Notes under the pieces: model-generated
Databases searched by the model: none
Told to the model about the DNA's origin: nothing
The model's input: only the letters and a program-made list of their open reading frames with translations
Assembly: GCF_003025005.1 (NCBI RefSeq)
Contig: NZ_PVSS01000006.1
Coordinates: 124,001-188,000, forward strand
Length of the DNA: 64,000 nt
Direction: 5' to 3'
DNA from: Brumimicrobium mesophilum
Lineage (GTDB): Bacteria > Bacteroidota > Bacteroidia > Flavobacteriales_D > Crocinitomicaceae
In this document: one piece after another, positions 1 to 64,000 of the stretch
Layout: each line of letters begins with the position of its first letter
Numbering within the stretch: the stretch's first letter is position 1
Program-made: the position numbers and the translations under genes

Positions 1-960
1 ACCGCAAGGAACAAAATGTTCGTTCATATAACTTAATGTTTCATCTGCTGAATGTTCTGCAACTTTTGATTTTAGAATTTCAAATAATTCTGTCCTGTTT
101 TTCACCCTGTTTTGAACTGTCGAAAACCTCTCCATTTCTGTCAATTCTAACAAGTCCAAAAACTCACATAGTTTATTGAAATGCGTATTACTTCCAATAG
201 CGAAAGTGATAGTTCTTTCGTCAGAAGTATTGAAAAGCTCACCATACGGCGCAATGTTAGGGTGTAGAGAACCAATTCTTTGTGGAATTTTATTATTCAT
301 CAAATAATTAGACGCTTGATTCGCCAATGAACTCACAGCGGCATCATAGAGTGAAACGGTCACACTTTTTCCCGTGTAATTTTCATTTCCTTTTTTGGAA
401 AATAATTCAATCAATAAACCTTCTTTTAAATGATGAGCAGCCAATACATCGATAAAAGCAACAGGCATTTTTACAGGACCGCTTTCTGGCGTTCCGTTCA
501 TGGACATTATTCCAGACTCAGCTTGTAAGATGAGATCATAAGCTACGCGATCACTATTGGTGCCAAATCCATTTATTTTCCCAATGATAAGTTGAGGATT
601 AACTGCCCTCAAAATATCATCCGTAATTTTTAATTTTTCCTGGTCACCTAATTTAAAATTCATTAATAGAATGTCGGCTGTTTTTACTTCTTCCAAAAGT
701 TGAACTCTCTCGTTTTCAATTTTTAGATTTAATTGCTGATAACTTTTCAAGTAGTTGATACTCGAAAAATAAGCAGAAACAGAACTTTCTTGATTTTCAT
801 TGGGTAATTTCCAAGATCTTGTGATGTCTGGATAAATCGAATTTTCAATTTTTAGAACCTCAGCGCCCAACTCAGCAAAGAATGTTCCTACGGAAGGCCC
901 CGCCAAAACTGTGGACAAATCAATTATTTTGAGATTTTTGAAGATATTCGAACTTAACAT
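1..960 (-). CDS. Class III CoA-transferase (CaiB/BaiF family), 3' end outside window
   Basis: The reading frame is open from the ATG at 960-958 to the window edge, giving the first 320 residues. The N-terminus has the CaiB/BaiF signature: a DLSTVLAGP stretch near residues 14-22, then GTFFAELGAEVLKIE. The aspartate in AFIDVLAAH, near residue 170, sits where the family's catalytic Asp is expected. Members move CoA between acyl groups (formyl-CoA, carnitine and succinyl-CoA types) or racemise 2-methylacyl-CoA; the substrate here cannot be read. Full-length members are about 380-400 residues, so about 60-80 are missing. It is followed on the same strand by nothing visible; the TonB receptor lies upstream beyond a palindrome. 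Confidence 0.9.
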   Translation of the reverse strand, partial: MLSSNIFKNLKIIDLSTVLAGPSVGTFFAELGAEVLKIENSIYPDITRSWKLPNENQESSVSAYFSSINYLKSYQQLNLKIENERVQLLEEVKTADILLMNFKLGDQEKLKITDDILRAVNPQLIIGKINGFGTNSDRVAYDLILQAESGIMSMNGTPESGPVKMPVAFIDVLAAHHLKEGLLIELFSKKGNENYTGKSVTVSLYDAAVSSLANQASNYLMNNKIPQRIGSLHPNIAPYGELFNTSDERTITFAIGSNTHFNKLCEFLDLLELTEMERFSTVQNRVKNRTELFEILKSKVAEHSADETLSYMNEHFVPCG

Positions 961-1000
961 GGAAGACTTACTTTAATAAAAAGTAAAGTTAATTAAAATT

Positions 1001-1044
1001 GTTTTGTAGTAGGGGCGATTTGAAAATCGCCCCTACTACAAAAC
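1001..1044. repeat. Perfect 20-bp inverted repeat, GTAGGGGCG-type palindrome
   Basis: Arms at 1001-1020 and 1025-1044 are perfect complements with a 4-base loop (TGAA). The stem is G/C-rich in the middle (GTAGGGGCGATT) and flanked by TTTT/AAAA, so it can act as a bidirectional terminator. It lies between the TonB receptor stop and the CoA-transferase start, both on the minus strand. It resembles the palindrome at 7554-7598, which suggests a dispersed short-palindrome family. Confidence 0.8.
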
Positions 1045-1074
1045 AAATCGCGCAACAAATCAAATGGCCGCCCT

Positions 1075-3150
1075 CTAAAACCAAAGCTTCACACCACCAT
1101 AATAATTTCTTCCTGCCGCTGGATTGAAATATCTTCCACCAAAAGCATTGATGTCATTTCCTAAACTGTAGCTTTCATTCAACAAGTTATCTATACCTGC
1201 GAAAAATTGAATTTCTAAGGCAGATGAAACCTTCCAATTCCAAGTTCCTTTCAGTTGAACTAAATGAAATTCATCCGAGAAGACGGTGTTTGCATCATTT
1301 AATGGCATGGTAGAAGTGTAATTATGAGAAATGTTCAATTCTATTTTTTTAGGAAAAGTGAAAGTCAGGGTATTCGTCCAAACATAGTCGGGAACAGCGG
1401 TTACGTTATTGTTTGAATAATCGTTTTCATCTACGCGATAATCACCAAAACGATAGTTGTTATATGTTGCCGCAGTTTGAAAATTCAACTTTCGAATAAA
1501 TCGGTCTGTATCTGGAGGTAAAACATAAACCCAAACTGATGCTTCAATTCCTTTTTGGTCGATTTCTCCAGCATTCACATAAAAGTCAGCACCATTTTCG
1601 TCGATTTGTCTTACAATACCGTTGGACATATTGTATTTGTACGCACTTACGTCAGCAATAAATCTTCTATTGGGAGTTTCATATCGCAATCCAACTTCGT
1701 AATTGATGCCTGTTTCAGGTCTTAAATCTGTGTTGATGATGTTATTTGAAGAACGGACTTCTGCGATTGTTGGAGGTGAATATCCTTTTGAAATACTTCC
1801 TCGAACAGCCAATTGTTTCGAGAGAAGATAAGAAGTTGCGACTCTAGGCATCAAAATATCTCCAAAATCAATTTCTCCACTAGAATTTGTTGTTTCTGGA
1901 AAAAGTGAATTGTATTCAATTTTCGCTTGATTTATTCCAATCGAAGCTTCAATTGTCCATTTTTGATAGAATTTCATATTCGCACGATAAAAATAACTCG
2001 CTTGGGAATTGTCCAATTCATCTTTGGCTTGTGCAGCTCCGGGAGTACCTTGATTGTTATCAAAATTGTCTATGTCACTCCAACCTTTTTGACCTTCAAA
2101 TCCCAACTGCATTTGCCATTCAATATTGTCTTTGAATTTATCTTGATAGGAGAGATAGGTACGAATTCCCAAGTTCTTTTCTGTTCGAAATTCGTAATTA
2201 GTTATGAAAGGATTTTCAAAATCTGTATAGGAACCAAAAATGCTAATTGTATGACTCAGTTTGTTGGTGATACGTGATTCATGTGCAATTCCTCCGAAGA
2301 AAGTTGAGTTATAAATCCCTGCTTTTTGTTTAACTGCGGAAGGATTTGGCCCCGCAGCCTGACGCGCCATTGTTGGGTCTTCTAACATTTGAGCTTCTGT
2401 TAATCCACCAGGGGTTTCATAGTGTAAATCAGAAAATAAAGCCAATACTTTCAATTCATTCTTCTTCGAATATTTCCATTTATGCGCTGTTTGAAAGGTC
2501 ATTTTGTTCAAAGCAGAGTTTTCTCGATAACCGTCTGAACGCATAAAAGATTGGTCAACCGAAAAAGAATATTTATCATTTACTTTTCGCTGAACTGAAA
2601 GTTGTTCTTGGAATAATCCGAACGAACCGGCATTTAATAAAAGAGAACCTTTGTTTTCATTTACATTAAATCCTTTGGGCTGTATACGAATGACACCACC
2701 AGAATTAGCGCCGTAAAGCGAGCCATCTGGACCTTTTAAAACATGAATTGAAGAAATTGAAGCTGGATCAATTAAATTGAGATAGGTATTTCCACCGGCA
2801 TCGGTCAATGGAAATTCATCCATATAAATCTTCGTGTTTCGAATTCCAAACGGAGAACGAATCAAACTTCCTCTCATGGCTAATCTGTAACTTCCAGGTG
2901 AACGCTCTTCCATTCTTATTCCTGGAACAGTGTTTATGGCAGGAAGTAGAGTAGTGCTTTGTTGTTTTTCAATTAATTCTGATGAAATAGTATTCGCAGA
3001 AGAAGTTAATCCTAAAAGTGGTTGTTTGGAGAAATAAGCGATGATTTCTACCGCTTCGAACTCGGATGATACAACTTTTGAAGTATCGATTTGACTATAA
3101 AGAATTGAGAAGGAAAAAATGGAGAGTATTAATGAAAGGGATTTGTACAT
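1075..3150 (-). CDS. TonB-dependent outer membrane receptor
   Basis: This 691-residue protein starts with a Sec signal peptide ending in LYSQ, about residue 20. A plug domain follows at about 50-170, with the stretches NTVPGIRMEERSPGSYRLAMR and SLYGANSGGVIRIQPKG. The rest is a 22-strand-type beta-barrel that ends in a terminal aromatic residue (GGVKLWF). It should sit in the outer membrane and import a ligand, possibly a siderophore or other metal complex, with energy from TonB/ExbBD, which are not in the window. It lacks the N-terminal carboxypeptidase-like domain and SusD partner of SusC-type receptors, so iron-complex type is more likely than glycan type. The ligand is unknown. Confidence 0.93.
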   Translation of the reverse strand: MYKSLSLILSIFSFSILYSQIDTSKVVSSEFEAVEIIAYFSKQPLLGLTSSANTISSELIEKQQSTTLLPAINTVPGIRMEERSPGSYRLAMRGSLIRSPFGIRNTKIYMDEFPLTDAGGNTYLNLIDPASISSIHVLKGPDGSLYGANSGGVIRIQPKGFNVNENKGSLLLNAGSFGLFQEQLSVQRKVNDKYSFSVDQSFMRSDGYRENSALNKMTFQTAHKWKYSKKNELKVLALFSDLHYETPGGLTEAQMLEDPTMARQAAGPNPSAVKQKAGIYNSTFFGGIAHESRITNKLSHTISIFGSYTDFENPFITNYEFRTEKNLGIRTYLSYQDKFKDNIEWQMQLGFEGQKGWSDIDNFDNNQGTPGAAQAKDELDNSQASYFYRANMKFYQKWTIEASIGINQAKIEYNSLFPETTNSSGEIDFGDILMPRVATSYLLSKQLAVRGSISKGYSPPTIAEVRSSNNIINTDLRPETGINYEVGLRYETPNRRFIADVSAYKYNMSNGIVRQIDENGADFYVNAGEIDQKGIEASVWVYVLPPDTDRFIRKLNFQTAATYNNYRFGDYRVDENDYSNNNVTAVPDYVWTNTLTFTFPKKIELNISHNYTSTMPLNDANTVFSDEFHLVQLKGTWNWKVSSALEIQFFAGIDNLLNESYSLGNDINAFGGRYFNPAAGRNYYGGVKLWF

Positions 3151-3239
3151 TTAAACTGAAGATTTAGAAAAAAGATTAACCGCAAAGTTCACAAGGGAGT
3201 CGCAAAGGGAGCAGAGTTTTGTTCTCAACGCATTTTTAT

Positions 3240-3283
3240 TTTTTTTTGTAGCGTCGCACGGTCGTTCGACGCTACAAAAAAAA
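3240..3283 (-). terminator. 17-bp perfect hairpin, intrinsic terminator
   Basis: Arms at 3240-3256 and 3267-3283 pair perfectly (GTAGCGTCG core with long T and A runs on the outside) around a 10-base loop. On the minus strand it is followed by a U-tract and lies 57 bases after the sugar dehydrogenase stop. The GTAG-GCG core is loosely like the palindromes at 1001 and 7554. Just beside it, at 3181-3207, the sequence CGCAAAG occurs twice in a junk-like direct repeat. Confidence 0.8.
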
Positions 3284-3340
3284 TATCGTTAATCATTATT
3301 CCCCAATCCGATTCGTAATCCGAAATTAACTAATTCGTAA

Positions 3341-4585
3341 TTACTTTGAAATTGAATACAATTTCCCTCCGTCAGTTACAGTATAAAGAGTTCCGTTTGT
3401 TCCTTGCGTAATATCTCTAAAACGTTCTCCTTGGTCTGCTAAGATTCTTTCTTCTCCAACCACTTTTTTTCCATCTAAAACAATTCTTGCAATGTGATTA
3501 CTGTTTAATCCAGTAATGAATAAATTGTTTTTCCATTCTGGAATATTATCACCTTTATAGAAAGTCATTCCACTTGGTGAAAGAACAGGGTCCCAATAAT
3601 AAACAGGTTGTTCCATTCCTTCTTTTTGTTGAATAACAGGATCACCGATTTTTCCGCCAGCATATTCTATACCGTAGGTAATTGTTGGCCAACCATAGTT
3701 GTTCCCTGGTTTGATGAGGTTTAATTCATCTCCACCTCTAGGACCGAATTCGTTACTCCACAATTCTCCAGTTTCAGGATGAAAAGCCATTCCTTGAGGA
3801 TTACGGTGTCCATAACTATAAATTTCTGGAAGTGCATCTGTTCGTCCTTCAAAAGGATTCCCAGCAACTGGTTCTCCATCGGTTGTAATGTGAATTATCT
3901 TACCAAATGCCGATTTTAAATCTTGTGCTTGTGGTCGAGTAACTTTATCAGAACGTTCTCCAACGCTTAGAAATAAATTTCCTTCTTCGTTAAATAAAAC
4001 ACGACCACCATAGTGTAATTTTCCATCATAAGTTGGAGTAACTCGGTAAATTACCTCTGCATTTTCTATCGTTTTTTCATTATCTGCTAATCTACCTTTC
4101 GCTACAGCAGTGTGATTTCCTTCCTCAACTTCTTCAACAAAAGCCCAATAAACCATTCTACTTTCGGAGAAGTCAGGTGCTAAAGTTAAGCCTAAAAGCC
4201 CTCCCTGTCCACGGTCGTCAACTTCTGGAATTCCAGTAATTTCTTCACTCAGATTACCATTTGAAACGTCCACAATACGCATAGTTCCTTCGTTTTCTGT
4301 GACAAGAAGTCGGCCATCAGGGAGTTCTACAACACCCCAAGGTGAATTTAATTCTTCAGTAATGACATCCACTTTATAAGGAGTTGTTGTTACCACTCCA
4401 GCAATTCTTGTTTGACCTTCAAAAGCTGGTTTGTAATCTGTATTTGCATTTCTTGTTTCAACGGGTGGAATCGTATCACTTGTTTTTTGATTGTCAACAA
4501 CTTTCGGTTTATCCGAAGAATTAATTGCATTACTGCAAGAAATCATAGATGTTGCGAGAATTAAAGAGGCGTAAATGAGCTTCAT
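3341..4585 (-). CDS. PQQ-dependent aldose sugar dehydrogenase-like lipoprotein
   Basis: The protein has 414 residues. The N-terminus is a lipoprotein signal with the lipobox SMISC at about residues 13-17. The body is a six-bladed beta-propeller of the soluble glucose/aldose dehydrogenase family (YliI type): SPWGVVELPDGRLLVTEN, GGLLGLTLAPDF, SYGHRNPQGMAFHP, NEFGPRGGDELNLI and NNYGWP are all family motifs. Such enzymes oxidise aldoses using PQQ and Ca2+ and pass electrons to the periplasmic side. No PQQ biosynthesis genes are in the window, so the cofactor would have to come from elsewhere in the genome or from outside. The gene stands alone, with a strong terminator after it. Confidence 0.9.
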   Translation of the reverse strand: MKLIYASLILATSMISCSNAINSSDKPKVVDNQKTSDTIPPVETRNANTDYKPAFEGQTRIAGVVTTTPYKVDVITEELNSPWGVVELPDGRLLVTENEGTMRIVDVSNGNLSEEITGIPEVDDRGQGGLLGLTLAPDFSESRMVYWAFVEEVEEGNHTAVAKGRLADNEKTIENAEVIYRVTPTYDGKLHYGGRVLFNEEGNLFLSVGERSDKVTRPQAQDLKSAFGKIIHITTDGEPVAGNPFEGRTDALPEIYSYGHRNPQGMAFHPETGELWSNEFGPRGGDELNLIKPGNNYGWPTITYGIEYAGGKIGDPVIQQKEGMEQPVYYWDPVLSPSGMTFYKGDNIPEWKNNLFITGLNSNHIARIVLDGKKVVGEERILADQGERFRDITQGTNGTLYTVTDGGKLYSISK

Positions 4586-4834
4586 ATTATTTAGTTTGAG
4601 ATGAATATATCCGTTTTTACGAATATAAAGTTAAATACTGTATAGTCCATATTGATTAAGTTCCTTTCACATTTTTTAATATATGCTTAACCTCTAATCG
4701 CTTTTTCTTGATGGAAACGAACTCATTTGAGTTGCTACACTATCATTCTTTATGAAGAATAATCAATTGCCAATATACTATTTTATTACTTTTACTTTTC
4801 GGGATAGATAAATCAAAAACCCAGTAAATAAAAA

Positions 4835-5332
4835 ATGCAACTGACTCATTATAATACAACCTTCAATAAGCGAAAATTCCCCATCACTTTAGTTTGTGAT
4901 AATGTAACCAACGCTGCAAATGTGGGGAGCTTGTTCAGAACCGCTGATGCATTTGGAATTGAGAAGCTAATCTTATGTGGTGAAGTTTCCGTTGGTCGAA
5001 AAGTGACGAAAACATCGCGTTCGACGGAAAAATCTGTGCCTTTTGAAATACAAAATTCCGCTATAAATGTGGTTGAGGACCTTAAATTGAAAGGCTATCG
5101 TATTATTGCCGTTGAGATTACAGAGACGAGTAAACCCATTCATTCTTTTCATTTTTCCTTAGAAACTCCGATTGCTTTTGTGGTGGGAGATGAGATTTTT
5201 GGTGTTTCAGAGCCAGTTCTTAATCTTTCAGATGAGGTAATCCACATTGAAATGTTTGGCGAGAATAGCAGTATGAATGTAGCCCAAGCCACAAATATTG
5301 CCCTTTATGAATTAACAAAGCAATCGCTTTAA
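4835..5332 (+). CDS. SpoU/TrmH-family RNA 2'-O-methyltransferase
   Basis: At 165 residues this is a minimal catalytic SpoU (SPOUT fold) protein without an added RNA-binding domain. The three motifs are visible: motif 1 VTNAANVGSLFRTADAFG (about residues 25-42), motif 2 IAFVVGDEIFGVS, and motif 3 MFGENSSMNVAQATNIALYEL. It should methylate the 2'-OH of a ribose in tRNA or rRNA using SAM, as a dimer with a trefoil knot. The size resembles TrmL-like or TrmH-like enzymes; the target nucleotide cannot be told. It precedes tex with 113 bases between. Confidence 0.92.
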   Translation: MQLTHYNTTFNKRKFPITLVCDNVTNAANVGSLFRTADAFGIEKLILCGEVSVGRKVTKTSRSTEKSVPFEIQNSAINVVEDLKLKGYRIIAVEITETSKPIHSFHFSLETPIAFVVGDEIFGVSEPVLNLSDEVIHIEMFGENSSMNVAQATNIALYELTKQSL

Positions 5333-5445
5333 CTTTTATTCTCTTCATTCGGATTATTCAATGTTTATGAGCTTTGCCACATATTTAGAGTTTTATCCAT
5401 TCTACATTTTATTATTTTTACCTTTTTCAGATTTCAAAAAATAGC

Positions 5446-7554
5446 ATGCAAGAAGTACAATACATAATCAATCAAACGCAACTTCAATCGAAGAATATTG
5501 AAGCAACTTTAAAATTACTGAACGAAGGAGGAACTATCCCATTCATTTCACGTTATAGAAAAGAAGCAACAGGAGGACTAGATGAAGTTCAAATTGCACA
5601 AATTCGTGATGTTGCTGATAGCTTCAAACAGATCTCTCAACGTCAAGAAACGATTTTAAAAGCCATTGATGAGCAAGGTGAGTTAACTGATGAATTGAAA
5701 AAGAAAATCAACTCGTGTTTCAATATGAATGAGTTGGAGGATATTTATTTGCCATATAAGAAGAAGCGCAAGACAAGAGCTGAATCGGCAAGGCAATTGG
5801 GATTGGAAGGTTTGGCAAAGATTATTATGTCTCAGGGAAACCAATCTCCAGAAAGCGCAGCCAAAAGTTTCGTGAAGGGAGAAGTGAAAGATGCTGAAGC
5901 GGCTTTGGCTGGAGCTAGAGATATTATCGCAGAATGGATCAATGAAAATAGTGCGGTGAGAAGCCGATTGAGAAAAGCTTACCAAAAAAATAGTTCATTG
6001 ACTTCAAAAGTAGTGAAGTCGAAAGCAGAAGAAGCGGAGAAATACAGAGATTATTTTGATTATTCTTCATCCTTAAAAAAATGTCCATCCTACCGATTTT
6101 TGGCGATTTACAGAGCGAACAGTGAAGGGTATTTAAGAATGAAAGTAGCCGTTGACGAAGATTCAATTTTTGACTTTATGAATCGCTTTTATGTGAAGAA
6201 TAATTCACTGATGGGGCAGCAAATTGAGTTGGCTTACCAAGATGCTTACAAGCGTTTATTACATCCTGCTTTGGAGAATGAGGCACTAACTGAAAAGAAA
6301 AAAGAAGCCGATAAAAGTGCCATTGATGTATTTTCAGAAAACTTGAGACAATTATTGCTAGCGGCACCACTCGGAAAGAAAAGAATTTTAGCTATCGATC
6401 CAGGATTTCGTTCAGGCTGTAAAGTTGTTTGTTTAGATGAAGCCGGAGAATTATTGACGAATGTCACGATTTTTCCGCATGCGCCTCAGAAGGAATTAGA
6501 CAAAGCGAAAAGTAAAATATGGCAATTAGTTGAAGCATACAAAATTGATGCAATTGCGATAGGAAATGGAACAGCAAGTCGGGAAACGGAATTCATGGTA
6601 AAAAACATTAATTTCAAGACTGAAGTAATGGTTTTTGTGGTTTCGGAAGATGGAGCTTCAGTTTATAGTGCGAGTTCAATTGCTCGTCAAGAATTCCCCG
6701 ATTTTGATGTGACTGTCCGAGGATCAGTTTCTATTGGAAGAAGATTAATGGATCCCTTGGCTGAATTGGTGAAAATTGACCCAAAATCCATTGGAGTAGG
6801 GCAATATCAGCACGAAGTGGATCAGAAATTATTGAAAGAAAGTTTAGATGATGTCGTGATTTCTTGCGTAAACGAAGTGGGAGTGAACCTCAATACTGCT
6901 TCTCCTTATTTAATGAGTTATGTTTCTGGTTTAGGTCCACAATTAGCAGAAAATATCGTTGAATACCGCAGAGAAAATAATGGGATTAAATCGCGACAAG
7001 AATTAAAGAAAGTAAAGAGGTTAGGAGAAAAAGCCTTCGAACAATGCGCAGGATTTTTGAGAATTGTCGATGGCAAAAATCCCTTGGACAATTCTGCTGT
7101 TCATCCAGAATCTTATTCTTCGATTGAGAAAATGGCAAAACAGTTAAAAATGACGGTTCAAGATTTAATCGGAAACGCGGAGGTCTTGGAACAACTCAAA
7201 AAAGCAGACTTCCCTTACATTGATGGATTTACATTTGATGACATCATCAAAGAAATTAAAAAGCCCGGTCGTGACCCACGTAAAAAAGTAAAAGTGCTAG
7301 AATTCGACAGTTCAGTTAAATCTATCGATGATTTGTCACTAGGAAAAAAACTAAATGGTATAGTTACGAATGTTACGAATTTCGGTGCTTTTGTGAACAT
7401 CGGAATTAAAGAAAACGGATTAATTCATAAATCGAATTTGGCAGATGTGTATGTTGAGAATCCAGCGGATTATATTAAACTACACGAACATGTGAAAGTG
7501 GAGGTGATTCAATTGGATGTGGAACGAGGACGGATTGGGTTGAGGCGATTGTAG
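5446..7554 (+). CDS. tex: Tex, RNA-binding transcription accessory protein
   Basis: The 702-residue protein has the full Tex layout. The N-terminal Tex helical domain contains GGTIPFISRYRKEATGGLDE, then come an RNase-H-like YqgF domain near residues 310-440 (RILAIDPGFRSGCK), helix-hairpin-helix segments near 475-560, and a C-terminal S1 domain near 630-702 (LNGIVTNVTNFGAFVNIGIKENGL). Family length is about 700-780, so it is complete. Tex binds nucleic acid and affects transcription and RNA turnover. The stop codon TAG shares its last base with a palindrome (7554-7598) that probably terminates the transcript. Confidence 0.97.
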   Translation: MQEVQYIINQTQLQSKNIEATLKLLNEGGTIPFISRYRKEATGGLDEVQIAQIRDVADSFKQISQRQETILKAIDEQGELTDELKKKINSCFNMNELEDIYLPYKKKRKTRAESARQLGLEGLAKIIMSQGNQSPESAAKSFVKGEVKDAEAALAGARDIIAEWINENSAVRSRLRKAYQKNSSLTSKVVKSKAEEAEKYRDYFDYSSSLKKCPSYRFLAIYRANSEGYLRMKVAVDEDSIFDFMNRFYVKNNSLMGQQIELAYQDAYKRLLHPALENEALTEKKKEADKSAIDVFSENLRQLLLAAPLGKKRILAIDPGFRSGCKVVCLDEAGELLTNVTIFPHAPQKELDKAKSKIWQLVEAYKIDAIAIGNGTASRETEFMVKNINFKTEVMVFVVSEDGASVYSASSIARQEFPDFDVTVRGSVSIGRRLMDPLAELVKIDPKSIGVGQYQHEVDQKLLKESLDDVVISCVNEVGVNLNTASPYLMSYVSGLGPQLAENIVEYRRENNGIKSRQELKKVKRLGEKAFEQCAGFLRIVDGKNPLDNSAVHPESYSSIEKMAKQLKMTVQDLIGNAEVLEQLKKADFPYIDGFTFDDIIKEIKKPGRDPRKKVKVLEFDSSVKSIDDLSLGKKLNGIVTNVTNFGAFVNIGIKENGLIHKSNLADVYVENPADYIKLHEHVKVEVIQLDVERGRIGLRRL

Positions 7555-7598
7555 GGGCGTTTGCAAATCGCCCATGCAATCTCCCATGCAAACGCCCC
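7554..7598. repeat. Imperfect palindrome of the GTAGGGGCG type, probable tex terminator
   Basis: Arms at 7554-7565 (GGGGCGTTTGCA) and 7587-7598 pair perfectly around a 21-base loop that itself repeats CCCATGCAA. It starts at the last base of the tex stop codon and shares the TAGGGGCG-TTG core with the palindrome at 1001-1044. Confidence 0.65.
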
Positions 7599-7614
7599 AC
7601 TTCATGTAAAATCT

Positions 7615-7622
7615 TATTTTTG
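7615..7622 (+). promoter_or_regulatory. Bacteroidota -7 element TATTTTTG
   Basis: An exact TAnnTTTG match ends 8 bases before the ATG at 7630, implying a very short or absent leader for the methyltransferase-like gene. No clear -33 TTG was found. Confidence 0.5.
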
Positions 7623-7629
7623 ATTAAAT

Positions 7630-8166
7630 ATGGCTCAATTCAATAAATTCTTCAAACCAACAAAGTCAAAAAACACCTTATGGATTTTAACGAAAACCTA
7701 TTTACAAACTTCTCTATTTTGGATCATTTTCTTGATTATTTTACCTTTTGGAATAAGGTTTATTGAAGCTGAGTATTTCGGCTTTGCATTTTCTCCACAA
7801 AAAGTAATTGGAACCTTATTATTTATTGGATTTAGTTTGCTCGCTTTGTATAGTGCATTTTTGATGAGCAGTATAGGAAAAGGAACACCATTACCTACAG
7901 ACTGTGCGGTGAAATTGGTAAAATCAGGAACTTATAAAGTTTGGAGAAATCCTATGGCTGTTTCGGGAATTGGTCAAGGAATTTCGATTGGTATATATTT
8001 TGGTTCGACATTTGTGGTTTTGTATGCGATTTCAGGTGCAATTCTGTGGCATATTCTAGTTAGACCTTTGGAAGAAAAAGATTTGTTGGAACGCTTTGGA
8101 GAAGAGTATTTGAAATATAAAAATGAAACAAAAAATTGGATTCCGAACTTTAAGAGGAATAAGTAA
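7630..8166 (+). CDS. Membrane methyltransferase of the isoprenylcysteine carboxyl methyltransferase type
   Basis: This 178-residue protein has about four hydrophobic segments (about 25-50, 57-80 and two between 110 and 150). It closes with the family's C-terminal cytosolic motif, RPLEEKDLLERFGEEYLKYK, then NWIP. That RPxEE...FG..Y..Y pattern binds SAM and substrate in the ICMT/PEMT-like superfamily. The bacterial substrates are mostly unknown; lipids or small thiols are possible. The protein is in the inner membrane. A -7 element lies directly upstream, so it is transcribed on its own after tex. Confidence 0.8.
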   Translation: MAQFNKFFKPTKSKNTLWILTKTYLQTSLFWIIFLIILPFGIRFIEAEYFGFAFSPQKVIGTLLFIGFSLLALYSAFLMSSIGKGTPLPTDCAVKLVKSGTYKVWRNPMAVSGIGQGISIGIYFGSTFVVLYAISGAILWHILVRPLEEKDLLERFGEEYLKYKNETKNWIPNFKRNK

Positions 8167-8214
8167 TTGGCTTAATTGAATTCTTTTATTCGATGAGAGG
8201 TATCAAAATAAAAC

Positions 8215-9588
8215 ATGCTTATGTATAAATTAACGCTTTTCTTATCACTCATTTTTATATTTACGGGAATCACAAATTGCTACGCTCAAGAAAATCCATA
8301 TCCCAAAAACTTCTTTTTGAATGATGACAACACGATTAAGGAACTGTTGAAAGGTGGACTGAATGTAAATGACGAAATTTTATGGGATGCCAGTACCCAA
8401 CAATTCGTATCGAGATGGCCTGTTCAACTAATCTACGAAGCTGGTAAAAATAAGACCGCTGATGTTGAATTTAGTGAGGTTTATTTATCCGAAAATCAAT
8501 TGATCAACTCAAGTTCACCACAAGAATATTTATTGAAAGAAATAGCATTTTCTTTAAACCATCAAGACAATAGTCGAGATAGAGGGTTGCTAATACTTCG
8601 GTTTGATACTCTGGGAAGATTGATTTACTACGAACGTTTTAGAACGGATGGAGATACAATGTTTAAGGAAAACATCAATCGAGATATTGTTTACCATTCT
8701 CATGATGACAACTTAAATCAAATCATTGTTGACACGGATTTTAAAACGGAGTTGTTTTATTCCCCGGAAGTCGTAAACAACAGACGAGTTCTTCCTCAAA
8801 TTAAGCGAGGTAATTCCCAAGTAACGGTTCGAATGAATGAAAACTCACTCATAGATGAGGTCAAAATAGTTAACAGTCTTGAATCTGACGACGAAATTGA
8901 AAAGAATGAATGGTCGACTTATTATTTTTGGGATGATTTCGGCAGACCGACAATTTCACGGAGTTCTGAAAAGCAATTAACCCATTATTCTTACACAGAC
9001 ACTAGCTTTAATTTAAGTCAAGTCGCTGAAAAATATCCTCTAGTTAACATTCCATGCGTTATGAGTTGGCTCGAAAATTTTGATTCGAATCGTTTGACTC
9101 TTACCTCGTGTAATTCATTGGATTTTATCTTGTTGGACAAGCACAAGCTTTTAATGCAACTCAACCCTCCAAACTCGAAGATTTTAGGAAAACTATATTA
9201 TGAAATTTCAGATTCATTAGGATTTTCAACCGTAGTCGCAGAAATTGATAGTTCCGTGAATTTTTCCGCAGATTGCGTCGATCTAGTGACCAACGAAAAT
9301 GAACCAGAACCAGAATTTGCTGGAGATTTTCATTTTGACTACAATTCTAAACATTACTTGAGAGGAGGGACGGCAACACAAACAGACTACAATCATTATC
9401 GATTAAAAAATGGATGGCATTTCTATGTTTACAAGGAAGGTGCTGCTGACTTTAGAAGTAGATGGTTTTCAATTGGCAAGCGAGTAACATCACAATTTAG
9501 AACTAAAACTTATGTAATTACCAATGAAAATGGCTTAGTACAATATGTTTCATTGAATAATATTCTTTATAGATTCCAGTGGAAATAA
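8215..9588 (+). CDS. Secreted protein of unknown function
   Basis: I do not recognise this 457-residue protein. It begins with a Sec signal peptide ending in CYAQ at about residue 25 and has no later membrane helix, so it is periplasmic or outer-membrane exposed. It is rich in Asp, Asn and aromatic residues with alternating beta-type patterns; DTLGRLIYYERF and DDFGRPTISR look like short RHS/YD-like turns but are too few for a repeat call. There is no T9SS sorting domain at the C-terminus (ends LYRFQWK). Two in-frame ATGs lie at 8215 and 8221; either gives a usable signal peptide. Confidence 0.7.
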   Translation: MLMYKLTLFLSLIFIFTGITNCYAQENPYPKNFFLNDDNTIKELLKGGLNVNDEILWDASTQQFVSRWPVQLIYEAGKNKTADVEFSEVYLSENQLINSSSPQEYLLKEIAFSLNHQDNSRDRGLLILRFDTLGRLIYYERFRTDGDTMFKENINRDIVYHSHDDNLNQIIVDTDFKTELFYSPEVVNNRRVLPQIKRGNSQVTVRMNENSLIDEVKIVNSLESDDEIEKNEWSTYYFWDDFGRPTISRSSEKQLTHYSYTDTSFNLSQVAEKYPLVNIPCVMSWLENFDSNRLTLTSCNSLDFILLDKHKLLMQLNPPNSKILGKLYYEISDSLGFSTVVAEIDSSVNFSADCVDLVTNENEPEPEFAGDFHFDYNSKHYLRGGTATQTDYNHYRLKNGWHFYVYKEGAADFRSRWFSIGKRVTSQFRTKTYVITNENGLVQYVSLNNILYRFQWK

Positions 9589-9744
9589 GCTAAACAAATG
9601 TTTTATAAAACTCCCATTGATAATGGGTTGAGAAGCATTCAGAGAATAATTAACTTGATGTAGAAATTACGCTGAAATAACATTTTTACAGGCTATTTTA
9701 TTATCTGAATAAGATGGTATAAATATTGGTGTAATCTTTCAATT

Positions 9745-10647
9745 ATGAAACTATTTAAACGCTTTGTATTTTTCATTTTTTGCATGAGTTTTCCTCAATT
9801 CTCACAGGCTGGAATTACAATAAAAAAAGCACTATCCGAAAGTTATTATTCTATCGAAAATTCAAATAGGAAATTTCAATATAATTCCGTCAATATTGAT
9901 GAATACGACGATGAAATTATTCAAATTATCAATAAATACAGTAATTTAAATAGATTTGGTGGTATTTATGAATACGCTAAAGTGATAGATTTAATCCTCG
10001 TAGAAATTAATAAACTGGAATTTGTATCCGATGCTTTTTATGACAAATGTGCAGTGAAAAATTCGATATTCCCTGTTCCATTCAGGATAGGTGTTAAACT
10101 TTTAGTAAACGACTTGACCATAGAAAAATGCTATGATATTGTGGTATGTCCAGTTGACGAGAGAAAGCGTTTTTTCGGAAAAAGCAGGAAAATCTTGAGT
10201 AATAGAGTTGATTATTTAAGCAATTACATTAAAAATGGGTTTATAGATGAGCAAAGAGCGATTTGCGCAACTATTTCGAAATATGATGATGTTTGGAAAG
10301 TGAGAGATGAGTTAGCACTAAATATGGTTTTTATGGATACCCTCAATTATTTTGTTGTTGACTCTTTAACACATAATTTGGGACTGATTTCGGATGACCA
10401 ATTAGTGATTACCAAATACATGAAATATATTGGGGAAGAAGAAATCACTTTAAAACGCATTAATAATTTACCATTTTACATTGCCGTATTCCCACAAACG
10501 ACGCTCATGAAAAATCAAACTTATTTGTTTACAGTAATTTTTCCATTTGAAAATAACGTCAGACCATTTCAAACTGAACTAGGATTTGAATTATCCAATG
10601 GAAGTAGTTTAATGTTTGAATTTAAAGGGAATAATCAAATTAAATAA
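9745..10647 (+). CDS. Secreted protein of unknown function
   Basis: The protein has 300 residues, a signal peptide (hydrophobic 5-20, ending in SQAG) and no recognisable domain. Two Cys pairs (DKCAVKN and KCYDIVVCP, with a later ICATIS) could form disulfides in the periplasm. The stop is 6 bases from the next start, so it is probably co-transcribed with the beta-barrel-like gene at 10654. I can give no function. Confidence 0.65.
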   Translation: MKLFKRFVFFIFCMSFPQFSQAGITIKKALSESYYSIENSNRKFQYNSVNIDEYDDEIIQIINKYSNLNRFGGIYEYAKVIDLILVEINKLEFVSDAFYDKCAVKNSIFPVPFRIGVKLLVNDLTIEKCYDIVVCPVDERKRFFGKSRKILSNRVDYLSNYIKNGFIDEQRAICATISKYDDVWKVRDELALNMVFMDTLNYFVVDSLTHNLGLISDDQLVITKYMKYIGEEEITLKRINNLPFYIAVFPQTTLMKNQTYLFTVIFPFENNVRPFQTELGFELSNGSSLMFEFKGNNQIK

Positions 10648-10653
10648 ATCATC

Positions 10654-11385
10654 ATGAAATTAAAAAGAATAGCCCTTATCATTAGTTTGATTGTATTTGC
10701 AAATTTTTCAATGGCACAAACTCCTGATGCTGAGTTTAGCGACGATGTGTTGGGAGGTTTTATAATAATGCCAATTGAAATTCCTGTAATTGACAACAGT
10801 GATTTGAACACTGCTTTATCAGAATTCGGATTCCCCTCTTTAAACCATCCTACTATCAATTTTGGAATCGGACTTCAATTATATACCAACAGATGGATTA
10901 CAAATTTTTCCTTTATTAAGACTGCGCAGAGAAAAAGCAGTGAAACGTTTAGCACTGAGGCAGAATATCGATCGACTTCCTTAAGTATTGGATATGATTT
11001 GATCAAAAATTACCGCTATTCTATCTATCCATATATTGGTTTCAAAGGTTATGGTTTAAATTATTTATATCGTGAAAAATCAGCTAGCGAAACGAATTTT
11101 AATGATTACTTCAATAATCCACTTGAATACAAGGAATTTCATTCTTCAAGAGCAAATTTAGATTTGGGAATAGGTGCTTCTTTCCAATGGTTCTTTTTAA
11201 TTAATTTAAGGGCAGGATATTTATTGCCGTTTGAGAATGCAAGTTGGAGGATAAATAATAACAATGATAAATTAGGTGATTCACCTGGGTTGGATTATAA
11301 TTATTATTTTTCTTTAACCATCGGACTTGGTGGAATTACAAGCGATGCAGAAGCAAGAAGACCCGTGTATGAGTCTGAACTATAA
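10654..11385 (+). CDS. Putative outer membrane beta-barrel protein
   Basis: The 243-residue protein has a signal peptide ending in SMAQ at about residue 22. The mature part alternates short amphipathic strands with aromatic girdles, for example GIGLQLYTNRWITNFSFI, TSLSIGYDLIKNYRYSIYPYIG and INLRAGYLLPFE. This is typical of small 8- to 10-strand porin-family barrels in Bacteroidota. Conserved GLGASFQWFF-like glycine-rich strands support the fold only, not a function. The end (RRPVYESEL) extends past the last strand, so it lacks the usual terminal aromatic. It lies 6 bases after the 9745 gene. Confidence 0.65.
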   Translation: MKLKRIALIISLIVFANFSMAQTPDAEFSDDVLGGFIIMPIEIPVIDNSDLNTALSEFGFPSLNHPTINFGIGLQLYTNRWITNFSFIKTAQRKSSETFSTEAEYRSTSLSIGYDLIKNYRYSIYPYIGFKGYGLNYLYREKSASETNFNDYFNNPLEYKEFHSSRANLDLGIGASFQWFFLINLRAGYLLPFENASWRINNNNDKLGDSPGLDYNYYFSLTIGLGGITSDAEARRPVYESEL

Positions 11386-11409
11386 AGTAATACAAATTTT
11401 ATCCATTAA

Positions 11410-11622
11410 ATGATAGGTTTTCAACACGAGAAAGCAATAATTATTTCTATTGTGGTGTTGGTCATTCTCATCAATTGAATGGCTTTGAAAATGGAAAATG
11501 AACAATTCAGCGCTTAGAGCGTTTTATTTGTGGAAACAATTGATGGTTGGGAAATGTACATCACTGCTCATGTGTATGAAACTAAGGGTAAGAATTCTTA
11601 TGATTCATTAATCAACTGCTAG
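11410..11622 (+). pseudogene. Possible decayed ORF with two in-frame stops
   Basis: One frame reads a single hydrophobic helix (IIISIVVLVILIN), a TGA at 11476, a short segment, a TAG, then a soluble segment including DGWEMYITAHVYETKG up to a TAG at 11620. All three parts are in the same frame, as expected for a small membrane-anchored gene with nonsense mutations. It could also be chance. The rest of the 338-base gap (11386-11723) shows nothing else. Confidence 0.25.
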
Positions 11623-11723
11623 ATTACACCGTTTTTTTGTCTCCATTGTTCGTTTTATTCACATAGCCGATAATTGTTATGACAACTAAAGATTATTGGC
11701 ACTACATTTAAAAAAACATTACT

Positions 11724-13163
11724 ATGATAAAAAAATACCTACTTATAGCTGCTCTTGGTTCAGCTACCTTGACATTAATTTCTGCGGGACTATCAGAAAC
11801 AACAAGCAAAATTGAGTCCTACATGCCGCTACCAACCTCTTCAGGTGGTGCCGGATCAAATGGATTAGGTGATCGAACTGGAAGTCCTTTGTCTGCTGCA
11901 ACATGTGCTGCTTGTCACAATGGTGGAGCTTTTGGAGCTTCGATTTCAATGCAACTTTTGGATAATGGAGTTCCAGTAACTACTTATACGGCTGGTAACA
12001 ATTACACCATTGAATATACCGTTTCAGGATCATCTAACGGATTTGGTTTTCAAGGTGGAGCACTAACAAGTGCAAATGCTGCCGGTGGTTCATTTAGTTC
12101 TCCTTCTGCTGGAGCTCAAACAGTAAGTATTTCAGGAAGACCTTATGTTGAACATTTAGGTTTATCAACTAGTGGAACTTTTCAAGCAACTTGGACTGCT
12201 CCAGCTGCTAATACAGGATCAGTTAATTTTTATGGGATTGGAATAGCTGCAAACGGTAATGGAGGAACTTCTGGAGATCAAGTAACAGCGCCTCAATCAA
12301 TGACAATTACGGAATCTGTTCAGCCATCACTTACTTACCCTGGAAATCCATTTTGTTCAGATGAAATGAGTCAAGCTCCTCAAGTAATTGGTGTTTCCAA
12401 CGGAACATTTAGTGCAGGATCAGGATTGGTAATCAATGCAGTAAATGGAGAAATTGATGTTGCAGCTTCAACACCTGGAATGTATACCGTTAATTATGTT
12501 TATGCTTCAGGTACTTTAACTACAGGCGTAACGATTAATCCAAATTATACAACAACTGCAAATGCAATAATTTGTGAAAATGAAACTTTAACTTTTGGAA
12601 CACAGACTTTGGATGCATCAAATGCCGGTTTAAACACTGAAATCTTCCAATCAATTGATGGTTGTGATTCCACCGTAAACTTAACTTTAGCTGTGGAAAC
12701 AATTGATAATACAACTTCAATTGTTGGTGATACACTGACTGCAAACCAAACTGGTGCAACTTACCAATGGGTAGATTGTGACAATGGAAACGCAGCAATT
12801 TCTGGAGCGACAAGTATGACTTTCACTCCAATGGTGTCAGGAAATTTTGCCGTAGAAATATCCCTAAACAATTGTGTTGAAACTTCTAATTGTACTTTTG
12901 TTGATCTACTTGCAATTGATGAATTTGAAATCGAATCAATTGTAGTTTATCCAAATCCTGTTAATGATATTCTTGAAATTAAAAATATGAATCAGTTTGG
13001 TGAGATTAATACAATCACTTTGATTGATGCAAATGGAAAAATAGCCAAGCAAATAGCTGTGAATAGCACTTCAGTAGATGTGGAAGGTTTAGAATCAGGA
13101 ATTTACTATTTAAGAATTAAAGGGAGTCAAGGAATTTCAACTATTAAAGTTGTCAAAAAATAG
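11724..13163 (+). CDS. T9SS type A cargo protein with N-terminal CxxCH domain
   Basis: The protein has 479 residues. A signal peptide covers about 1-22. The first domain (about 35-200) carries CAACH at residues 61-65, followed by a Reeler-like beta-sandwich (NYTIEYTVSGSSNGFGFQGG), the arrangement seen in choice-of-anchor V proteins. The middle (200-400) is Ig-like repeat material with Thr/Asn-rich strands and TYQWVDC. The C-terminus, about 405-479, is a type A sorting domain (VVYPNPVNDILEI, GLESGIYYLRI, ending VKK) that directs export by T9SS and attachment to the surface. The CxxCH could bind heme c or be structural. An intrinsic terminator follows. Confidence 0.85.
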   Translation: MIKKYLLIAALGSATLTLISAGLSETTSKIESYMPLPTSSGGAGSNGLGDRTGSPLSAATCAACHNGGAFGASISMQLLDNGVPVTTYTAGNNYTIEYTVSGSSNGFGFQGGALTSANAAGGSFSSPSAGAQTVSISGRPYVEHLGLSTSGTFQATWTAPAANTGSVNFYGIGIAANGNGGTSGDQVTAPQSMTITESVQPSLTYPGNPFCSDEMSQAPQVIGVSNGTFSAGSGLVINAVNGEIDVAASTPGMYTVNYVYASGTLTTGVTINPNYTTTANAIICENETLTFGTQTLDASNAGLNTEIFQSIDGCDSTVNLTLAVETIDNTTSIVGDTLTANQTGATYQWVDCDNGNAAISGATSMTFTPMVSGNFAVEISLNNCVETSNCTFVDLLAIDEFEIESIVVYPNPVNDILEIKNMNQFGEINTITLIDANGKIAKQIAVNSTSVDVEGLESGIYYLRIKGSQGISTIKVVKK

Positions 13164-13185
13164 TTCTGTGACATTCAATTTTTTG

Positions 13186-13215
13186 AAAAGCATCGTCAAT
13201 TGGCGGTGCTTTTTT
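13186..13215 (+). terminator. Intrinsic terminator of the T9SS cargo gene
   Basis: A 12-bp stem (13186-13197 with 13202-13213, two G-U pairs) with an AATT loop is followed by a T-run, 22 bases after the stop codon. Confidence 0.85.
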
Positions 13216-13302
13216 CTGAGTTAAAGGGAAGATAGAAAGGAAGAGGGAAGTGATAAGTTTACAAATGATATTTTAGCGGCCGGACATCAATTGGTGGCAA
13301 AT

Positions 13303-13800
13303 GAGCCATAAGACAGGATAAACGCTTTCTAAAGGTCTGTTTTACCATTCCTTAATCTCAGGAATGATTCGGTCAGTAATACTGCTTATTGTTCCATCGG
13401 AGATCTCAAAATCATAGAGCTCTTTTAAATGACTTTGGATGTCTGAATAACTCATCCCTAAGCCATATAAACCCAGTATTTTCTTGTCTATATCGCTTGA
13501 TAATGTGACTTGCCTTTTCCCTACTGCAGCGGGCTCAAAACTACCATTCCTGTCTCGAGGTGTTTGTAACTCAAAAGTACCTAAACTGCTCTCCATATTC
13601 TTTCTCCCAGAGCCATTGCGCCTGTTCTTAGCAGGTTTAGTCTCTTTTACATGTTCTGATATTTCCGCTTCCAAAGATGCTTCTAACACCATTTTAATTA
13701 ATGGAGTGAAAACTCCACCATGCCCTGTTAAAGGCTTTCCGGTTTTGACACTGGCCACCAGGTCTTTCGAAAATTGTTCAAAATCGAATTTCTCTTTCAT
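13303..13800 (-). pseudogene. IS256-family transposase, 5' fragment with nonsense codon
   Basis: From the ATG at 13800 the protein runs MKEKFDFEQF onward for about 152 residues, with IS256 motifs: GGVFTPLIKMVLEASLEAE, RNRRNGSGRKN-like basic segment, PRDRNGSFEP, LYGLGMSYSDIQSHL and IIPEIKEW. A TAA at 13344-13342 then replaces the Gln (CAA) expected after EIKEW, and the same frame continues with NRPLESVYPVLWL before homology ends at about 13303, just before the first catalytic Asp of the DDE triad. An in-frame TTG at 13809 is an unlikely start because it lies in the leader hairpin. It cannot be active. Confidence 0.85.
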
Positions 13801-13853
13801 AATCGTCAAAATTTACTTCATTTTTATTTAAAAAATAAATTTTGACACAGTTT
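13303..13853 (-). mobile_element. Truncated IS256-family insertion sequence
   Basis: Only the transposase start and one end of the element remain. The end near 13853 reads, on the minus strand, AAACTGTGTCAAAATTTATT, similar to the TGTGTAAAA/TGTGTCAAA termini of IS256-type elements. Homology stops abruptly at about 13303, so the other two thirds and the second terminal repeat are gone. An 11-bp inverted repeat (13805-13815 with 13836-13846) lies in the leader. Confidence 0.8.
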
Positions 13854-13854
13854 A

Positions 13855-14163
13855 ATGAACATACTCCTTTGGAATGAATTAAAATCAAAAGCAGGTAAAA
13901 CTGTAATTGAAATCACAGAATTCTTCGGAATATGCTTCAAAGCCGAAACCATAAAACACTCGCTAAAATTCCTCAAACTGCAACTTTGTACGTAGTTTTA
14001 CACAAAACTTATAATCACTGCGAGCATCTCTGAATTCAGAATAACCAAAAAATAGTTCATAGAATTTCTATATGAGTTTAGAAAACGAATTTTGTTAAAT
14101 GCGGATGATGTAACAAAAGTTGAAGGTGGTGGTAATTATGAAGAAGACATAATAAAAAACTAA
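13855..14163 (+). other. Decayed sequence beside the IS remnant
   Basis: A 46-codon ORF (13855-13995) starts two bases outside the IS end and reads LLWNELKSKAGKTVIEITEF; a second open stretch before 14163 encodes LLNADDVTKVEGGGNYEEDI without a start. Neither matches a family I know. They may be scraps of a gene hit by the IS. No RNA gene or clear promoter is visible in this gap. Confidence 0.3.
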
Positions 14164-14172
14164 GTTTGACAT

Positions 14173-14934
14173 GTGGTATCCGACCCAATCAAAAAAACAT
14201 TCAATTTGCAATTAGAAATAGAAAATCCAAGAATCAAATGTTACAAATGCTTAAGGCCTGCAAGCACTTGTATTTGTAAACACATCAGTCCTTTGCACAC
14301 CAAGACGAGGTTTATTATTCTTATGCACCCGATGGAGTACAACAAGGAGAAAAACGGAACGGGACGTATGACCAATCTTCAGCTTGAAAATTCAGAAATT
14401 ATTGTTGGTGTTGATTTCACCGATAATAAACGTGTGAATGAAATACTGAATAAAGAAAATAGTTCTTCTTTTTTGCTTTATCCAGGGAAAGATAATTTCA
14501 ACTTATCGACCAGAGAAAGTTCAGAAATCATTTTATTTATGGGGGATGACCCGCACATCTTCCTGCTTGATGGAACTTGGCCTTGCGCTCGAAAAATGCT
14601 TAAAATGAGTAAGAACTTACAAAAACTAAAAAGAGTGAGTTTTGACAATAAAATCAAATCGAAATTTATTATCAAGCAACAACCAGAAGCTCTTTGTTTG
14701 AGTACGATTGAATCCGTATTTACTGTCTTGAATTTACTCAAGAAAGGTGACTTTGAACAATGCAACACTGAGAATTTCCTTTTGCCTTTCGAAAAAATGA
14801 TTGAGCATCAACTCGAATTTATCCTTCACCCAGATAATGAAAGCTATCATTCAAATGCGAACAGAGAGTACATACCGAAGAACATGTACAAGAAAGACTC
14901 GGAAAGAAATATTTTTTTTGAACAAGAAGGTTAG
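14173..14934 (+). CDS. DTW-domain tRNA-uridine aminocarboxypropyltransferase
   Basis: The 253-residue protein contains the Cys cluster CYKCLRPASTCICK (residues about 18-31), which probably binds a metal, then LMHPMEYNKEKNGTGRM and the DTW signature as LLDGTWPCARKMLK, near residues 132-145. DTW enzymes such as TapT/TuaA transfer the 3-amino-3-carboxypropyl group of SAM to a tRNA uridine (acp3U). The only start before the Cys cluster is GTG at 14173; the next ATG is inside the domain, so GTG is likely. The C-terminus (to 253) is a little longer than usual. Confidence 0.85.
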   Translation: MVSDPIKKTFNLQLEIENPRIKCYKCLRPASTCICKHISPLHTKTRFIILMHPMEYNKEKNGTGRMTNLQLENSEIIVGVDFTDNKRVNEILNKENSSSFLLYPGKDNFNLSTRESSEIILFMGDDPHIFLLDGTWPCARKMLKMSKNLQKLKRVSFDNKIKSKFIIKQQPEALCLSTIESVFTVLNLLKKGDFEQCNTENFLLPFEKMIEHQLEFILHPDNESYHSNANREYIPKNMYKKDSERNIFFEQEG

Positions 14935-15017
14935 CTGTTTATAATGTTGAAATTGATTAAGTTCAACCGGAATCATATTTAAAACGCTATCACAAATCAA
15001 TAAGAATAATAAAACAA

Positions 15018-15665
15018 ATGACAGCTGAAGAATTCATAGAAACTTTAGAAATGATTGATCGGGATTATCCTGGAGCAATTCCTAAAAGAGAAATTTTTGC
15101 TTTGGCGAAAGAATATCAGCAAATGCCAGTCGATGAGGTGGTGAAATTATTGAAAAGTAACTCAGATGATCAAAAACTCAGTGCTGTTTCAATTTTAGAT
15201 TGGAAAGCAAGAAACAAGAAAACTTCCGAAGAACAACGGAAAACCATTTTTGAAGCTTACATCGATAATCATGAATTTATTGTTGATTGGGGAATGGTTG
15301 ACAGAGCAGCGCCTTATGTTGTTGGAGGATACTTGCATGATAAGAACAGGAAGCCTTTGTATGATTTAGCGCATTCCAAAAACCCAATGGAACGCCGTAC
15401 AGCCATTGTGAGTACATATTTTTTTATTCGCAAAAATGAAATTGAAGATACTTTTAAAATTGCTGAAATTCTAGTTCACGATACTGAACATTTCGTTCAA
15501 ACTGCAGTAGGAAGTTGGGTGAGAGAAGCTGGAAAACGAGATGAAGAAAAATTAAGGAATTTTCTTGATCAATACGCTGCCGAAATGCCTAGAATTATGA
15601 TACGTGGCGCGATAAAGAAATTAGATTCCGAAACGAGGAGGTATTATTTGAGTTTGAAAAGGTAA
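15018..15665 (+). CDS. AlkD-like DNA alkylation repair glycosylase
   Basis: This 215-residue, all-helical HEAT-like repeat protein matches the DNA alkylation repair family. Conserved features include VVKLLKSNSDDQKLSAVSIL, the DWGMVDRAAPYVVGG motif (residues about 90-104, with the family's catalytic-type Asp), NPMERRTAIVST, and the TAVGSWVREAGKRDE helix near the end. Members remove positively charged N3- and N7-alkylated purines from DNA. Length is close to the usual 220-240. Confidence 0.85.
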   Translation: MTAEEFIETLEMIDRDYPGAIPKREIFALAKEYQQMPVDEVVKLLKSNSDDQKLSAVSILDWKARNKKTSEEQRKTIFEAYIDNHEFIVDWGMVDRAAPYVVGGYLHDKNRKPLYDLAHSKNPMERRTAIVSTYFFIRKNEIEDTFKIAEILVHDTEHFVQTAVGSWVREAGKRDEEKLRNFLDQYAAEMPRIMIRGAIKKLDSETRRYYLSLKR

Positions 15666-15743
15666 TTTGTTTTCAAATTTTAGTAAAATAAATAACTTAG
15701 CTATTCGGAAAGGAAGAATATTATTATTATTAAGTGGAATAAA

Positions 15744-16082
15744 ATGAACTTCAATCAAAAAGTTACAGACTATATAAGCAATGCTTCAGACGAGCAAGTT
15801 GAAATCTTGGATCATTTGAGAAAGTTGATTCATGAATCAGTATCTGGAGTTTCTGAAGAAATAAAATGGGGTTTTCCTGTTTTTTGTAGGACCAAAGATT
15901 TTGCTTACTTCAGATATGCTAAAAAACATTTAACGCTTGGTTTCTATAACATAGAAAAAATCGAAGATCCTGATGGACTTTTGGAAGGGAGCGGAAATAC
16001 CTTGAAGCACATTAAGATTAAAAAAATGAGCGATATTAATGAAGAGCTATTGAAAGAATGGTTTAAATCTATATCGGAGTAG
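15744..16082 (+). CDS. DUF1801 (YdhG-like) domain protein
   Basis: The 112-residue protein is a single DUF1801 domain: LDHLRKLIHESVSGVSEEIKWG, FPVFCRTKDFAYF and YAKKHLTLGFYN. The fold is a small alpha/beta domain related to frataxin-like YdhG proteins, with no agreed function. It lies 78 bases after the AlkD-like gene and 16 bases before a DUF2200 gene, so the two small genes may be co-transcribed. Confidence 0.88.
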   Translation: MNFNQKVTDYISNASDEQVEILDHLRKLIHESVSGVSEEIKWGFPVFCRTKDFAYFRYAKKHLTLGFYNIEKIEDPDGLLEGSGNTLKHIKIKKMSDINEELLKEWFKSISE

Positions 16083-16098
16083 GTGATTTAAAAAATAA

Positions 16099-16470
16099 AT
16101 GAGAATGAAAGTTACAGAAGAACATAATAAACGTGTGGCGAAATTAACTTTTGCTTCAGTATATCCACATTACGTTACAAAAGTTGAAAAAAAAGATAGA
16201 ACACAAGATGAATTGCACCAGGTAATTGAATGGCTCACAGGTTTTGATTTAGATAAAATAAATGAGCTTATTAAAGAAAAAGTTACATTTAATACTTTTT
16301 TTGAAAGGGCTAAATTAAATCCAAATGCCTCATTAATAAAAGGTGTAATTTGTGGATATCGTATTGAGGAAATCGATAATGAACTTACCCAAAAAGTTAG
16401 ATATCTGGATAAGTTAGTGGATGAATTGGCCAAAGGTCGAAAAATGGAGAAGATTTTACGTGAAGGATAG
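16099..16470 (+). CDS. DUF2200 family protein
   Basis: A 123-residue cytosolic protein matching DUF2200: VAKLTFASVYPHYVTKVEKK, ELHQVIEWLTGF, FFERAKLNPNASLIKGVICGYRIEEI and the closing LVDELAKGRKMEKILR. The family's function is unknown. ATG occurs at 16099 and 16105; the spacing to DUF1801 is short either way. Confidence 0.88.
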   Translation: MRMKVTEEHNKRVAKLTFASVYPHYVTKVEKKDRTQDELHQVIEWLTGFDLDKINELIKEKVTFNTFFERAKLNPNASLIKGVICGYRIEEIDNELTQKVRYLDKLVDELAKGRKMEKILREG

Positions 16471-16608
16471 GGTTTACTCAATTGCTGCTTATAACACTAT
16501 TTTTTGAACAAGTTTTATTTCCTATTCTCAGTAGGTTTTCCTATATTTACTTGAAATGAAGTTTGTAAAATGATGATTTTCTAAATGTTCACTCAAAAAC
16601 ATAGAGCA

Positions 16609-16791
16609 ATGAAAACGAAAGAAAAATGGTATAACAGTCCACAGTTGGTTGGAACTTTATTGATGTTTTGGCCTCCGTTTGGTTTGTATGGACTTTATAA
16701 AAGCGAGAATATTGATTCTAAAATGAAAATTGCCATATATGGAGTTTTTGTCTTTATAATTGTTTTATTTTTAGTGATTCATTTTGGGTAA
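16609..16791 (+). CDS. Small two-helix membrane protein
   Basis: From the ATG at 16609 the product has 60 residues; an ATG at 16585 would add eight. It has two hydrophobic segments, one around LLMFWPPFGLYGLYKS and a C-terminal IAIYGVFVFIIVLFLVIHF. The FPPxGLYGLWKS-like pattern recurs in small membrane proteins of Bacteroidota and Firmicutes. No function is known. Confidence 0.6.
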   Translation: MKTKEKWYNSPQLVGTLLMFWPPFGLYGLYKSENIDSKMKIAIYGVFVFIIVLFLVIHFG

Positions 16792-16858
16792 AATGTCGTC
16801 ATTTTCTTCAATTATAGATTAGCTACCTTATAATACTACAATTAATACTACTGTCTTT

Positions 16859-18193
16859 ATGAAAATTACCATTTTATCAGTATTAAGTGTTTTCTCAACT
16901 CTAATTTGTTTTGGTCAGTCTGAATTGGTCTATTTCGATACAGATGAGCATTCCTTAACAAATGAAACCAAATTAAAACTAGATGCTATTATTCAGGTAA
17001 CGAAGAATAATTCAAAGATTAATGAAATTGGCATTATTGGGCACACAGATGCGGATGCTTCTTTCGAATACAATAAAGAATTATCCTTGAAGAGAGCAAA
17101 AAGCGTCAAAAATTATTTGATCTCGAAAGGATTAAACAATAGGTTTCATGTTTTTTCAAAAAGTGAAAGTGAAGTTCTTAATGAAGGACTTACAGAAATA
17201 GAAAAAGCCAATAATAGAAGAGTAGAAATAATCTTAGACTATGACACTAATAATTCTATATATGAAACCTTGGATAAAGATTTTCAAGTTTACAAAATAT
17301 CATCACAAAAAGACACTTTAATAACCTGTCTAGAAGGAACAGTTTTAGACATAGGAAAAGATGTTTTTGCACTGAAAAATAAGTCTTCTGATCTAATCAT
17401 CAAGGTGAAGGAGTATTATAACAAATCTGATTTTATTTCCGCTAACTTAACTACCCTCACCAACAATAATGAGTTGCTCGAATCTCGTGGAATGATAAAC
17501 ATTGAGGCTTATCAAGACGGTGAAGAAATCCAATTAAAGGAGGATAAATCATTAGGCATCTTTTTCAAAGACAGAGAAGTAGATGATGGAACTGGAATTT
17601 TTATAGGTTCGGAAGATAATAATGAAGTTATTTGGAATCAATCATGGAGTGGATTTACTGACATCTCGTCTTACGGTTGGTCTGTTACTTATTATGAAGG
17701 TGGAGATACCATAAAAAAATCACAATGGTGGTATGAAAAAATTGATACTGTTACTTATAAAATAAGGCATACTATTCAAAAAGGTGTAGAAAAGTATGAC
17801 ACTTTAAATGCAGAAAGTGAGATGTTAATGAAAGATTTAATGCTTTCTTCATCTTCTTTGGGATGGATAAATTGTGATAGATTTTACAAAAGTGATGGGC
17901 CAAAGACAGACTTTGTGGTAGAAATTAATGAGGATTTTTCACCTGATATTTCCATCGTTTTTTCGGAAATTAACTCTGTGCTTCCCTATTCATATCGAGA
18001 GGACAATAAATTTATTTTTAATAATGTTCCTCAAGGTATGAAAATTTCAATTGTTGGATTATATAAAAGTACTCAAGACGACCAAATCTATTTTGCAAGC
18101 GAAAAGTCATTAACCAAATCAAAATCGCACGATAATTTAGTTTTCAAATTAGTAGAAGAGGCTGATTTAAAGGAAAAGTTTAAATCTTTGTAA
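16859..18193 (+). CDS. OmpA-domain protein with unknown C-terminal region
   Basis: The 444-residue protein has a signal peptide ending in CFGQ (about residue 20) and, directly after it, an OmpA-like peptidoglycan-binding domain (about 24-137): VYFDTDEHSLTNETKLKLD, IIGHTDADASFEYNKELSLKRA and ANNRRVEIIL. The remaining 300 residues are beta-rich and unrecognised. In most OmpA-family proteins the domain is at the C-terminus, so this order is reversed. It should tether a periplasmic or outer-membrane domain to the cell wall. Confidence 0.8.
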   Translation: MKITILSVLSVFSTLICFGQSELVYFDTDEHSLTNETKLKLDAIIQVTKNNSKINEIGIIGHTDADASFEYNKELSLKRAKSVKNYLISKGLNNRFHVFSKSESEVLNEGLTEIEKANNRRVEIILDYDTNNSIYETLDKDFQVYKISSQKDTLITCLEGTVLDIGKDVFALKNKSSDLIIKVKEYYNKSDFISANLTTLTNNNELLESRGMINIEAYQDGEEIQLKEDKSLGIFFKDREVDDGTGIFIGSEDNNEVIWNQSWSGFTDISSYGWSVTYYEGGDTIKKSQWWYEKIDTVTYKIRHTIQKGVEKYDTLNAESEMLMKDLMLSSSSLGWINCDRFYKSDGPKTDFVVEINEDFSPDISIVFSEINSVLPYSYREDNKFIFNNVPQGMKISIVGLYKSTQDDQIYFASEKSLTKSKSHDNLVFKLVEEADLKEKFKSL

Positions 18194-18372
18194 GTAAACA
18201 AGTTTGTCAAATAGTACTTTAAATCTATAAAATTGGTCATACAGAAGAATTTGAAATTTTATGGTCACCATGTAGGCATATTGCATAGATTTCGGATCAA
18301 AAACTAAATTAGAAAAAGTATAAATGCTATATTTCCATATCGATTAAATTATTGAAAAACGAAGGATTTCAA

Positions 18373-19101
18373 ATGAGTCAAGTTACAACGTGCAGTTTTT
18401 TTAAATTAGACAACTTCTCCGCTAAATGGTGGGCTTTTAAGCAAATGCAATTAGGCCGTTTAGCAATGAAAAAAGTGGATGGATTAACTTTTTATAAAAT
18501 TCTTGGTTCAGGGGCTAAAGATGGTTTTAGTGCTAAACCAAATTTTGGAACTTACGTATTATTATGTGTTTGGAATTCAGAGATTGATGCCAAGAAATTT
18601 TTCATGGAAAATGCCTTCTACAACAAATACAAGAGCAAGAGTTCAGAAAATTTTACAATTTATGCCAAGGCTGCAGAGACACGTGGCTTGTGGGATAAAA
18701 GGCAGCCCTTTGAAAAGTCAGTTTCGCTGGAAAATGGACACCCAATTCTGGCTATAACTAGAGCAAAAATCCGCATGTCTAAGGTAATTTCATTTAAGAG
18801 GAAGGTGGGTAACATTAGTGATGATTTACAAAATTACAAAGGTGTTCTTGTTTCAATAGGAGTAGGTGAATGGCCAGTAATTGAGCAAGCAACCATAAGT
18901 ATTTGGAAAACGAAAGCTGAAATGATGGATTTTGCTTACAAAAAAAATGGACCCCATTCAAAAGCTATCGAATTTACAAGAAAATACAATTGGTTTTCTG
19001 AAGAGTGTTTTGCGCGATTTGTACCTTATAAACTCGAGGGCCGATGGAATGGTGAAGATGTTGGCGATATGTTGAGTAAGCTTAAGCTTGAACAATCTTA
19101 A
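18373..19101 (+). CDS. CrtA-like (spheroidene monooxygenase family) protein
   Basis: The 242-residue product (from ATG 18373) resembles CrtA: SFFKLDNFSAKWWAFKQMQL, DGLTFYKILGSGAKDGFSAKPNFGTYVLL, a central ITRAKIRMSKVISFKR and EQATISIWKT followed by FTRKYNWFSEECFARFVPY. CrtA adds oxygen at C-2 of acyclic carotenoids; Bacteroidota relatives have uncertain substrates. No other crt gene is in the window. A TTG at 18352 would add seven residues, but AAGGA at 18362-18366 sits just before the ATG, so I chose the ATG. Confidence 0.75.
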   Translation: MSQVTTCSFFKLDNFSAKWWAFKQMQLGRLAMKKVDGLTFYKILGSGAKDGFSAKPNFGTYVLLCVWNSEIDAKKFFMENAFYNKYKSKSSENFTIYAKAAETRGLWDKRQPFEKSVSLENGHPILAITRAKIRMSKVISFKRKVGNISDDLQNYKGVLVSIGVGEWPVIEQATISIWKTKAEMMDFAYKKNGPHSKAIEFTRKYNWFSEECFARFVPYKLEGRWNGEDVGDMLSKLKLEQS

Positions 19102-19218
19102 TTTTTCTTTTTGACAAGTTGTGTAATTCGTTTTACAATTATCGCACGGAGACTTATTTTCATAAGACAATTTTCGAATCAGTTTTTTTAAATATATTTA
19201 GCATCTAATACATTCCTT

Positions 19219-19671
19219 ATGAAAAATATATTTGACAAAGCTGTTGCACAAGAAGTTATTGAAAGAATAAACAAATTAACTGTCGCCTCGAAACCTCTTT
19301 GGGGAAAAATGACCGTTGATCAAATGTTGGCACATTTAAATGTTACTTACGAGTTCCTGTATGAAGACAAACATCCTAAACCAAAAGGAATTACCAAATG
19401 GATTCTCAAAACGTTTATCAAAAAGATAGTTGTAGGTGAAAAAGCTTACGCTAAAAACAGCCGAACAGCTCCTGAATTCTTAGTGACAAGCGAAAAAGAT
19501 TTTTTGTTTGAAAAGGAACGTTTAAATTCTAATATCATGAGAACATTAGAATTGGGTACTGAATATTTTGACAATAGAGAAAGTCACTCTTTCGGTAAAT
19601 TAACTATTTCTGAATGGAATATAATGTTTTACAAGCATTTAGATCACCACTTGAGCCAGTTTGGGGTTTGA
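19219..19671 (+). CDS. DUF1569 (DinB-like fold) protein
   Basis: A 150-residue protein of the DUF1569 group: PLWGKMTVDQMLAHLNVTYE near the start and a closing MFYKHLDHHLSQFGV. The spaced His residues (MLAHLN, YKHLDHH) sit where DinB/YfiT proteins bind a metal in a four-helix bundle. The family includes thiol-dependent transferases, but the reaction here is unknown. It stands alone on the plus strand. Confidence 0.85.
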   Translation: MKNIFDKAVAQEVIERINKLTVASKPLWGKMTVDQMLAHLNVTYEFLYEDKHPKPKGITKWILKTFIKKIVVGEKAYAKNSRTAPEFLVTSEKDFLFEKERLNSNIMRTLELGTEYFDNRESHSFGKLTISEWNIMFYKHLDHHLSQFGV

Positions 19672-19810
19672 TTTTTGAAAATTTTGAAATAAAATAATAA
19701 AAAATTCTATCAGAAATTAGTTACGGAAATAAAGAAGCAAAATTTAGAAAATCAGCTTTTTAGGCTATCAATCTAAACCATCTATAACGCTGACAATTAA
19801 CTATTAAAGA

Positions 19811-20983
19811 TTATTTCAAAAGTTTCCTTCTGTTCCATTCTCTTGATATCAAATTCAACTCTCTTCCTGTTTGACCAGCAACAGAGGTGTTTTCATCTGC
19901 TCTTCGCAATAAGTAGGGCATTACTTCTTTGATTGGTCCATAAGGCACGTATTTAGCAACTTGATATCCATGGTGTGCCAAATTGAATGAGATATTATCA
20001 GACATTCCTAACAGTTGTGCGAAGTATATTCTTTTATCATCTTTAGCAATGTTTTTTTCTTCCATTAATTCTGCCAACATATGAGAACTATCTTCGTTAT
20101 GCGTACCACAACATAATGCACAATGTTCAATTTCTTCAACCATAAGCTTAATGGCTGCATTAAAATCTATATCTGTTGAATTTTTGTCTGGTTGAATAGG
20201 TGAAGGGTAATCCATTTCTACAGCACGATCACGTTCTTTTTCCATGTAAGCGCCACGAACAACTTTTCCTCCGTATTTGTATCCAGCTCTTTTTGCTTTT
20301 TCGATTCCAACTTTAATGTGTTCCAATCTATCATGGCGATACATTTGGAATGTATTGTAAACTATACAAGTCTCCTTATTGTACTTGGCCATCATCGATT
20401 CAGCTATTCTGTCTAAAGTATCTTGAATCCAAGATTCTTCCGCATCAATAAAAATTGGAACAGCGCAAGCATTTGCGTGCATACAGATATCATTAATACG
20501 GTTGATTACTCTAGCAAATTCCATTTTTTCAATAACCGTTGGTTCTGCATTTTCGTCATTTAATTTTTCAAGTAATCCATGACGTGAAAGACCTGTAACT
20601 TTGAATACAGAGAAAGGAATACCTTTGTTTCCTTTGGCTTTCTCAATTGTTGCTAAGATTTCATCACGTGTAGCATCAAAATCTTCCTCTTCTGTTTTTC
20701 CTTCAACTGAATAATCCAAAATTGTACCTACATTGTTTTCATAAAGGGTTCTAATTGTATCGTCACAATCGTCAATTGTTTCACCTCCACAGAATTGCTT
20801 GAAGATTGTAGCTTTTATAATACCACTAATGGGTAATCGCAGTTTAAATGCAATTGGAACCATGAATTTCCCAAATTGAACCAACCATGATTTTCCTACA
20901 AGTTTAAACATGGTATACGCGCGTTTCAAATCTTTAGTAGACTTGTATTTGAAAGCGATTTCTGTATTATCGAATGATATCAT
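19811..20983 (-). CDS. Proline dehydrogenase (monofunctional PRODH)
   Basis: The 390-residue flavoenzyme is a TIM barrel that oxidises proline to pyrroline-5-carboxylate with FAD. Seen motifs include FSVFKVTGLSRHGLLEKL, VPIFIDAEESWIQDTLDR, YKYGGKVVRGAYMEKER, the NLAHHGYQVAKYVPYGP stretch and the C-terminal YLLRRADENTS that binds substrate and FAD. It has no P5C dehydrogenase domain; that enzyme must be separate and is not in the window. The start ATG lies four bases after a TAAATTTG promoter element, so the mRNA may be leaderless. It is divergent from aroB. Confidence 0.95.
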   Translation of the reverse strand: MISFDNTEIAFKYKSTKDLKRAYTMFKLVGKSWLVQFGKFMVPIAFKLRLPISGIIKATIFKQFCGGETIDDCDDTIRTLYENNVGTILDYSVEGKTEEEDFDATRDEILATIEKAKGNKGIPFSVFKVTGLSRHGLLEKLNDENAEPTVIEKMEFARVINRINDICMHANACAVPIFIDAEESWIQDTLDRIAESMMAKYNKETCIVYNTFQMYRHDRLEHIKVGIEKAKRAGYKYGGKVVRGAYMEKERDRAVEMDYPSPIQPDKNSTDIDFNAAIKLMVEEIEHCALCCGTHNEDSSHMLAELMEEKNIAKDDKRIYFAQLLGMSDNISFNLAHHGYQVAKYVPYGPIKEVMPYLLRRADENTSVAGQTGRELNLISREWNRRKLLK

Positions 20984-20987
20984 TTCG

Positions 20988-21017
20988 CAAATTTAATTTC
21001 TAAATTTTTATTCACAA
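20988..21017 (-). promoter_or_regulatory. Promoter of proline dehydrogenase (TTG-19-TAAATTTG)
   Basis: On the minus strand a -33 TTG (21017-21015) and a -7 TAAATTTG (20995-20988) are 19 bases apart, the Bacteroidota layout. The ATG follows after only CGAA, so transcription probably starts at or within a few bases of the start codon. Confidence 0.65.
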
Positions 21018-21115
21018 GCTTTTTTATACCTTGTTAAGACTTTTTTTCACAATTCTATTTCCAAAAGTTAAAAAGTTTCTGTTGCTTTGTTGTCCGACAT
21101 TAAAAAATCAAAGTC

Positions 21116-22177
21116 ATGATAAAGCAAATCGTCTCTAAAAATAACAAAATAGAGCTGGGAATGTTGACGAGTTCAAGTTTTAACTTTCTTCTCTCATCAA
21201 AGTATAAGGACAGCAAGAAAATTATAATTGTAGACGAAAACACTGAACAGGAATGTTGGCCTTTCGTATTAACTTCTTTTGAAGCTTTAAAAGATGCTGA
21301 AGTAATTCTTTTGCCTTCTGGTGAAGAGAATAAAGTTATGGAAATTTGCTTTCAAGTTTGGGAAGCTTTTACAAATTATAAAATTCAACGCAATGATTTG
21401 GTAATTAACCTCGGTGGAGGAGTAGTTACGGATATGGGCGGATTCATCGCTTCAGTTTATAAGCGTGGTTTAGATTTTATCAATGTTCCAACAACGCTTT
21501 TATCAATGGTTGATGCCTCAGTTGGTGGAAAAACGGGGATTAACCTAGGTCCACATAAAAACCAACTGGGTGTTTTTTCAGCTGCTGAATTAACTGTTTG
21601 TGATGCTTCATTTTTAAAAACTTTGGAACCAAAAGAAATTTTATCCGGAAAATCAGAAATGATTAAACATGGGTTAATTGCTTCTAAATCATTGTTTAAT
21701 GACTTAGTAAATGACAAAAATGAAATTCCTTCTGCAGAACTGATTGAGGCAGCAATCCTAATTAAATCTGATATCGTTGATAAAGATTACAAAGAAGAAG
21801 GGGATAGAAAAAAATTGAACTTTGGACACACTATTGGACACAGCATTGAAGGGTGTTTATTGGAAAAACAAGTTGAAATTACGCATGGTGAATGCGTCGC
21901 TTGGGGGATGTTAGTAGAATCTTATCTTTCTATTTCTTTGGCTGGGTTATCATCAGAGGAATTTTCAATTATTGAAACTTATATTCGAAATACATATACC
22001 GCATTAGCAATAGACGAGGCCGAATTTGGAAATCTAATTCAGTTAATGTTTCACGATAAAAAAAACCAAGGAGCTAAAATTAATTTTACCCTTTTGAATG
22101 CCATTGGAGAATCAACTGTGGATTATCAACTAGAAGAAGACCAAATCTTGGAAGCTTTGAAAAAAGTTTTTATGTGA
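21116..22177 (+). CDS. aroB: 3-dehydroquinate synthase
   Basis: The second step of the shikimate pathway, turning DAHP into 3-dehydroquinate with NAD+ and a divalent metal. The 353-residue protein shows GGGVVTDMGGFIASVYKRG (NAD binding, about residues 100-118), VPTTLLSMVDASVGGKTGIN, KSEMIKHGLIA, and the metal-binding NFGHTIGHSIEG and HGECVAWGM. Family length is 350-360. It stands alone, as aro genes often do in this group, and is divergent from proline dehydrogenase. Confidence 0.97.
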   Translation: MIKQIVSKNNKIELGMLTSSSFNFLLSSKYKDSKKIIIVDENTEQECWPFVLTSFEALKDAEVILLPSGEENKVMEICFQVWEAFTNYKIQRNDLVINLGGGVVTDMGGFIASVYKRGLDFINVPTTLLSMVDASVGGKTGINLGPHKNQLGVFSAAELTVCDASFLKTLEPKEILSGKSEMIKHGLIASKSLFNDLVNDKNEIPSAELIEAAILIKSDIVDKDYKEEGDRKKLNFGHTIGHSIEGCLLEKQVEITHGECVAWGMLVESYLSISLAGLSSEEFSIIETYIRNTYTALAIDEAEFGNLIQLMFHDKKNQGAKINFTLLNAIGESTVDYQLEEDQILEALKKVFM

Positions 22178-22320
22178 TTGTGAGTGCTTCATATTGAGAG
22201 GCGTTAACTGCGGTTCAGCATTATATAGTAAACCATAATATGTTTAATTGAAGTTATTCCTAAAACAATATCGATTCAAGTTCGTTCGCTATAGAATGGT
22301 AAAAGATTAAAACAAATAAA

Positions 22321-23703
22321 TTGAAGCAATTAAAAAATAAAAATTTAACGGAAGGAAGTATTTTAAGTTCTTTGATTAATCTTTCTGTGCCCATTATATT
22401 GGCTAATGCTTTGCAAAGTATGTATCAATTGATCGATACATTTTGGTTGGGTCGATTAGGAGTAAATGCCGTTGCCGCAGTGAGTTTAAGTTTTCCAATA
22501 TTATTTTTAATTTTATCGTTAGGAGCTGGATTAACTTTAGCTGGTTCCGTGATTGTAGCACAAGCCAAAGGAGCTAAAAATCAGAAAAATGTCAATTATA
22601 GTTCTTCTCAAACAGTTTATGTCATCTTCTTTTTGTCGATAATATTGGCTTTTATTACCTATTTTACTTCAGAACCTCTCATGAAATTAATAGGTGCTGG
22701 ACCAGAAATATTAAGTGATTCAGTAATTTATTTTAAATATTCTTCCTTTGGTTTCGTGTTTTTATTCATGTTTTACGTTTTTCAATCTCTTATGCGCGGA
22801 ATTGGAAATGTATGGCTTCCGATGTATATTGTTTTGGGGACAGTTCTTTTAAATTTAGTTTTGGATCCGTTACTGATTTTTGGTTATGGTTCTTTTGAAG
22901 GAATGGGAGTTGCTGGAGCAGCAATAGCCAGTGTAATAACGCAAGGAATTTCAGCAGTAATAGGGTTGTTTATTCTCTTTAAAGGAAAACGTGGAATTAA
23001 AATTAAGTTTCCACAAATGAAGTGGGATTTAACTTGGACCAAAAGAATGTTTGCTTTGGGAATTCCTTCTAGTTTAGAAATGTCAGCCAGAGCTGGTGCA
23101 ATGACCTTGTTGGTGGTTTTAGTTACAAGTTTCGGAAGTGAAGTTGTAGCAGCATACGGAATAGGTGTTAGGGTTTTAAGTTTAATTGTCATTCCAGCTT
23201 TAGGGTTTTCTATCGCCACTACAACTTTAGTTGGACAAAATATTGGGGCCAATCAAATAAAACGAGCGGAAAAAGTTGGAGATTTAAGTGCTAAAATAGC
23301 TTTTTTAGGTCTGACGGGAATAGGGATATTACTTTTTATTTTTGCAGAACCAATCACTGCTTTTTTTGTTCCAAATGATCCTCAAGTAATTAAAGAAAGC
23401 GCTTTATTTATTAAAATTATGGGGCCAAGTTTTGGACTTTTAGGATTGCAACAAGTTATGAATGGTGTTTTTAATGGCGCTGGTTTTACAAAAGTTTCTT
23501 TACTTATTTCAATTTTCGGTTTATGGATGATTCGTTTTCCTGTGGCATTTTTACTCTCAAATAATACTTCATTAGAGGAAGTTGGTTTGTGGTGGTCTTT
23601 CCCTATTTCAAACTTTTTAGCTGCTCTAGTAGGGTTTATATATTATAAAACTGGTCACTGGAAAGGAATGTTGGTTAAAGGTAGGCATCTAATGGAAAGA
23701 TAA
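22321..23703 (+). CDS. MATE-family multidrug exporter
   Basis: At 460 residues with twelve predicted membrane helices, it matches MATE (NorM/DinF-type) transporters: SLINLSVPIILANALQSMYQ, DTFWLGRLGVNAVAAVSLSF, QSLMRGIGNVWLPMYI and, in the second half, GIPSSLEMSARAGAM and TTLVGQNIGANQIKRAEK. Such proteins export organic cations or metabolites with a Na+ or H+ gradient. The start appears to be TTG (22321), because it alone keeps the MKQLKNKNLTEGSIL head that precedes helix 1. Confidence 0.93.
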   Translation: MKQLKNKNLTEGSILSSLINLSVPIILANALQSMYQLIDTFWLGRLGVNAVAAVSLSFPILFLILSLGAGLTLAGSVIVAQAKGAKNQKNVNYSSSQTVYVIFFLSIILAFITYFTSEPLMKLIGAGPEILSDSVIYFKYSSFGFVFLFMFYVFQSLMRGIGNVWLPMYIVLGTVLLNLVLDPLLIFGYGSFEGMGVAGAAIASVITQGISAVIGLFILFKGKRGIKIKFPQMKWDLTWTKRMFALGIPSSLEMSARAGAMTLLVVLVTSFGSEVVAAYGIGVRVLSLIVIPALGFSIATTTLVGQNIGANQIKRAEKVGDLSAKIAFLGLTGIGILLFIFAEPITAFFVPNDPQVIKESALFIKIMGPSFGLLGLQQVMNGVFNGAGFTKVSLLISIFGLWMIRFPVAFLLSNNTSLEEVGLWWSFPISNFLAALVGFIYYKTGHWKGMLVKGRHLMER

Positions 23704-23735
23704 TTGAAAAAATAGAGGTAAAAATACTATTTTTG
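23704..23735 (+). promoter_or_regulatory. Promoter of the 23751 gene (TTG-21-TATTTTTG)
   Basis: TTG at 23704-23706 and an exact TAnnTTTG match at 23728-23735 are 21 bases apart. The coding start is 16 bases downstream. Confidence 0.55.
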
Positions 23736-23750
23736 AATAAAATATGAAGT

Positions 23751-24359
23751 ATGAGAAGTTTAGTCTTTATTTTGGCTTTTGCATTAACAACAACCAATGG
23801 TTTTGCACAATCTTATCACTCTGAAATAGGTCTTGAAATCCAAGCAGCCAATTTCTCAAATGTGGGTGGTTCATTCGGTGGAGCACTAAAATGGGCTTTC
23901 GTTGAAGAAGATGCATTGGCTTTTGGTCCTAGTTTTAGATATCAATATATCTTTAGTCAAGATAAATATTTAGGAACATCAGGTAGTTCTTCTATTTTTG
24001 GTGGTGGAGGATTTTTACATTATCGTTTTTTAGATTGGTTTTTTATTGGATCAGAAGTTGAAATGCTTAAAAATCCATATAATTTCATTCAACCAGATAA
24101 AAGGTGGACCTTAACTGCTTATCTAGGAGGTGGGATTTCAAAAGATTTAGGATTCGTGAGATTAAATTTAGGAATTTTGTATGATGTAGCAGATGCTTTG
24201 AGAGACCCATTAATTTCTAATCCTTCTCCATTAAGTAATGGTTATTTTTTGAAGATTAGAAATCCTAATAATCCAAATATTGGCGATTATGTCCCTATGA
24301 TATACCGTGTCGCATTTTTCTTCCCTTTGAACAGAAATAAAGAAAATAAAGAAGAGTAA
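23751..24359 (+). CDS. Outer membrane beta-barrel protein of unknown function
   Basis: The 202-residue protein starts with a signal peptide ending in GFAQ at about residue 20. Strands such as GGALKWAFVEEDALAFGPSF, GGGGFLHYRFLDWFFIGSEV and VRLNLGILYDV, and a C-terminal MIYRVAFFFPL, indicate a small barrel. The last 10 residues are charged (NRNKENKEE). It overlaps nothing and is followed after one base by a DUF5522 gene, probably in the same transcript. Confidence 0.7.
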   Translation: MRSLVFILAFALTTTNGFAQSYHSEIGLEIQAANFSNVGGSFGGALKWAFVEEDALAFGPSFRYQYIFSQDKYLGTSGSSSIFGGGGFLHYRFLDWFFIGSEVEMLKNPYNFIQPDKRWTLTAYLGGGISKDLGFVRLNLGILYDVADALRDPLISNPSPLSNGYFLKIRNPNNPNIGDYVPMIYRVAFFFPLNRNKENKEE

Positions 24360-24360
24360 T

Positions 24361-24531
24361 ATGTTTAAAAAGAAAATCCCCTTAATAGAAGGCGATACAT
24401 ATAAAACGGATGAAGGTTATATCGTTTTTACTGAACAATATCTTTTGAGAAGAGGATACTGCTGCAAAAATAATTGCAGGCATTGTCCGTATGGCTATGA
24501 TCCAAAGACAGATCGTTTGAAGAAGAATTGA
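24361..24531 (+). CDS. DUF5522 small cysteine-rich protein
   Basis: A 56-residue ORF (ATG 24361, TGA 24529-24531). It carries GYIVFTEQYLLRRGYCCKNNCRHCPYGYDP: four cysteines in a CC-x3-C-x2-C pattern followed by PYGY, the DUF5522 signature. Four close cysteines suggest metal (Zn or Fe-S) binding. It starts two bases after the barrel gene's stop and ends eight bases before the convergent YiiX-like gene's stop. The function is unknown. Confidence 0.85.
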   Translation: MFKKKIPLIEGDTYKTDEGYIVFTEQYLLRRGYCCKNNCRHCPYGYDPKTDRLKKN

Positions 24532-24539
24532 TTTTTGAA

Positions 24540-25442
24540 TTACAAATTGTCCTCAACCACCACCAGCAACTCTGATTCAAACATAGCTGCCGGTGAAATT
24601 ACTTTCTCATTTAAAGGAATATTATTTCCGTAGCGCTCTTTCATTTTGTCTTTCACCACCTTGTTGGATAAGTCAAATTCTGATAGTTTTTGAAGTTGAC
24701 CAATTTCAATTCCTAAAGCATTTTTGTAAATCTTCCACACCAATTCAGAACAATACAATTTCCTATTAGACCATTCAAAGTGAATATCATAAGGCTTTCC
24801 TGCGAATTGCTTACCGTATTCCTTCATCTTTTCAATTGCGTTTTCGGTCAAAACTTCTTCAGAATTGATTAACCTTTTAACTACGTAGTGAGAATTCTCC
24901 CCTCGTTCAATCCAATCATTTAAATGAGTTATTTGTACAGGTTGAATGGCTTCATAGACAAAGAATTCATCATTAATTTCATAGATAATTCCCATGTGAC
25001 TGTATTTCGAGTTTGTTGCCATTTGAATCGCCTTACTTTGACTCGATTTTGAGATCTGGAAGATGATGTCTCCGTTTTGAAGTTTGGTTTGTTCTGTAGA
25101 AATAATTGAGAGTTCATCCAAAGTTTTAGATTCAACCTTTGGAATTTCAAATGAATATCTTCCATAATTCATCAGAAATATTAAGTAGCCAGAAAATATT
25201 AAAGCAATTGATGTAACAAAGATTCTAAATAGCTGATGAGTTTTCTTTCTTATTAGATAATATCCACAATAAAAAATTAAGCCTGAATAAATTGTTAAAT
25301 AGATAATAATGTCCGCTAATGCATATCCAAATTGGACTTCACCAAACAATATGAGAATGGTTAGGAATGTTAATGCGAGTAATGGGAGTATCTCAAGAAC
25401 TCGCTTTAAAATCTTTAATATTTTAATTCCTAAATTTTCCAT
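24540..25442 (-). CDS. YiiX/YebB-like permuted papain-fold hydrolase, membrane anchored
   Basis: The 300-residue protein has three N-terminal hydrophobic segments (about 13-33, 38-60, 68-92), then a permuted NlpC/P60-type domain of the YiiX group. LQNGDIIFQIS and KYSHMGIIYEI carry the His, and LYCSELVWKIYKNALG (about residue 228-243) carries the Cys. In this fold the His precedes the Cys. Members cleave peptide or lipid acyl bonds at the cell envelope; the substrate is unknown. It ends the minus-strand accessory block. Confidence 0.8.
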   Translation of the reverse strand: MENLGIKILKILKRVLEILPLLALTFLTILILFGEVQFGYALADIIIYLTIYSGLIFYCGYYLIRKKTHQLFRIFVTSIALIFSGYLIFLMNYGRYSFEIPKVESKTLDELSIISTEQTKLQNGDIIFQISKSSQSKAIQMATNSKYSHMGIIYEINDEFFVYEAIQPVQITHLNDWIERGENSHYVVKRLINSEEVLTENAIEKMKEYGKQFAGKPYDIHFEWSNRKLYCSELVWKIYKNALGIEIGQLQKLSEFDLSNKVVKDKMKERYGNNIPLNEKVISPAAMFESELLVVVEDNL

Positions 25443-25459
25443 CCACTACCGCATTTTTC

Positions 25460-25477
25460 ATCCGATTCCTATCGGAT
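25460..25477. other. Small hairpin between the VOC gene and the YiiX-like gene
   Basis: A perfect 7-bp stem (ATCCGAT/ATCGGAT, loop TCCT) lies 24 bases after the VOC stop on the minus strand, with no clear T-run. It may weaken transcription into the hydrolase gene. Confidence 0.4.
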
Positions 25478-25501
25478 CTTCATTTTATATTCTTCATTAC
25501 T

Positions 25502-25894
25502 TTACTTCTCCATCGGACTACAAATCTCAATCAGAAAACCGTTATTGTCCAATACATATCCAACTTTCTGCCCCCAAGGTTTTTCAGTTAAACTTTCATA
25601 TTGGGTTGCTCCAGCTTCAATTGCTTGTTGAAAGTCGGTTTCTATGTCTTCACTTGTAAATGCCATTTCTACTCCAAATGGTTTTTCCGATTTTGATATA
25701 TGCTTAAAACCAGATTTTAGATTGGAATTTCCCAACTCAACAGAAGCAAATGAAATTGTTGTTTCTCCTGTAATTAGTTCACCATAATCATTTTCTGGTG
25801 TGATGAATTTTCTTTTAAATCCAAATGCTTTTTCATAGAATTCAACCGTTTCTGCTACATTCTGAACGTAAGTAATCGTGTAAGCGTATTTCAT
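25502..25894 (-). CDS. VOC-family (glyoxalase-like) protein
   Basis: From ATG 25894 it has 130 residues (an upstream ATG at 25927 would overlap the glycosyltransferase gene by 32 bases). MKYAYTITYVQNVAETVEFYEKAFGF is the classic first beta-alpha-beta unit and GYVLDNNGFLIEIC the last strand with the Glu ligand. The fold binds a metal in glyoxalases and dioxygenases or a drug in resistance proteins; which is unknown. The start is one base after the glycosyltransferase stop, so they are surely co-transcribed. Confidence 0.85.
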   Translation of the reverse strand: MKYAYTITYVQNVAETVEFYEKAFGFKRKFITPENDYGELITGETTISFASVELGNSNLKSGFKHISKSEKPFGVEMAFTSEDIETDFQQAIEAGATQYESLTEKPWGQKVGYVLDNNGFLIEICSPMEK

Positions 25895-25895
25895 T

Positions 25896-27134
25896 TTATT
25901 GATTTTTAGTTTTATAATGTCCTTCAACTATCCTTAAAGCTGCTTTCAAGCCGTCTTCCATCTTGACTTTTTCTCTCAATTCTAAAGCCTTGATTTTCAA
26001 TTCTTCACTTTTTAAACCTTCTATCCCTTTCAAAAGAGATTTAATCTTTAATTTTTTCAAAGGAATTGGTTTTACTCCAACTCCTTGTTTCTGCAATTGT
26101 TTTCCCCAAAAATATTGATCACCAAATGGATGTAAAACAGGACAAACCATTTGAGGAATTCCAGCGGTTATTGCTGTAGCCATTGTTCCGGCTCCTCCAT
26201 GGTGAATTACAAAATCTGCCATAGGAAATAGAGAATCGAAAGGAGCAGAGTCAATTGCTAAAACATTTTTATTTTCTTTGATTCGAATATCCTTCAATCC
26301 CCATGCTTTTACAACTAAGATTTTAATGTCGTGTTCCTCTAAAATCGCAGCAATAAAATCATTGATATCAATATCAGATTTATAAGGCATACTTCCAAAA
26401 GTGATGATTAAAACTTGCTTTTCACATGAGGTGAAATCAACTATTTCTTGTAATAAATCCTCTTTTTCATCTTTTTTTATCCAAAATCCTGTAAAAAAGT
26501 GATCTTGTGGATAGTCATCAGGTCTTTTTAATAGACTAGAACTAATGCCATAAATCGTGGGAGTATCCAACAAGAATTTACTTTTTGGTAAGTTATTTCG
26601 TTGCTTAAAATTGTTAACAGGTGTCTTGACAACACCAATCATAGCATTCGTAAATTTAAAAGTTAATTTATTGAGAAAATGTGGCAATGGGAGGAAGGTC
26701 AACAAAGGATTTGCAAATTCCGATGTTGGTGTAAAAGCAGGAACAACATAAGCCTTAATCAACTTGTGTTGCATGTCTTTCGAAATACTGTCAATCATTG
26801 TTTTCGGATGGTAAACCACAATGTCACACCACTTCACCATTTCATAAAAAGTTTCCAATGAATTTTCCATTATTGGATACACCTTTTCTTTCAACGCTTT
26901 TCCTATTGTAAAAGGATTTTTTCCAATCTCTTTTTTGAGTGCATCATTGTCAACAATAGCTGTGTAATCGCCTGGAAATGGAACGTAATCAATTTTGTAT
27001 TTTTGTGCCATTTCAGCATACATTTCTGCAGATGAAACCTTAACTTCATGACCTTGACTTTTAAAGTATTCAGCAAGCACCAAAAATGGTTGAATATCTC
27101 CACGAGAACCGATTGAGCACAATGCTATTTTCAT
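25896..27134 (-). CDS. GT1-family glycosyltransferase (UGT/sterol glucosyltransferase type)
   Basis: The 412-residue GT-B enzyme begins KIALCSIGSRGDIQPFLVLAEYFKSQGHEV, with the SRGDIQPF motif of UDP-sugar glycosyltransferases acting on lipids, terpenoids or macrolides. The C-terminal nucleotide-sugar site is HHGGAGTMATAITAGIPQM followed by PFGDQYFWGKQL. In Bacteroidota such enzymes often glycosylate carotenoids or other hydrophobic acceptors; a carotenoid acceptor is only a guess. Its start abuts the NTF2-like gene stop. Confidence 0.87.
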   Translation of the reverse strand: MKIALCSIGSRGDIQPFLVLAEYFKSQGHEVKVSSAEMYAEMAQKYKIDYVPFPGDYTAIVDNDALKKEIGKNPFTIGKALKEKVYPIMENSLETFYEMVKWCDIVVYHPKTMIDSISKDMQHKLIKAYVVPAFTPTSEFANPLLTFLPLPHFLNKLTFKFTNAMIGVVKTPVNNFKQRNNLPKSKFLLDTPTIYGISSSLLKRPDDYPQDHFFTGFWIKKDEKEDLLQEIVDFTSCEKQVLIITFGSMPYKSDIDINDFIAAILEEHDIKILVVKAWGLKDIRIKENKNVLAIDSAPFDSLFPMADFVIHHGGAGTMATAITAGIPQMVCPVLHPFGDQYFWGKQLQKQGVGVKPIPLKKLKIKSLLKGIEGLKSEELKIKALELREKVKMEDGLKAALRIVEGHYKTKNQ

Positions 27135-27494
27135 TTAATTCCGTTTTTCTTGAATACAATAAGAGCTGATTTCGATTATTTCCTCATTTTCATTAAAATG
27201 ATAAAAATCGCAGGCTGAAATTAAGTTTAATATTTCACCTCCTTTAGAAAATTCAGCAGTTCCGGTAATGATTACTTTATTTTCTAACACTAAAACATCT
27301 TTTGTTCTAAAATCAGTGTCAATAGTTTTAAAATAAGTAGCAGTTTGATTACAGTTTTTGATGACTGCGTTTTTACCTTGAAATTTATTTTCTCCAACAA
27401 TATTCCAAACTACATTTTCACTTAAGAAATCAGTTACTCTTTCAAATTCACCTTTAGAAAAATTTTCTGCTATTTCTTTAATTGAAAGTTTCAT
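27135..27494 (-). CDS. NTF2-like (SnoaL-type) small protein
   Basis: The 119-residue protein has the cone-like NTF2 fold pattern: ENFSKGEFERVTDFLSENV, VWNIVGENKFQGKNAVI, and a closing CDFYHFNENEEIIEISSYC. Such proteins are isomerases, cyclases or ligand binders. It lies between a metallo-beta-lactamase-fold gene (six bases) and the glycosyltransferase (no gap), so it is part of a tight operon. Confidence 0.8.
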   Translation of the reverse strand: MKLSIKEIAENFSKGEFERVTDFLSENVVWNIVGENKFQGKNAVIKNCNQTATYFKTIDTDFRTKDVLVLENKVIITGTAEFSKGGEILNLISACDFYHFNENEEIIEISSYCIQEKRN

Positions 27495-27500
27495 GATTTC

Positions 27501-28175
27501 TTAATAAAGTATTGGAATAATTGTTTTTTGATTTTGAAGAATAGTAATCTTTTCAGGAATATCTCCTGTAATCTTTTCATTCGGATAAAGATGATAAAGT
27601 CCAATTTTTTTAGCATCTATTTTAATACCCTTTTCTTTAGCATCTATATAAATCCAAGAGGGAAGAAATGCCATATCCATATTTTTGATTTCACCAATAG
27701 TTTCAGCACTTTCAGTATCTCCAGAAAGAAAAATCTTTTTCCCATGCCAAGTGATCAAATAAGAATAGTGATTAAACGAAAATCTGTGCTTGGTTTTAAA
27801 AGTTTCAATTTCAAAATCATGAGTTGATTCCGCAAATTGCTTTAGTTTTTTGATATTCCATGGACCATATTTTTTTCCACCTTTTGACCTTAGGGTTTTC
27901 CTCATATTCTTTCCAGAATAGTGGTCGGCATGTTTATGTGTGAATATAAAAATTGAATTTTCTCTAATACTATCTATTTCTGAATCGTCAAATTTCATAT
28001 AACCGAATGCGCCAGATTTATATGGGAAATCAGAATAAATATTCAACTCTCCATCGGTCATGTGTAAACCACAATTCCCAATAAATTTAATTTTGATTTC
28101 ATTCGATTGAGCAATCCCAGTAAATGAGAATATCATCCCCAAAACGAAAATTAGTATTGTATAGCTCAGTTTCAT
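27501..28175 (-). CDS. Secreted metallo-beta-lactamase-fold hydrolase
   Basis: A 224-residue protein with a signal peptide ending in GIAQ at about 22. The metal motif appears as THKHADHYSGKN (HxHxDH type, residues about 78-89) and a later KIFLSGDTESAETIG supplies the Asp ligand. FIGNCGLHMTDGELNIYSDFPY resembles the UlaG-like branch's N-terminal strands. It should be a periplasmic hydrolase with two Zn ions and unknown substrate. It leads the MBL/NTF2/GT1/VOC operon. Confidence 0.85.
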   Translation of the reverse strand: MKLSYTILIFVLGMIFSFTGIAQSNEIKIKFIGNCGLHMTDGELNIYSDFPYKSGAFGYMKFDDSEIDSIRENSIFIFTHKHADHYSGKNMRKTLRSKGGKKYGPWNIKKLKQFAESTHDFEIETFKTKHRFSFNHYSYLITWHGKKIFLSGDTESAETIGEIKNMDMAFLPSWIYIDAKEKGIKIDAKKIGLYHLYPNEKITGDIPEKITILQNQKTIIPILY

Positions 28176-28239
28176 AGTTTTAGCACTAATTTAGTAGAAT
28201 AATGTCTGCAATCGGGTATTAATTTCAAATTTTCTCCAT

Positions 28240-28345
28240 GTCCAAACCAAGAAATCCAAAATCCGAGACTATCCGCGTTGCTTGAGATCTTTATGCGGTG
28301 ACTGAGATTGTCGAAGGACCGCGTGCCATTACAGCGCAAACCATT
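28240..28345. repeat. Non-coding inserted repeat of the GACTGAG-x-TTGTCGAAG type
   Basis: This stretch is richer in G/C than its surroundings and holds GTGACTGAGATTGTCGAAGG, close to the GTCACTGAGCTTGTCGAAG element dispersed in many bacterial genomes. GCGGT and ACCGC flank it as a short inverted repeat. A 64-codon ORF across it (28172-28366, minus) looks like chance. Confidence 0.5.
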
Positions 28346-28375
28346 AAAACTCCAGTCTCCAAGCAAAATTTAGTC

Positions 28376-28912
28376 TCAACCTTCACTCAATTCCATCAAT
28401 TTCAAGACCGTTTTCCAATTCCTGGTGGTAGCTCGAACTTTCAGTTTCTTTTCAAAAAGGTTATTGGTCAATTTTGATTGGTGATATTTTCCTTCGCAAT
28501 AAATAAAAACGTCCTTCTCCTTAATTACATATTTATCTTCTTTAGAATCTATAGGTTTTAACGTTTCAATATCCTCATTCTTTGGTGTTTCTTTAAGAAA
28601 AGTGAGCACCAACTTGGTAATATCAGTTTCGTCATCATAAAAAGGATTTGATTTTATAGATTGCTTGAGTTCTTCTGCTGTTCGAACAATAGCAGGAACT
28701 TCAAAGCCAAATTTCTTAAGAATTGCCACTTCAATTTGATGAGAGATTGCTAGATTGTCTTTTTCAGATTCGAAAATCACATTTCCACTTTGTATATAGG
28801 TTACGGCATTAGGAATACCAATGTCACTTAACATTGATTTTAAGTCGGCCATTAAAATCTTCCTTTTTCCACCAACGTTTATCCCTCTTAAAATTGCAAT
28901 TTTTTTCCCCAT
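28376..28912 (-). CDS. DUF1697 family protein
   Basis: This 178-residue cytosolic protein matches DUF1697 from the start: AILRGINVGGKRKILMADLK, then GIPNAVTYIQSGNVIFES and FGFEVPAIVRTAEEL, with a closing ATTRNWKTVLKLMEL. The family is widespread and has no established function. The ATG abuts the DUF3050 stop, so they form an operon. Confidence 0.9.
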   Translation of the reverse strand: MGKKIAILRGINVGGKRKILMADLKSMLSDIGIPNAVTYIQSGNVIFESEKDNLAISHQIEVAILKKFGFEVPAIVRTAEELKQSIKSNPFYDDETDITKLVLTFLKETPKNEDIETLKPIDSKEDKYVIKEKDVFIYCEGKYHQSKLTNNLFEKKLKVRATTRNWKTVLKLMELSEG

Positions 28913-29680
28913 TTATCGCTTGTTAATTAATTCGTCAATTGCATCCCACAATGAAATTCTTTGAGTTAAGGCTTCTTTGGCAATAGTAAGTGTTTCTTCC
29001 CATTTTTCTTCATCATTTCCACAAAGTTCGGCAATCATTTTTAATGACAAAGGACCATGTTCATCACCATCTAGTTCAATATGTCTTTGGAGATAATAGT
29101 TCAATTTATTGAATTTGATGTTTTCGGCATCAGCTTCTTGTAAGATCTCAATAAACATATCAGGAATAATATCCTCTCTTCCGAAGGTAAACGCAGAAGC
29201 AATGAGGTGAGCTTTATTGGTAGAGGTAATGGAGAAAGTATAGTTAACAAATTCTGCAACTCTATTATCAATTTTTATTTCATTAATTGCCTTTTCTACG
29301 CTATTTCCTTGTCTTAATGAATCTATAAAAAGTTCGACTTGTGTGCTGTCAGCTCCTATTTGGTGCATCGCGTCTAAATACATCTCGTAGTGACTCTTTG
29401 GCTCGCCAAGTTCATTAATATCACTTTCTTCCCCATGAACAATCTCATTAATGAAGCGCGACAATGTAGCATTTGAAGCAGGGACCCAAGGAACATCAAT
29501 ACATGTGAGTTTTTGTTGAAGTGCTTTTAGTAATGACATGAAATCCCAAACGGCAAATACATGATTCTCCATGAAGATTTTTACATCTTCAATTTCTTTA
29601 AGGTTTTTATATAGTTTATGATTTTGTAGTTCTTTTCTTAATCCTGAAATTTCGTTCTCTATCTTTTTTATATTTTCCAT
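28913..29680 (-). CDS. DUF3050 family protein (heme-oxygenase-like fold)
   Basis: The 255-residue all-helical protein matches DUF3050: [50 protein letters not shown] and [19 protein letters not shown]. His and Glu residues in these motifs match the metal-site pattern of heme-oxygenase-like diiron or cofactor-free enzymes. The reaction is unknown. It leads the two-gene operon with DUF1697. Confidence 0.88.
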
Positions 29681-29760
29681 CTTTATTCTAGTGAATTCGT
29701 TTTTTTAAGGTAAAAATAGAACTTTTTATTCTTTTGATTTGAAGAAGTAAGTAAACATCC

Positions 29761-30177
29761 TTATCTTTTATATAATTCTTCAATTACTGAATAATTTCCA
29801 TTCACAAAGTGGGTTAAATATAGAATAGATTCATCTAAATTAAATCCCCAAACATCATCAACCTGCATGCGTTCATATTCTCCCAATATACCGAATAATA
29901 CTTTTACTTTTTTTGGTCTGTTAAACCATAAAGAAAAACTAAGTTTCCCGTCATCTTCGTGTGCTGTTAACTCCAAACCGTGTTTTGAATTCGTGTTTGT
30001 AAATCCGATGGATGGACTAAAATGAATTTTTTCTTCGGGTAATTTTAAACACAATTCGTTTTGTTCTTTCCAAGGGTGTTTTTTAAATAACTCTAGAACT
30101 TGCTGAGTATCCAAAACAGTGGAAGGATATTCGATATTTTCTTTATCTGGATAACAATTTGAGTGTTTGAAAGTCAT
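29761..30177 (-). CDS. Hypothetical cytosolic protein
   Basis: A 138-residue protein with no signal peptide or membrane segment that I can place in no family. The centre is acidic and beta-rich (LTAHEDDGKLSFSLWFNRPK, then VLFGILGEYERMQVDDVWGF). Its codon use looks like its neighbours. It may be a small immunity- or SMI1-like protein, but no motif shows this. An 80-base gap separates it from DUF3050. Confidence 0.5.
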   Translation of the reverse strand: MTFKHSNCYPDKENIEYPSTVLDTQQVLELFKKHPWKEQNELCLKLPEEKIHFSPSIGFTNTNSKHGLELTAHEDDGKLSFSLWFNRPKKVKVLFGILGEYERMQVDDVWGFNLDESILYLTHFVNGNYSVIEELYKR

Positions 30178-30277
30178 AAGTAATTCTTTATAAGTTTAAA
30201 AGCAAGTTTTATTAACTGAAGTCTTAATTTCAAACTTATACTTTTCTGAAATGGATTCCTAAGTTTAAAATTTATAT

Positions 30278-30730
30278 CTAATAATCCAACCCTAAAAATT
30301 CACCATTTAAATCGAAAATTAACTCTAAACCGCTATCCAATTCAATTTCTTGATATTTTTTTTCTAATTCCCATTCAATAATCACATTGTCCGGATAATT
30401 TATTGCAATGAAATCAAGGATTTTAGAAGGTATTACTGAATTAGGTAACTTTGAATTTCCTTCTATTTCGATAAGTTGACCTCTTTTATTAAACGCTAGA
30501 CGAATTTCTCCATCCAATAAAACTTCATAAGTTCCATTAAATAGTTTTCTGTGTTGAACAGCTTTTAAAATTCGTCGTGTAGAAAAATGTAATTTTACAA
30601 ATTCATGAATAAATGAAGGAAGTTGGTCTAGGTAAACTAGCTTGACTTTTTTAGACCTCAAAACAATAATTCCTAGGGCGGTTGTAATTATTGCGTTCCC
30701 TATTATTTTTTTAGAATCCATATATTTCAA
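30278..30730 (-). CDS. PepSY-like (DUF2874) domain protein
   Basis: The protein has 150 residues. The N-terminus has a weak hydrophobic stretch (about 8-25), then two PepSY-like units: VLLDGEIRLAFNKRGQLIEIEG with VIPSKILDFIAINYPD, and WELEKKYQEIELDSGLELIFDLNGEFLGLDY. The YEVxLxxGxExxFDxxG pattern is typical of DUF2874 proteins of Bacteroidota, which are usually periplasmic. Here the signal peptide is not clear. No function is known. Confidence 0.75.
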   Translation of the reverse strand: MKYMDSKKIIGNAIITTALGIIVLRSKKVKLVYLDQLPSFIHEFVKLHFSTRRILKAVQHRKLFNGTYEVLLDGEIRLAFNKRGQLIEIEGNSKLPNSVIPSKILDFIAINYPDNVIIEWELEKKYQEIELDSGLELIFDLNGEFLGLDY

Positions 30731-30872
30731 TATTTAATTTTTTGTAATTCAGAGTTTTATTAAAAGTATGAATAAAAAATAGCAATAGCTTTTGTTTTAA
30801 CAGTCTTTTGGAAATGATACGAGGGTTGAATATGATTTGAATTACAATCTAATCATTTTTGATGATTAAAAT

Positions 30873-30903
30873 AAATGAGGTAGCTAAATTAGCTACCTCA
30901 TTT
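30873..30903 (-). terminator. 15-bp perfect hairpin, intrinsic terminator
   Basis: Arms 30873-30887 and 30889-30903 are perfect complements around a single central base (GAGGTAGCTAA core), flanked by A and T runs, so it can work in both directions. It lies 47 bases after the lipoprotein gene stop at 30950. Confidence 0.85.
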
Positions 30904-30949
30904 TATTATTTTCATGAATTATACTCTAAAAAAGAAATATATAAAATTT

Positions 30950-31393
30950 TTAATTTGTAATTTCTTTTTTCTCACAAGTACCAGCTGTGAAGTTTACTAC
31001 TCCTGATTGATATTCAACTCCTAATTGGTTTTCAACGCTATAAGAAAAGGTTTTACTTTTTGAAGAACCTAAATCTTTTGTTACTGTTATTGTAGCGTTC
31101 GCACCACATTCAGGTGCAGAAGCCCAAAATACAGTTGAAGGTGATGATCCAACTATTTCTCCATCTACATAGTAAGTAAGGTCTGTAACTAAATCAGCCT
31201 GTAATTCGTCTGATGTCTCTTCATCAATCCAAAAAACGACCTCTCCTTGGTAAGTACAACTTCCATCATCTTCGGTTGCATCTGAATTATAATTTGAGCT
31301 ACTGATGTCAGTACAACCATCTTTTTCACAACTTGTTAAAGTGGTTGTTCCAATAATCGCTAACCCAATTGTTAAAAATTTTAATACTTTCAT
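30950..31393 (-). CDS. Small lipoprotein with a calcium-loop-like Cys motif
   Basis: A 147-residue lipoprotein (signal with lipobox TLTSC, Cys at about 22). After the anchor comes CTDISSSNYNSDATEDDGSC, a motif common in Flavobacteriia surface proteins (C-TDxxAxNYNxxAxxDDGSC) and usually repeated; here it occurs once. The rest is beta-rich with a Cys pair near ECG and GTCEKK. It probably faces the cell surface or periplasm. Function unknown. Confidence 0.8.
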   Translation of the reverse strand: MKVLKFLTIGLAIIGTTTLTSCEKDGCTDISSSNYNSDATEDDGSCTYQGEVVFWIDEETSDELQADLVTDLTYYVDGEIVGSSPSTVFWASAPECGANATITVTKDLGSSKSKTFSYSVENQLGVEYQSGVVNFTAGTCEKKEITN

Positions 31394-31757
31394 TTTAAAT
31401 AAGTTTAGTAAATAAGTCTTTCCTACTCGTCTGGCTTTTCGGTAACGCCCTTGTTTAATAAATGGATTTAGATTCCATATTAATCTGCGCTATTTCTCCA
31501 ACTATTAATGCTTTAATCTGGATTTCATCTCAATGGAATGAGTTGGTTTTATAGCGTCAACATGGACGAATTTAGAAGATAATTATTTCTTCACAAATGA
31601 ATGGATGTTAAAAATCCTTATAACGGAAACTAGAATAGATACTTATTATTAGTGCCTTTCTTTGCATTAATTAAATATATGTTAGTTTATTTCATTTGTT
31701 ACAAGAAGATGGAAAAATCAATACCTTTACCTTCTTTTTTTAAGAACAATAATAAGT
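31394..31757. other. Intergenic region, no gene seen
   Basis: This divergent 364-base gap has no ORF with a family match, no tRNA and no strong hairpin. A near-match to the -7 element, TACCTTTA, at about 31722 is a possible promoter for the MFS gene. Confidence 0.4.
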
Positions 31758-32924
31758 ATGAATAAAGGATTGATTGCGTTAGCTTTCGGTGGATTGGCAA
31801 TAGGAATGACAGAATTCAGCATGATGGGTCTGCTCATGAATATCGCAGAAGATATCGATATCAGTATTCCAAAAGCCAGTAATTTAATTGGTCTTTATGC
31901 TCTTGGAGTTGTTGTTGGAGCACCTACTTTAGTCATCTTGACCGCTAATATGGCTCCAAAAAAAGTTCTTTTTTATTTTATGTTGATGTTTTTTCTTTTC
32001 AACGGAATTTTCTCATTAGCTCCAAACGAATGGAGTTTATATATCTCAAGATTTGTTTCTGGATTGCCACATGGTGCTTTCTTTGGTGTTGGTTCTGTAG
32101 TTGCAGCTAAACTTTCTAAACCAGGGAAGGAAGCAACAGCCATTGCCATTATGTTTACGGGAATGACAATCGCAAATTTGGCGGGAATTCCACTAGGAAC
32201 CTATATCGGTCAAAATTATTCATGGCGTGTTACCTATGGAATAATTAGTTGCCTGGGCTTAGTTACAGCGACCAGCATTTATTTTTGGTTACCAACAATA
32301 GAAAAACCAACCATAAATATTCGTAAACAAGTGAATTATTTTGTTCGCAAGGAAGCCTGGTTGATAATTGCTGTTATTGCCGTAGGAACAGGTGGACTAT
32401 TTGCGTGGATCAGTTATATAGGACCTTTGGTGACCAAAGTATCTGGATTAGCAGAAAGGAATGTACCAATTATTATGTTTTTGGTAGGTTTAGGAATGTT
32501 CTTCGGAAACCTAATTGGTGGAAAATTAGCAGATACTTTCATTCCAACAAAAGCAGCAATGTACTCTTTTATGGCTATGGGAGTTTGTTTGGTGTTGGGT
32601 TATTTTGTTTCACCAATAGAATGGGCGGCTTATCCAATGGCTTTTATTACAGGTGGTGTTGCATTTAGTATTGGTTCTAGCCTTCAAATGATGCTCATTA
32701 ATAGTGCTGAAGGAGCGGAAACAATTGCCGCATCTGCTGGTCAAGCCGCTTTTAATATCGGAAATAGTCTGGGTGCATACTTTGGTGCAATCCCAATTGG
32801 ACTTGGTTTCGCATATAACACACCAATGCTTGTAGGAGCTGGACTAGCATTCTCAGGAAGTATTTTGGCACTCGTCTATTTGGTCTATTATCGAAAAGGC
32901 AAGAGCAGGAGTGAAGTGGTTTAA
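31758..32924 (+). CDS. MFS exporter, AraJ-like (DHA1) family
   Basis: At 388 residues with twelve membrane helices, it matches the AraJ/NepI/PbuE group: GMTEFSMMGLLMNIAEDIDI, GLYALGVVVGAPTLVILTA, SRFVSGLPHGAFFGVGSVVAA and IANLAGIPLGTYIGQNYSWR. These are proton-driven exporters of sugars, nucleosides or drugs; the substrate is unknown. It stands alone and faces the hutH transcript tail to tail. Confidence 0.93.
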   Translation: MNKGLIALAFGGLAIGMTEFSMMGLLMNIAEDIDISIPKASNLIGLYALGVVVGAPTLVILTANMAPKKVLFYFMLMFFLFNGIFSLAPNEWSLYISRFVSGLPHGAFFGVGSVVAAKLSKPGKEATAIAIMFTGMTIANLAGIPLGTYIGQNYSWRVTYGIISCLGLVTATSIYFWLPTIEKPTINIRKQVNYFVRKEAWLIIAVIAVGTGGLFAWISYIGPLVTKVSGLAERNVPIIMFLVGLGMFFGNLIGGKLADTFIPTKAAMYSFMAMGVCLVLGYFVSPIEWAAYPMAFITGGVAFSIGSSLQMMLINSAEGAETIAASAGQAAFNIGNSLGAYFGAIPIGLGFAYNTPMLVGAGLAFSGSILALVYLVYYRKGKSRSEVV

Positions 32925-32960
32925 ACTATCAACTCTCCCTCTCCCTTTTATCGCTCTCCT

Positions 32961-32985
32961 TAATTCCGGCTACCGCACGGAATTA
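32961..32985. terminator. Palindrome between convergent genes
   Basis: TAATTCCG at 32961-32968 pairs with CGGAATTA at 32978-32985; the second arm contains the stop of the minus-strand gene at 32983. It probably separates the two converging transcripts, although a T-run is lacking. Confidence 0.4.
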
Positions 32986-33516
32986 CTTCATATATTTCAA
33001 ATGAATTCCATACAAAACGGAGAAAATAGCACCTAAAAGAACCAACATTACGATTGTCATTGGTAAAATCAAACTCATTGGAACAATTGCGTAAGTAATT
33101 ACTACAGGCAATAAACTATAGATTACATAAAGGTGAAAGCCTATTTTATTCAATTTAAACATCATAAAGATGGCCATTCCTCCAATTATAAAAGAAACTA
33201 AGTTGAGGATGTTTGATGAATAAAATGCTTCATTATTCAAATATACAGAATTGTCAATCATCACTTCTACAGTGTTGCTAAATTGACCGTCTGGATCATT
33301 TTCCACCATTCCAGAAATAGTTCCGTACAGCTCAGACATTTGCTCTTCCATTTGTTCTGGACTCAATGGTCCGCTGATTAAAGCTTGGGTAGCACCAAAA
33401 AATCCTGAAACAATATACAATGTACTTAAAACAAGTAGGATCGTTAGAAATGTAGGTCTCTTTTTTGCTTCATTCGGATTGTTATCCAAATCTATGTTTT
33501 CTAATTCTTGATTCAT
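32983..33516 (-). CDS. Membrane protein of unknown function
   Basis: A 177-residue protein with about four membrane helices (starts near 25, 105, 130 and 150): FLTILLVLSTLYIVSGFFGA, ILNLVSFIIGGMAIFMMF, YVIYSLLPVVITYAIVPMSL and LPMTIVMLVLLGAIFSVLYG. Its start overlaps the hutH stop by four bases (ATGA), so translation may be coupled. No family recognised beyond a general four-helix pattern. Confidence 0.75.
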   Translation of the reverse strand: MNQELENIDLDNNPNEAKKRPTFLTILLVLSTLYIVSGFFGATQALISGPLSPEQMEEQMSELYGTISGMVENDPDGQFSNTVEVMIDNSVYLNNEAFYSSNILNLVSFIIGGMAIFMMFKLNKIGFHLYVIYSLLPVVITYAIVPMSLILPMTIVMLVLLGAIFSVLYGIHLKYMK

Positions 33517-35009
33517 AAAAATGATTTATTGTTTTGTTTAACGAAATCTTTACTCGCTCTTAAATGACTAGACATATAAATGTCTTGATTAATATATGGA
33601 ATTGATTTTCTAAATTCTTTGTGCAACCCTTGTAGCTTTTTACTCGTTTTTTCAACGCCTTTAAATTCTAATCCTTGCGCTGCCGACATTAATTCTATAC
33701 CTAAAACTTGCCAAACATTTTCTACAACACGATGCAATTTTGTTGCTGCATTTGCACCCATGCTCACATGATCTTCTTGTCCGTTCGATGAATCGATAGA
33801 ATCTACTGAAGCTGGTGTACACAATTGTTTATTTTGACTTACAATCGATGCTGCGGTATATTGTGCAATCATAAATCCGCTGTTTAAGCCTGGTTTAGCA
33901 ACCAAAAAAGCTGGTAAACCACGCATTCCACCCATTAATTTGTAAATTCTTCGTTCAGAAATATTTCCTAATTCTGCCAAAGCAATCGCTAAAAAGTCCA
34001 ATGCCAATGCCAAAGGTTGACCATGGAAATTTCCTGCTGAAACAATTAAATCTTCATCTGGGAAAATAGTCGGATTGTCTGTAACTGCATTGATTTCTCT
34101 AGTTACAACTTGCTCAACATGATCTAAAGTGTCCCAACTAGCTCCGTGAACTTGTGGTACACAGCGGAAACTGTATGGATCTTGAACATGAACTTTGTGT
34201 TGCGTCACAAATTCACTTCCTTCTAAAATTTCTGAAATTTCAGCGGCAGTTTTTATCTGACCAGCTTGATTTCTTATTTTATTTACTGATACAGAAAATG
34301 GATTTAACCTTCCATCATAAGCTTCCAAAGACATAGCTGCATTTAAATTCGCTTGCTTCAAAATGTTTTTCCCTTCGTAAACACAATGTGCTAAATAGGC
34401 ACTCATAAATTGTGTTCCATTCAATAAAGCCAAACCTTCTTTTGATCTTAAATGGACAGGAGAACGGTCCAATGAAGCCAAAACTTCAGCGGTATCAACC
34501 TTTTTTCCTTTGTAGTTCACTTCGCCTTCACCAAATAAAGTCATTGCAATATGTGCAAGTGGCGATAAATCTCCTGAAGCTCCTAAACTTCCTTGTTCAT
34601 AAACTACTGGAATTATGTCGTTATTGTAAAAGTAAATCAGTTGTTCAACCGTTTCTAATTGAACACCAGAATGACCATAATGCAATCCAATCGCTTTGAA
34701 TAATAACATTGTTTTTACGATTGCGGATGACACTTCAGCACCTGTTCCACAAGCATGCGAACGCACCAAATTTACTTGTAATTTGGCTAAATCAGCGCGT
34801 GAAATAGATTGGTCATACAAAGATCCAAATCCAGTATTGATACCGTAAATGTTTCCTTCTGTTTTCTCCATTTTTTCATCCAAGTACTCACGGCATTTTA
34901 TGATGGCTTTTCGCCCTTTTTCGCCCAACTCCAATGTGTCGCCTGAAGCAATAAACTGAAATAATTCATCAATTTCGAATTGTTGATGGTCTAATATTAA
35001 TTTACTCAT
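33513..35009 (-). CDS. hutH: Histidine/aromatic amino acid ammonia-lyase
   Basis: This 498-residue lyase has the MIO-forming ASG triad at 144-146 (GASGDLSPLAH), the NTGFG motif at 58-62 and the catalytic YDGRLNPFS stretch. It deaminates histidine to urocanate in the HutH reading. The RSHACGTG segment has His where both HAL and TAL do, so tyrosine cannot be excluded. No hutU, hutI or hutG is in the window. It overlaps hisS by one base (TAATG) and the following membrane gene by four, an unusual pairing of tRNA charging and breakdown of the same amino acid. Confidence 0.88.
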   Translation of the reverse strand: MSKLILDHQQFEIDELFQFIASGDTLELGEKGRKAIIKCREYLDEKMEKTEGNIYGINTGFGSLYDQSISRADLAKLQVNLVRSHACGTGAEVSSAIVKTMLLFKAIGLHYGHSGVQLETVEQLIYFYNNDIIPVVYEQGSLGASGDLSPLAHIAMTLFGEGEVNYKGKKVDTAEVLASLDRSPVHLRSKEGLALLNGTQFMSAYLAHCVYEGKNILKQANLNAAMSLEAYDGRLNPFSVSVNKIRNQAGQIKTAAEISEILEGSEFVTQHKVHVQDPYSFRCVPQVHGASWDTLDHVEQVVTREINAVTDNPTIFPDEDLIVSAGNFHGQPLALALDFLAIALAELGNISERRIYKLMGGMRGLPAFLVAKPGLNSGFMIAQYTAASIVSQNKQLCTPASVDSIDSSNGQEDHVSMGANAATKLHRVVENVWQVLGIELMSAAQGLEFKGVEKTSKKLQGLHKEFRKSIPYINQDIYMSSHLRASKDFVKQNNKSFL

Positions 35010-36379
35010 TATGAACAGTATTTTTTAGTAAATGAATCAACCGACATCGTTTCCTGATCTCCAGTTTTCATTTCTTTTAAGGTGATTTCGTTATTTTTTA
35101 ATTCACTTTCTCCAATAATTACAGTGTATTTCGCATTTCTGTCATCAGCATACTTAAATTGTTTTTTCAATTTAGCATTGTCCGGATATAACTCAGCAGT
35201 GACTTTGTTATTTCTCATTTTTTGTAAGATAGGCAAAGAATATTCTACCTCTGCTTCTCCAAAATTAATGAATAAGAAATCCAATGTTTGATTAATATCG
35301 GTTGGGAACAATTCCAACTCTGTCAAGACATCGTATATTCTATCTGCTCCAAATGAAATTCCAACTCCTGACAAGTCTTTCATTCCGAAAAGTCCAGTTA
35401 AATCGTCGTATCGACCACCTCCACAAATAGATCCCATGTTAACTCCATTTGCTTTAACTTCGAAAATAGCACCTGTATAATAGTTTAATCCACGCGCTAA
35501 AGTTACGTCAAACTCTAATTTCGCATTTTTCAATCCTAAAATTGATGTTGTTTTAAAAACATTATCTAGTTCGTCAATTCCTTTCATCCCAACTTCACTG
35601 TCGGCAAGAAATTCACGCATGAAGTCGAGTGTTTTTTCTGTATTTCCAGTTAAGCTAAACAATGGACGAATTTTCGAAATTGCAGCTTCACTCACACCTT
35701 TTTCAGTCATTTCTTTTACCACACCATCTTCACCAATTTTATCTAGTTTATCGATAGCCACAGTAATGTCAATGATTTTATCTTCCTCACCAGTAATTTC
35801 TGCAATTCCAGAAAGGATTTTTCTATTGTTGATTTGAATAGTAAAATCTGGAACTTTCAATTCCGAAAGCACTTCATCAAATATTTGAATAAAATCTGCT
35901 TCAAATAGGAGGGAATCACTTCCAACAACGTCAGCGTCACACTGATAAAATTCTTGGTAACGTCCTTTTTGCGGACGATCGGCTCTCCAAACTGGTTGAA
36001 TTTGATATCTTTTAAATGGAAATGTCAAATCATTTTGGTGCTGCACTACAAAACGCGCAAATGGCACAGTCAAGTCATAACGCAAGGCTTTTTCCGAAAG
36101 TGAATTTGCAAACCTCGGAAGATTTCCTTCTTCAAGTGCTTTCAAATCGGCTTTCTTTACCTTGTCACCAGAATTTAATATTCTAAAAATCAAACGGTCA
36201 CCTTCTTCTCCATATTTTCCTAGCAAAGTTGAAGAAAGTTCAAACGAAGGAGTTTCAATAGGAGCAAATCCATATTTTTTAAATACATTTCTGATCGTAT
36301 CGTAGATATAATTTCTTCTGTTTACCTGAAAAGGAAGAAAATCTCGCGTTCCTTTTGGAATACTTGGTTTTTGAGCCAT
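35009..36379 (-). CDS. hisS: Histidyl-tRNA synthetase
   Basis: Class II synthetase of 456 residues. It shows motif 1 near KGTRDFLPFQVNRRNYI, motif 2 (FKRYQIQPVWRADRPQKGRY, FYQCDADVVG), the histidine motifs LARGLNYYTGAIFEV and GGGRYDDLTGLFG, motif 3 SGVGISFGADRIYDVL, and a C-terminal anticodon domain. It charges tRNA-His with histidine. A TATTTTTG -7 element lies 19 bases upstream, which makes hisS the first gene of the hisS-hutH transcript. Confidence 0.97.
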   Translation of the reverse strand: MAQKPSIPKGTRDFLPFQVNRRNYIYDTIRNVFKKYGFAPIETPSFELSSTLLGKYGEEGDRLIFRILNSGDKVKKADLKALEEGNLPRFANSLSEKALRYDLTVPFARFVVQHQNDLTFPFKRYQIQPVWRADRPQKGRYQEFYQCDADVVGSDSLLFEADFIQIFDEVLSELKVPDFTIQINNRKILSGIAEITGEEDKIIDITVAIDKLDKIGEDGVVKEMTEKGVSEAAISKIRPLFSLTGNTEKTLDFMREFLADSEVGMKGIDELDNVFKTTSILGLKNAKLEFDVTLARGLNYYTGAIFEVKANGVNMGSICGGGRYDDLTGLFGMKDLSGVGISFGADRIYDVLTELELFPTDINQTLDFLFINFGEAEVEYSLPILQKMRNNKVTAELYPDNAKLKKQFKYADDRNAKYTVIIGESELKNNEITLKEMKTGDQETMSVDSFTKKYCS

Positions 36380-36398
36380 TTTTTAAATTTATTTGAAA

Positions 36399-36406
36399 CA
36401 AAAATA
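36399..36406 (-). promoter_or_regulatory. -7 element of the hisS transcript (TATTTTTG)
   Basis: An exact TAnnTTTG match on the minus strand ends 19 bases before the hisS ATG. No clear -33 TTG at the right distance. Confidence 0.5.
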
Positions 36407-36454
36407 GGAATTTTCTACGCTTAAAGAGAGGTAGAGTCCAATATCTTTCTTTTG

Positions 36455-36640
36455 GGTGTGCCCCAGTCATTTTTTTGACCTTGCTTTAATAAAATGAATT
36501 TCTGAAAAGGCCCAAAAAAATAACTGCGTCGGGCTATCCACTGTATCTTTTTATTACCGCAATAAAGTTGGCTGAACTTATAAAAGTCCAAAGCGCGGTA
36601 ATAAAAAGGATGCCGTTACAATTGCGCAGCATTCATGAGT
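36455..36640. repeat. Dispersed palindromic repeat element
   Basis: A G/C-richer block in an AT-rich gap. Its core is a 14-bp perfect inverted repeat, CTTTTTATTACCGC at 36547-36560 with its complement at 36595-36608, enclosing an inner hairpin (AAGTT-GGCTG-AACTT). It is flanked by GGGCTATCCACTGTATC on one side and GGATGCCGTTACAATTGCG on the other. I recall similar blocks between genes in Flavobacteriia; copy number cannot be checked here. A 91-codon ORF over it is not a gene. Confidence 0.6.
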
Positions 36641-36785
36641 TCCATTTTTATATAATTAAAGCCACGAGTAATCCCTCACACGGATCTACCTTTGAGAATT
36701 GGTGTTGGCTTTATTTTGGATCATTTAGAAATCAAAAAATGCACACCCCAATCAAGGAATGTGCATTTCAAATTTTAAACTATTA

Positions 36786-36952
36786 TTACTTCTCCTTATT
36801 CACAATTAATTTAGAATTCAATTTCATGATTCCATCGTTGTAAATATTGATAATGTAAACTCCATTTGTGAGATTTCTTGTATCAATTACTTTCTCGCCT
36901 TCATTTGCATCAATTGTTCCTGCCCCATTTCGCGACCATTCAAATCAAAGAT
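36786..36952 (-). pseudogene. Relic of a T9SS type A sorting domain
   Basis: Read on the minus strand, the sequence gives FDLNGREMG, then after a frame change at about 36921 GTIDANEGEKVIDTRNL, NGVYIINIYNDG and KLNSKLIVNK with a TAA stop at 36788-36786. This is the usual end of a type A sorting domain. Everything upstream of FDLNG is gone. Confidence 0.75.
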
Positions 36953-37171
36953 TTTAAATCGCTGGGGAAATGTAGTTTTTGAAAACGAAGATAAGCTTAC
37001 AAAAGGACACACAATTTGTGGAATTGGATCGCAAAAAAAAACGGTGAAAAAGTCACAGATGGAACTTATTTTTATAGGATTTCTTTTGAGCTAGACAACT
37101 CAATGATGGATTGCGCATTGACAGATTGTGAGGTTGCAAAGCAAGGTTTCGTTCAGGTTTTTGGTGAGTAA
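36945..37171 (+). pseudogene. Relic of a T9SS type B (gliding motility-associated C-terminal) domain
   Basis: The plus strand reads LNRWGNVVFENEDKL, then after a frame change near 37015 WNWIAKKNGEKVTDGTYFYR and KQGFVQVFGE with TAA at 37169. RWGNxVF, DGTYFY and the final GFVQ are hallmarks of CHU_C/type B sorting domains. All of the protein before the RWGN region is missing, and it meets the type A relic at about 36950. Confidence 0.75.
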
Positions 37172-37387
37172 TAGATTCTAGTAATTGAGAAACTTGGTCA
37201 CTTACTAAAATAATAATCCTGAAAAATCTGGATCTCTTTTACTTGTGATTTACCGTTTTGAGCATTTAATTTTTTCTGCTTTTCGAGCTAGCCATTCTAT
37301 CCTACAAAATAAATCTACCCAAAAAATCTTCTTTATATCAGCAAAATCCTTAATTTACGTCTTATTCACTACGAAAAACGCAATATT
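37172..37387. other. Gap before comEC
   Basis: AT-rich sequence after the relics; no ORF, RNA gene or clear -7 element seen. Confidence 0.3.
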
Positions 37388-39364
37388 TTGATTAAAAGTT
37401 CAATTTTTGTTGCTTTACTGGCTTTCCTTTTTGGAATATTTATTGGCGATTTTGTTGATATGCATTGGATATTGACGTTTACCCTTTGGGCTACAGTTTT
37501 TATCATTTTTATCCTTCTCGTAGGTTTTGGTGAAAAAATGCTTTTCTTTAAAAAATGGATCAGTTTGAATATTGTCATTCTTCTATTTTTCTCTGGGATG
37601 TTGGGCTATCAATTGAAAATGCCTACTTCAGCTCAAAATCATTTTAGCACATATTATCTGAATGACGATTTCGTGATAGGTGAAATAATCGATTACCAAG
37701 TGGGTAATGGAGATTATGACAAGGCAATTCTGTCTGTTCAACAAGTTGTAAAAGCACATAAGAAACTTTTTGTTCAAGGAAAAATGTTGTGCTACATTAG
37801 AAGATCAGATAACGGTTTTTCTGAAGGAGGTGTGGTTATGTTTCAACCAAATTTAAAGCCCATCGAAAACAAAAATAATCCTGGAGAATTTAATGCCGTG
37901 CAATACTGGAAAGTGAAAGGAATAGATTATTTCTCATTTATCTCTGAAGAAAGTATGGGAGAAATAGAAATAGTGAATAGCTTTTCAAGCTTTTGGTCAA
38001 AATCCCGTGCGAAATTAGTGAATGTGGTCAAGGATAAAATTTCCAAGGAAAATCAGGGTTTAGTTGTTGCATTGTCTCTGGGAGATAAATCGCAATTATC
38101 TCAAGAGAAAAAGAATCATTTCGCAAATGCTGGAGCAATGCATGTTTTGGCTGTTTCAGGTATGCATGTTGGGATTTTATTGGCGTTTCTTCAATGGATT
38201 TTCTTCCGGTTTAAACCTTTAAGGAAACGAAATCTTTATTTGTTCTTCGCGTTAATTTTCATTTGGGCGTTCGCTTTTCTCACTGGAATGTCAGCATCCG
38301 TTGCACGAGCAGTAACAATGTTTACAATTTTAGCTATCGGACAATTATTAGGGAAGAAGTTTTTTAACGTTCAAGCTATTTTTGCGTCTGCGTTTTTTCT
38401 ACTCCTTTTTAATCCATTATTTCTTTTTGATATCGGCTTCCAACTTTCTTATTTGGCCGTTTTAGGCATTGCTCTTTTTTATAGACCTATAGCGAATTTG
38501 TTTCACTCGAAATACAAGGTAATTAACTATTTCTGGCAAGGAACAGCAATTGGAATCACTGCGCAAATAGGAACGCTGCCATTAACTCTTTATTATTTTA
38601 ATCAATTCCCTAACTATTTTTTTCTCACCAATATTGGGTTGTTAATCTTGGCTTCTGTGGCTTTAATTAGCGTGGTGCTGCTTTTTATGTTACATGCAAT
38701 TCCATATATTAGTGATATTATAGCTTACATCGTTAATTTTATTTTTGATACCCTAACCAATTTTATTAAATGGATCAATTCTTTGCCAGGAGAAGTAAGT
38801 ACAGGATTTTCTCCAAATATACTTCAAGTGGTTTTGCTATTTTTATTCACGGTTTTGACTTTGTTTTTCTGGAAAAACAAGAGAATTAAAGCCTTTCGAT
38901 TTGGAATAATTATCCTTTTCATTTTAGGAACGAGCTTGATTTTCAACAGAGAATATAATAAATCCAAGGAAGAACTCGTTGTGCTCAACCATTACCAAAA
39001 ATCGATATTATTGAAAGCGGATCATCAATTGTATCTAATTTACGATGAAACAAGCACTGCAACAGAAAAATCCAATGATTATTTGGTTCGTGGTTACGAA
39101 AATTCAGTTGGTTTAAAAGCAGAAATTGTCTCACTACCAAGTGAAAGTGAAGTGAAAATTAAGGATGAGATTTTTGTACAAAGTTCAACCGAAGGGTGGG
39201 AAATCAATTATTATGGTCAGCGCTTTTTTATGGCCAACAGAGTTAAAAAGAAAACTTTAGAACCAGGGCTTACAATTTTAAAAGGAGCGTGGAGTCCTTA
39301 CATTCCAAACACAAACATTGATTTAATTACAACGGATAAAGCTTTGATTGTAAGGAGACCTTAA
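37388..39364 (+). CDS. comEC: ComEC/Rec2-family DNA uptake channel protein
   Basis: The 658-residue inner membrane protein has N-terminal helices, a soluble DUF4131/OB-like part (about 70-200), and the competence domain (about 215-500) with LAVSGMHVGILLAFLQW, ALIFIWAFAFLTGMSASVARA and NPLFLFDIGFQLSYLAVLGI. It imports single-stranded DNA during natural transformation. The C-terminal 140 residues lack an HxHxDH motif, so the metallo-beta-lactamase domain of longer ComEC proteins is absent; this short form is common in Bacteroidota. The start is TTG at 37388, as no ATG fits before the first helix. Confidence 0.93.
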   Translation: MIKSSIFVALLAFLFGIFIGDFVDMHWILTFTLWATVFIIFILLVGFGEKMLFFKKWISLNIVILLFFSGMLGYQLKMPTSAQNHFSTYYLNDDFVIGEIIDYQVGNGDYDKAILSVQQVVKAHKKLFVQGKMLCYIRRSDNGFSEGGVVMFQPNLKPIENKNNPGEFNAVQYWKVKGIDYFSFISEESMGEIEIVNSFSSFWSKSRAKLVNVVKDKISKENQGLVVALSLGDKSQLSQEKKNHFANAGAMHVLAVSGMHVGILLAFLQWIFFRFKPLRKRNLYLFFALIFIWAFAFLTGMSASVARAVTMFTILAIGQLLGKKFFNVQAIFASAFFLLLFNPLFLFDIGFQLSYLAVLGIALFYRPIANLFHSKYKVINYFWQGTAIGITAQIGTLPLTLYYFNQFPNYFFLTNIGLLILASVALISVVLLFMLHAIPYISDIIAYIVNFIFDTLTNFIKWINSLPGEVSTGFSPNILQVVLLFLFTVLTLFFWKNKRIKAFRFGIIILFILGTSLIFNREYNKSKEELVVLNHYQKSILLKADHQLYLIYDETSTATEKSNDYLVRGYENSVGLKAEIVSLPSESEVKIKDEIFVQSSTEGWEINYYGQRFFMANRVKKKTLEPGLTILKGAWSPYIPNTNIDLITTDKALIVRRP

Positions 39365-39373
39365 AGATATATT

Positions 39374-40297
39374 TTATTGAAACACAGTACTAATGGAAGT
39401 TATTTGGAGGTAAGGATCAAAACTAAACATTGTTCTTTTTTTAACAATATTTTCTAACCCATCAGATTCATCGGACCATTCTACAGAAAATTCATAACCT
39501 ATCACTTCTTCATTTCTATTCAATGCCATTAGCTCTCCAAATTCATCAATGGTCATTTTTTTATCTAATTCCTTAAAATGCTTGATGATAAGTAATTTAC
39601 TTACTTTTCTAAAATCTACGGTTGAAGCTTTTTTGGCTGCTTCCATAAAATTCATTGTGTGGTCCATAAATGGTTGAAGCTCTTCACTACCGATCAACTG
39701 AATTTCTCGTCTTTTGAAAAAGCGTAAAAACTCCCATTCTGACTCGGTAATATTAAAGTTTCTATTCGATACAAAATGATAATTGAATTGATATGCGTAA
39801 TAAAAGTCTTTGTGTTTAGGAATTATCTTAAAATCATAAAGAGGGGAGACATTAATCAAACTGTCTTTATAATCAAATAAATAAAATGAATGATGAATTT
39901 CAAGAGAATCCATTTTGTCTATTTGATAAATGTGTTCAATTTCGTATTGAACTTCATCAAGATGTTGCATTGCTTCGGCACGATAACCAGGGATCAAATC
40001 TTCTATTCCAGATTTATGCAATCCTCTTAAATCTTTAGCGTTGATGTAATTTTGTTTAATTGTATAAATCGAATCCAAACGAACAAATGCTTCCGGTTTA
40101 AAAACTTTTAGCTTTCCAAATGATAAAGATTGGTAACTTTCTGAACCGTGTTTCTTAGTATTTTCTTTTTCAATGGCTGCGTGAAACCCCGCTGTTTGTT
40201 CTCTGATTGTCGTTATCGGAGTATTAGCTGTTGTTCCACAAGCACCAAGTAGTATGCTAAAGATTAACAAAACTAAAAAGAATGAAAATTTATTCAT
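39374..40297 (-). CDS. Lipoprotein of unknown function
   Basis: From the ATG at 40297 the signal is MNKFSFFLVLLIFSILLGAC with lipobox LGAC; an ATG at 40309 adds four residues. The mature part (about 290 residues) is alpha/beta, rich in Lys, Asp and aromatic residues, and matches nothing I know. It converges on comEC with nine bases between the stops. Confidence 0.7.
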   Translation of the reverse strand: MNKFSFFLVLLIFSILLGACGTTANTPITTIREQTAGFHAAIEKENTKKHGSESYQSLSFGKLKVFKPEAFVRLDSIYTIKQNYINAKDLRGLHKSGIEDLIPGYRAEAMQHLDEVQYEIEHIYQIDKMDSLEIHHSFYLFDYKDSLINVSPLYDFKIIPKHKDFYYAYQFNYHFVSNRNFNITESEWEFLRFFKRREIQLIGSEELQPFMDHTMNFMEAAKKASTVDFRKVSKLLIIKHFKELDKKMTIDEFGELMALNRNEEVIGYEFSVEWSDESDGLENIVKKRTMFSFDPYLQITSISTVFQ

Positions 40298-40471
40298 AGT
40301 AAGGGTCAAAATGAAATTAATAAATACTATTCCATGTAATTAGCAGGAAATATGTCCGCAGATTAATTAGAATAGAAACTAAAAATAGCAAATTTCATTC
40401 CGAATTCTAGCAGAATGTATAATATTTCACTGAGATGATTTATTCTCTGTTTTTGGTAGGAAGTTTACTCC

Positions 40472-41596
40472 TTAAGAATTCACCATAACTGGCATCACCA
40501 ACATCAAAATATCTTCATTTTCATTCTCGTTCGTCGCAGGAACAATTAATCCAGCTCTGTTTGGTTGACTCATCATCAATTTAATCTCATCTGAAGAAAT
40601 ATTGCTTAACATTTCAATGATAAATCGAGAGTTGAATCCTATTTCCATGTCTGCTCCGTCATAACTACAAGTTAAACGCTCCTTTGCTTCGTTTGAGAAA
40701 TCAATATCTTCAGCAGAAATTGCCAATTCAGACCCTGAAATCTTCAATTGTACTTGATGAGTTGTTTTATTAGCAAAAATAGAAACACGTTTAATCGATC
40801 TCAATAATGATTCACGATCAACCGTCAATACATTAGGATTTTCTTGTGGAATAACTGCTTCGTAATTAGGATATTTACCATCAATTAAACGACATGTTAG
40901 TTCGATATCTTTAAAGGTAAATACAGCATTTGAATCATTATAATCAATTTTCACCTCATAATCTGCCTGAGCACCTAAGTTGTTCTTAAGCATGTTCAAC
41001 GCTTTCTTAGGTAGAATAAATGAAGAATTTCCTGATGCTTTTGAATCTGTACGTTTATATCTAACTAATTTATGAGCGTCCGTAGCTACGAAAGTCATGT
41101 CATCAGTTGTAAATTGACAAAAAACACCGCTCATAACTGGACGTAAATCATCAGTTCCTGTTGCAAATAATGTTTTGTTAATAGCATCAGATAAAACTTC
41201 ACCACTAATTACGGTATTGTTTGTATTTTCTATTTCTCTAATCTTTGGAAAATCGTCACCGTTGTAACCAACCATTTTAGATTTACCATTCGTATAAGTG
41301 ATTTCAATTCCATAATTGTCATCATTGATAGTAAAGGTTAATGGTTGATCTGATAAATTTTTAAGAACATCCAACAATAACTTTGCAGGAATACAAATCT
41401 TTCCAGATTCATGTGCATCCACCTCAAAAGTGGTTTTCATTGTTGTCTCAATATCTGAAGCTGAAACTCTTAACGTTTTGTCATTGATTTCAAATAAGAA
41501 ATTGTCCAAAATTGGCAAAGTATTACTTGTTGTCAATACACCACTAATCGTTTGAAGGTGTTTTAATAAGCTTGAGCTTGAAACTACAAAATTCAT
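40472..41596 (-). CDS. dnaN: DNA polymerase III sliding clamp (beta subunit)
   Basis: The ring-shaped clamp that tethers DNA polymerase III. From ATG 41596 it has 374 residues, matching the family (366-380): MNFVVSSSSLLKHLQTISGV opens domain 1, NTLPILDNFLFEI, FATGTDDLRPVMSGVF and ATDAHKLVRYKR mark domains 1-2, and the end (LMLVMPVMVNS) keeps the MPMR-like tail. An upstream in-frame ATG at 41656 would add 20 residues that include promoter sequence, so I reject it. It follows gldG and a DUF4340-like gene on the same strand, an order seen in other Flavobacteriia. Confidence 0.97.
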   Translation of the reverse strand: MNFVVSSSSLLKHLQTISGVLTTSNTLPILDNFLFEINDKTLRVSASDIETTMKTTFEVDAHESGKICIPAKLLLDVLKNLSDQPLTFTINDDNYGIEITYTNGKSKMVGYNGDDFPKIREIENTNNTVISGEVLSDAINKTLFATGTDDLRPVMSGVFCQFTTDDMTFVATDAHKLVRYKRTDSKASGNSSFILPKKALNMLKNNLGAQADYEVKIDYNDSNAVFTFKDIELTCRLIDGKYPNYEAVIPQENPNVLTVDRESLLRSIKRVSIFANKTTHQVQLKISGSELAISAEDIDFSNEAKERLTCSYDGADMEIGFNSRFIIEMLSNISSDEIKLMMSQPNRAGLIVPATNENENEDILMLVMPVMVNS

Positions 41597-41622
41597 TTTT
41601 TCTTTCTTAAAATTTATAAGGG

Positions 41623-41630
41623 CAAATATA
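41623..41630 (-). promoter_or_regulatory. -7 element of dnaN (TATATTTG)
   Basis: An exact TAnnTTTG match ends 26 bases before the chosen ATG at 41596; a TTG lies 23 bases further up (41656-41654), a little far. It shows that dnaN can be transcribed on its own and supports the shorter start. Confidence 0.55.
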
Positions 41631-41670
41631 GCTTTTATCGTGTAAATTTGGAACAATAAAAGAATTAATC

Positions 41671-42690
41671 TTAGTTAGGCATTTGTAGTTGGTCTACAAA
41701 AACCGTCTTCCCTTGAATGATTGGTCCAATAGTGTAATATTGAACCCTCACCAATTCTCCATCTGGTTTCACTCCCCATAAATAATTCGGGTCATAAACT
41801 ACAGTGTCGGCTAAATTGTATTCTGGATCAAATCTTCTGTAAAGATCTAATTCATAGTTTAATGGAGTTCCTTTTATAATTAATTCATAATCAGGTGTGG
41901 AGTTTTTTATACTGTCAATTTCCTTAGGTGAAAGTGTGAAATTTGGTTGATTGAAATTGATGTTTTCAAAACCATTTAAATAAAATGTCAAGTTGTCTTT
42001 ATTGATATTGGTTATCTCTTTTCCTTGGGAAGAAACAAAAATATCATCCGGACCATTTATTTTAATTTTATAGCTATCGTCTAAAGTAACTCTGTTGATT
42101 ACTTCAATCTCATTTAAGTTAGCTCGTTTGTAAGAAAACATATTGACACATTGAAATCTTCTTGGATCTGCGAAAAAACGAGGTTCTAAAATCCCGTAAA
42201 ATCCTTTCATTCCCATAATTACAGGATTGTCACTTTTAATGTCTGGCGTTTCTAGCAACATGTGGGTTCCCATGTGATCTTGTGTTGAATGACCGATATA
42301 CCATGTTTTTGACCATTCCCCATTTTGATAAATCTTTACCCTTTTGTGATTTGCCATCAAAACCCTTTTCATGTTATCCATAGCAGCCTTAGGAACATAA
42401 CCTTTCAGGGTGATTTTGTTCATTGTTTCAAGCATCATCTGGGTGATGTTTTGTTGTACACATTCTCCATTTTCACCTGTCCAAATACCTTCTTTATTTC
42501 GAACAACACTAAAAGTTTCGTCACTAAATGAGTCGTAAATTTCGATTTTGTCCACAGTGGAGGTGTCTTCAACGGCAAATGCGATTAGACTTGTATCAGT
42601 GGCTTTAGCTCCTGTTTTAAGGTTCATAGCCATGATTGAAAGTACAACGATAAGGGTAATTCCTAAAAGAATAATGATTATTTTTTTCAT
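41671..42690 (-). CDS. DUF4340-like membrane-anchored protein, gld-linked
   Basis: A 339-residue protein with one N-terminal helix (about 4-22) and a periplasmic part: VDKIEIYDSFSDETFSVVRN, KEGIWTG, WYIGHSTQDHMGTHMLLE and RFFADPRRFQCV. The pattern is DUF4340-like, a domain often encoded after gliding or ABC-2 type auxiliary genes. It starts six bases after gldG stops, so it is likely part of the gldFG transcript. The role is unknown; helping the GldFG complex is an inference. Confidence 0.7.
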   Translation of the reverse strand: MKKIIIILLGITLIVVLSIMAMNLKTGAKATDTSLIAFAVEDTSTVDKIEIYDSFSDETFSVVRNKEGIWTGENGECVQQNITQMMLETMNKITLKGYVPKAAMDNMKRVLMANHKRVKIYQNGEWSKTWYIGHSTQDHMGTHMLLETPDIKSDNPVIMGMKGFYGILEPRFFADPRRFQCVNMFSYKRANLNEIEVINRVTLDDSYKIKINGPDDIFVSSQGKEITNINKDNLTFYLNGFENINFNQPNFTLSPKEIDSIKNSTPDYELIIKGTPLNYELDLYRRFDPEYNLADTVVYDPNYLWGVKPDGELVRVQYYTIGPIIQGKTVFVDQLQMPN

Positions 42691-42696
42691 AAAATT

Positions 42697-44472
42697 TTAT
42701 TTTTTGACGTATTTATATCTTCGTATAATAAATACGACTACCGCCATAACGACAATAAATAACAAAGGGATGGCGATATTGATAAATTTATAAAATCCAC
42801 CATCTCTTTCAATCTTCAATTTATCTGTCGGGTGCAAATCTATAGTTCGACTTCTAATTGAAAGCAAGGTACTTTCACCAAGCATATAGTCAACACAGTT
42901 TTCGAAAAATTCAAAGTTCCCAAATCCTCTACCCGCAAATAATTCATCAATTTCTCTTTCGCGTGGTAGTCTAGGAATATATCTATAAGTGTTTTCCTCA
43001 GGAACCGCTACAGAATCATAAAATGTATTTTTAAAGAAAGTTCCATTTCCTATAACCATTAATTTTCCTGGAGCAGTTGAGCGATCTAACATTTTTGAAT
43101 TAGGGTTGTCGGAATAGGTCGAAACAATTCTATTTTTAAATGCTGATTCAAATTCACCTTCAACCATTCCACCTAACATTAATCGATTGTTTTCGTCATC
43201 GGGGTTTTCTTGAAAAATCGGATTCTCTCCAAACTGACTTTCCATAGCAATAGAAAGTAGAGGAGCATTTCCAAAAGATTTTGAATTTGAAGAACTTGTT
43301 AATATTACCGAAGGCTTCGTTTTGTTTTTAGTTTGTACAAACTGTAAACTTGATGCATAAGGCAATTTGACAGGATTCACCATGCTAGAAATCGGGTGGT
43401 CTGTTCCTGCAGCACGAACATAAAAATACCAATTCACAAATCCTTTTGGAATTCCAGGCATCGCAAAAATATCGTAATTAGCATCTAAAACAAGGTCTTC
43501 ATTTACTTTGATACCATAATCGAAAAGCAAATCAGTTATTCCTGTTCTTTTACGTGTACTGTGCGTTTTTCCTGTTCTTCTAATAGTATCATTGTTAATT
43601 TCTAATGGATTATTGAAAACCATGATGTTTCCACCTTGCATCAAATATTGGTCAATAATATATTTGTCTTTACCGTCAAATTTCTTGGTTGGTTCTGCAA
43701 TGATAATTCCATCATATCCGTCAAGCGCGTTCAGTTTTCCATCAATTGTGATGTCCTCAATGATATAAGAGTCTTCAATGTTTCTTCTAGCCCCTTGTGA
43801 ATAAGGAATTCCCAATTCCCCGTGTCCATGAACGAAAGCTAACTTCTTTTTCTCATTTCGTGTAGCTTTTGCTAATACACGCATGAATTTATATTCTAAA
43901 CTGTTAATTCCTTTCTGAACCAAGTCGTTTAATCTAGCATCAAGTCTATATTGTCCTCCTTCTAAAAAACGGATATGTTCAACTGTAACTCCTCGATATT
44001 CAACTACCGCACCTGGGAATACTTCAATTATGTTTGAAGAACCTTGACTTCTGTAGGTAATATCGATTGGTCGAATTCCTTGACCTTTATTGAAAAGTTG
44101 TTCTTTTAAGGCTTCTTGATCCTCAATTGAACCTTTGTTTGGATTGATAAATTCATATTGAATGTTTTCACCTGCATAATATTTGAATTCATCCAACTTA
44201 TCTCTAACTGCCGTTTGCAAACGCTTTATTTCAGCGGGAAATTCACCTTCTAAATAAATTTTAAAGAGAATTTTATCCGTTAATATAGTATCAGATTTCA
44301 AAAAGTCGATACTTGAATCTGTTAGAGAGTATCGTTGGTCACTTGTGAAGTCTACACGAAAATCAACAAATGAAACAATGATGTTTACTAGAATCAGTAC
44401 AGCTAATGCTATTGCAGTAATGATTCCATAATACGCTCTATTTGAGGCTCTTTTTAATTTTAATCTGGCCAT
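42697..44472 (-). CDS. gldG: Gliding motility ABC auxiliary protein GldG
   Basis: The 591-residue protein has an N-terminal helix (about 14-35), a large periplasmic region and a C-terminal helix (about 570-588), with ABC-2-associated/GldG domain motifs: DFTSDQRYSLTDSSIDFL, QTAVRDKLDEFKYYAGENI, KLAFVHGHGELG and DKYIIDQYLMQGGNIMVFNNP. It works with GldF and the ATPase GldA (not in the window) and is needed for gliding in Flavobacterium. It starts two bases after gldF stops. Confidence 0.9.
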   Translation of the reverse strand: MARLKLKRASNRAYYGIITAIALAVLILVNIIVSFVDFRVDFTSDQRYSLTDSSIDFLKSDTILTDKILFKIYLEGEFPAEIKRLQTAVRDKLDEFKYYAGENIQYEFINPNKGSIEDQEALKEQLFNKGQGIRPIDITYRSQGSSNIIEVFPGAVVEYRGVTVEHIRFLEGGQYRLDARLNDLVQKGINSLEYKFMRVLAKATRNEKKKLAFVHGHGELGIPYSQGARRNIEDSYIIEDITIDGKLNALDGYDGIIIAEPTKKFDGKDKYIIDQYLMQGGNIMVFNNPLEINNDTIRRTGKTHSTRKRTGITDLLFDYGIKVNEDLVLDANYDIFAMPGIPKGFVNWYFYVRAAGTDHPISSMVNPVKLPYASSLQFVQTKNKTKPSVILTSSSNSKSFGNAPLLSIAMESQFGENPIFQENPDDENNRLMLGGMVEGEFESAFKNRIVSTYSDNPNSKMLDRSTAPGKLMVIGNGTFFKNTFYDSVAVPEENTYRYIPRLPREREIDELFAGRGFGNFEFFENCVDYMLGESTLLSIRSRTIDLHPTDKLKIERDGGFYKFINIAIPLLFIVVMAVVVFIIRRYKYVKK

Positions 44473-44474
44473 AT

Positions 44475-45206
44475 TTATTTACGTATTGCGGTTAAAATAT
44501 TGTGAGATGCAAATAAGAAGAAGATAATGATACTGAAGAAATAAACAATATCACTCAAAATAAGAACTCCTTTTTTGATTGATTCATAATGGTAATCTAA
44601 ACTGGCATAACGAATGATGCCGTCAAATCCTGCAAAGGTTGCATATGAACCTAAAAGTGATAAACCACTAAATGCAAACCAGCACAAGAATAATGCGAAA
44701 ATAAATGCAACAATTTGATTACTGGTTATTGTACTTGCAAAAATTCCAATTGCCACAAAGGAGGAACCTAAAAGTATTAATCCAATAAATGAAGTTATTG
44801 CAGCTCCATGATCCATTACACCAACAGGGTCTCCTAAGTAATGCATAGAAGCGTAAAATGTGAGGGTGGGAATGAGTGAAATCACTACCAAAGTTACACC
44901 AGCTAAATATTTAGCAATTAATATTGACAAATCTGATATTGGTCGAGTATAAAGTAATTCTATAGTTCCTGTTTTTCTTTCATCTGCGAATGAACGCATT
45001 GTTATTGCAGGAATAAGAATGATTAAAATCAGTGGGGCAAGATTGTAAAATGGGATAAGGTCTGAAATCCCTCCATTCAATAAATTGTAATCATCGTTGA
45101 TAATCCATAAAAACAACCAACATGTAATAATAAAAATAAGGATAAAAACATAGCCGATAATCGAACTCAAAAAACTACGTATTTCCTTTAAATAAAGTGC
45201 TCCCAT
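44475..45206 (-). CDS. gldF: Gliding motility ABC transporter permease GldF
   Basis: A 243-residue ABC-2 permease with six helices: LSSIIGYVFILIFIITCWLF, IPFYNLAPLILIILIPAITM, the conserved RSFADERKTGTIELLYTRPI loop, and C-terminal IVYFFSIIIFFLFASH. It is the membrane partner of GldA and GldG. A TATTTTTG element upstream makes it the first gene of gldF-gldG-DUF4340. Confidence 0.92.
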   Translation of the reverse strand: MGALYLKEIRSFLSSIIGYVFILIFIITCWLFLWIINDDYNLLNGGISDLIPFYNLAPLILIILIPAITMRSFADERKTGTIELLYTRPISDLSILIAKYLAGVTLVVISLIPTLTFYASMHYLGDPVGVMDHGAAITSFIGLILLGSSFVAIGIFASTITSNQIVAFIFALFLCWFAFSGLSLLGSYATFAGFDGIIRYASLDYHYESIKKGVLILSDIVYFFSIIIFFLFASHNILTAIRK

Positions 45207-45223
45207 TCCTATGAAATTTGTGT

Positions 45224-45231
45224 CAAAAATA
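45224..45231 (-). promoter_or_regulatory. -7 element of the gldF transcript (TATTTTTG)
   Basis: Exact TAnnTTTG match on the minus strand, 17 bases before the gldF ATG. No -33 TTG seen. Confidence 0.5.
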
Positions 45232-45318
45232 ATGCTTCTTTAGCTCAGTTCTGATTATAAACGCTAAAGATTATTAAAATTAAACTGTTAATGAACCTTT
45301 GTTGATTGAATGGCTTGT

Positions 45319-45621
45319 TTATTTGATTGAAAAGCCATCAAAGTAAGTTTCTGTAGACCAAGCTTCCGCTTTTTGGTCGAACAATAATTTTACAGTTGGC
45401 CAAATTGAAGCAAATAGGTCAGATTTTCTATAGTTTTCTAAATCTTCATCCGATTCCCATTCACTAAACGTAAAAACAATCCCCGGCGTATTTTTGTCAC
45501 GTAATAATTTCATTCCTTTACATCCAGGGAATGCATTGATCTTCGTTTTTACAGTGTCAAAATGAGATATGAAATCTTCAATTTTATCTTCCTTTAAAGT
45601 TAACTTAACTAATCTGGTCAT
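45319..45621 (-). CDS. Antibiotic biosynthesis monooxygenase (ABM) domain protein
   Basis: The 100-residue dimeric ferredoxin-like protein matches the ABM group: LVKLTLKEDKIEDFISHFD, GCKGMKLLRDKNTPGIVFTFSEWESDED and a closing LFDQKAEAWST. Members include quinone and heme monooxygenases and many of unknown role. It follows the SAM hydrolase gene after nine bases, so probably the same transcript. Confidence 0.88.
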   Translation of the reverse strand: MTRLVKLTLKEDKIEDFISHFDTVKTKINAFPGCKGMKLLRDKNTPGIVFTFSEWESDEDLENYRKSDLFASIWPTVKLLFDQKAEAWSTETYFDGFSIK

Positions 45622-45630
45622 TTCTTTATT

Positions 45631-46491
45631 TTAGAATAGTGAATCAATTGTAGTTCTGGAACCACGAGGTGTGAATTCAATTCTGATGATATCTCCCACA
45701 CGGAGTCCAAACAATGAATTGGCGCCCCCTCCATTTTCAGGAGTTCCTTTGTTTATGGCTATTTCTAGATAACCACTGTCATTAAATATCGCTATTTTTT
45801 CACCCGCAGGAACTTCATTGTAACCCAATGAGATTACGTCAATGTAGTATTCTTTTTGACGGAAATAAATTACAAAAGGAATGTTTTTACCAACACGCTG
45901 AAAATCTTGTTTAGAGATGTTGGTGATAATGTTTCCATAATGGTCAATGTAGGAAACTGCTCCTTTTAAAGTATGCCCATCGATGACAGGAGAAAGGGGG
46001 ATGGCTTTCCTAATGCTTTCCACAGGACTACAAAAATTTTCAAATGGGGTGCCATCAATTATTTTACATGCTGCTGGAACTAGTATGTTCTTGGTTGGGA
46101 AATTCATTAATTCAGGTCGTGAAAGAACATCTTCCAATCTCCACATTCCCTCTGGTTTTTTACTTCCCAATAATAAACTAAAGAAACCGTTGTCTGCACC
46201 TAAAAAGTACTGACCTTTAAATTTTATTATTGTGGGGTATATACTTTCCTCTGGTTGATTGAAATTTATTAATGGTTCTGCATCAACACCTATAATGTGA
46301 ACCGTATTTTCTGGGAAGTCGTTAATACAATTTTTTAATAAATGAGCGGCTTGAGTAATCTTAAATGGACTTACAAAATGAGAAATGTCAATTATTTGGA
46401 CCGTTGGTAATAAACTCAATAGTTTTCCTTTTAAAGAAGCGACATAATAGTCACTTAATCCCATGTCTGTTGTAAGAGTGATTATCCCCAT
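45631..46491 (-). CDS. SAM hydrolase (SAM hydroxide adenosyltransferase, DUF62)
   Basis: This 286-residue protein has the two-domain DUF62 layout: ITLTTDMGLSDYYVASLKGKL at the start with the catalytic-type Asp, HFVSPFKITQAAHLL, VDAEP, FLGADNGFFSLLLG and a C-terminal beta-barrel (YIDHYGNIITNISKQDF). The family splits SAM into adenosine and methionine using water. It lacks evidence for halide use. It is divergent from phoH, an arrangement that recurs in this phylum. Confidence 0.92.
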   Translation of the reverse strand: MGIITLTTDMGLSDYYVASLKGKLLSLLPTVQIIDISHFVSPFKITQAAHLLKNCINDFPENTVHIIGVDAEPLINFNQPEESIYPTIIKFKGQYFLGADNGFFSLLLGSKKPEGMWRLEDVLSRPELMNFPTKNILVPAACKIIDGTPFENFCSPVESIRKAIPLSPVIDGHTLKGAVSYIDHYGNIITNISKQDFQRVGKNIPFVIYFRQKEYYIDVISLGYNEVPAGEKIAIFNDSGYLEIAINKGTPENGGGANSLFGLRVGDIIRIEFTPRGSRTTIDSLF

Positions 46492-46874
46492 TTTTATTTT
46501 ATCCCCATTTTGCTTTGTATAGTTTTCAAAATTAGCTTTAATTTCGAGAATACAGAAGAGTTTAATAGGTAAATTCTTTGTTGATTTAAATTTTAAATAA
46601 TGAATAAAAAAAACTAAGTTTAAAATTTATTTTTCACTACTTTTCAAGGGATATATTGATGGATATTAATCTAATGTTGTTTGTTGTTAGTGGTTGATCA
46701 TCGGGTGTTTATTTAAGCGTGTGGTAGAACATTAATCGGAATTTCTGTAAATTATTAAATTCGTTTGTTTTCGATCATGCACTAATTACCATTAATTATT
46801 TTTTGAATTTCAATTTTATTTTAAAACAATGAAAATTACATTAATTTTGAGAACAGATTATAAAAACTAAAATA
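46492..46874. other. Divergent intergenic region between SAM hydrolase and phoH
   Basis: A 383-base AT-rich gap without ORF or RNA gene. Only a -7 element (46842-46849) for phoH stands out. Confidence 0.4.
46842..46849 (+). promoter_or_regulatory. -7 element of phoH-purC (TAATTTTG)
   Basis: Exact TAnnTTTG match 25 bases before the TTG start of phoH. Confidence 0.5.
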
Positions 46875-47840
46875 TTGCTAGAACGGAAAATTGAAATTGA
46901 AAGGATTAATCCTTTAGAGTTACTCGGGATTAATAATTCAAAACTTAAACTGATAAAAATTTATTTTTCAGATTTAAAGATAAATGCACGTGGAAATGTG
47001 ATTACTGTTGAAGGTGAAGAGAGCTTGGTGGAGATTTTCGAAGCTAAACTTTCTCAATTAATTCAGCATATTGAGAAGTATGGAGGATTGACTGAAAACA
47101 ATATTGACAATATGATGGTGGAGGATCCGCTAGAAATGATGTCTGGAGACGGTTCTGAAATTATTCTTCATGGGGTGGGAGGTAATAAAATAAAAGCCAG
47201 AACTTTTAATCAACGTAAACTTGTAGAGTCAATCAACCAAAATGCAATGGTTTTTGCGGTTGGACCAGCAGGAACCGGAAAAACTTATACTGCTGTTGCT
47301 TGTGCTGTGAGGGCATTGAAAAATAAACAGGTAAAGAGAATCATCTTAACCCGTCCAGCTGTTGAAGCAGGAGAGAACTTGGGTTTCTTGCCTGGAGATA
47401 TGAAAGAAAAGCTTGACCCATACATGATGCCTCTTTATGATGCGCTTCGCGATATGATTCCTCCTGAAAAATTAGTTGATTTTATAGAATACGGTACAGT
47501 GGAAATAGCGCCATTAGCATTTATGAGAGGTAGAACTTTGGATAAGGCCTTTGTTATTCTTGATGAAGCTCAAAACACCACTGTAAATCAAATGAAAATG
47601 TTTTTAACCCGTATGGGAAAGACTGCCAGTTTTGTAATTACAGGGGATGCATCTCAAATTGATTTGCCATCAAGACAAAAGTCTGGATTAATCTATGCAA
47701 TTGATACCTTAGGGGAAATAGATGGAATTGGCGTGGTGCGTCTAAATAAGAATGACGTTATCCGACATAAATTAGTGAAACAAATTATTGAAGCATTCGA
47801 AGAACAAAAAAACAATGATGAAAAGTCTGACAAAAACTGA
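46875..47840 (+). CDS. phoH: PhoH-family ATPase
   Basis: The 321-residue protein has an N-terminal KH-like part (about 1-95) and a P-loop ATPase domain with Walker [14 protein letters not shown] (about residue 134), [17 protein letters not shown], and Walker [13 protein letters not shown]. PhoH proteins are RNA-linked ATPases with roles in ribosome or RNA handling. The only start that keeps the N-terminal [18 protein letters not shown]-type segment is TTG at 46875. It overlaps purC by about 23 bases. Confidence 0.93.
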
Positions 47841-48774
47841 TTTTAATTTTCCTGAACAAAGGGAAGTGTACAAAGGTAAGGTAAGAGATGTCTATTTTAT
47901 AGGTGAGGATCATTTAGTGATGATTGCATCTGATAGAATCTCTGCATTTGATCATATTTTACCAGTAGGAATTCCTTATAAAGGACAAGTGTTGAATCAA
48001 GTAGCAACTCACTTCCTTAAAGCTACGGAAGATATTTTACCAAACTGGTTAATGGATGTTCCTGATCCTAATGTTGCAGTAGGTTACAGATGTGACCCTA
48101 TTCGTATTGAAATGGTAATTCGCGGTTATTTAACAGGTCATGCTTGGAGAGAGTATAGTGCAGGAAGAAGAATTCTTTGCGGTGTTGAAATGCCAGAAGG
48201 AATGAAAGAAAATGATAAGTTTCCTCAACCAATCATAACTCCGTCAACTAAAGCTGTTGAAGGTCATGATGAAGATATAACAAGGGATGAGATTCTAAGT
48301 AAAGGTTATGCAACTGAAGAAGTTTATTCGCAACTGGAAAAATACACTCATCTTTTGTACGAAAGAGGAACTGAAATGGCTGCGGATAGAGGGCTTATTT
48401 TGGTAGATACGAAGTATGAATTTGGAATGAAAGATGGATCCATAATGTTGATGGATGAAATTCATACCCCTGATTCATCTCGTTACTTTTATGCTGAAGG
48501 CTATGAGGAAAGGCAGCGTAACAATGAACAACAACGTCAATTAAGTAAAGAGTTTGTTCGTCAATGGTTAATCGAAAATGACTTTCAAGGTCTTGAAGGG
48601 CAAAAAATGCCTGAAATACCTAAAGATTTTATAGCGTTAATCACGGAAAGATATATCGAACTTTTTGAAAAAATAACGGGAAGTGGGTTTGTAAAAGCAA
48701 ATACAACGAATATTAATGAGCGTATCATGAAGAATACTGTAGATTCTTTAAATGATAAAAAGATTATTAAATAG
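47818..48774 (+). CDS. purC: Phosphoribosylaminoimidazole-succinocarboxamide synthase (SAICAR synthase)
   Basis: Purine synthesis enzyme joining CAIR and aspartate with ATP. From ATG 47818 it has 318 residues, the usual length of the long eukaryote-like/Bacteroidota type, opening [20 protein letters not shown]. Motifs: [58 protein letters not shown], and [14 protein letters not shown]. An ATG at 47815 and one at 47788 are also in frame; the latter lies deep in phoH. A strong terminator follows. Confidence 0.95.
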
Positions 48775-48846
48775 AAATATGTAACGCTTGTTTGATTACA
48801 AGTTATGCACATCGAACATAGTTTCAAACAAGTATTTTAAATTTTG

Positions 48847-48890
48847 ATCACCCTTTTTTCATTTATTGAGGAGAAAGGGTGATTTTTTTT
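48847..48890 (+). terminator. Intrinsic terminator of phoH-purC
   Basis: A 10-bp perfect stem (ATCACCCTTT at 48847-48856 with 48874-48883) is followed by eight T residues, about 70 bases after the purC stop. The remaining 170 bases before guaA hold nothing visible except its -7 element. Confidence 0.88.
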
Positions 48891-49048
48891 GATAAGAATA
48901 GTTTTTAAAGGATTCTAATTGTCAAAAAATGGAAACTTATGCAGATTCTAATAGTAAGGAAACACCCTGAAAATCAATAAAATTAAAATCTTTCTGTTTT
49001 AAGAAGTTAAAAAGTAAAAATTACTTAGGTGTCGATTGAACGGTTTAT

Positions 49049-49056
49049 TATCTTTG
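49049..49056 (+). promoter_or_regulatory. -7 element directly before guaA (TATCTTTG)
   Basis: Exact TAnnTTTG match separated from the ATG by only CGCC, so the transcript is probably leaderless. The nearest TTG (49036-49038) is too close to be the -33 box. Confidence 0.55.
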
Positions 49057-49060
49057 CGCC

Positions 49061-50593
49061 ATGCAAGACACGATTTTAATTCTAGATTTTGGTTCACAAT
49101 ATACGCAACTCATAGCAAGAAGAGTGCGAGAACTGAATGTTTATAGTGAGATTCACCCATGGGATAAATGCCCAGAAATCACAAGTAATATTAAAGGTGT
49201 AATCCTTTCAGGAAGCCCGTTTTCTGTGAGAGATGAAAAATCACCGAAGATCGATTTATCAAAAATCAAAGGTAAAGTTCCACTTTTGGGAGTTTGTTTT
49301 GGTGCTCAATTTATGGCCCACAATTTTGGGGGAGAAGTAGCAGCTTCAGATACAAGAGAGTATGGTAGAGCGAATATTGTTTCTCATGACAACACAAGTG
49401 ATTTATTGAAAGGAATTTCTGAAAATTCACAGGTGTGGATGTCGCACGGAGATTCTATTAAACTATTGCCTTCAGATTTTGACGTGATTGCGAGTACAGC
49501 AGATGTGAAAAATGCGGCATACTCAATTCAAGGAGAAAAAACATACGGAATTCAATTCCATCCAGAGGTTTATCATTCAACTGATGGAGCAACAATGATT
49601 TTTAATTTTGTAGTAACAATCGCAGGTTGTAACCAGGATTGGACTCCAGATGCATTTGTAGATTCTACTGTTGAAGCACTGAAAGAACAATTAGGTGATG
49701 ATAGAGTGATTTTAGGTTTGTCAGGTGGGGTTGATTCATCTGTAGCTGCAACATTACTTCACCATGCAATAGGAACCAACCTTCATTGTATTTTTGTAAA
49801 TAACGGTTTATTACGTAAAAACGAATATTCTGAAGTTTTAGAAAGCTATAAAGGGATGGGACTTAATGTTAAAGGAGTTGATGCCTCAGAGGAATTCTAC
49901 TCTGCTTTGAAAGGATTAACAGATCCTGAAGAAAAAAGAAAAGCAATCGGCAAGGTGTTTGTAGATGTCTTTGACCAAGAATCTAAATTAGTTGAAAACG
50001 CAAAATGGTTAGGACAAGGAACAATATACCCAGATGTTATTGAGTCTGTAAGTGTAACAGGAGGACCGTCGCAAACTATTAAATCTCACCATAATGTGGG
50101 GGGATTGCCAGATTATATGAAATTAAAAGTTGTTGAACCTTTAAAATCTTTATTTAAAGATGAGGTTAGAAGAGTAGGAAAATCATTAGGTATTTCTCCA
50201 ACAATTTTGGGAAGACATCCTTTTCCTGGTCCTGGTTTAGGAATTAGAATTTTAGGAGAAGTAACCCCAGATAAGGTTGCGATTCTTCAGGAAGTAGATT
50301 CAGTTTTTATTGGCGAATTAAAAGCCGCTGGCTTATATGATGATGTTTGGCAAGCTGGAGCAATTTTCTTACCTGTAAACACAGTTGGTGTAATGGGAGA
50401 TGAAAGAACTTACGAAAATGCTGTTGCGCTTCGTGCTGTGACTTCAACTGATGGAATGACTGCAGATTGGTGTCATTTACCTTATGAAGTATTAGGTAAA
50501 ATATCAAATAAAATAATTAATCAGGTCAAAGGAATTAATCGTGTAACATACGATATCAGTTCTAAACCACCTGCAACAATTGAATGGGAATAA
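49061..50593 (+). CDS. guaA: GMP synthase (glutamine-hydrolysing)
   Basis: The 510-residue enzyme converts XMP to GMP. The N-terminal class I glutamine amidotransferase has Cys79 in [15 protein letters not shown] and FHPEVYHS for His/Glu. The ATP pyrophosphatase domain has the PP-loop [17 protein letters not shown] (about 222-238), and the C-terminal dimerisation domain ends in KPPATIEWE. Length is typical (510-525). The stop overlaps the next gene's ATG by one base. Confidence 0.98.
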
Positions 50594-52533
50594 TGAGAAT
50601 TTTAATAGTATTAGTTATATTTTTAAGCGCCTCTTTTGCTGCTTTGTCTCAAGAAATTGGACAAGAAACTAGAGATGGTAAATTATTTAAGGTTCATGCT
50701 GTTGAAGCAGGGAATACTTTATATGGATTACATATTAAATATGATGTAACTATAGAGTCTATTATTAAATTTAATCCTACTGCAAAAGAAGGTTTGCAGG
50801 TAGGACAAATTCTTTATATTCCAACAGACGGTAGCTCCGCAAAGACGGAAACTCAAGATAAATTCAGAATTCATACGGTAAAGCGAAAAGAAACACTTTA
50901 CGGTATTTCTCGTGAATATGGAGTAACTGTGGCTGAGATAATTCGATTGAACCCAGGTTCTGATCAAGGTCTAGATATTAAACAAGAGCTTAAAATTCCT
51001 TTTCCATCTAAGGAAGAAGAAAAACCATTAATTGCAGAAGATAAAATCAAGGAAACTAAGGAAGAAAAAACTTCAGAAGAAAAAACTAAACCAAAAGATT
51101 TTGAACCACACAATCCGTTCAAAAAGGATTCAGTTACCGTGATCGATTACAAAGTTGACTTCAAGGACAGTATCGTAAACTATAAGGTTCAACAAGGGGA
51201 GACGCTATATTCGATTTCTAGAAGATTTATGGTTCCTGTTGAGCAATTAGTTGAACAAAATAATTTGTCTGGTAGTTCAATAAGTCCAGGACAAATATTA
51301 ACAATTAAATTAAAACAGGAGAGAATTGAAGAAGTTGAGGTTCGAGAATTGGTGAATTTGAATACAATCAAAAAATCCAATGTCCACTTGGTGAAGAAAA
51401 AAAATAAATATAAAGTACTGGTTGCTTTGCCGATGAAGTTGGGTTCAAATTCTCAAGCTATATCTGGAATGTTTACTGAGACTACTTCGCTAAATACGCT
51501 AACCAATTTATCAGTTGAATTTTTAATGGGCGCTCAATTAGCCTTAGATTCACTAGAAAAATTAGGTTTGAATGCTGATGTTGAGTTTTTTGATACTTAT
51601 GGGGATTTAGATAAGTTAAAAGAAAAGTTGGACAGTAGAAATGCAAACGATATTGATGTAGTGATTGGGCCATTTTATCCTCAGCTTTTAGACTATGCGG
51701 CGCAGTGGGGAATGAATAATAAGGTTCCAATTGTGGCCGTTACCAAAATACCAACTAAAGTCTTAGAAAATAACCCTTACGTTCTTTCTATGGTTCCTTC
51801 AGAATTAACTATGATCAGTGCAATGGCAAGATATTTAGCTAAAAATCATGTAAATGACAATATTGTAATTATTGATGGTGAAAATACAGAAGTAAGAGAA
51901 AGAGTTCAATATTTTAAGGATGCGTTTGAGAAGAGTCAACCTTTGGTAGGTAGAAAATCACTAAAGTCTTCAGGAATGGGTGATGCCTCAGGTAGAACTT
52001 TAGTGAACCTTATTCAAACAGATGGTAATAACTTTATTATTTGCCTTTCTAATGATGTACAACAAGTAATGAAGTTTGTGAATACACTTAATGCTGCGAA
52101 AAACTACAGTGGTAGTTACGGACGAGCATCTGTTACTATGGTTGGTTTAAATAATTGGTTAGAAATTCCGGCCTTAAATAGTTACTATAGAAACCGTTTT
52201 GAGTTCCATTTTCCTGCTGCCAATTATTTGAATTATGATTCTCCAGAAGTAAAGGAATTCACGAGAGAGTACCGTTTAAAATATAAATCTGATCCATCTA
52301 AGTATGCCTTTCATGGTTTTGATGTGATGTTATCACAAGGGTCTTCACTGTTACTTGGATATAGCAGAGATAATGGATTAATGGATAGTTTTGATGTTCA
52401 GTCTCTCGGAGGAAATCACGGTAGTGAAAATTCAAGCGTATTCATTTCAAAACAAAGTGATTTTGAAATTATATTGTTAGAAATCATTTCAAATACCAAT
52501 AAGTTTGATGTTAAACAAAGAGGAGGTAATTAA
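50593..52533 (+). CDS. Triple LysM protein with a type I periplasmic-binding-protein-like domain
   Basis: From ATG 50593 (TAATG overlap with guaA) it has 646 residues and a signal peptide ending in ALSQ. Three LysM repeats follow at about 35-80, 100-145 and 205-250 (GNTLYGLHIKYDVTIESI, KETLYGISREYGVTVAEI, GETLYSISRRFMVPVEQL). The rest, about 280-640, has the type I binding-protein fold (VEFLMGAQLALDSLEKL, DVVIGPFYPQLLDYAAQW, VPIVAVTKIPTKVLENN). LysM binds peptidoglycan, so it should sit at the cell wall. The C-terminal fold is also that of the LpoA activator of penicillin-binding proteins; a similar role is only inferred. Confidence 0.87.
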   Translation: MRILIVLVIFLSASFAALSQEIGQETRDGKLFKVHAVEAGNTLYGLHIKYDVTIESIIKFNPTAKEGLQVGQILYIPTDGSSAKTETQDKFRIHTVKRKETLYGISREYGVTVAEIIRLNPGSDQGLDIKQELKIPFPSKEEEKPLIAEDKIKETKEEKTSEEKTKPKDFEPHNPFKKDSVTVIDYKVDFKDSIVNYKVQQGETLYSISRRFMVPVEQLVEQNNLSGSSISPGQILTIKLKQERIEEVEVRELVNLNTIKKSNVHLVKKKNKYKVLVALPMKLGSNSQAISGMFTETTSLNTLTNLSVEFLMGAQLALDSLEKLGLNADVEFFDTYGDLDKLKEKLDSRNANDIDVVIGPFYPQLLDYAAQWGMNNKVPIVAVTKIPTKVLENNPYVLSMVPSELTMISAMARYLAKNHVNDNIVIIDGENTEVRERVQYFKDAFEKSQPLVGRKSLKSSGMGDASGRTLVNLIQTDGNNFIICLSNDVQQVMKFVNTLNAAKNYSGSYGRASVTMVGLNNWLEIPALNSYYRNRFEFHFPAANYLNYDSPEVKEFTREYRLKYKSDPSKYAFHGFDVMLSQGSSLLLGYSRDNGLMDSFDVQSLGGNHGSENSSVFISKQSDFEIILLEIISNTNKFDVKQRGGN

Positions 52534-53416
52534 TAGGTTAAAGTCAGTTCAAGATTATATTTGTAAAAAACTTGAAGAACTAGATGGTGTAGCGAAATTT
52601 CATGAAGACAATTGGGTCCGTGAAGAAGGTGGTGGCGGAAGAACACGAATCCTTTCCGATGGAGCTATCATTGAAAAAGGCGGAGTAAATTTCTCGGCTG
52701 TACATGGACCGGTCTCTGAAGTAATGAAGAATCAACTTGGGCTCGATGGTAATGATTTTCTTGCTACAGGAGTCTCAATTGTTATTCACCCAAAGAATCC
52801 TTTTCACCCAATAATGCATATGAATGTTCGTTATTTTGAAATGGATACTGGTGTTTATTGGTTTGGAGGTGGTATAGATATGACGCCGCACTATATTGAC
52901 TTTCCCAAAGCTCAAATGTTCCATCAAGAGCTGAAAAAAGTATGTGATAAATATAATTCAGAATTCTACTCAAAATTCAAAACTTTGGCAGATGATTATT
53001 TTTACATTCCACACAGAAACGAAACAAGAGGAGTAGGAGGTATCTTTTACGACCATTTAACTGATAAAGATGGTTTATCGAAAGAAGGGCTTTTAGATTT
53101 TGCAATAGATCTAGGAGAATTATTTCCTAAGGTTTATGCTGATCAAATTGAATTTGACCGCTCACCTTCTTTTACAACTGAAAATGAAGAATGGCGAAAC
53201 CTGCGAAGAGGACGTTATGTTGAATTTAATTTAGTTCATGATAGAGGAACAAAGTTCGGATTAAAAACAGGTGGTAGAATTGAATCTATTCTGATGAGTT
53301 TACCTAAAAATGCATCTTGGTTTTATGATTTTAAAGCTGAGAAAGGCTCTAAAGAACAAGAAACCCTAAATTGGTTGAAAAAGGATGTTGATTGGCTTAA
53401 TTTGGCTTCTAAATAG
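52508..53416 (+). CDS. hemF: Oxygen-dependent coproporphyrinogen III oxidase
   Basis: Heme synthesis enzyme decarboxylating coproporphyrinogen III with O2. From ATG 52508 it has 302 residues, near the family's 300. Motifs: FHEDNWVREEGGGGRTRIL, HPKNPFHPIMHMNVRYFEM, GGGIDMTPHYI, YIPHRNETRGVGGIFYD and the closing RRGRYVEFNLVHDRGTKFGL. A TTG three bases earlier is also in frame. The start lies within the 3' end of the LysM gene (26-base overlap), so translation may be coupled. It implies aerobic life. Confidence 0.96.
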   Translation: MLNKEEVINRLKSVQDYICKKLEELDGVAKFHEDNWVREEGGGGRTRILSDGAIIEKGGVNFSAVHGPVSEVMKNQLGLDGNDFLATGVSIVIHPKNPFHPIMHMNVRYFEMDTGVYWFGGGIDMTPHYIDFPKAQMFHQELKKVCDKYNSEFYSKFKTLADDYFYIPHRNETRGVGGIFYDHLTDKDGLSKEGLLDFAIDLGELFPKVYADQIEFDRSPSFTTENEEWRNLRRGRYVEFNLVHDRGTKFGLKTGGRIESILMSLPKNASWFYDFKAEKGSKEQETLNWLKKDVDWLNLASK

Positions 53417-53847
53417 CTACTGTTGTTCCTAAAACTATAATTTCTAATTCCCGAGAGTTGCTATTACTTGAATTGTATATTATCTGAACTTTTTGGTAGA
53501 CCAAATCGTCATTATGAAATTCATTGTTGGTTTCCTTTATTGTATGCAGAATGTTATTGAAGGATCTTTAGACGGGTGAAAGGATGTTATGAAAGCAATG
53601 CTTAATTGTGTAATTAATTCAAAACTTAGAGCCTAATTGAATTGAACAGCTCACGAAAGAGGTACATTATTACGTATCTTACGTAAATGTACCTGAATTT
53701 TCTGAATTGTACTTTTCTTTATAATGTCTATCAATATGGCTTAGAACCTTCAATGTGTAAACTAAAAAATCGATATACATGTTAGTATTTCCTTAACATA
53801 TATATCGATTTTCAAATAAAAAGGTATTCAGAATTGTTGGTACATTT
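53417..53847. other. Intergenic region after hemF
   Basis: About 430 bases without a gene. Apart from the hairpin at 53764-53812 I see no structured element or RNA gene. Confidence 0.4.
53764..53812 (-). terminator. Intrinsic terminator, AAAATCGATATA stem
   Basis: Arms AAAATCGATATA (53766-53777) and its complement (53801-53812) enclose an inner GTTA/TAAC pair; on the minus strand a T-run follows. It lies 36 bases after the barrel gene stop. The stem sequence recurs after the paralogous gene at 57573. Confidence 0.75.
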
Positions 53848-54522
53848 TTATGGTCTAAATGTCAAACCAACTGTAGTACTAATTATCCCAGTTACATTTT
53901 TTGAACTTATTAAGTTATCAGTATCATAAGTAACACCTTGACTGAATTGTGTGAAGTGACTAACATCTAAATTAATTGACCATTTTTGGTTTAAATGAAA
54001 TTGTGGAGTCAAACCTAGAATTATGTGTCCAATATCATCTTGGTTTGTAATGAATTTTTCAGAATCTGCAATACCATTTTCCTTTCTAAAGTCTATAAAT
54101 GATGGATTACGCAAGGTAGTTAACCCCGCACCTGCATGAAAATTCAAAGAGAACTTTCTCGATTTCTTTTCTCCTAGCAATTGTATAAGTCTCAGCATTA
54201 CTTCTGCGGAAGCTCCTACAGAAAACGATCTGTCAATAACGCCATTGTAAGTGGCTTTAAACTGGTTGTAATCTAATCTACCTTTAACACCTATTATGTC
54301 ATTGAAGTAGTAACCAAGTCCTGCGTTAAAGCTTTGTCCTGCTGACATTTCTGCGATTGCTGACGTTTCTCCTAAGTATCTTGCTCCAGCATTTAAATCT
54401 AGGAACAGGCCAGTTTTGTGCCAATTAACAGAATTATTACTGTTTGAATTTTCTCGGCCTGACTGCGCTACAGCAGAGAATGCAATGACAGATAGAAGTA
54501 GTAGAATAGCTGTTTTTTTCAT
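53848..54522 (-). CDS. Outer membrane beta-barrel protein, paralog of the 57573 gene
   Basis: A 224-residue protein with a signal peptide ending in AVAQ (residue 20), then barrel strands: TGLFLDLNAGARYLGETSAI, SFNAGLGYYFNDIIGVKGRLDY, FSLNFHAGAGLTTLRNPS and a C-terminal STTVGLTFRP. It is colinear with the 57573 product, roughly half identical by eye, with the same ends. It is probably an OmpA-like-barrel without a peptidoglycan domain. It lies at the end of the O-acylation block. Function unknown. Confidence 0.8.
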   Translation of the reverse strand: MKKTAILLLLSVIAFSAVAQSGRENSNSNNSVNWHKTGLFLDLNAGARYLGETSAIAEMSAGQSFNAGLGYYFNDIIGVKGRLDYNQFKATYNGVIDRSFSVGASAEVMLRLIQLLGEKKSRKFSLNFHAGAGLTTLRNPSFIDFRKENGIADSEKFITNQDDIGHIILGLTPQFHLNQKWSINLDVSHFTQFSQGVTYDTDNLISSKNVTGIISTTVGLTFRP

Positions 54523-54639
54523 GATTAAAAAAATTTGATGTGTTTTATTTAAAGTTATTGGTTTTCTTGTTTAACATTTTTGTAAAGTTAATATTCTTTT
54601 TTGTAGAAAAATGAGAAATAACCTTTAATATCTTAGATT

Positions 54640-55602
54640 TCAATTATTTTGGTTATCTTTTATAGCATGGACCATTTTTTCGGTAATAATCTTTGCTCCA
54701 GCTCTATTGGGATGTGTTGGATCCACAAAATATTCATCCTGAAGCAAATTAGTATAGTCCAAAACCTTTACACCAATTTCTTTTTGGAATTCCTTTATTT
54801 TCTTACTGTAATCTTTAGGTAGATAGTCAAAACCTATTGGGGAAAAAGGCATAAAGACAATTACGAACTCCACGTTCTTGGACCTAAAATATTGGGAGGC
54901 GAGTATTAGTTTTTCAATAACCTCTTTGTTTATTTTTAAAGTGTCTTTAATTTTACGATTTGAATAATTCCTCAGAAATTTATCATACTCTTTTTGGGGA
55001 GCTCGTTCATAGTTGTACAAATATGGATAAGTTAAATCATAAATATTTTCAGAAAGTGCATTGGGTTCCAAAATCGTTCGTAAATAGGTGTGGATACCTT
55101 GTTTCAAAAAACTTTTTGAATTGTAAGTAGCTAATAATTTGTTTGCGCTTATCGTGTTTTGTGCTTTTTCAGATAGTAGGCTGCTATCATTTGGATCGTA
55201 TTCAAAACCAGTTAGAATTAGACGACTCGCTTTTTTATTATTTAGTTTGAGAGACTTTGAAATTTTATTAACGTCAAGACATTGTATTACAACTTTAGTT
55301 CCTTCCTTAAGTTTTGGATAGAATAGTGCTGATTCGGAAAGGGACTGTCCAAGGCTTGTAAATGATGCCACAGATGCATTATTGAATTTTTTAGAAATTA
55401 AATATCCATCAATTCCTGTCATTGCCTTACTGTCTCCAAATATTACAATTTCAGGAATTAAATCATCATCATTTGACCATTTATTAATCAATGTTAAACG
55501 TTTAGTATCATCTGTAACTATGGGGATTATTAAAGTAGTAATAAAATAACTAATTATTAATCCTAAAACGATATATCCTATTTGTAAAATTAAGTTTTTC
55601 AT
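54640..55602 (-). CDS. Membrane-anchored SGNH-fold protein, partner of the MBOAT acyltransferase
   Basis: From ATG 55602 the protein has 320 residues; an ATG at 55644 would overlap the MBOAT gene. One N-terminal helix (about 4-27) leads to a periplasmic SGNH-like domain with the nucleophile motif IVIFGDSKAM (GDS at 56-58) and the C-terminal DPTHPNRAG (Asp294, His297). Proteins like this (AlgX, DltD, PatB types) move acyl groups delivered by an MBOAT partner onto polysaccharide or act as esterases. It starts four bases after the MBOAT stop, which supports joint action. Confidence 0.8.
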   Translation of the reverse strand: MKNLILQIGYIVLGLIISYFITTLIIPIVTDDTKRLTLINKWSNDDDLIPEIVIFGDSKAMTGIDGYLISKKFNNASVASFTSLGQSLSESALFYPKLKEGTKVVIQCLDVNKISKSLKLNNKKASRLILTGFEYDPNDSSLLSEKAQNTISANKLLATYNSKSFLKQGIHTYLRTILEPNALSENIYDLTYPYLYNYERAPQKEYDKFLRNYSNRKIKDTLKINKEVIEKLILASQYFRSKNVEFVIVFMPFSPIGFDYLPKDYSKKIKEFQKEIGVKVLDYTNLLQDEYFVDPTHPNRAGAKIITEKMVHAIKDNQNN

Positions 55603-55606
55603 TTTA

Positions 55607-57052
55607 TTAAAATTGGAAATAAATAAAATCAGAAGAACTGCCACTAAAGTAATAGATTGAAACTACAATAAATATAGTGCTGAACATCATAGAAACTTGT
55701 GATTTAGAAGATTCAAAAACGAAATGATCTTTACGGTATTTCCATTCAAACAAGATCATGATTAAAATATAGAATAGTGAAATCATAGCTGTAGTATTGT
55801 TTGGTCCGACAAAGGTTGGAATTGAAAGAATACTACTAGAAAACATTCTAGATATATACATGTATGCATCGTTAATTGATTCTGATCTAAAAATTATCCA
55901 ACCAATAACAACTAATAGGAAAGTACATAATATCTGCATTAATTCCTTGAGCGTTGGAAAAGTTTTATTTTCGGCTACAGGGGTTAAAAATTTACGGTTT
56001 TTATTTAGGAGTACTAGAGGTAAAAATAGAATTGCATGATATGCACCCCATACGATAAAAGTCCAATTTGCTCCATGCCAAAACCCACTTACCAAAAAGA
56101 TAATTATTGTATTTCGGAAGGCTTTATTCTTACCATCCCTTGAACCACCTAATGGTATATATACATAATCTCTAAACCATGTTGATAGTGAGATGTGCCA
56201 GCGTCTCCAGAATTCTGCTATATCTCTTGATAAATATGGATAAGCAAAGTTTTTCTTTAAGTCAAATCCAAATAATTTCCCTGTTCCTATTGCGATGTCA
56301 GAATATCCAGAAAAATCACCATATATTTGAAATGTAAACATGATGGCACCGAAAAATAATGTAGAAGCACTTACATCATTATAATTGGAAAATACGGAAT
56401 TCGCTATTACGGCACAATTGTCAGCAATAACCATCTTTTTTAGAAGTCCCCACATAATTTGCCTTATCCCTTCTAATGCAAAAGAACTATTAAAGATTCG
56501 TTTGATATAAAATTGTGGTAGCAAATTCGTAGCTCTTTCGATTGGTCCAGCAACGAGTTGAGGGAAGAAGCTTACAAAGGCCGAAAAAGCAATGAAATCT
56601 TTTGTTGGTTCCAGCTTTCTCTTGTAAACATCTATTGTGTAGCTCAATGTTTGAAAAGTATAAAAACTGATTCCTACTGGTAAGATAATATTCAGTGTAT
56701 TCGCCTTTATTTCTGTTCCGAATAATGAAAAAGCAGTGATGAAATTATCTACAAAGAAATTGTAGTATTTAAAGAAACCTAAGAATCCTAGATTTACAAT
56801 AATACTAATCCATAAGAGCAGTTTTCTTTGAGGAATTCGTTCTTCTATTATTAGTTTACGACCTATTAGGTAGTCAATCAGAGTACTGAAAATAATTAGG
56901 GATAAAAACCTCCAATCCCACCAGCCGTAAAATACATAGCTCGAAACTACAATCAATAAATTTTGTAACCTCAAATTATTGTTGGTTACAAACCAATAAA
57001 GTATAAAAACTATTGGTAAAAATATTGCAAAGTCTAACGAGTTAAAAAGCAT
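55607..57052 (-). CDS. MBOAT-family O-acyltransferase (AlgI/DltB-like)
   Basis: The 481-residue inner membrane protein has about 11-12 helices and family motifs: FLPIVFILYWFV, VSSYVFYGWWDWRFL, LPVGISFYTFQTLSY, FPQLVAGPIERATNLLPQ, SRDIAEFWRRWHISLSTWFR and the catalytic FWHGANWTFIVWGAYHA (His about 325 and 338). Such proteins carry acetyl or other acyl groups across the membrane for transfer to an extracellular glycan. The acceptor is not known; the nearby Wza/Wzc pair suggests an exported polysaccharide. Confidence 0.92.
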   Translation of the reverse strand: MLFNSLDFAIFLPIVFILYWFVTNNNLRLQNLLIVVSSYVFYGWWDWRFLSLIIFSTLIDYLIGRKLIIEERIPQRKLLLWISIIVNLGFLGFFKYYNFFVDNFITAFSLFGTEIKANTLNIILPVGISFYTFQTLSYTIDVYKRKLEPTKDFIAFSAFVSFFPQLVAGPIERATNLLPQFYIKRIFNSSFALEGIRQIMWGLLKKMVIADNCAVIANSVFSNYNDVSASTLFFGAIMFTFQIYGDFSGYSDIAIGTGKLFGFDLKKNFAYPYLSRDIAEFWRRWHISLSTWFRDYVYIPLGGSRDGKNKAFRNTIIIFLVSGFWHGANWTFIVWGAYHAILFLPLVLLNKNRKFLTPVAENKTFPTLKELMQILCTFLLVVIGWIIFRSESINDAYMYISRMFSSSILSIPTFVGPNNTTAMISLFYILIMILFEWKYRKDHFVFESSKSQVSMMFSTIFIVVSIYYFSGSSSDFIYFQF

Positions 57053-57572
57053 GTTAAATAGATTTTTTCTAAAGGTGCTATTAAGAACAACTAGCGATTA
57101 TTAGATCAATATTAAGTAAAAAAATTCGGGATTAAATGTAATGTATTTTTCTGATATATATACGTTTAGAATATATGAATTAGAAAGTAATTGCAATTAC
57201 ATCTTATTATTTTACCATCTACTGTGCTAATTGTGCTAAAGATATAGTTTGGTTTCATTACATTCTAAAAAGACATTTGCCTTTGAATAGTTGTAAGCTT
57301 CAAGTGTTAAATTGACTTTGGTTAACTTGACAATAAAATTCCTACCCTATATTAACCGTATTTCTTACCTTACTTATGAAAGGTTGTCCTTCTTCTAATG
57401 TGTTATGCAGCTATTTTGAGTAATACTTTTTATAGACTGTCATGATCCATTCCTTCATTTAATTACTTGTAAATAGATCAAATAAAAAAATCGATATCAG
57501 AACTTCAAATTAATTTGTCGTTCTAATATCGATTTTATTGTTGTAAATCTTCTTTTGAAGATCTCAATTATA
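57053..57572. other. Intergenic region before the MBOAT gene
   Basis: A 520-base AT-rich gap; only the terminator hairpin at 57487-57536 is recognisable. The MBOAT promoter should lie here, but no exact -7 match was found near its start. Confidence 0.35.
57487..57536 (-). terminator. Intrinsic terminator with the same stem as at 53764
   Basis: AAAATCGATATCAGAAC at 57487-57503 pairs with GTTCTAATATCGATTTT at 57520-57536 (one mismatch or bulge); on the minus strand a T-run follows. It lies 36 bases after the stop at 57573, the same distance as in the paralog. Confidence 0.8.
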
Positions 57573-58244
57573 TTATGGTCTGAATGTCAGTCCTATTGTT
57601 GTAGAAACTATTCCAGTTACACTCTTAGTATCAACATAGTTATGTTTATCATAAGTTTTATGTTGTTTGAATTGAGAGAATTGGCTTATATCCAGGTTAA
57701 TAGATAATCTTGAATTAAAATGATACTGAGGTGTAATACCAACAATAATGTGCCCCATGTTATCCGCAGGGAATAATTTACCTTTATAGTCATCATATTT
57801 TGATTCAAGGAAATCTTTGTATGATGGATTACGTAGAGCAGTTAAACCAGCTCCAGCATGAAGGTTTAAAGAGAAATCACGAGCTCTTTTATTTGCAAAT
57901 ACTTGTAATAATCTTACCATAACTTCAGCAGATCCTGCAATAGATCCTGAACGGTCTGTTACATTTCCATAGGAGGCTGAAAATTGGTTGTAATCTAACC
58001 TTCCTTTAAGTGCGATTTTATCATTGAAGAAATACCCTAAACCAGCATTGAAACTTGGACCTGCAGACATATCTGCGATATCAGATGTTTGACCTAAAAA
58101 TCTTCCTCCTGCATTGGCGTCAAGGAACCATCCAATTTTATACCAATTTACTTTTAGGTTACCCATAGCCATTTGAGGACCCGTTTGTGCCTTTGCTGTA
58201 AATACGAAGATTGAAAGCAATAATAGAATAGAAATTTTCTTCAT
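57573..58244 (-). CDS. Outer membrane beta-barrel protein, paralog of the 53848 gene
   Basis: The 223-residue protein has a signal peptide ending in AKAQ and barrel strands matching its paralog: IGWFLDANAGGRFLGQTSDI, SFNAGLGYFFNDKIALKGRL, SLNLHAGAGLTALRNPSY and STTIGLTFRP at the C-terminus. The main differences are in one loop (around residues 150-175). Its -7 element TAATTTTG lies 74 bases upstream, so it has its own promoter and terminator. Function unknown. Confidence 0.8.
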   Translation of the reverse strand: MKKISILLLLSIFVFTAKAQTGPQMAMGNLKVNWYKIGWFLDANAGGRFLGQTSDIADMSAGPSFNAGLGYFFNDKIALKGRLDYNQFSASYGNVTDRSGSIAGSAEVMVRLLQVFANKRARDFSLNLHAGAGLTALRNPSYKDFLESKYDDYKGKLFPADNMGHIIVGITPQYHFNSRLSINLDISQFSQFKQHKTYDKHNYVDTKSVTGIVSTTIGLTFRP

Positions 58245-58317
58245 GGTTTTTTTAATTAATATTGTTTTTTAAACTTTTTGGTATAACGAGCTTTGTAATT
58301 ATAGCTTTTATACTGCG

Positions 58318-58325
58318 CAAAATTA
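58318..58325 (-). promoter_or_regulatory. -7 element of the 57573 barrel gene (TAATTTTG)
   Basis: Exact TAnnTTTG match on the minus strand, giving an untranslated leader of about 65-70 bases. Confidence 0.45.
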
Positions 58326-58474
58326 GTATTTTTTTCTTTGTACTACCTAATACTATAGTATTATTCTTTATTCCTTACAAATATATGTTAATAAACCTAG
58401 TTGTCAAAGCTGATACATCAAAATAATTGAATAAATATTTCAATTATTTTATAATCAATTGATAGTAAGAGGTA

Positions 58475-60877
58475 TTAACGTTTGAAAAATTGATACCATT
58501 TTTTCTCTTCCTGATTGGATCCATAAGTTTGTCCATATCCATACCCATATTTACCATAGCCGTACCCTGCCTTTTTGCGATTACTTCCATTGAAGATAAA
58601 CGCGATATTTCCTACCTTTTTTTCTCTTTTAAGATTCAAAGGAAGATTTAAAGAATTTTTATGGGCAAAGTCAGCCTTTACAACATATAACAATAAGTCG
58701 GCATGATCAAGAATAGATATTGTATCGACTACTAGAGCCATAGGAGAGGTATCAACAATAATGTAATCGTATTTTGTTTTTAATTCAGCAAAAAGATCTG
58801 TTAATCTTGGTCTAGTCAATAACTCACTTGGGTTAGGAGGAATATCTCCCGAGAAAATATAATCAAAATTAATATCACCACTTCCCGGGTAAATTATTGA
58901 ATCAAGATCAATGTCTGAATTTGCTAAATAGTTAGAAACTCCTAAAAGGGTCTCTTCGTGGTTTAAATATTCAGATAACTTAGGAGCACGAAGGTCTAAA
59001 CCAACTAGAACAACCTTCTTGTTTGTTAGTGATAAAGAGTTAGCTAAGTTTATAGAAGTGAATGATTTACCTTCACTCGGTAATGTTGAACTAAGAAAAA
59101 TAACATTTCCTATATCAGCCTTGTTTTCCAAAAGAAACTTCATATTCGTTCTTACCATTCGATAGGCTTCTGAAATGATCGTTCTTTCTCCTTTTTTTGT
59201 AACTAAGTTATCCTTGGTTTTATTAAGTGGTATATCTCCAACAACTGAAATTTCTGTGGCTTCCAATTCTTCAACACTTCTAATTTTATTGTCGATTAAG
59301 TCTCTAATGTAAATAAATAAGATAGGTACTAGCAAACCTAATATTAAGGCAGAAATGAAAATGATTTCTCTTTTAGGTCCTACAGGTTTCGAATTCGCAT
59401 AAGCAACATCAATAGTTTTTACATTACCAATTGTAGAAGCCATTGCAATCTCATTTTCCTCTCTTTTTTCCAAAAGATATAAATATAAGGTTTCCTTAAG
59501 ATTTTGTTGACGTAGAATTTCTCTATATCTTCTTTCCATTTCTGGAATGTCAGACAACCTGCTATTATATTTTCTAGACTCCTTCTTTAGTTCTTTTAAT
59601 TCTAACTGAAGGCTTCTTTTGGAATTGTTTAAACTTTGAGTCAAACTGTTCTTAACAGAATTAATTTGGCTTTCAAGTTGAATGGCAATTGGATTGTTTT
59701 TACTTGAATTTGTAATTATTTTATTTCGATCTAAAATAAGCTTGTTATAATCAGATGACATTTGGTTAATGGACAAGTCACTAAATCCTAAATTGGAAGG
59801 AAGTAAAGTTGTATTGTCAGAATTCTTTTCAAGATATTCTTTTAAATATTCAGACATACTTAATTGTATGTTTGATTGTATAATCCTGTCCTCTATAATA
59901 CTCTCTTGTTGTAATATAATAGAAGCGTTTTTCTCAACGTCTACGAGTTGATTATCTGTTTTGAATTTCTCATTTACACCTTCTACTTTTGATAACTCTT
60001 CTGACAGAATTATCATTCTTTCAGCAATAAATTCACTTGTATTTTTAGTGATTTCGTTTTTGTCAGCAATAGCATTTTGTTCATGTATAACAATAATCTG
60101 ATTAAGGAAATCATTGTTTGCTTGTTTCATTAAACCCTGTGCCGATAAGGTTAATACAGAAGCTTCTTTACTTATGGAAGGTGTAACTTCGAATTTAGAC
60201 TTCCATCTATTGGTAGCTGATTCTAAAGTTGAAACCTTAAAATTGAAGTGCTCTCCTTTATGGATATCACCGAAATTTTCCGTTTTACTAACGTTTATTT
60301 TCCCTCCTATGGTTTCAAATGCTTGATTAAACTTGAATTCTCCTAAGAGTTTATTTACTAGCGATCCGTTCTCGTTGAAATTCTGGTGAGCAACAAATGT
60401 TTCATTATTAACTTGTGATATATCTATAGAATAATTTCGAGTATAATGATCTACAGTAGAATCAATAAAATTAAATTTGAAAGGAGAGTCATCAGTATAG
60501 TAATATGTATTAGCACTTAAGGGTCCTCCAGTCTTTGTGATTTGTGTGTTTAATTGTAGTGATTGGACTACTTTCTTCACCAAGTCTCTAGATTTAAAGA
60601 CTTCAATTTCATTATAAAGATTTGAATATCCTCTTGATCCGCCAAGCTCTGCAAATAAGTCAATATCTGTAACTAATCCACCTCTTTTATCATCCTTTAC
60701 CAAAACTGTTGAAGTACTTTGGTAGATAGAGGGTTCACCTTTTAGGTATAAAAAGGCAATACCAACAAATAATATTGTAATTGCTACGATCCATTTCCAA
60801 TGTTGTAGATATTTACCTACTGTTTCCTGAAAATTGACATTGTCATCAGTTTGTTGTTCAAAAATTTGCTGTTGCAT
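58475..60877 (-). CDS. Wzc-type polysaccharide co-polymerase and tyrosine autokinase
   Basis: The 800-residue protein has a Wzz domain with two helices (about 30-50 and 505-525), a large periplasmic coiled-coil region between them, and a cytoplasmic BY-kinase: Walker A STLPSEGKSFTSINLA (about 602), Walker A' VVLVGLDLRAPKL and Walker B DYIIVDTSPMA (about 706). The tail is a tyrosine cluster (KAGYGYGKYGYGYGQTYG), the usual autophosphorylation site. It controls chain length and export of a capsule or exopolysaccharide together with Wza, encoded 31 bases upstream. Confidence 0.93.
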   Translation of the reverse strand: MQQQIFEQQTDDNVNFQETVGKYLQHWKWIVAITILFVGIAFLYLKGEPSIYQSTSTVLVKDDKRGGLVTDIDLFAELGGSRGYSNLYNEIEVFKSRDLVKKVVQSLQLNTQITKTGGPLSANTYYYTDDSPFKFNFIDSTVDHYTRNYSIDISQVNNETFVAHQNFNENGSLVNKLLGEFKFNQAFETIGGKINVSKTENFGDIHKGEHFNFKVSTLESATNRWKSKFEVTPSISKEASVLTLSAQGLMKQANNDFLNQIIVIHEQNAIADKNEITKNTSEFIAERMIILSEELSKVEGVNEKFKTDNQLVDVEKNASIILQQESIIEDRIIQSNIQLSMSEYLKEYLEKNSDNTTLLPSNLGFSDLSINQMSSDYNKLILDRNKIITNSSKNNPIAIQLESQINSVKNSLTQSLNNSKRSLQLELKELKKESRKYNSRLSDIPEMERRYREILRQQNLKETLYLYLLEKREENEIAMASTIGNVKTIDVAYANSKPVGPKREIIFISALILGLLVPILFIYIRDLIDNKIRSVEELEATEISVVGDIPLNKTKDNLVTKKGERTIISEAYRMVRTNMKFLLENKADIGNVIFLSSTLPSEGKSFTSINLANSLSLTNKKVVLVGLDLRAPKLSEYLNHEETLLGVSNYLANSDIDLDSIIYPGSGDINFDYIFSGDIPPNPSELLTRPRLTDLFAELKTKYDYIIVDTSPMALVVDTISILDHADLLLYVVKADFAHKNSLNLPLNLKREKKVGNIAFIFNGSNRKKAGYGYGKYGYGYGQTYGSNQEEKKWYQFFKR

Positions 60878-60908
60878 TATATTAAGTTGCTAATTAGATA
60901 AAATCTTA

Positions 60909-61703
60909 TTAATTAAATACTATTGTGTACGTTGTTAGTATTAGAGCTACTAATGATATAAATATACCACCTGATGTTCTCCATACCGTTCCTTGAGTCC
61001 TTTTTGCTGTGTTAGGCTCTATATATACAACATCATTTTGTTGTAAGTAGTACACTGGTGAGCTAAAAACTTCATCGGTTTTTAAATTAATTCTGTACTG
61101 CGCTCTTTTACCATTTTCTTCTCTTATAACTAAAACGTTTTCACGTTCTCCTGTTATATCTAAATCTCCAGATAAACCTATAGCTTCTAGTAATGTAATT
61201 CGCTCATTAGGAATATTGTAAGTACCTGGTCTATTAACATCTCCAAGAACTGTAATTTTATAATTCTGAATTTGAATGTTTACAACAGGGTTTTTAAGAT
61301 AAAGTGCATATCTCTTTTCTAAAATATCTGTTGCAACAGTTCTACTTAAACCTCCTAGTTTGATTTTTCCTAAAACAGGTAGGTTAACGATTCCATCAGG
61401 GTCTATTAGGTATCCGGATTTTGCTGCATTACCAGTCATGTAACCTTGATTTAGAGGTCTTCCTCCACCTGATTCAGGGTAATTAAAAGGAATAACACTT
61501 TCAGGATCGTTAGCTGTTATTACAACAGATAAGAAGTCATCAGGTTTTAGAGTTGGGGTAAATTGCATGTTTTGTTTTACACTGTCTTGTGCAAGACTGT
61601 CTTGATTACTTGTTTGGAAGTATATCATTTTTTCACGTGTACCACAAGATCCAAGCAGGATAGCAAAGCCAAGGAAGATTAATATAGAGGGTATTTTTAA
61701 CAT
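60909..61703 (-). CDS. Wza-type polysaccharide export lipoprotein
   Basis: From ATG 61703 the 264-residue protein has the lipoprotein signal MLKIPSILIFLGFAILLGSC. A poly-export domain (LKPDDFLSVVITANDPESV, GYLIDPDGIVNLPVLGKI) and an SLBB domain (ITVLGDVNRPGTYNIPNERI, LLEAIGLSGDLDITGERENV) follow, then a C-terminal membrane helix (GGIFISLVALILTTYTIVF) that closes the outer-membrane channel. An ATG at 61724 lies inside the -7 promoter element, so the shorter start is right. It pairs with Wzc. Confidence 0.92.
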   Translation of the reverse strand: MLKIPSILIFLGFAILLGSCGTREKMIYFQTSNQDSLAQDSVKQNMQFTPTLKPDDFLSVVITANDPESVIPFNYPESGGGRPLNQGYMTGNAAKSGYLIDPDGIVNLPVLGKIKLGGLSRTVATDILEKRYALYLKNPVVNIQIQNYKITVLGDVNRPGTYNIPNERITLLEAIGLSGDLDITGERENVLVIREENGKRAQYRINLKTDEVFSSPVYYLQQNDVVYIEPNTAKRTQGTVWRTSGGIFISLVALILTTYTIVFN

Positions 61704-61721
61704 AGTATATATATAAGTGGG

Positions 61722-61729
61722 CAAATATA
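61722..61729 (-). promoter_or_regulatory. -7 element of the wza-wzc transcript (TATATTTG)
   Basis: Exact TAnnTTTG match on the minus strand, 18 bases before ATG 61703. It overlaps the alternative ATG at 61724. Confidence 0.55.
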
Positions 61730-61845
61730 CTTAATAAAAGTTGAATAAATCTTATTTATTTTCTTATGTTTTTATTTGATTTATATAAGAGTCTTCTAAA
61801 TTATTTCGAACTGAGATTAAGCTCACTTGAATTTTGATTTTAAAT

Positions 61846-62484
61846 TTAATCTCTGATGATTTGATAACCAGGGTTGTTTTGAGGGTTGTAAACAAATTTA
61901 CTGTCAGGAACCGACTTGTTTTTTTCAAAAACATCTATGGAGTATGTCATGGTACTGCCATCTTTGGTTTTCATAATGGCTTTTTGTAATTCGTTGTTGT
62001 CGGTAGCTACATAAAGCATAATTGTGTGATAATTAACTTCGTTTGGATTAGTTGGGTATAAACTTATTTGATGAACTTTTTTGCCATTTATTTGAGTTTC
62101 CTTGTCGTACTTATTTTTAAATCCATCCTCCCAAATAGTCATCAATTTTTTTGGGTTCATTCCCTCATCATCGTCAAGGTCAACATCACTTTGGTAAACT
62201 ACTTTCTCTTCTTTGACAACTGTCCAGTTTTTAACAGCATTAGAGATCAATATGTTTTGACCTAATGAAGCATAGTATTTATTACCCTTAACAAAACCTT
62301 CTCCTTTTTGATTAGAATCTTCGCCTGTAGCCGAATTTTTAACATTCATGGTGAACTCAATATAGAAAGAGCTCATGCTTTTAATTTCAGCAGACATCTG
62401 ATTCAAGATTTTCTCTGACTTTTGGTCTGATTGTGCAAACAAATTAGTCGCTATAAATAAAATTCCGATAATTAAATATTTCAT
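61846..62484 (-). CDS. lolA: LolA-like outer membrane lipoprotein carrier
   Basis: The 212-residue periplasmic protein has a signal peptide ending in LFAQ and the LolA/LolB-like half-barrel: MSAEIKSMSSFYIEFTMNV, KGEGFVKGNKYYAS, NWTVVKEEKVVYQSDVD and GSTMTYSIDVFEKN. It carries lipoproteins across the periplasm. It lies just after ftsK, as in many Bacteroidota. A -7 element (TACATTTG, 62544-62537) lies between the two. Confidence 0.87.
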   Translation of the reverse strand: MKYLIIGILFIATNLFAQSDQKSEKILNQMSAEIKSMSSFYIEFTMNVKNSATGEDSNQKGEGFVKGNKYYASLGQNILISNAVKNWTVVKEEKVVYQSDVDLDDDEGMNPKKLMTIWEDGFKNKYDKETQINGKKVHQISLYPTNPNEVNYHTIMLYVATDNNELQKAIMKTKDGSTMTYSIDVFEKNKSVPDSKFVYNPQNNPGYQIIRD

Positions 62485-62536
62485 CTGTTATATTTTTGAA
62501 TATGTATTTGCACAAAACGTGCCAATATATATTTTG

Positions 62537-62544
62537 CAAATGTA
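62537..62544 (-). promoter_or_regulatory. -7 element of lolA (TACATTTG)
   Basis: Exact TAnnTTTG match on the minus strand, in the ftsK-lolA gap, giving a leader of about 45 bases that can form a small GCAC-loop-GTGC hairpin (62510-62522). Confidence 0.45.
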
Positions 62545-62569
62545 ATGATTTATATTGTTTATTTTAAGC

Positions 62570-64000
62570 TTATCTTAATCCTTTGGAGTTCAAATGTTCG
62601 TTTAGTGCTTCGTCTGTTGGGATGAGGACATCTCTTGCTTTACTTCCTTGAAATGGTCCAATTATACCATGGGCTTCAAGTTGATCCACAATTCTACCTG
62701 CGCGGTTGTACCCTAATTTTAATTTTCGTTGTAACAAGCTGGCTGAACCTTGCTGGTGTGTAACAATCACTTGTGCTGCTTCAAAGAATTTACCGTCTAA
62801 CTCATCGTCAACATCTAAAGAATTTCCTTCTGAAGTTTCACCTGTATATTCAGGTAGCATCATGGCGTCAGGATAGCCTCTTTGTTCACCAATGAAATCA
62901 CATATTGCTTCTACTTCAGGGGTGTCAACAAACCCACATTGTAAACGAATGACTTCATTACCTGTAGAAATCAACATATCTCCTTTTCCAATTAACTGAT
63001 CAGCTCCAGAGGTGTCTAGAATTGTACGTGAATCGATTTTTGATAAAACTCGGAAAGCTATTCTGGCAGGGAAATTGGCTTTTATCATCCCTGTAATTAC
63101 GTTTACTGATGGCCTTTGAGTAGCGACAATTAAATGTATTCCAATTGCACGAGCTAACTGAGCGAGTCGTGCTATAGGGTGTTCTACTTCTTTTCCAGCA
63201 GTCATGATTAGATCGGCAAACTCATCAATTAATACCACGATATATGGCATGTATCTGTGCCCGTTCTCAGGATTCAATTTACGATTGACAAATTTTTCAT
63301 TGTATTCTTTAATGTTTCTTGTTTGTGCCAATTTCAATAAGTCGTAACGGTCATCCATTTCAATACATAAGGAGTTCAATGTATTTACCACTTTTGAAGT
63401 GTCCGTAATAATCGCTTCTTCCTCGTCTGGTAATTTAGCTAAGAAATGACGCTCTATTTTATTGAAGAGTGTAAGTTCAACCTTTTTAGGGTCAATTAAA
63501 ACGAATTTCACTTGAGATGGATGTTTCTTATATAATAAGGAAACCAATATCGCATTTAATCCTACAGATTTACCTTGACCGGTAGCTCCGGCGACTAATA
63601 AGTGGGGCATTTTAGCAAGGTCAAAAGCAAATGTTTCGTTTGTTATTGTCTTACCTAAAACAATAGGTAGTTCAGCTTTGGAGTTTTGAAATTTTTCGGA
63701 TGCGATTAAAGAGCGCATGCTCACTATTTCGGGATTACTATTCGGTACTTCAATTCCAATCGTTCCTTTTCCTGGAATAGGTGCAATAATTCGTATTCCT
63801 AAAGCGGCTAAACTTAAAGCGATGTCATCTTCCAAGTTTTTAATTTTGGAAATTCTAACACCTGGCGCAGGAACTATTTCATACAAAGTTACCGTTGGTC
63901 CAATTGTCGCCTTGATTTTAGCAATATCAATTTTATAGTTGGCTAAAGTGTTGACTATATTGTCTTTATTTTGTTCTAATTCTTCTTTAGTTACACCGCC
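62570..64000 (-). CDS. ftsK: FtsK/SpoIIIE DNA translocase, 5' end outside window
   Basis: The frame is open to the window edge, giving the C-terminal 477 residues; the ATG at 63886 is internal. The alpha domain has GPTVTLYEIVPAPGVRISKI, the motor has Walker A VAGATGQGKSVGLNAI and Walker B YIVVLIDEFADLIM, and the gamma winged helix at the end reads KLKLGYNRAGRIVDQLEAHGIIG. It pumps DNA to clear chromosomes at the division septum. The membrane anchor lies outside the window. It precedes lolA. Confidence 0.96.
   Translation of the reverse strand, partial: GGVTKEELEQNKDNIVNTLANYKIDIAKIKATIGPTVTLYEIVPAPGVRISKIKNLEDDIALSLAALGIRIIAPIPGKGTIGIEVPNSNPEIVSMRSLIASEKFQNSKAELPIVLGKTITNETFAFDLAKMPHLLVAGATGQGKSVGLNAILVSLLYKKHPSQVKFVLIDPKKVELTLFNKIERHFLAKLPDEEEAIITDTSKVVNTLNSLCIEMDDRYDLLKLAQTRNIKEYNEKFVNRKLNPENGHRYMPYIVVLIDEFADLIMTAGKEVEHPIARLAQLARAIGIHLIVATQRPSVNVITGMIKANFPARIAFRVLSKIDSRTILDTSGADQLIGKGDMLISTGNEVIRLQCGFVDTPEVEAICDFIGEQRGYPDAMMLPEYTGETSEGNSLDVDDELDGKFFEAAQVIVTHQQGSASLLQRKLKLGYNRAGRIVDQLEAHGIIGPFQGSKARDVLIPTDEALNEHLNSKGLR

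Follow-up and report, generated by a model that had tools for sequence, protein, structure and literature searches.

The analysed DNA is a stretch of 64,000 nucleotides of the genome of the marine bacterium Brumimicrobium mesophilum (contig NZ_PVSS01000006.1, positions 124,001 to 188,000), hereafter called the window. Inspection of its distal part revealed a polysaccharide export cassette adjoined by two small barrel genes, which enclose a pair of acyltransferase genes. The features are as follows, in window coordinates:

52505..53416, + strand: gene that we take to be hemF-like, the convergent flank, also a neighbour in the relatives G006, G056, G102 and G027
53764..53814, - strand: terminator hairpin of barrel copy 1, stem AAAATCGATAT/ATATCGATTTT, between the convergent hemF-like and barrel 1 genes
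53848..54522, - strand: barrel copy 1, 224 residues, signal-peptide-like start, OMP_b-brl (PF13505)
54640..55602, - strand: SGNH acyltransferase partner, 320 residues, N-terminal hydrophobic anchor
55607..57052, - strand: MBOAT acyltransferase, 481 residues, PF03062
55610..55627, - strand: codons of the MBOAT C-terminal hexapeptide FIYFQF, fitting the FXYXXF acyl-shuttle motif
57485..57538, - strand: terminator hairpin of barrel copy 2, stem as in the copy 1 hairpin
57573..58244, - strand: barrel copy 2, 223 residues, in the wzc-adjoining slot that single-copy orthologues occupy
58475..60877, - strand: Wzc-type polysaccharide co-polymerase/tyrosine kinase, 800 residues
60909..61724, - strand: OPX (Wza-type) export lipoprotein, Poly_export and SLBB, C-terminal hydrophobic helix-like segment
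61846..62484, - strand: LolA-like gene, a conserved neighbour with weak Pfam matches below the cut-offs

The OPX protein (PF02563 plus SLBB; 271 residues or slightly less, its start being uncertain) is encoded next to the Wzc-type protein, as in a Wzc cassette. The latter contains Wzz, GNVR and AAA_31 domains and matches TIGR01007 with 110 bits (cut-off 108.05).

The initial annotation described two paralogous barrels of similar length with similar ends, and the open reading frames were indeed found at these places. The two proteins are 60% identical over their whole length, end in TVGLTFRP (copy 1) and TIGLTFRP (copy 2), and are the only matches to the barrel family in the genome. They are sisters in the tree with a support of 98/97, copy 1 having a longer branch than copy 2 (0.50 versus 0.21) and a lower identity to the single-copy orthologues (51-52% versus 57-62%). 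The hairpins downstream (-22.5 kcal/mol, z -9.0, for copy 1; -23.0 kcal/mol, z -7.8, for copy 2) have the same 11-base stem, with arms at 53766-53776 and 53802-53812 in the first and at 57487-57497 and 57526-57536 in the second. The stem begins 36 bases past the stop in copy 2, as had been noted for both copies, and 35 bases past it in copy 1. The next best pairs share 7 bases (595 pairs from 35 downstream hairpins in the window). The 10-base stem pattern followed by its reverse complement at a distance of 10-30 bases is found at two places in the 3.88-Mb genome, both at the barrels, and a reversed control pattern at none; a terminator sequence common in the genome was therefore rejected. The sister relation and the restriction of the stem to these places support the earlier suggestion that gene and terminator were duplicated as one unit.

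The DNA identity between the copies is 64% in a codon alignment, no higher than the 62-64% between copy 2 and the single-copy orthologues, suggesting that the duplication is old. The third-position identity of 0.43 and an estimated dS of 3.8, which is saturated, led us to reject a recent duplication. Of the two DNA-level signs looked for, matching terminators were present, whereas an identity exceeding that of relatives was absent. The evidence for the duplication, which is old yet specific to the window lineage, thus comes from the tree and the terminator and not from DNA identity. Part of the stem may be ancestral, since the G006 orthologue is followed by a hairpin whose stem (CCGATATAT) resembles it in part; no hairpin with a similar stem was found downstream of the G056 and G102 orthologues. 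A five-sequence alignment of the regions downstream of the barrels set the hairpins out of register, and a direct comparison of the stems was used instead.

The genes between the barrels encode an MBOAT protein and its SGNH partner, as the initial annotation had stated. The MBOAT stop lies 4 bases before the SGNH start codon. The MBOAT protein matches PF03062 with 98.8 bits and, as the first hit among solved structures, DltB (6bug, E 2.5e-27). Its C-terminus FIYFQF fits the FXYXXF pattern, given in PMC12148441 as the acyl-shuttle motif of the MBOAT C-terminus. The SGNH protein has no Pfam match over the cut-off, with SGNH/GDSL family matches below threshold, and a search of solved structures with its profile gave nothing convincing (DltD, E 0.21; GDSL lipase, E 0.049). 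Its model, with a pLDDT of only 59, yields DltD (6o93, E 3.5e-05) as the first Foldseek match. Ser58 (FGDS), Asp294 and His297 (DPTH) are invariant in four aligned proteins, comprising the window protein, two others from the same genome and one from G043. No match to it was found at E<=1e-5 in the other 398 of 399 genomes of the order, with at most five candidates scored in each. The window pair resembles DltB/DltD, PatA/PatB and AlgI/AlgJ in the adjacency of MBOAT and membrane-anchored SGNH genes, in the FXYXXF tail and in the Ser/Asp/His residues, but the SGNH protein appears very divergent in sequence. The pair is predicted to transfer an acyl group to a periplasmic glycan. This glycan could be another than the exported polymer, as the genome has five MBOAT matches. 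Neither the GC (0.30-0.32) nor the GC3 (0.24-0.27) of the pair stands out as foreign, wzc having a GC of 0.31.

The relatives separate the barrel from the enzymes. A single barrel lies between wzc and hemF in G006, G056 and G102, and three barrels lie in an opx-wzc-barrel block facing hemF in G027, with no MBOAT gene in any of these blocks. The congener G078 has two barrels, and a search of its whole genome gave no MBOAT match at E<=1e-10; an MBOAT gene neighbours the barrel in none of the seven other genus genomes with a stand-alone barrel. These findings speak against the suggestion that barrels and acyltransferases form a working unit, and an obligate unit was rejected. The other suggestion, a local duplication into which the pair was inserted, agrees with the sister copies, the common stem and the three relatives with one barrel and no pair. 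As near relatives have the barrel without the enzymes, the barrel belongs with the export genes, to which the enzymes seem to have been added later. In the congener G043, a polysaccharide region on a single contig contains the barrel and, about 19 and 24 kb from it, two MBOAT genes, one of which adjoins an SGNH gene. Barrel and MBOAT can therefore belong to one polysaccharide cluster, and in the window species the barrels may be functionally linked to the acyltransferase.

Among the 69 family genomes with both a barrel and a window-type OPX, the two genes are at most 25 kb apart in 28 and at most 10 kb apart in 13, against about 1.6 and 0.65 expected for random positions in a 3.0-Mb genome, relatedness being ignored. 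The 28 genomes are not independent, because clusters are inherited together. Eight of them belong to the genus and were the main source of the OPX profile; the remaining 20 come from the 61 genomes that lie outside it. In 37 of the 69 the two genes do not share a contig, many assemblies being fragmented; the G012 barrel, however, has about 31 and 39 kb of contig on its two sides, and that contig carries no OPX. Judged by the best candidates per genome, 69 genomes have both genes, 22 the barrel only, 30 the OPX only and 119 neither (odds ratio 12, p 1e-17, ignoring relatedness and completeness). Both lists may miss members, as at most the best 12 barrel and 11 OPX candidates per genome were fully scored. 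Linkage was seen in other surroundings or genera (G043, G078, G094, G011, G114, G009, G079, G050, G092, G125, G088, G104 and others). In sister genera the homologues are often full OmpA proteins, and in three of 12 loci read, L132, L133 and L135, wzc is directly followed by the barrel or OmpA gene, the same slot as in Brumimicrobium. The few barrel neighbours checked in G012, G129, G171, G150, G151, G153 and G045 have other or no recognised functions.

As a control, 26 other OPX loci of barrel-bearing genomes were read up to about 7 kb on each side, or less at contig ends, and no recognised small barrel was found; the filter used picks up 20 of 21 known barrels. Of 14 control candidates, one (L114:2983-3741, 252 residues) has no Pfam match and was left unassigned. 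In the OPX tree, the window-type clade of 15 contains eight members with a barrel within 7 kb, two with a barrel further off and five with none on the contig, and 17 core-type loci have no recognised small barrel nearby. Fisher's test comparing cassette types for the presence of a small barrel at most 7 kb away ([8,2] versus [0,26]) gave p 1.5e-06, a value that is illustrative only, because the classes were set after the loci had been seen. The test was also run with [8,1] and [4,1] against [0,26]; all tables omit G114, where the OPX and the closest barrel are about 13 kb apart, and the linked multi-SLBB OPX of G011. G067, without the window barrel family, has two PF13568 barrels, one on either side of opx-wzc; the second may be a distant relative, as it also matches PF13505 below threshold (27.1 bits, cut-off 28.7). 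As far as gene position tells, the barrel is associated with a single type of capsule or exopolysaccharide export cassette, OPX plus Wzc.

The two barrels match PF13505 with 31.3 and 34.8 bits (gathering score 28.7). The structure prediction called for by the initial annotation gave an AlphaFold2 model of copy 2 with eight strands (pLDDT 82.1, pTM 0.72), probably a closed barrel from its strand number; of the five models computed, two were of poor quality, with mean pLDDT of 52 and 50. The first solved Foldseek match of copy 2 is OmpA (E 2.8e-08, TM 0.56 by query), and OmpW, NspA and OmpX are among the first ten, whereas a search of solved structures with the barrel profile returned no matches. 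The window barrels share a signal-peptide-like start and eight predicted strands with the OmpA N-terminal barrel and other small PF13505 barrels, but lack TSP3 repeats and, by Pfam scan, the peptidoglycan-binding domain PF00691, and are tied to an export cassette. PF00691 is present in five of eight sister-genus homologues scanned. By its model, the barrel is of the eight-stranded OmpA type, related to the full OmpA proteins in the corresponding sister-genus clusters, and is probably an outer-membrane anchor and not a polymer channel.

A barrel gene beside genes for a short OPX and a PCP is also described for EpsY/EpsX, WzaX/WzpX and VpsN/VpsM in PMC9601211 and PMC9603273. The window differs from these systems in its eight strands, instead of 18, and in the C-terminal helix-like segment of its OPX, so that its barrel is probably accessory rather than a pore. 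All ten window-type OPX proteins compared (258-271 residues) have such a C-terminal segment, judged by hydropathy only (mean 2.2-2.5 over 17 residues). Core-type OPX proteins likewise end in hydrophobic segments, so this end does not set the window type apart. OPX proteins of the helix-tipped class are reported typically to lack a barrel partner. In Wzi and GfcD of group 1 and group 4 capsules, an extra barrel also adjoins wza/wzc-type genes, and Wzi acts as a lectin that helps keep the capsule on the cell, but Wzi has 18 strands, and GfcD forms either a single 26-stranded barrel or two 12-stranded ones (PMC12220298, PMC8592465); the likeness is drawn from these descriptions. A literature search on small or OmpA-type barrels with Wza/OPX, with most subscription journals outside its coverage, gave nothing on point among the matches listed.

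We therefore favour, with moderate confidence, a locus in which an exopolysaccharide or capsule export cassette of OPX, Wzc and a small barrel had its barrel gene tandemly duplicated along with the terminator, and the MBOAT-SGNH pair was inserted between the copies. The barrel would be located next to the OPX exporter in the outer membrane, anchoring or organising the exporter or the surface polymer. An acyl group, which is probably acetyl, would be passed through the inner membrane by the MBOAT protein to the tyrosine in its FIYFQF tail; Ser58 of the SGNH protein would accept it and hand it on to a glycan in the periplasm, for which the polymer exported by the cassette is the simplest candidate. 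Copy 1 and the pair might instead have arrived jointly from a close relative as a working unit, inserted between the resident barrel and hemF. The longer branch and lower orthologue identity of copy 1, the location of both barrels and the pair on the minus strand, and the polysaccharide region of G043 are consistent with such an arrival. Nevertheless, we consider it unlikely, because the copies are sisters with a stem found nowhere else in the genome, the pair does not differ from wzc in GC, and the barrel has no MBOAT neighbour in the seven other genus genomes with a stand-alone barrel.

The barrels might also be general OmpA-like surface proteins that travel passively with opx-wzc by inherited gene order. 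A single conserved block (G000, G006, G056, G102 and G027) accounts for part of the linkage, the barrel lies elsewhere in several genera, and the 37 genomes without a shared contig point the same way. However, linkage recurs across differing surroundings and genera, G067 has barrels of another Pfam family on both sides of its cassette, and the core-type loci have no recognised small barrel, making passive travel rather improbable. A third role, the polymer pore of a composite OPX/barrel translocon, was rejected and appears very remote. The coupled OPX proteins are below the 280-residue limit used for published composite systems, but the model has eight strands and OmpA/OmpX-type matches instead of the 16 to 18 strands of a polymer-passing barrel (18 in EpsX), and OPX proteins with a C-terminal segment are expected to work like Wza (PMC9601211).

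To our knowledge, little is known about how polysaccharides leave Bacteroidota cells through short Wza-like proteins and are retained on the surface. There is nothing unusual in the insertion of the acyltransferase genes as such. A small barrel or OmpA protein linked to one exporter type is a concrete and testable candidate for a missing outer-membrane part. Its company with the exporter spans various gene orders, and in one species its place is taken by barrels from a different Pfam family. Extending the favoured reading, it is conceivable, though doubtful, that in Crocinitomicaceae a dedicated OmpA-type barrel is a regular partner of helix-tipped Wza-like OPX exporters and anchors the export machine, to peptidoglycan where the OmpA domain is present; the Brumimicrobium form would be domain-less and locally multiplied, and one window copy would have diverged for the polymer acylated by the pair. 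A scan for TANNTTTG, presumably a Bacteroidota promoter motif, found none in the gap before the MBOAT gene, two sites upstream of barrel 2 and one within barrel 1. Tandem barrels also occur elsewhere, with three in G027, two each in G078, G114, G129 and G150, and two in G151, which has a third elsewhere.

The locus belongs to a genome that named relatives, taxonomy and synteny place in the genus containing Brumimicrobium glaciale and B. oceani. Its features are, in minus-strand order:

lolA-like gene (-), first in this order
opx (wza) (-), Wza-type export lipoprotein
wzc (-), forming the export cassette with opx
57573-58244 (-), barrel 2, followed by terminator 2
55607-57052 (-), MBOAT gene
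54640-55602 (-), SGNH gene
53848-54522 (-), barrel 1, followed by terminator 1
hemF (+), facing the terminator 1 end of the block

The name hemF for the plus-strand flanking gene is our presumption. The two barrels share 60% identity and are the sole matches in the genome. Their terminator hairpins have a common stem, AAAATCGATAT, of 11 bases, compared with 7 bases for the next-best sharing among 595 hairpin pairs in the window. This stem pair occurs at just two sites in the 3.88 Mb genome, and both hairpins fold far more strongly than shuffled sequence. These results bear out the initial annotation of two paralogous barrels with matching terminators bracketing an acyltransferase pair.

The two copies group as sisters (support 98/97) in a tree of 19 barrels, copy 1 lying on the longer branch. 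The same block in G006, G056 (B. glaciale) and G102 (B. oceani) carries a single barrel between wzc and hemF and lacks the acyltransferase, and three tandem barrels occupy the corresponding site in G027. Tandem copies occur repeatedly in the family (G027, G078, G114, G129, G150 and G151). Alignment of the two copies at the DNA level revealed 64% identity (0.43 at third positions), no higher than that of copy 2 against its orthologues (62-64%, third positions 0.43-0.47), indicating that the duplication is not recent. The duplication is shown by the tree and the terminator match, not by an excess of DNA identity. The shortest history is that gene and terminator were duplicated together in this lineage and that the pair stands between the two copies, as the sister grouping, the common stem and the single-barrel relatives support. 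The hairpin at the end of the G006 single-copy orthologue (L065, about 9700-9760) has a stem, CCGATATAT, that is similar in part, and the orthologues of G056 and G102 end differently.

The observation as a whole is real, and taken alone it is an ordinary one, an old duplication in place with an inserted acyltransferase pair. What deserves following is that an OmpA-type barrel is coupled to an export cassette of the Wza-like kind. The suggestion that barrels and acylation form a working unit was not upheld, as G078 carries two barrels yet gives no MBOAT match at E<=1e-10, and no MBOAT gene stands beside the barrel in G006, G056, G102 or G027. In G043, by contrast, a single contig carries the barrel and two MBOAT genes, at distances of about 19 and 24 kb from it. 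The constant company of the barrel is not MBOAT; the export cassette is more constant.

Among 19 genomes with a stand-alone barrel, 10 carry an OPX gene (PF02563) within 20 kb on the same contig, against 0.46 expected under a simple random model. Profiles of the window-type OPX and of the barrel were then applied to all 240 family genomes, of which 69 have both, 22 the barrel only, 30 OPX only and 119 neither. The two genes lie within 25 kb in 28 of the 69 (about 1.6 expected) and within 10 kb in 13 (about 0.65 expected), expectations that ignore relatedness; in 37 of the 69 they share no contig. Eight of the 28 linked genomes are members of the genus, which also supplied the OPX profile, and outside it linkage within 25 kb is found in 20 of 61 genomes. 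As a control, small-barrel candidates were sought around 26 further OPX loci from barrel-bearing genomes and in the G114 OPX region, over as much as about 7 kb to either side of OPX and less near contig ends. The filter, which recovered 20 of 21 known barrels, passed 14 proteins. Pfam searches of four gave two SLT transglycosylases, one peptidase and one protein without a match (L114:2983-3741); the others, judged by eye from their ends, are lipoproteins (some being OPX itself) or other proteins. The unmatched protein, from G139, has 252 residues and a signal-peptide-like start, and lies near a window-type OPX gene. Genes for APS kinase, PAPS reductase and an elongation-factor-like GTPase are located near the barrel in G139 (L073:9928-13321) and G164 (L093:6554-9433), which could hint that the polymer is sulphated.

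The congener G067 has the export cassette and no match to the window barrel family. Two PF13568 barrels, resembling one another by eye, flank its opx-wzc:

L102:9008-9676 and L102:14690-15355, PF13568 barrels, one on either side of opx-wzc

One adjoins wzc; the second is situated upstream of the OPX gene and separated from it by two small genes. Neither matches the window family profile, the second having a PF13505 match just below the cut-off. That barrels from a different Pfam family take this position, once more as a pair, is a good indication that the cassette calls for a small barrel. A small GIY-YIG gene is found near barrel or opx in the export region of two congeners (L066:11145-11447, PF01541; L102:13799-14119, with a similar product).

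The MBOAT and SGNH genes look, from their sequences, like a complete ACYLTRANSFERASE pair. The MBOAT protein matches PF03062, is related to the solved DltB (E 2.5e-27) and ends in FIYFQF, fitting FXYXXF, which PMC12148441 describes as the shuttle motif of MBOAT-SGNH systems. Ser58, Asp294 and His297 of the SGNH protein are kept in three other SGNH proteins (two of the window genome, one of G043), and DltD is the first match of its low-confidence model (pLDDT 59). The SGNH protein is very divergent in sequence: in an order-wide search of 399 genomes, scoring at most five candidates per genome, its own genome was the sole one to match at E<=1e-5. Its MBOAT partner, by comparison, is matched in 8 of the 10 genomes of the genus. 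The genome holds five MBOAT matches in all, the nearest (58% identity) being on a different contig.

The predicted barrel structure has eight strands, with a pLDDT of 82 and with two of the five models being poor; OmpA is its first solved match, and OmpW, NspA and OmpX come within the first ten. A polymer channel is therefore unlikely on this model. All 10 coupled OPX proteins examined have a conserved hydrophobic C-terminal segment. In the OPX survey of PMC9601211, short OPX proteins are typically barrel-coupled without a C-terminal helix or, mostly in Bacteroidetes, have the helix without a barrel. The cassette here combines a helix-like segment with a barrel. That survey looked for barrels with models derived from EpsX- and VpsM-type proteins, and these may miss such small barrels. 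Accessory barrels are known from other systems: Wzi helps keep capsule on the surface (PMC12220298), and GfcD is part of the group 4 capsule operon (PMC8592465). Most likely, the window barrel would act in the outer membrane to anchor or organise the exporter or its surface polymer.

In sister genera, many barrel homologues lie within longer open frames. Five of eight scanned carry the OmpA domain PF00691, three of these five with TSP3 repeats too, and the window barrels look as if they may be such proteins cut back to the barrel. Among 12 loci read, the barrel gene directly follows wzc, the Brumimicrobium arrangement, in L132, L133 and L135; L134 has two barrel genes one gene upstream of OPX; in L139 the barrel gene falls outside the stretch taken; and in others it stands at a greater distance, often with a glycosyltransferase cluster in between. 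Two OmpA-type proteins near the export cluster, each from a different genome (L141:860-2755 and L143:17756-19252), have long PDVTPTPDVTP repeat linkers between the barrel and the OmpA-like end.
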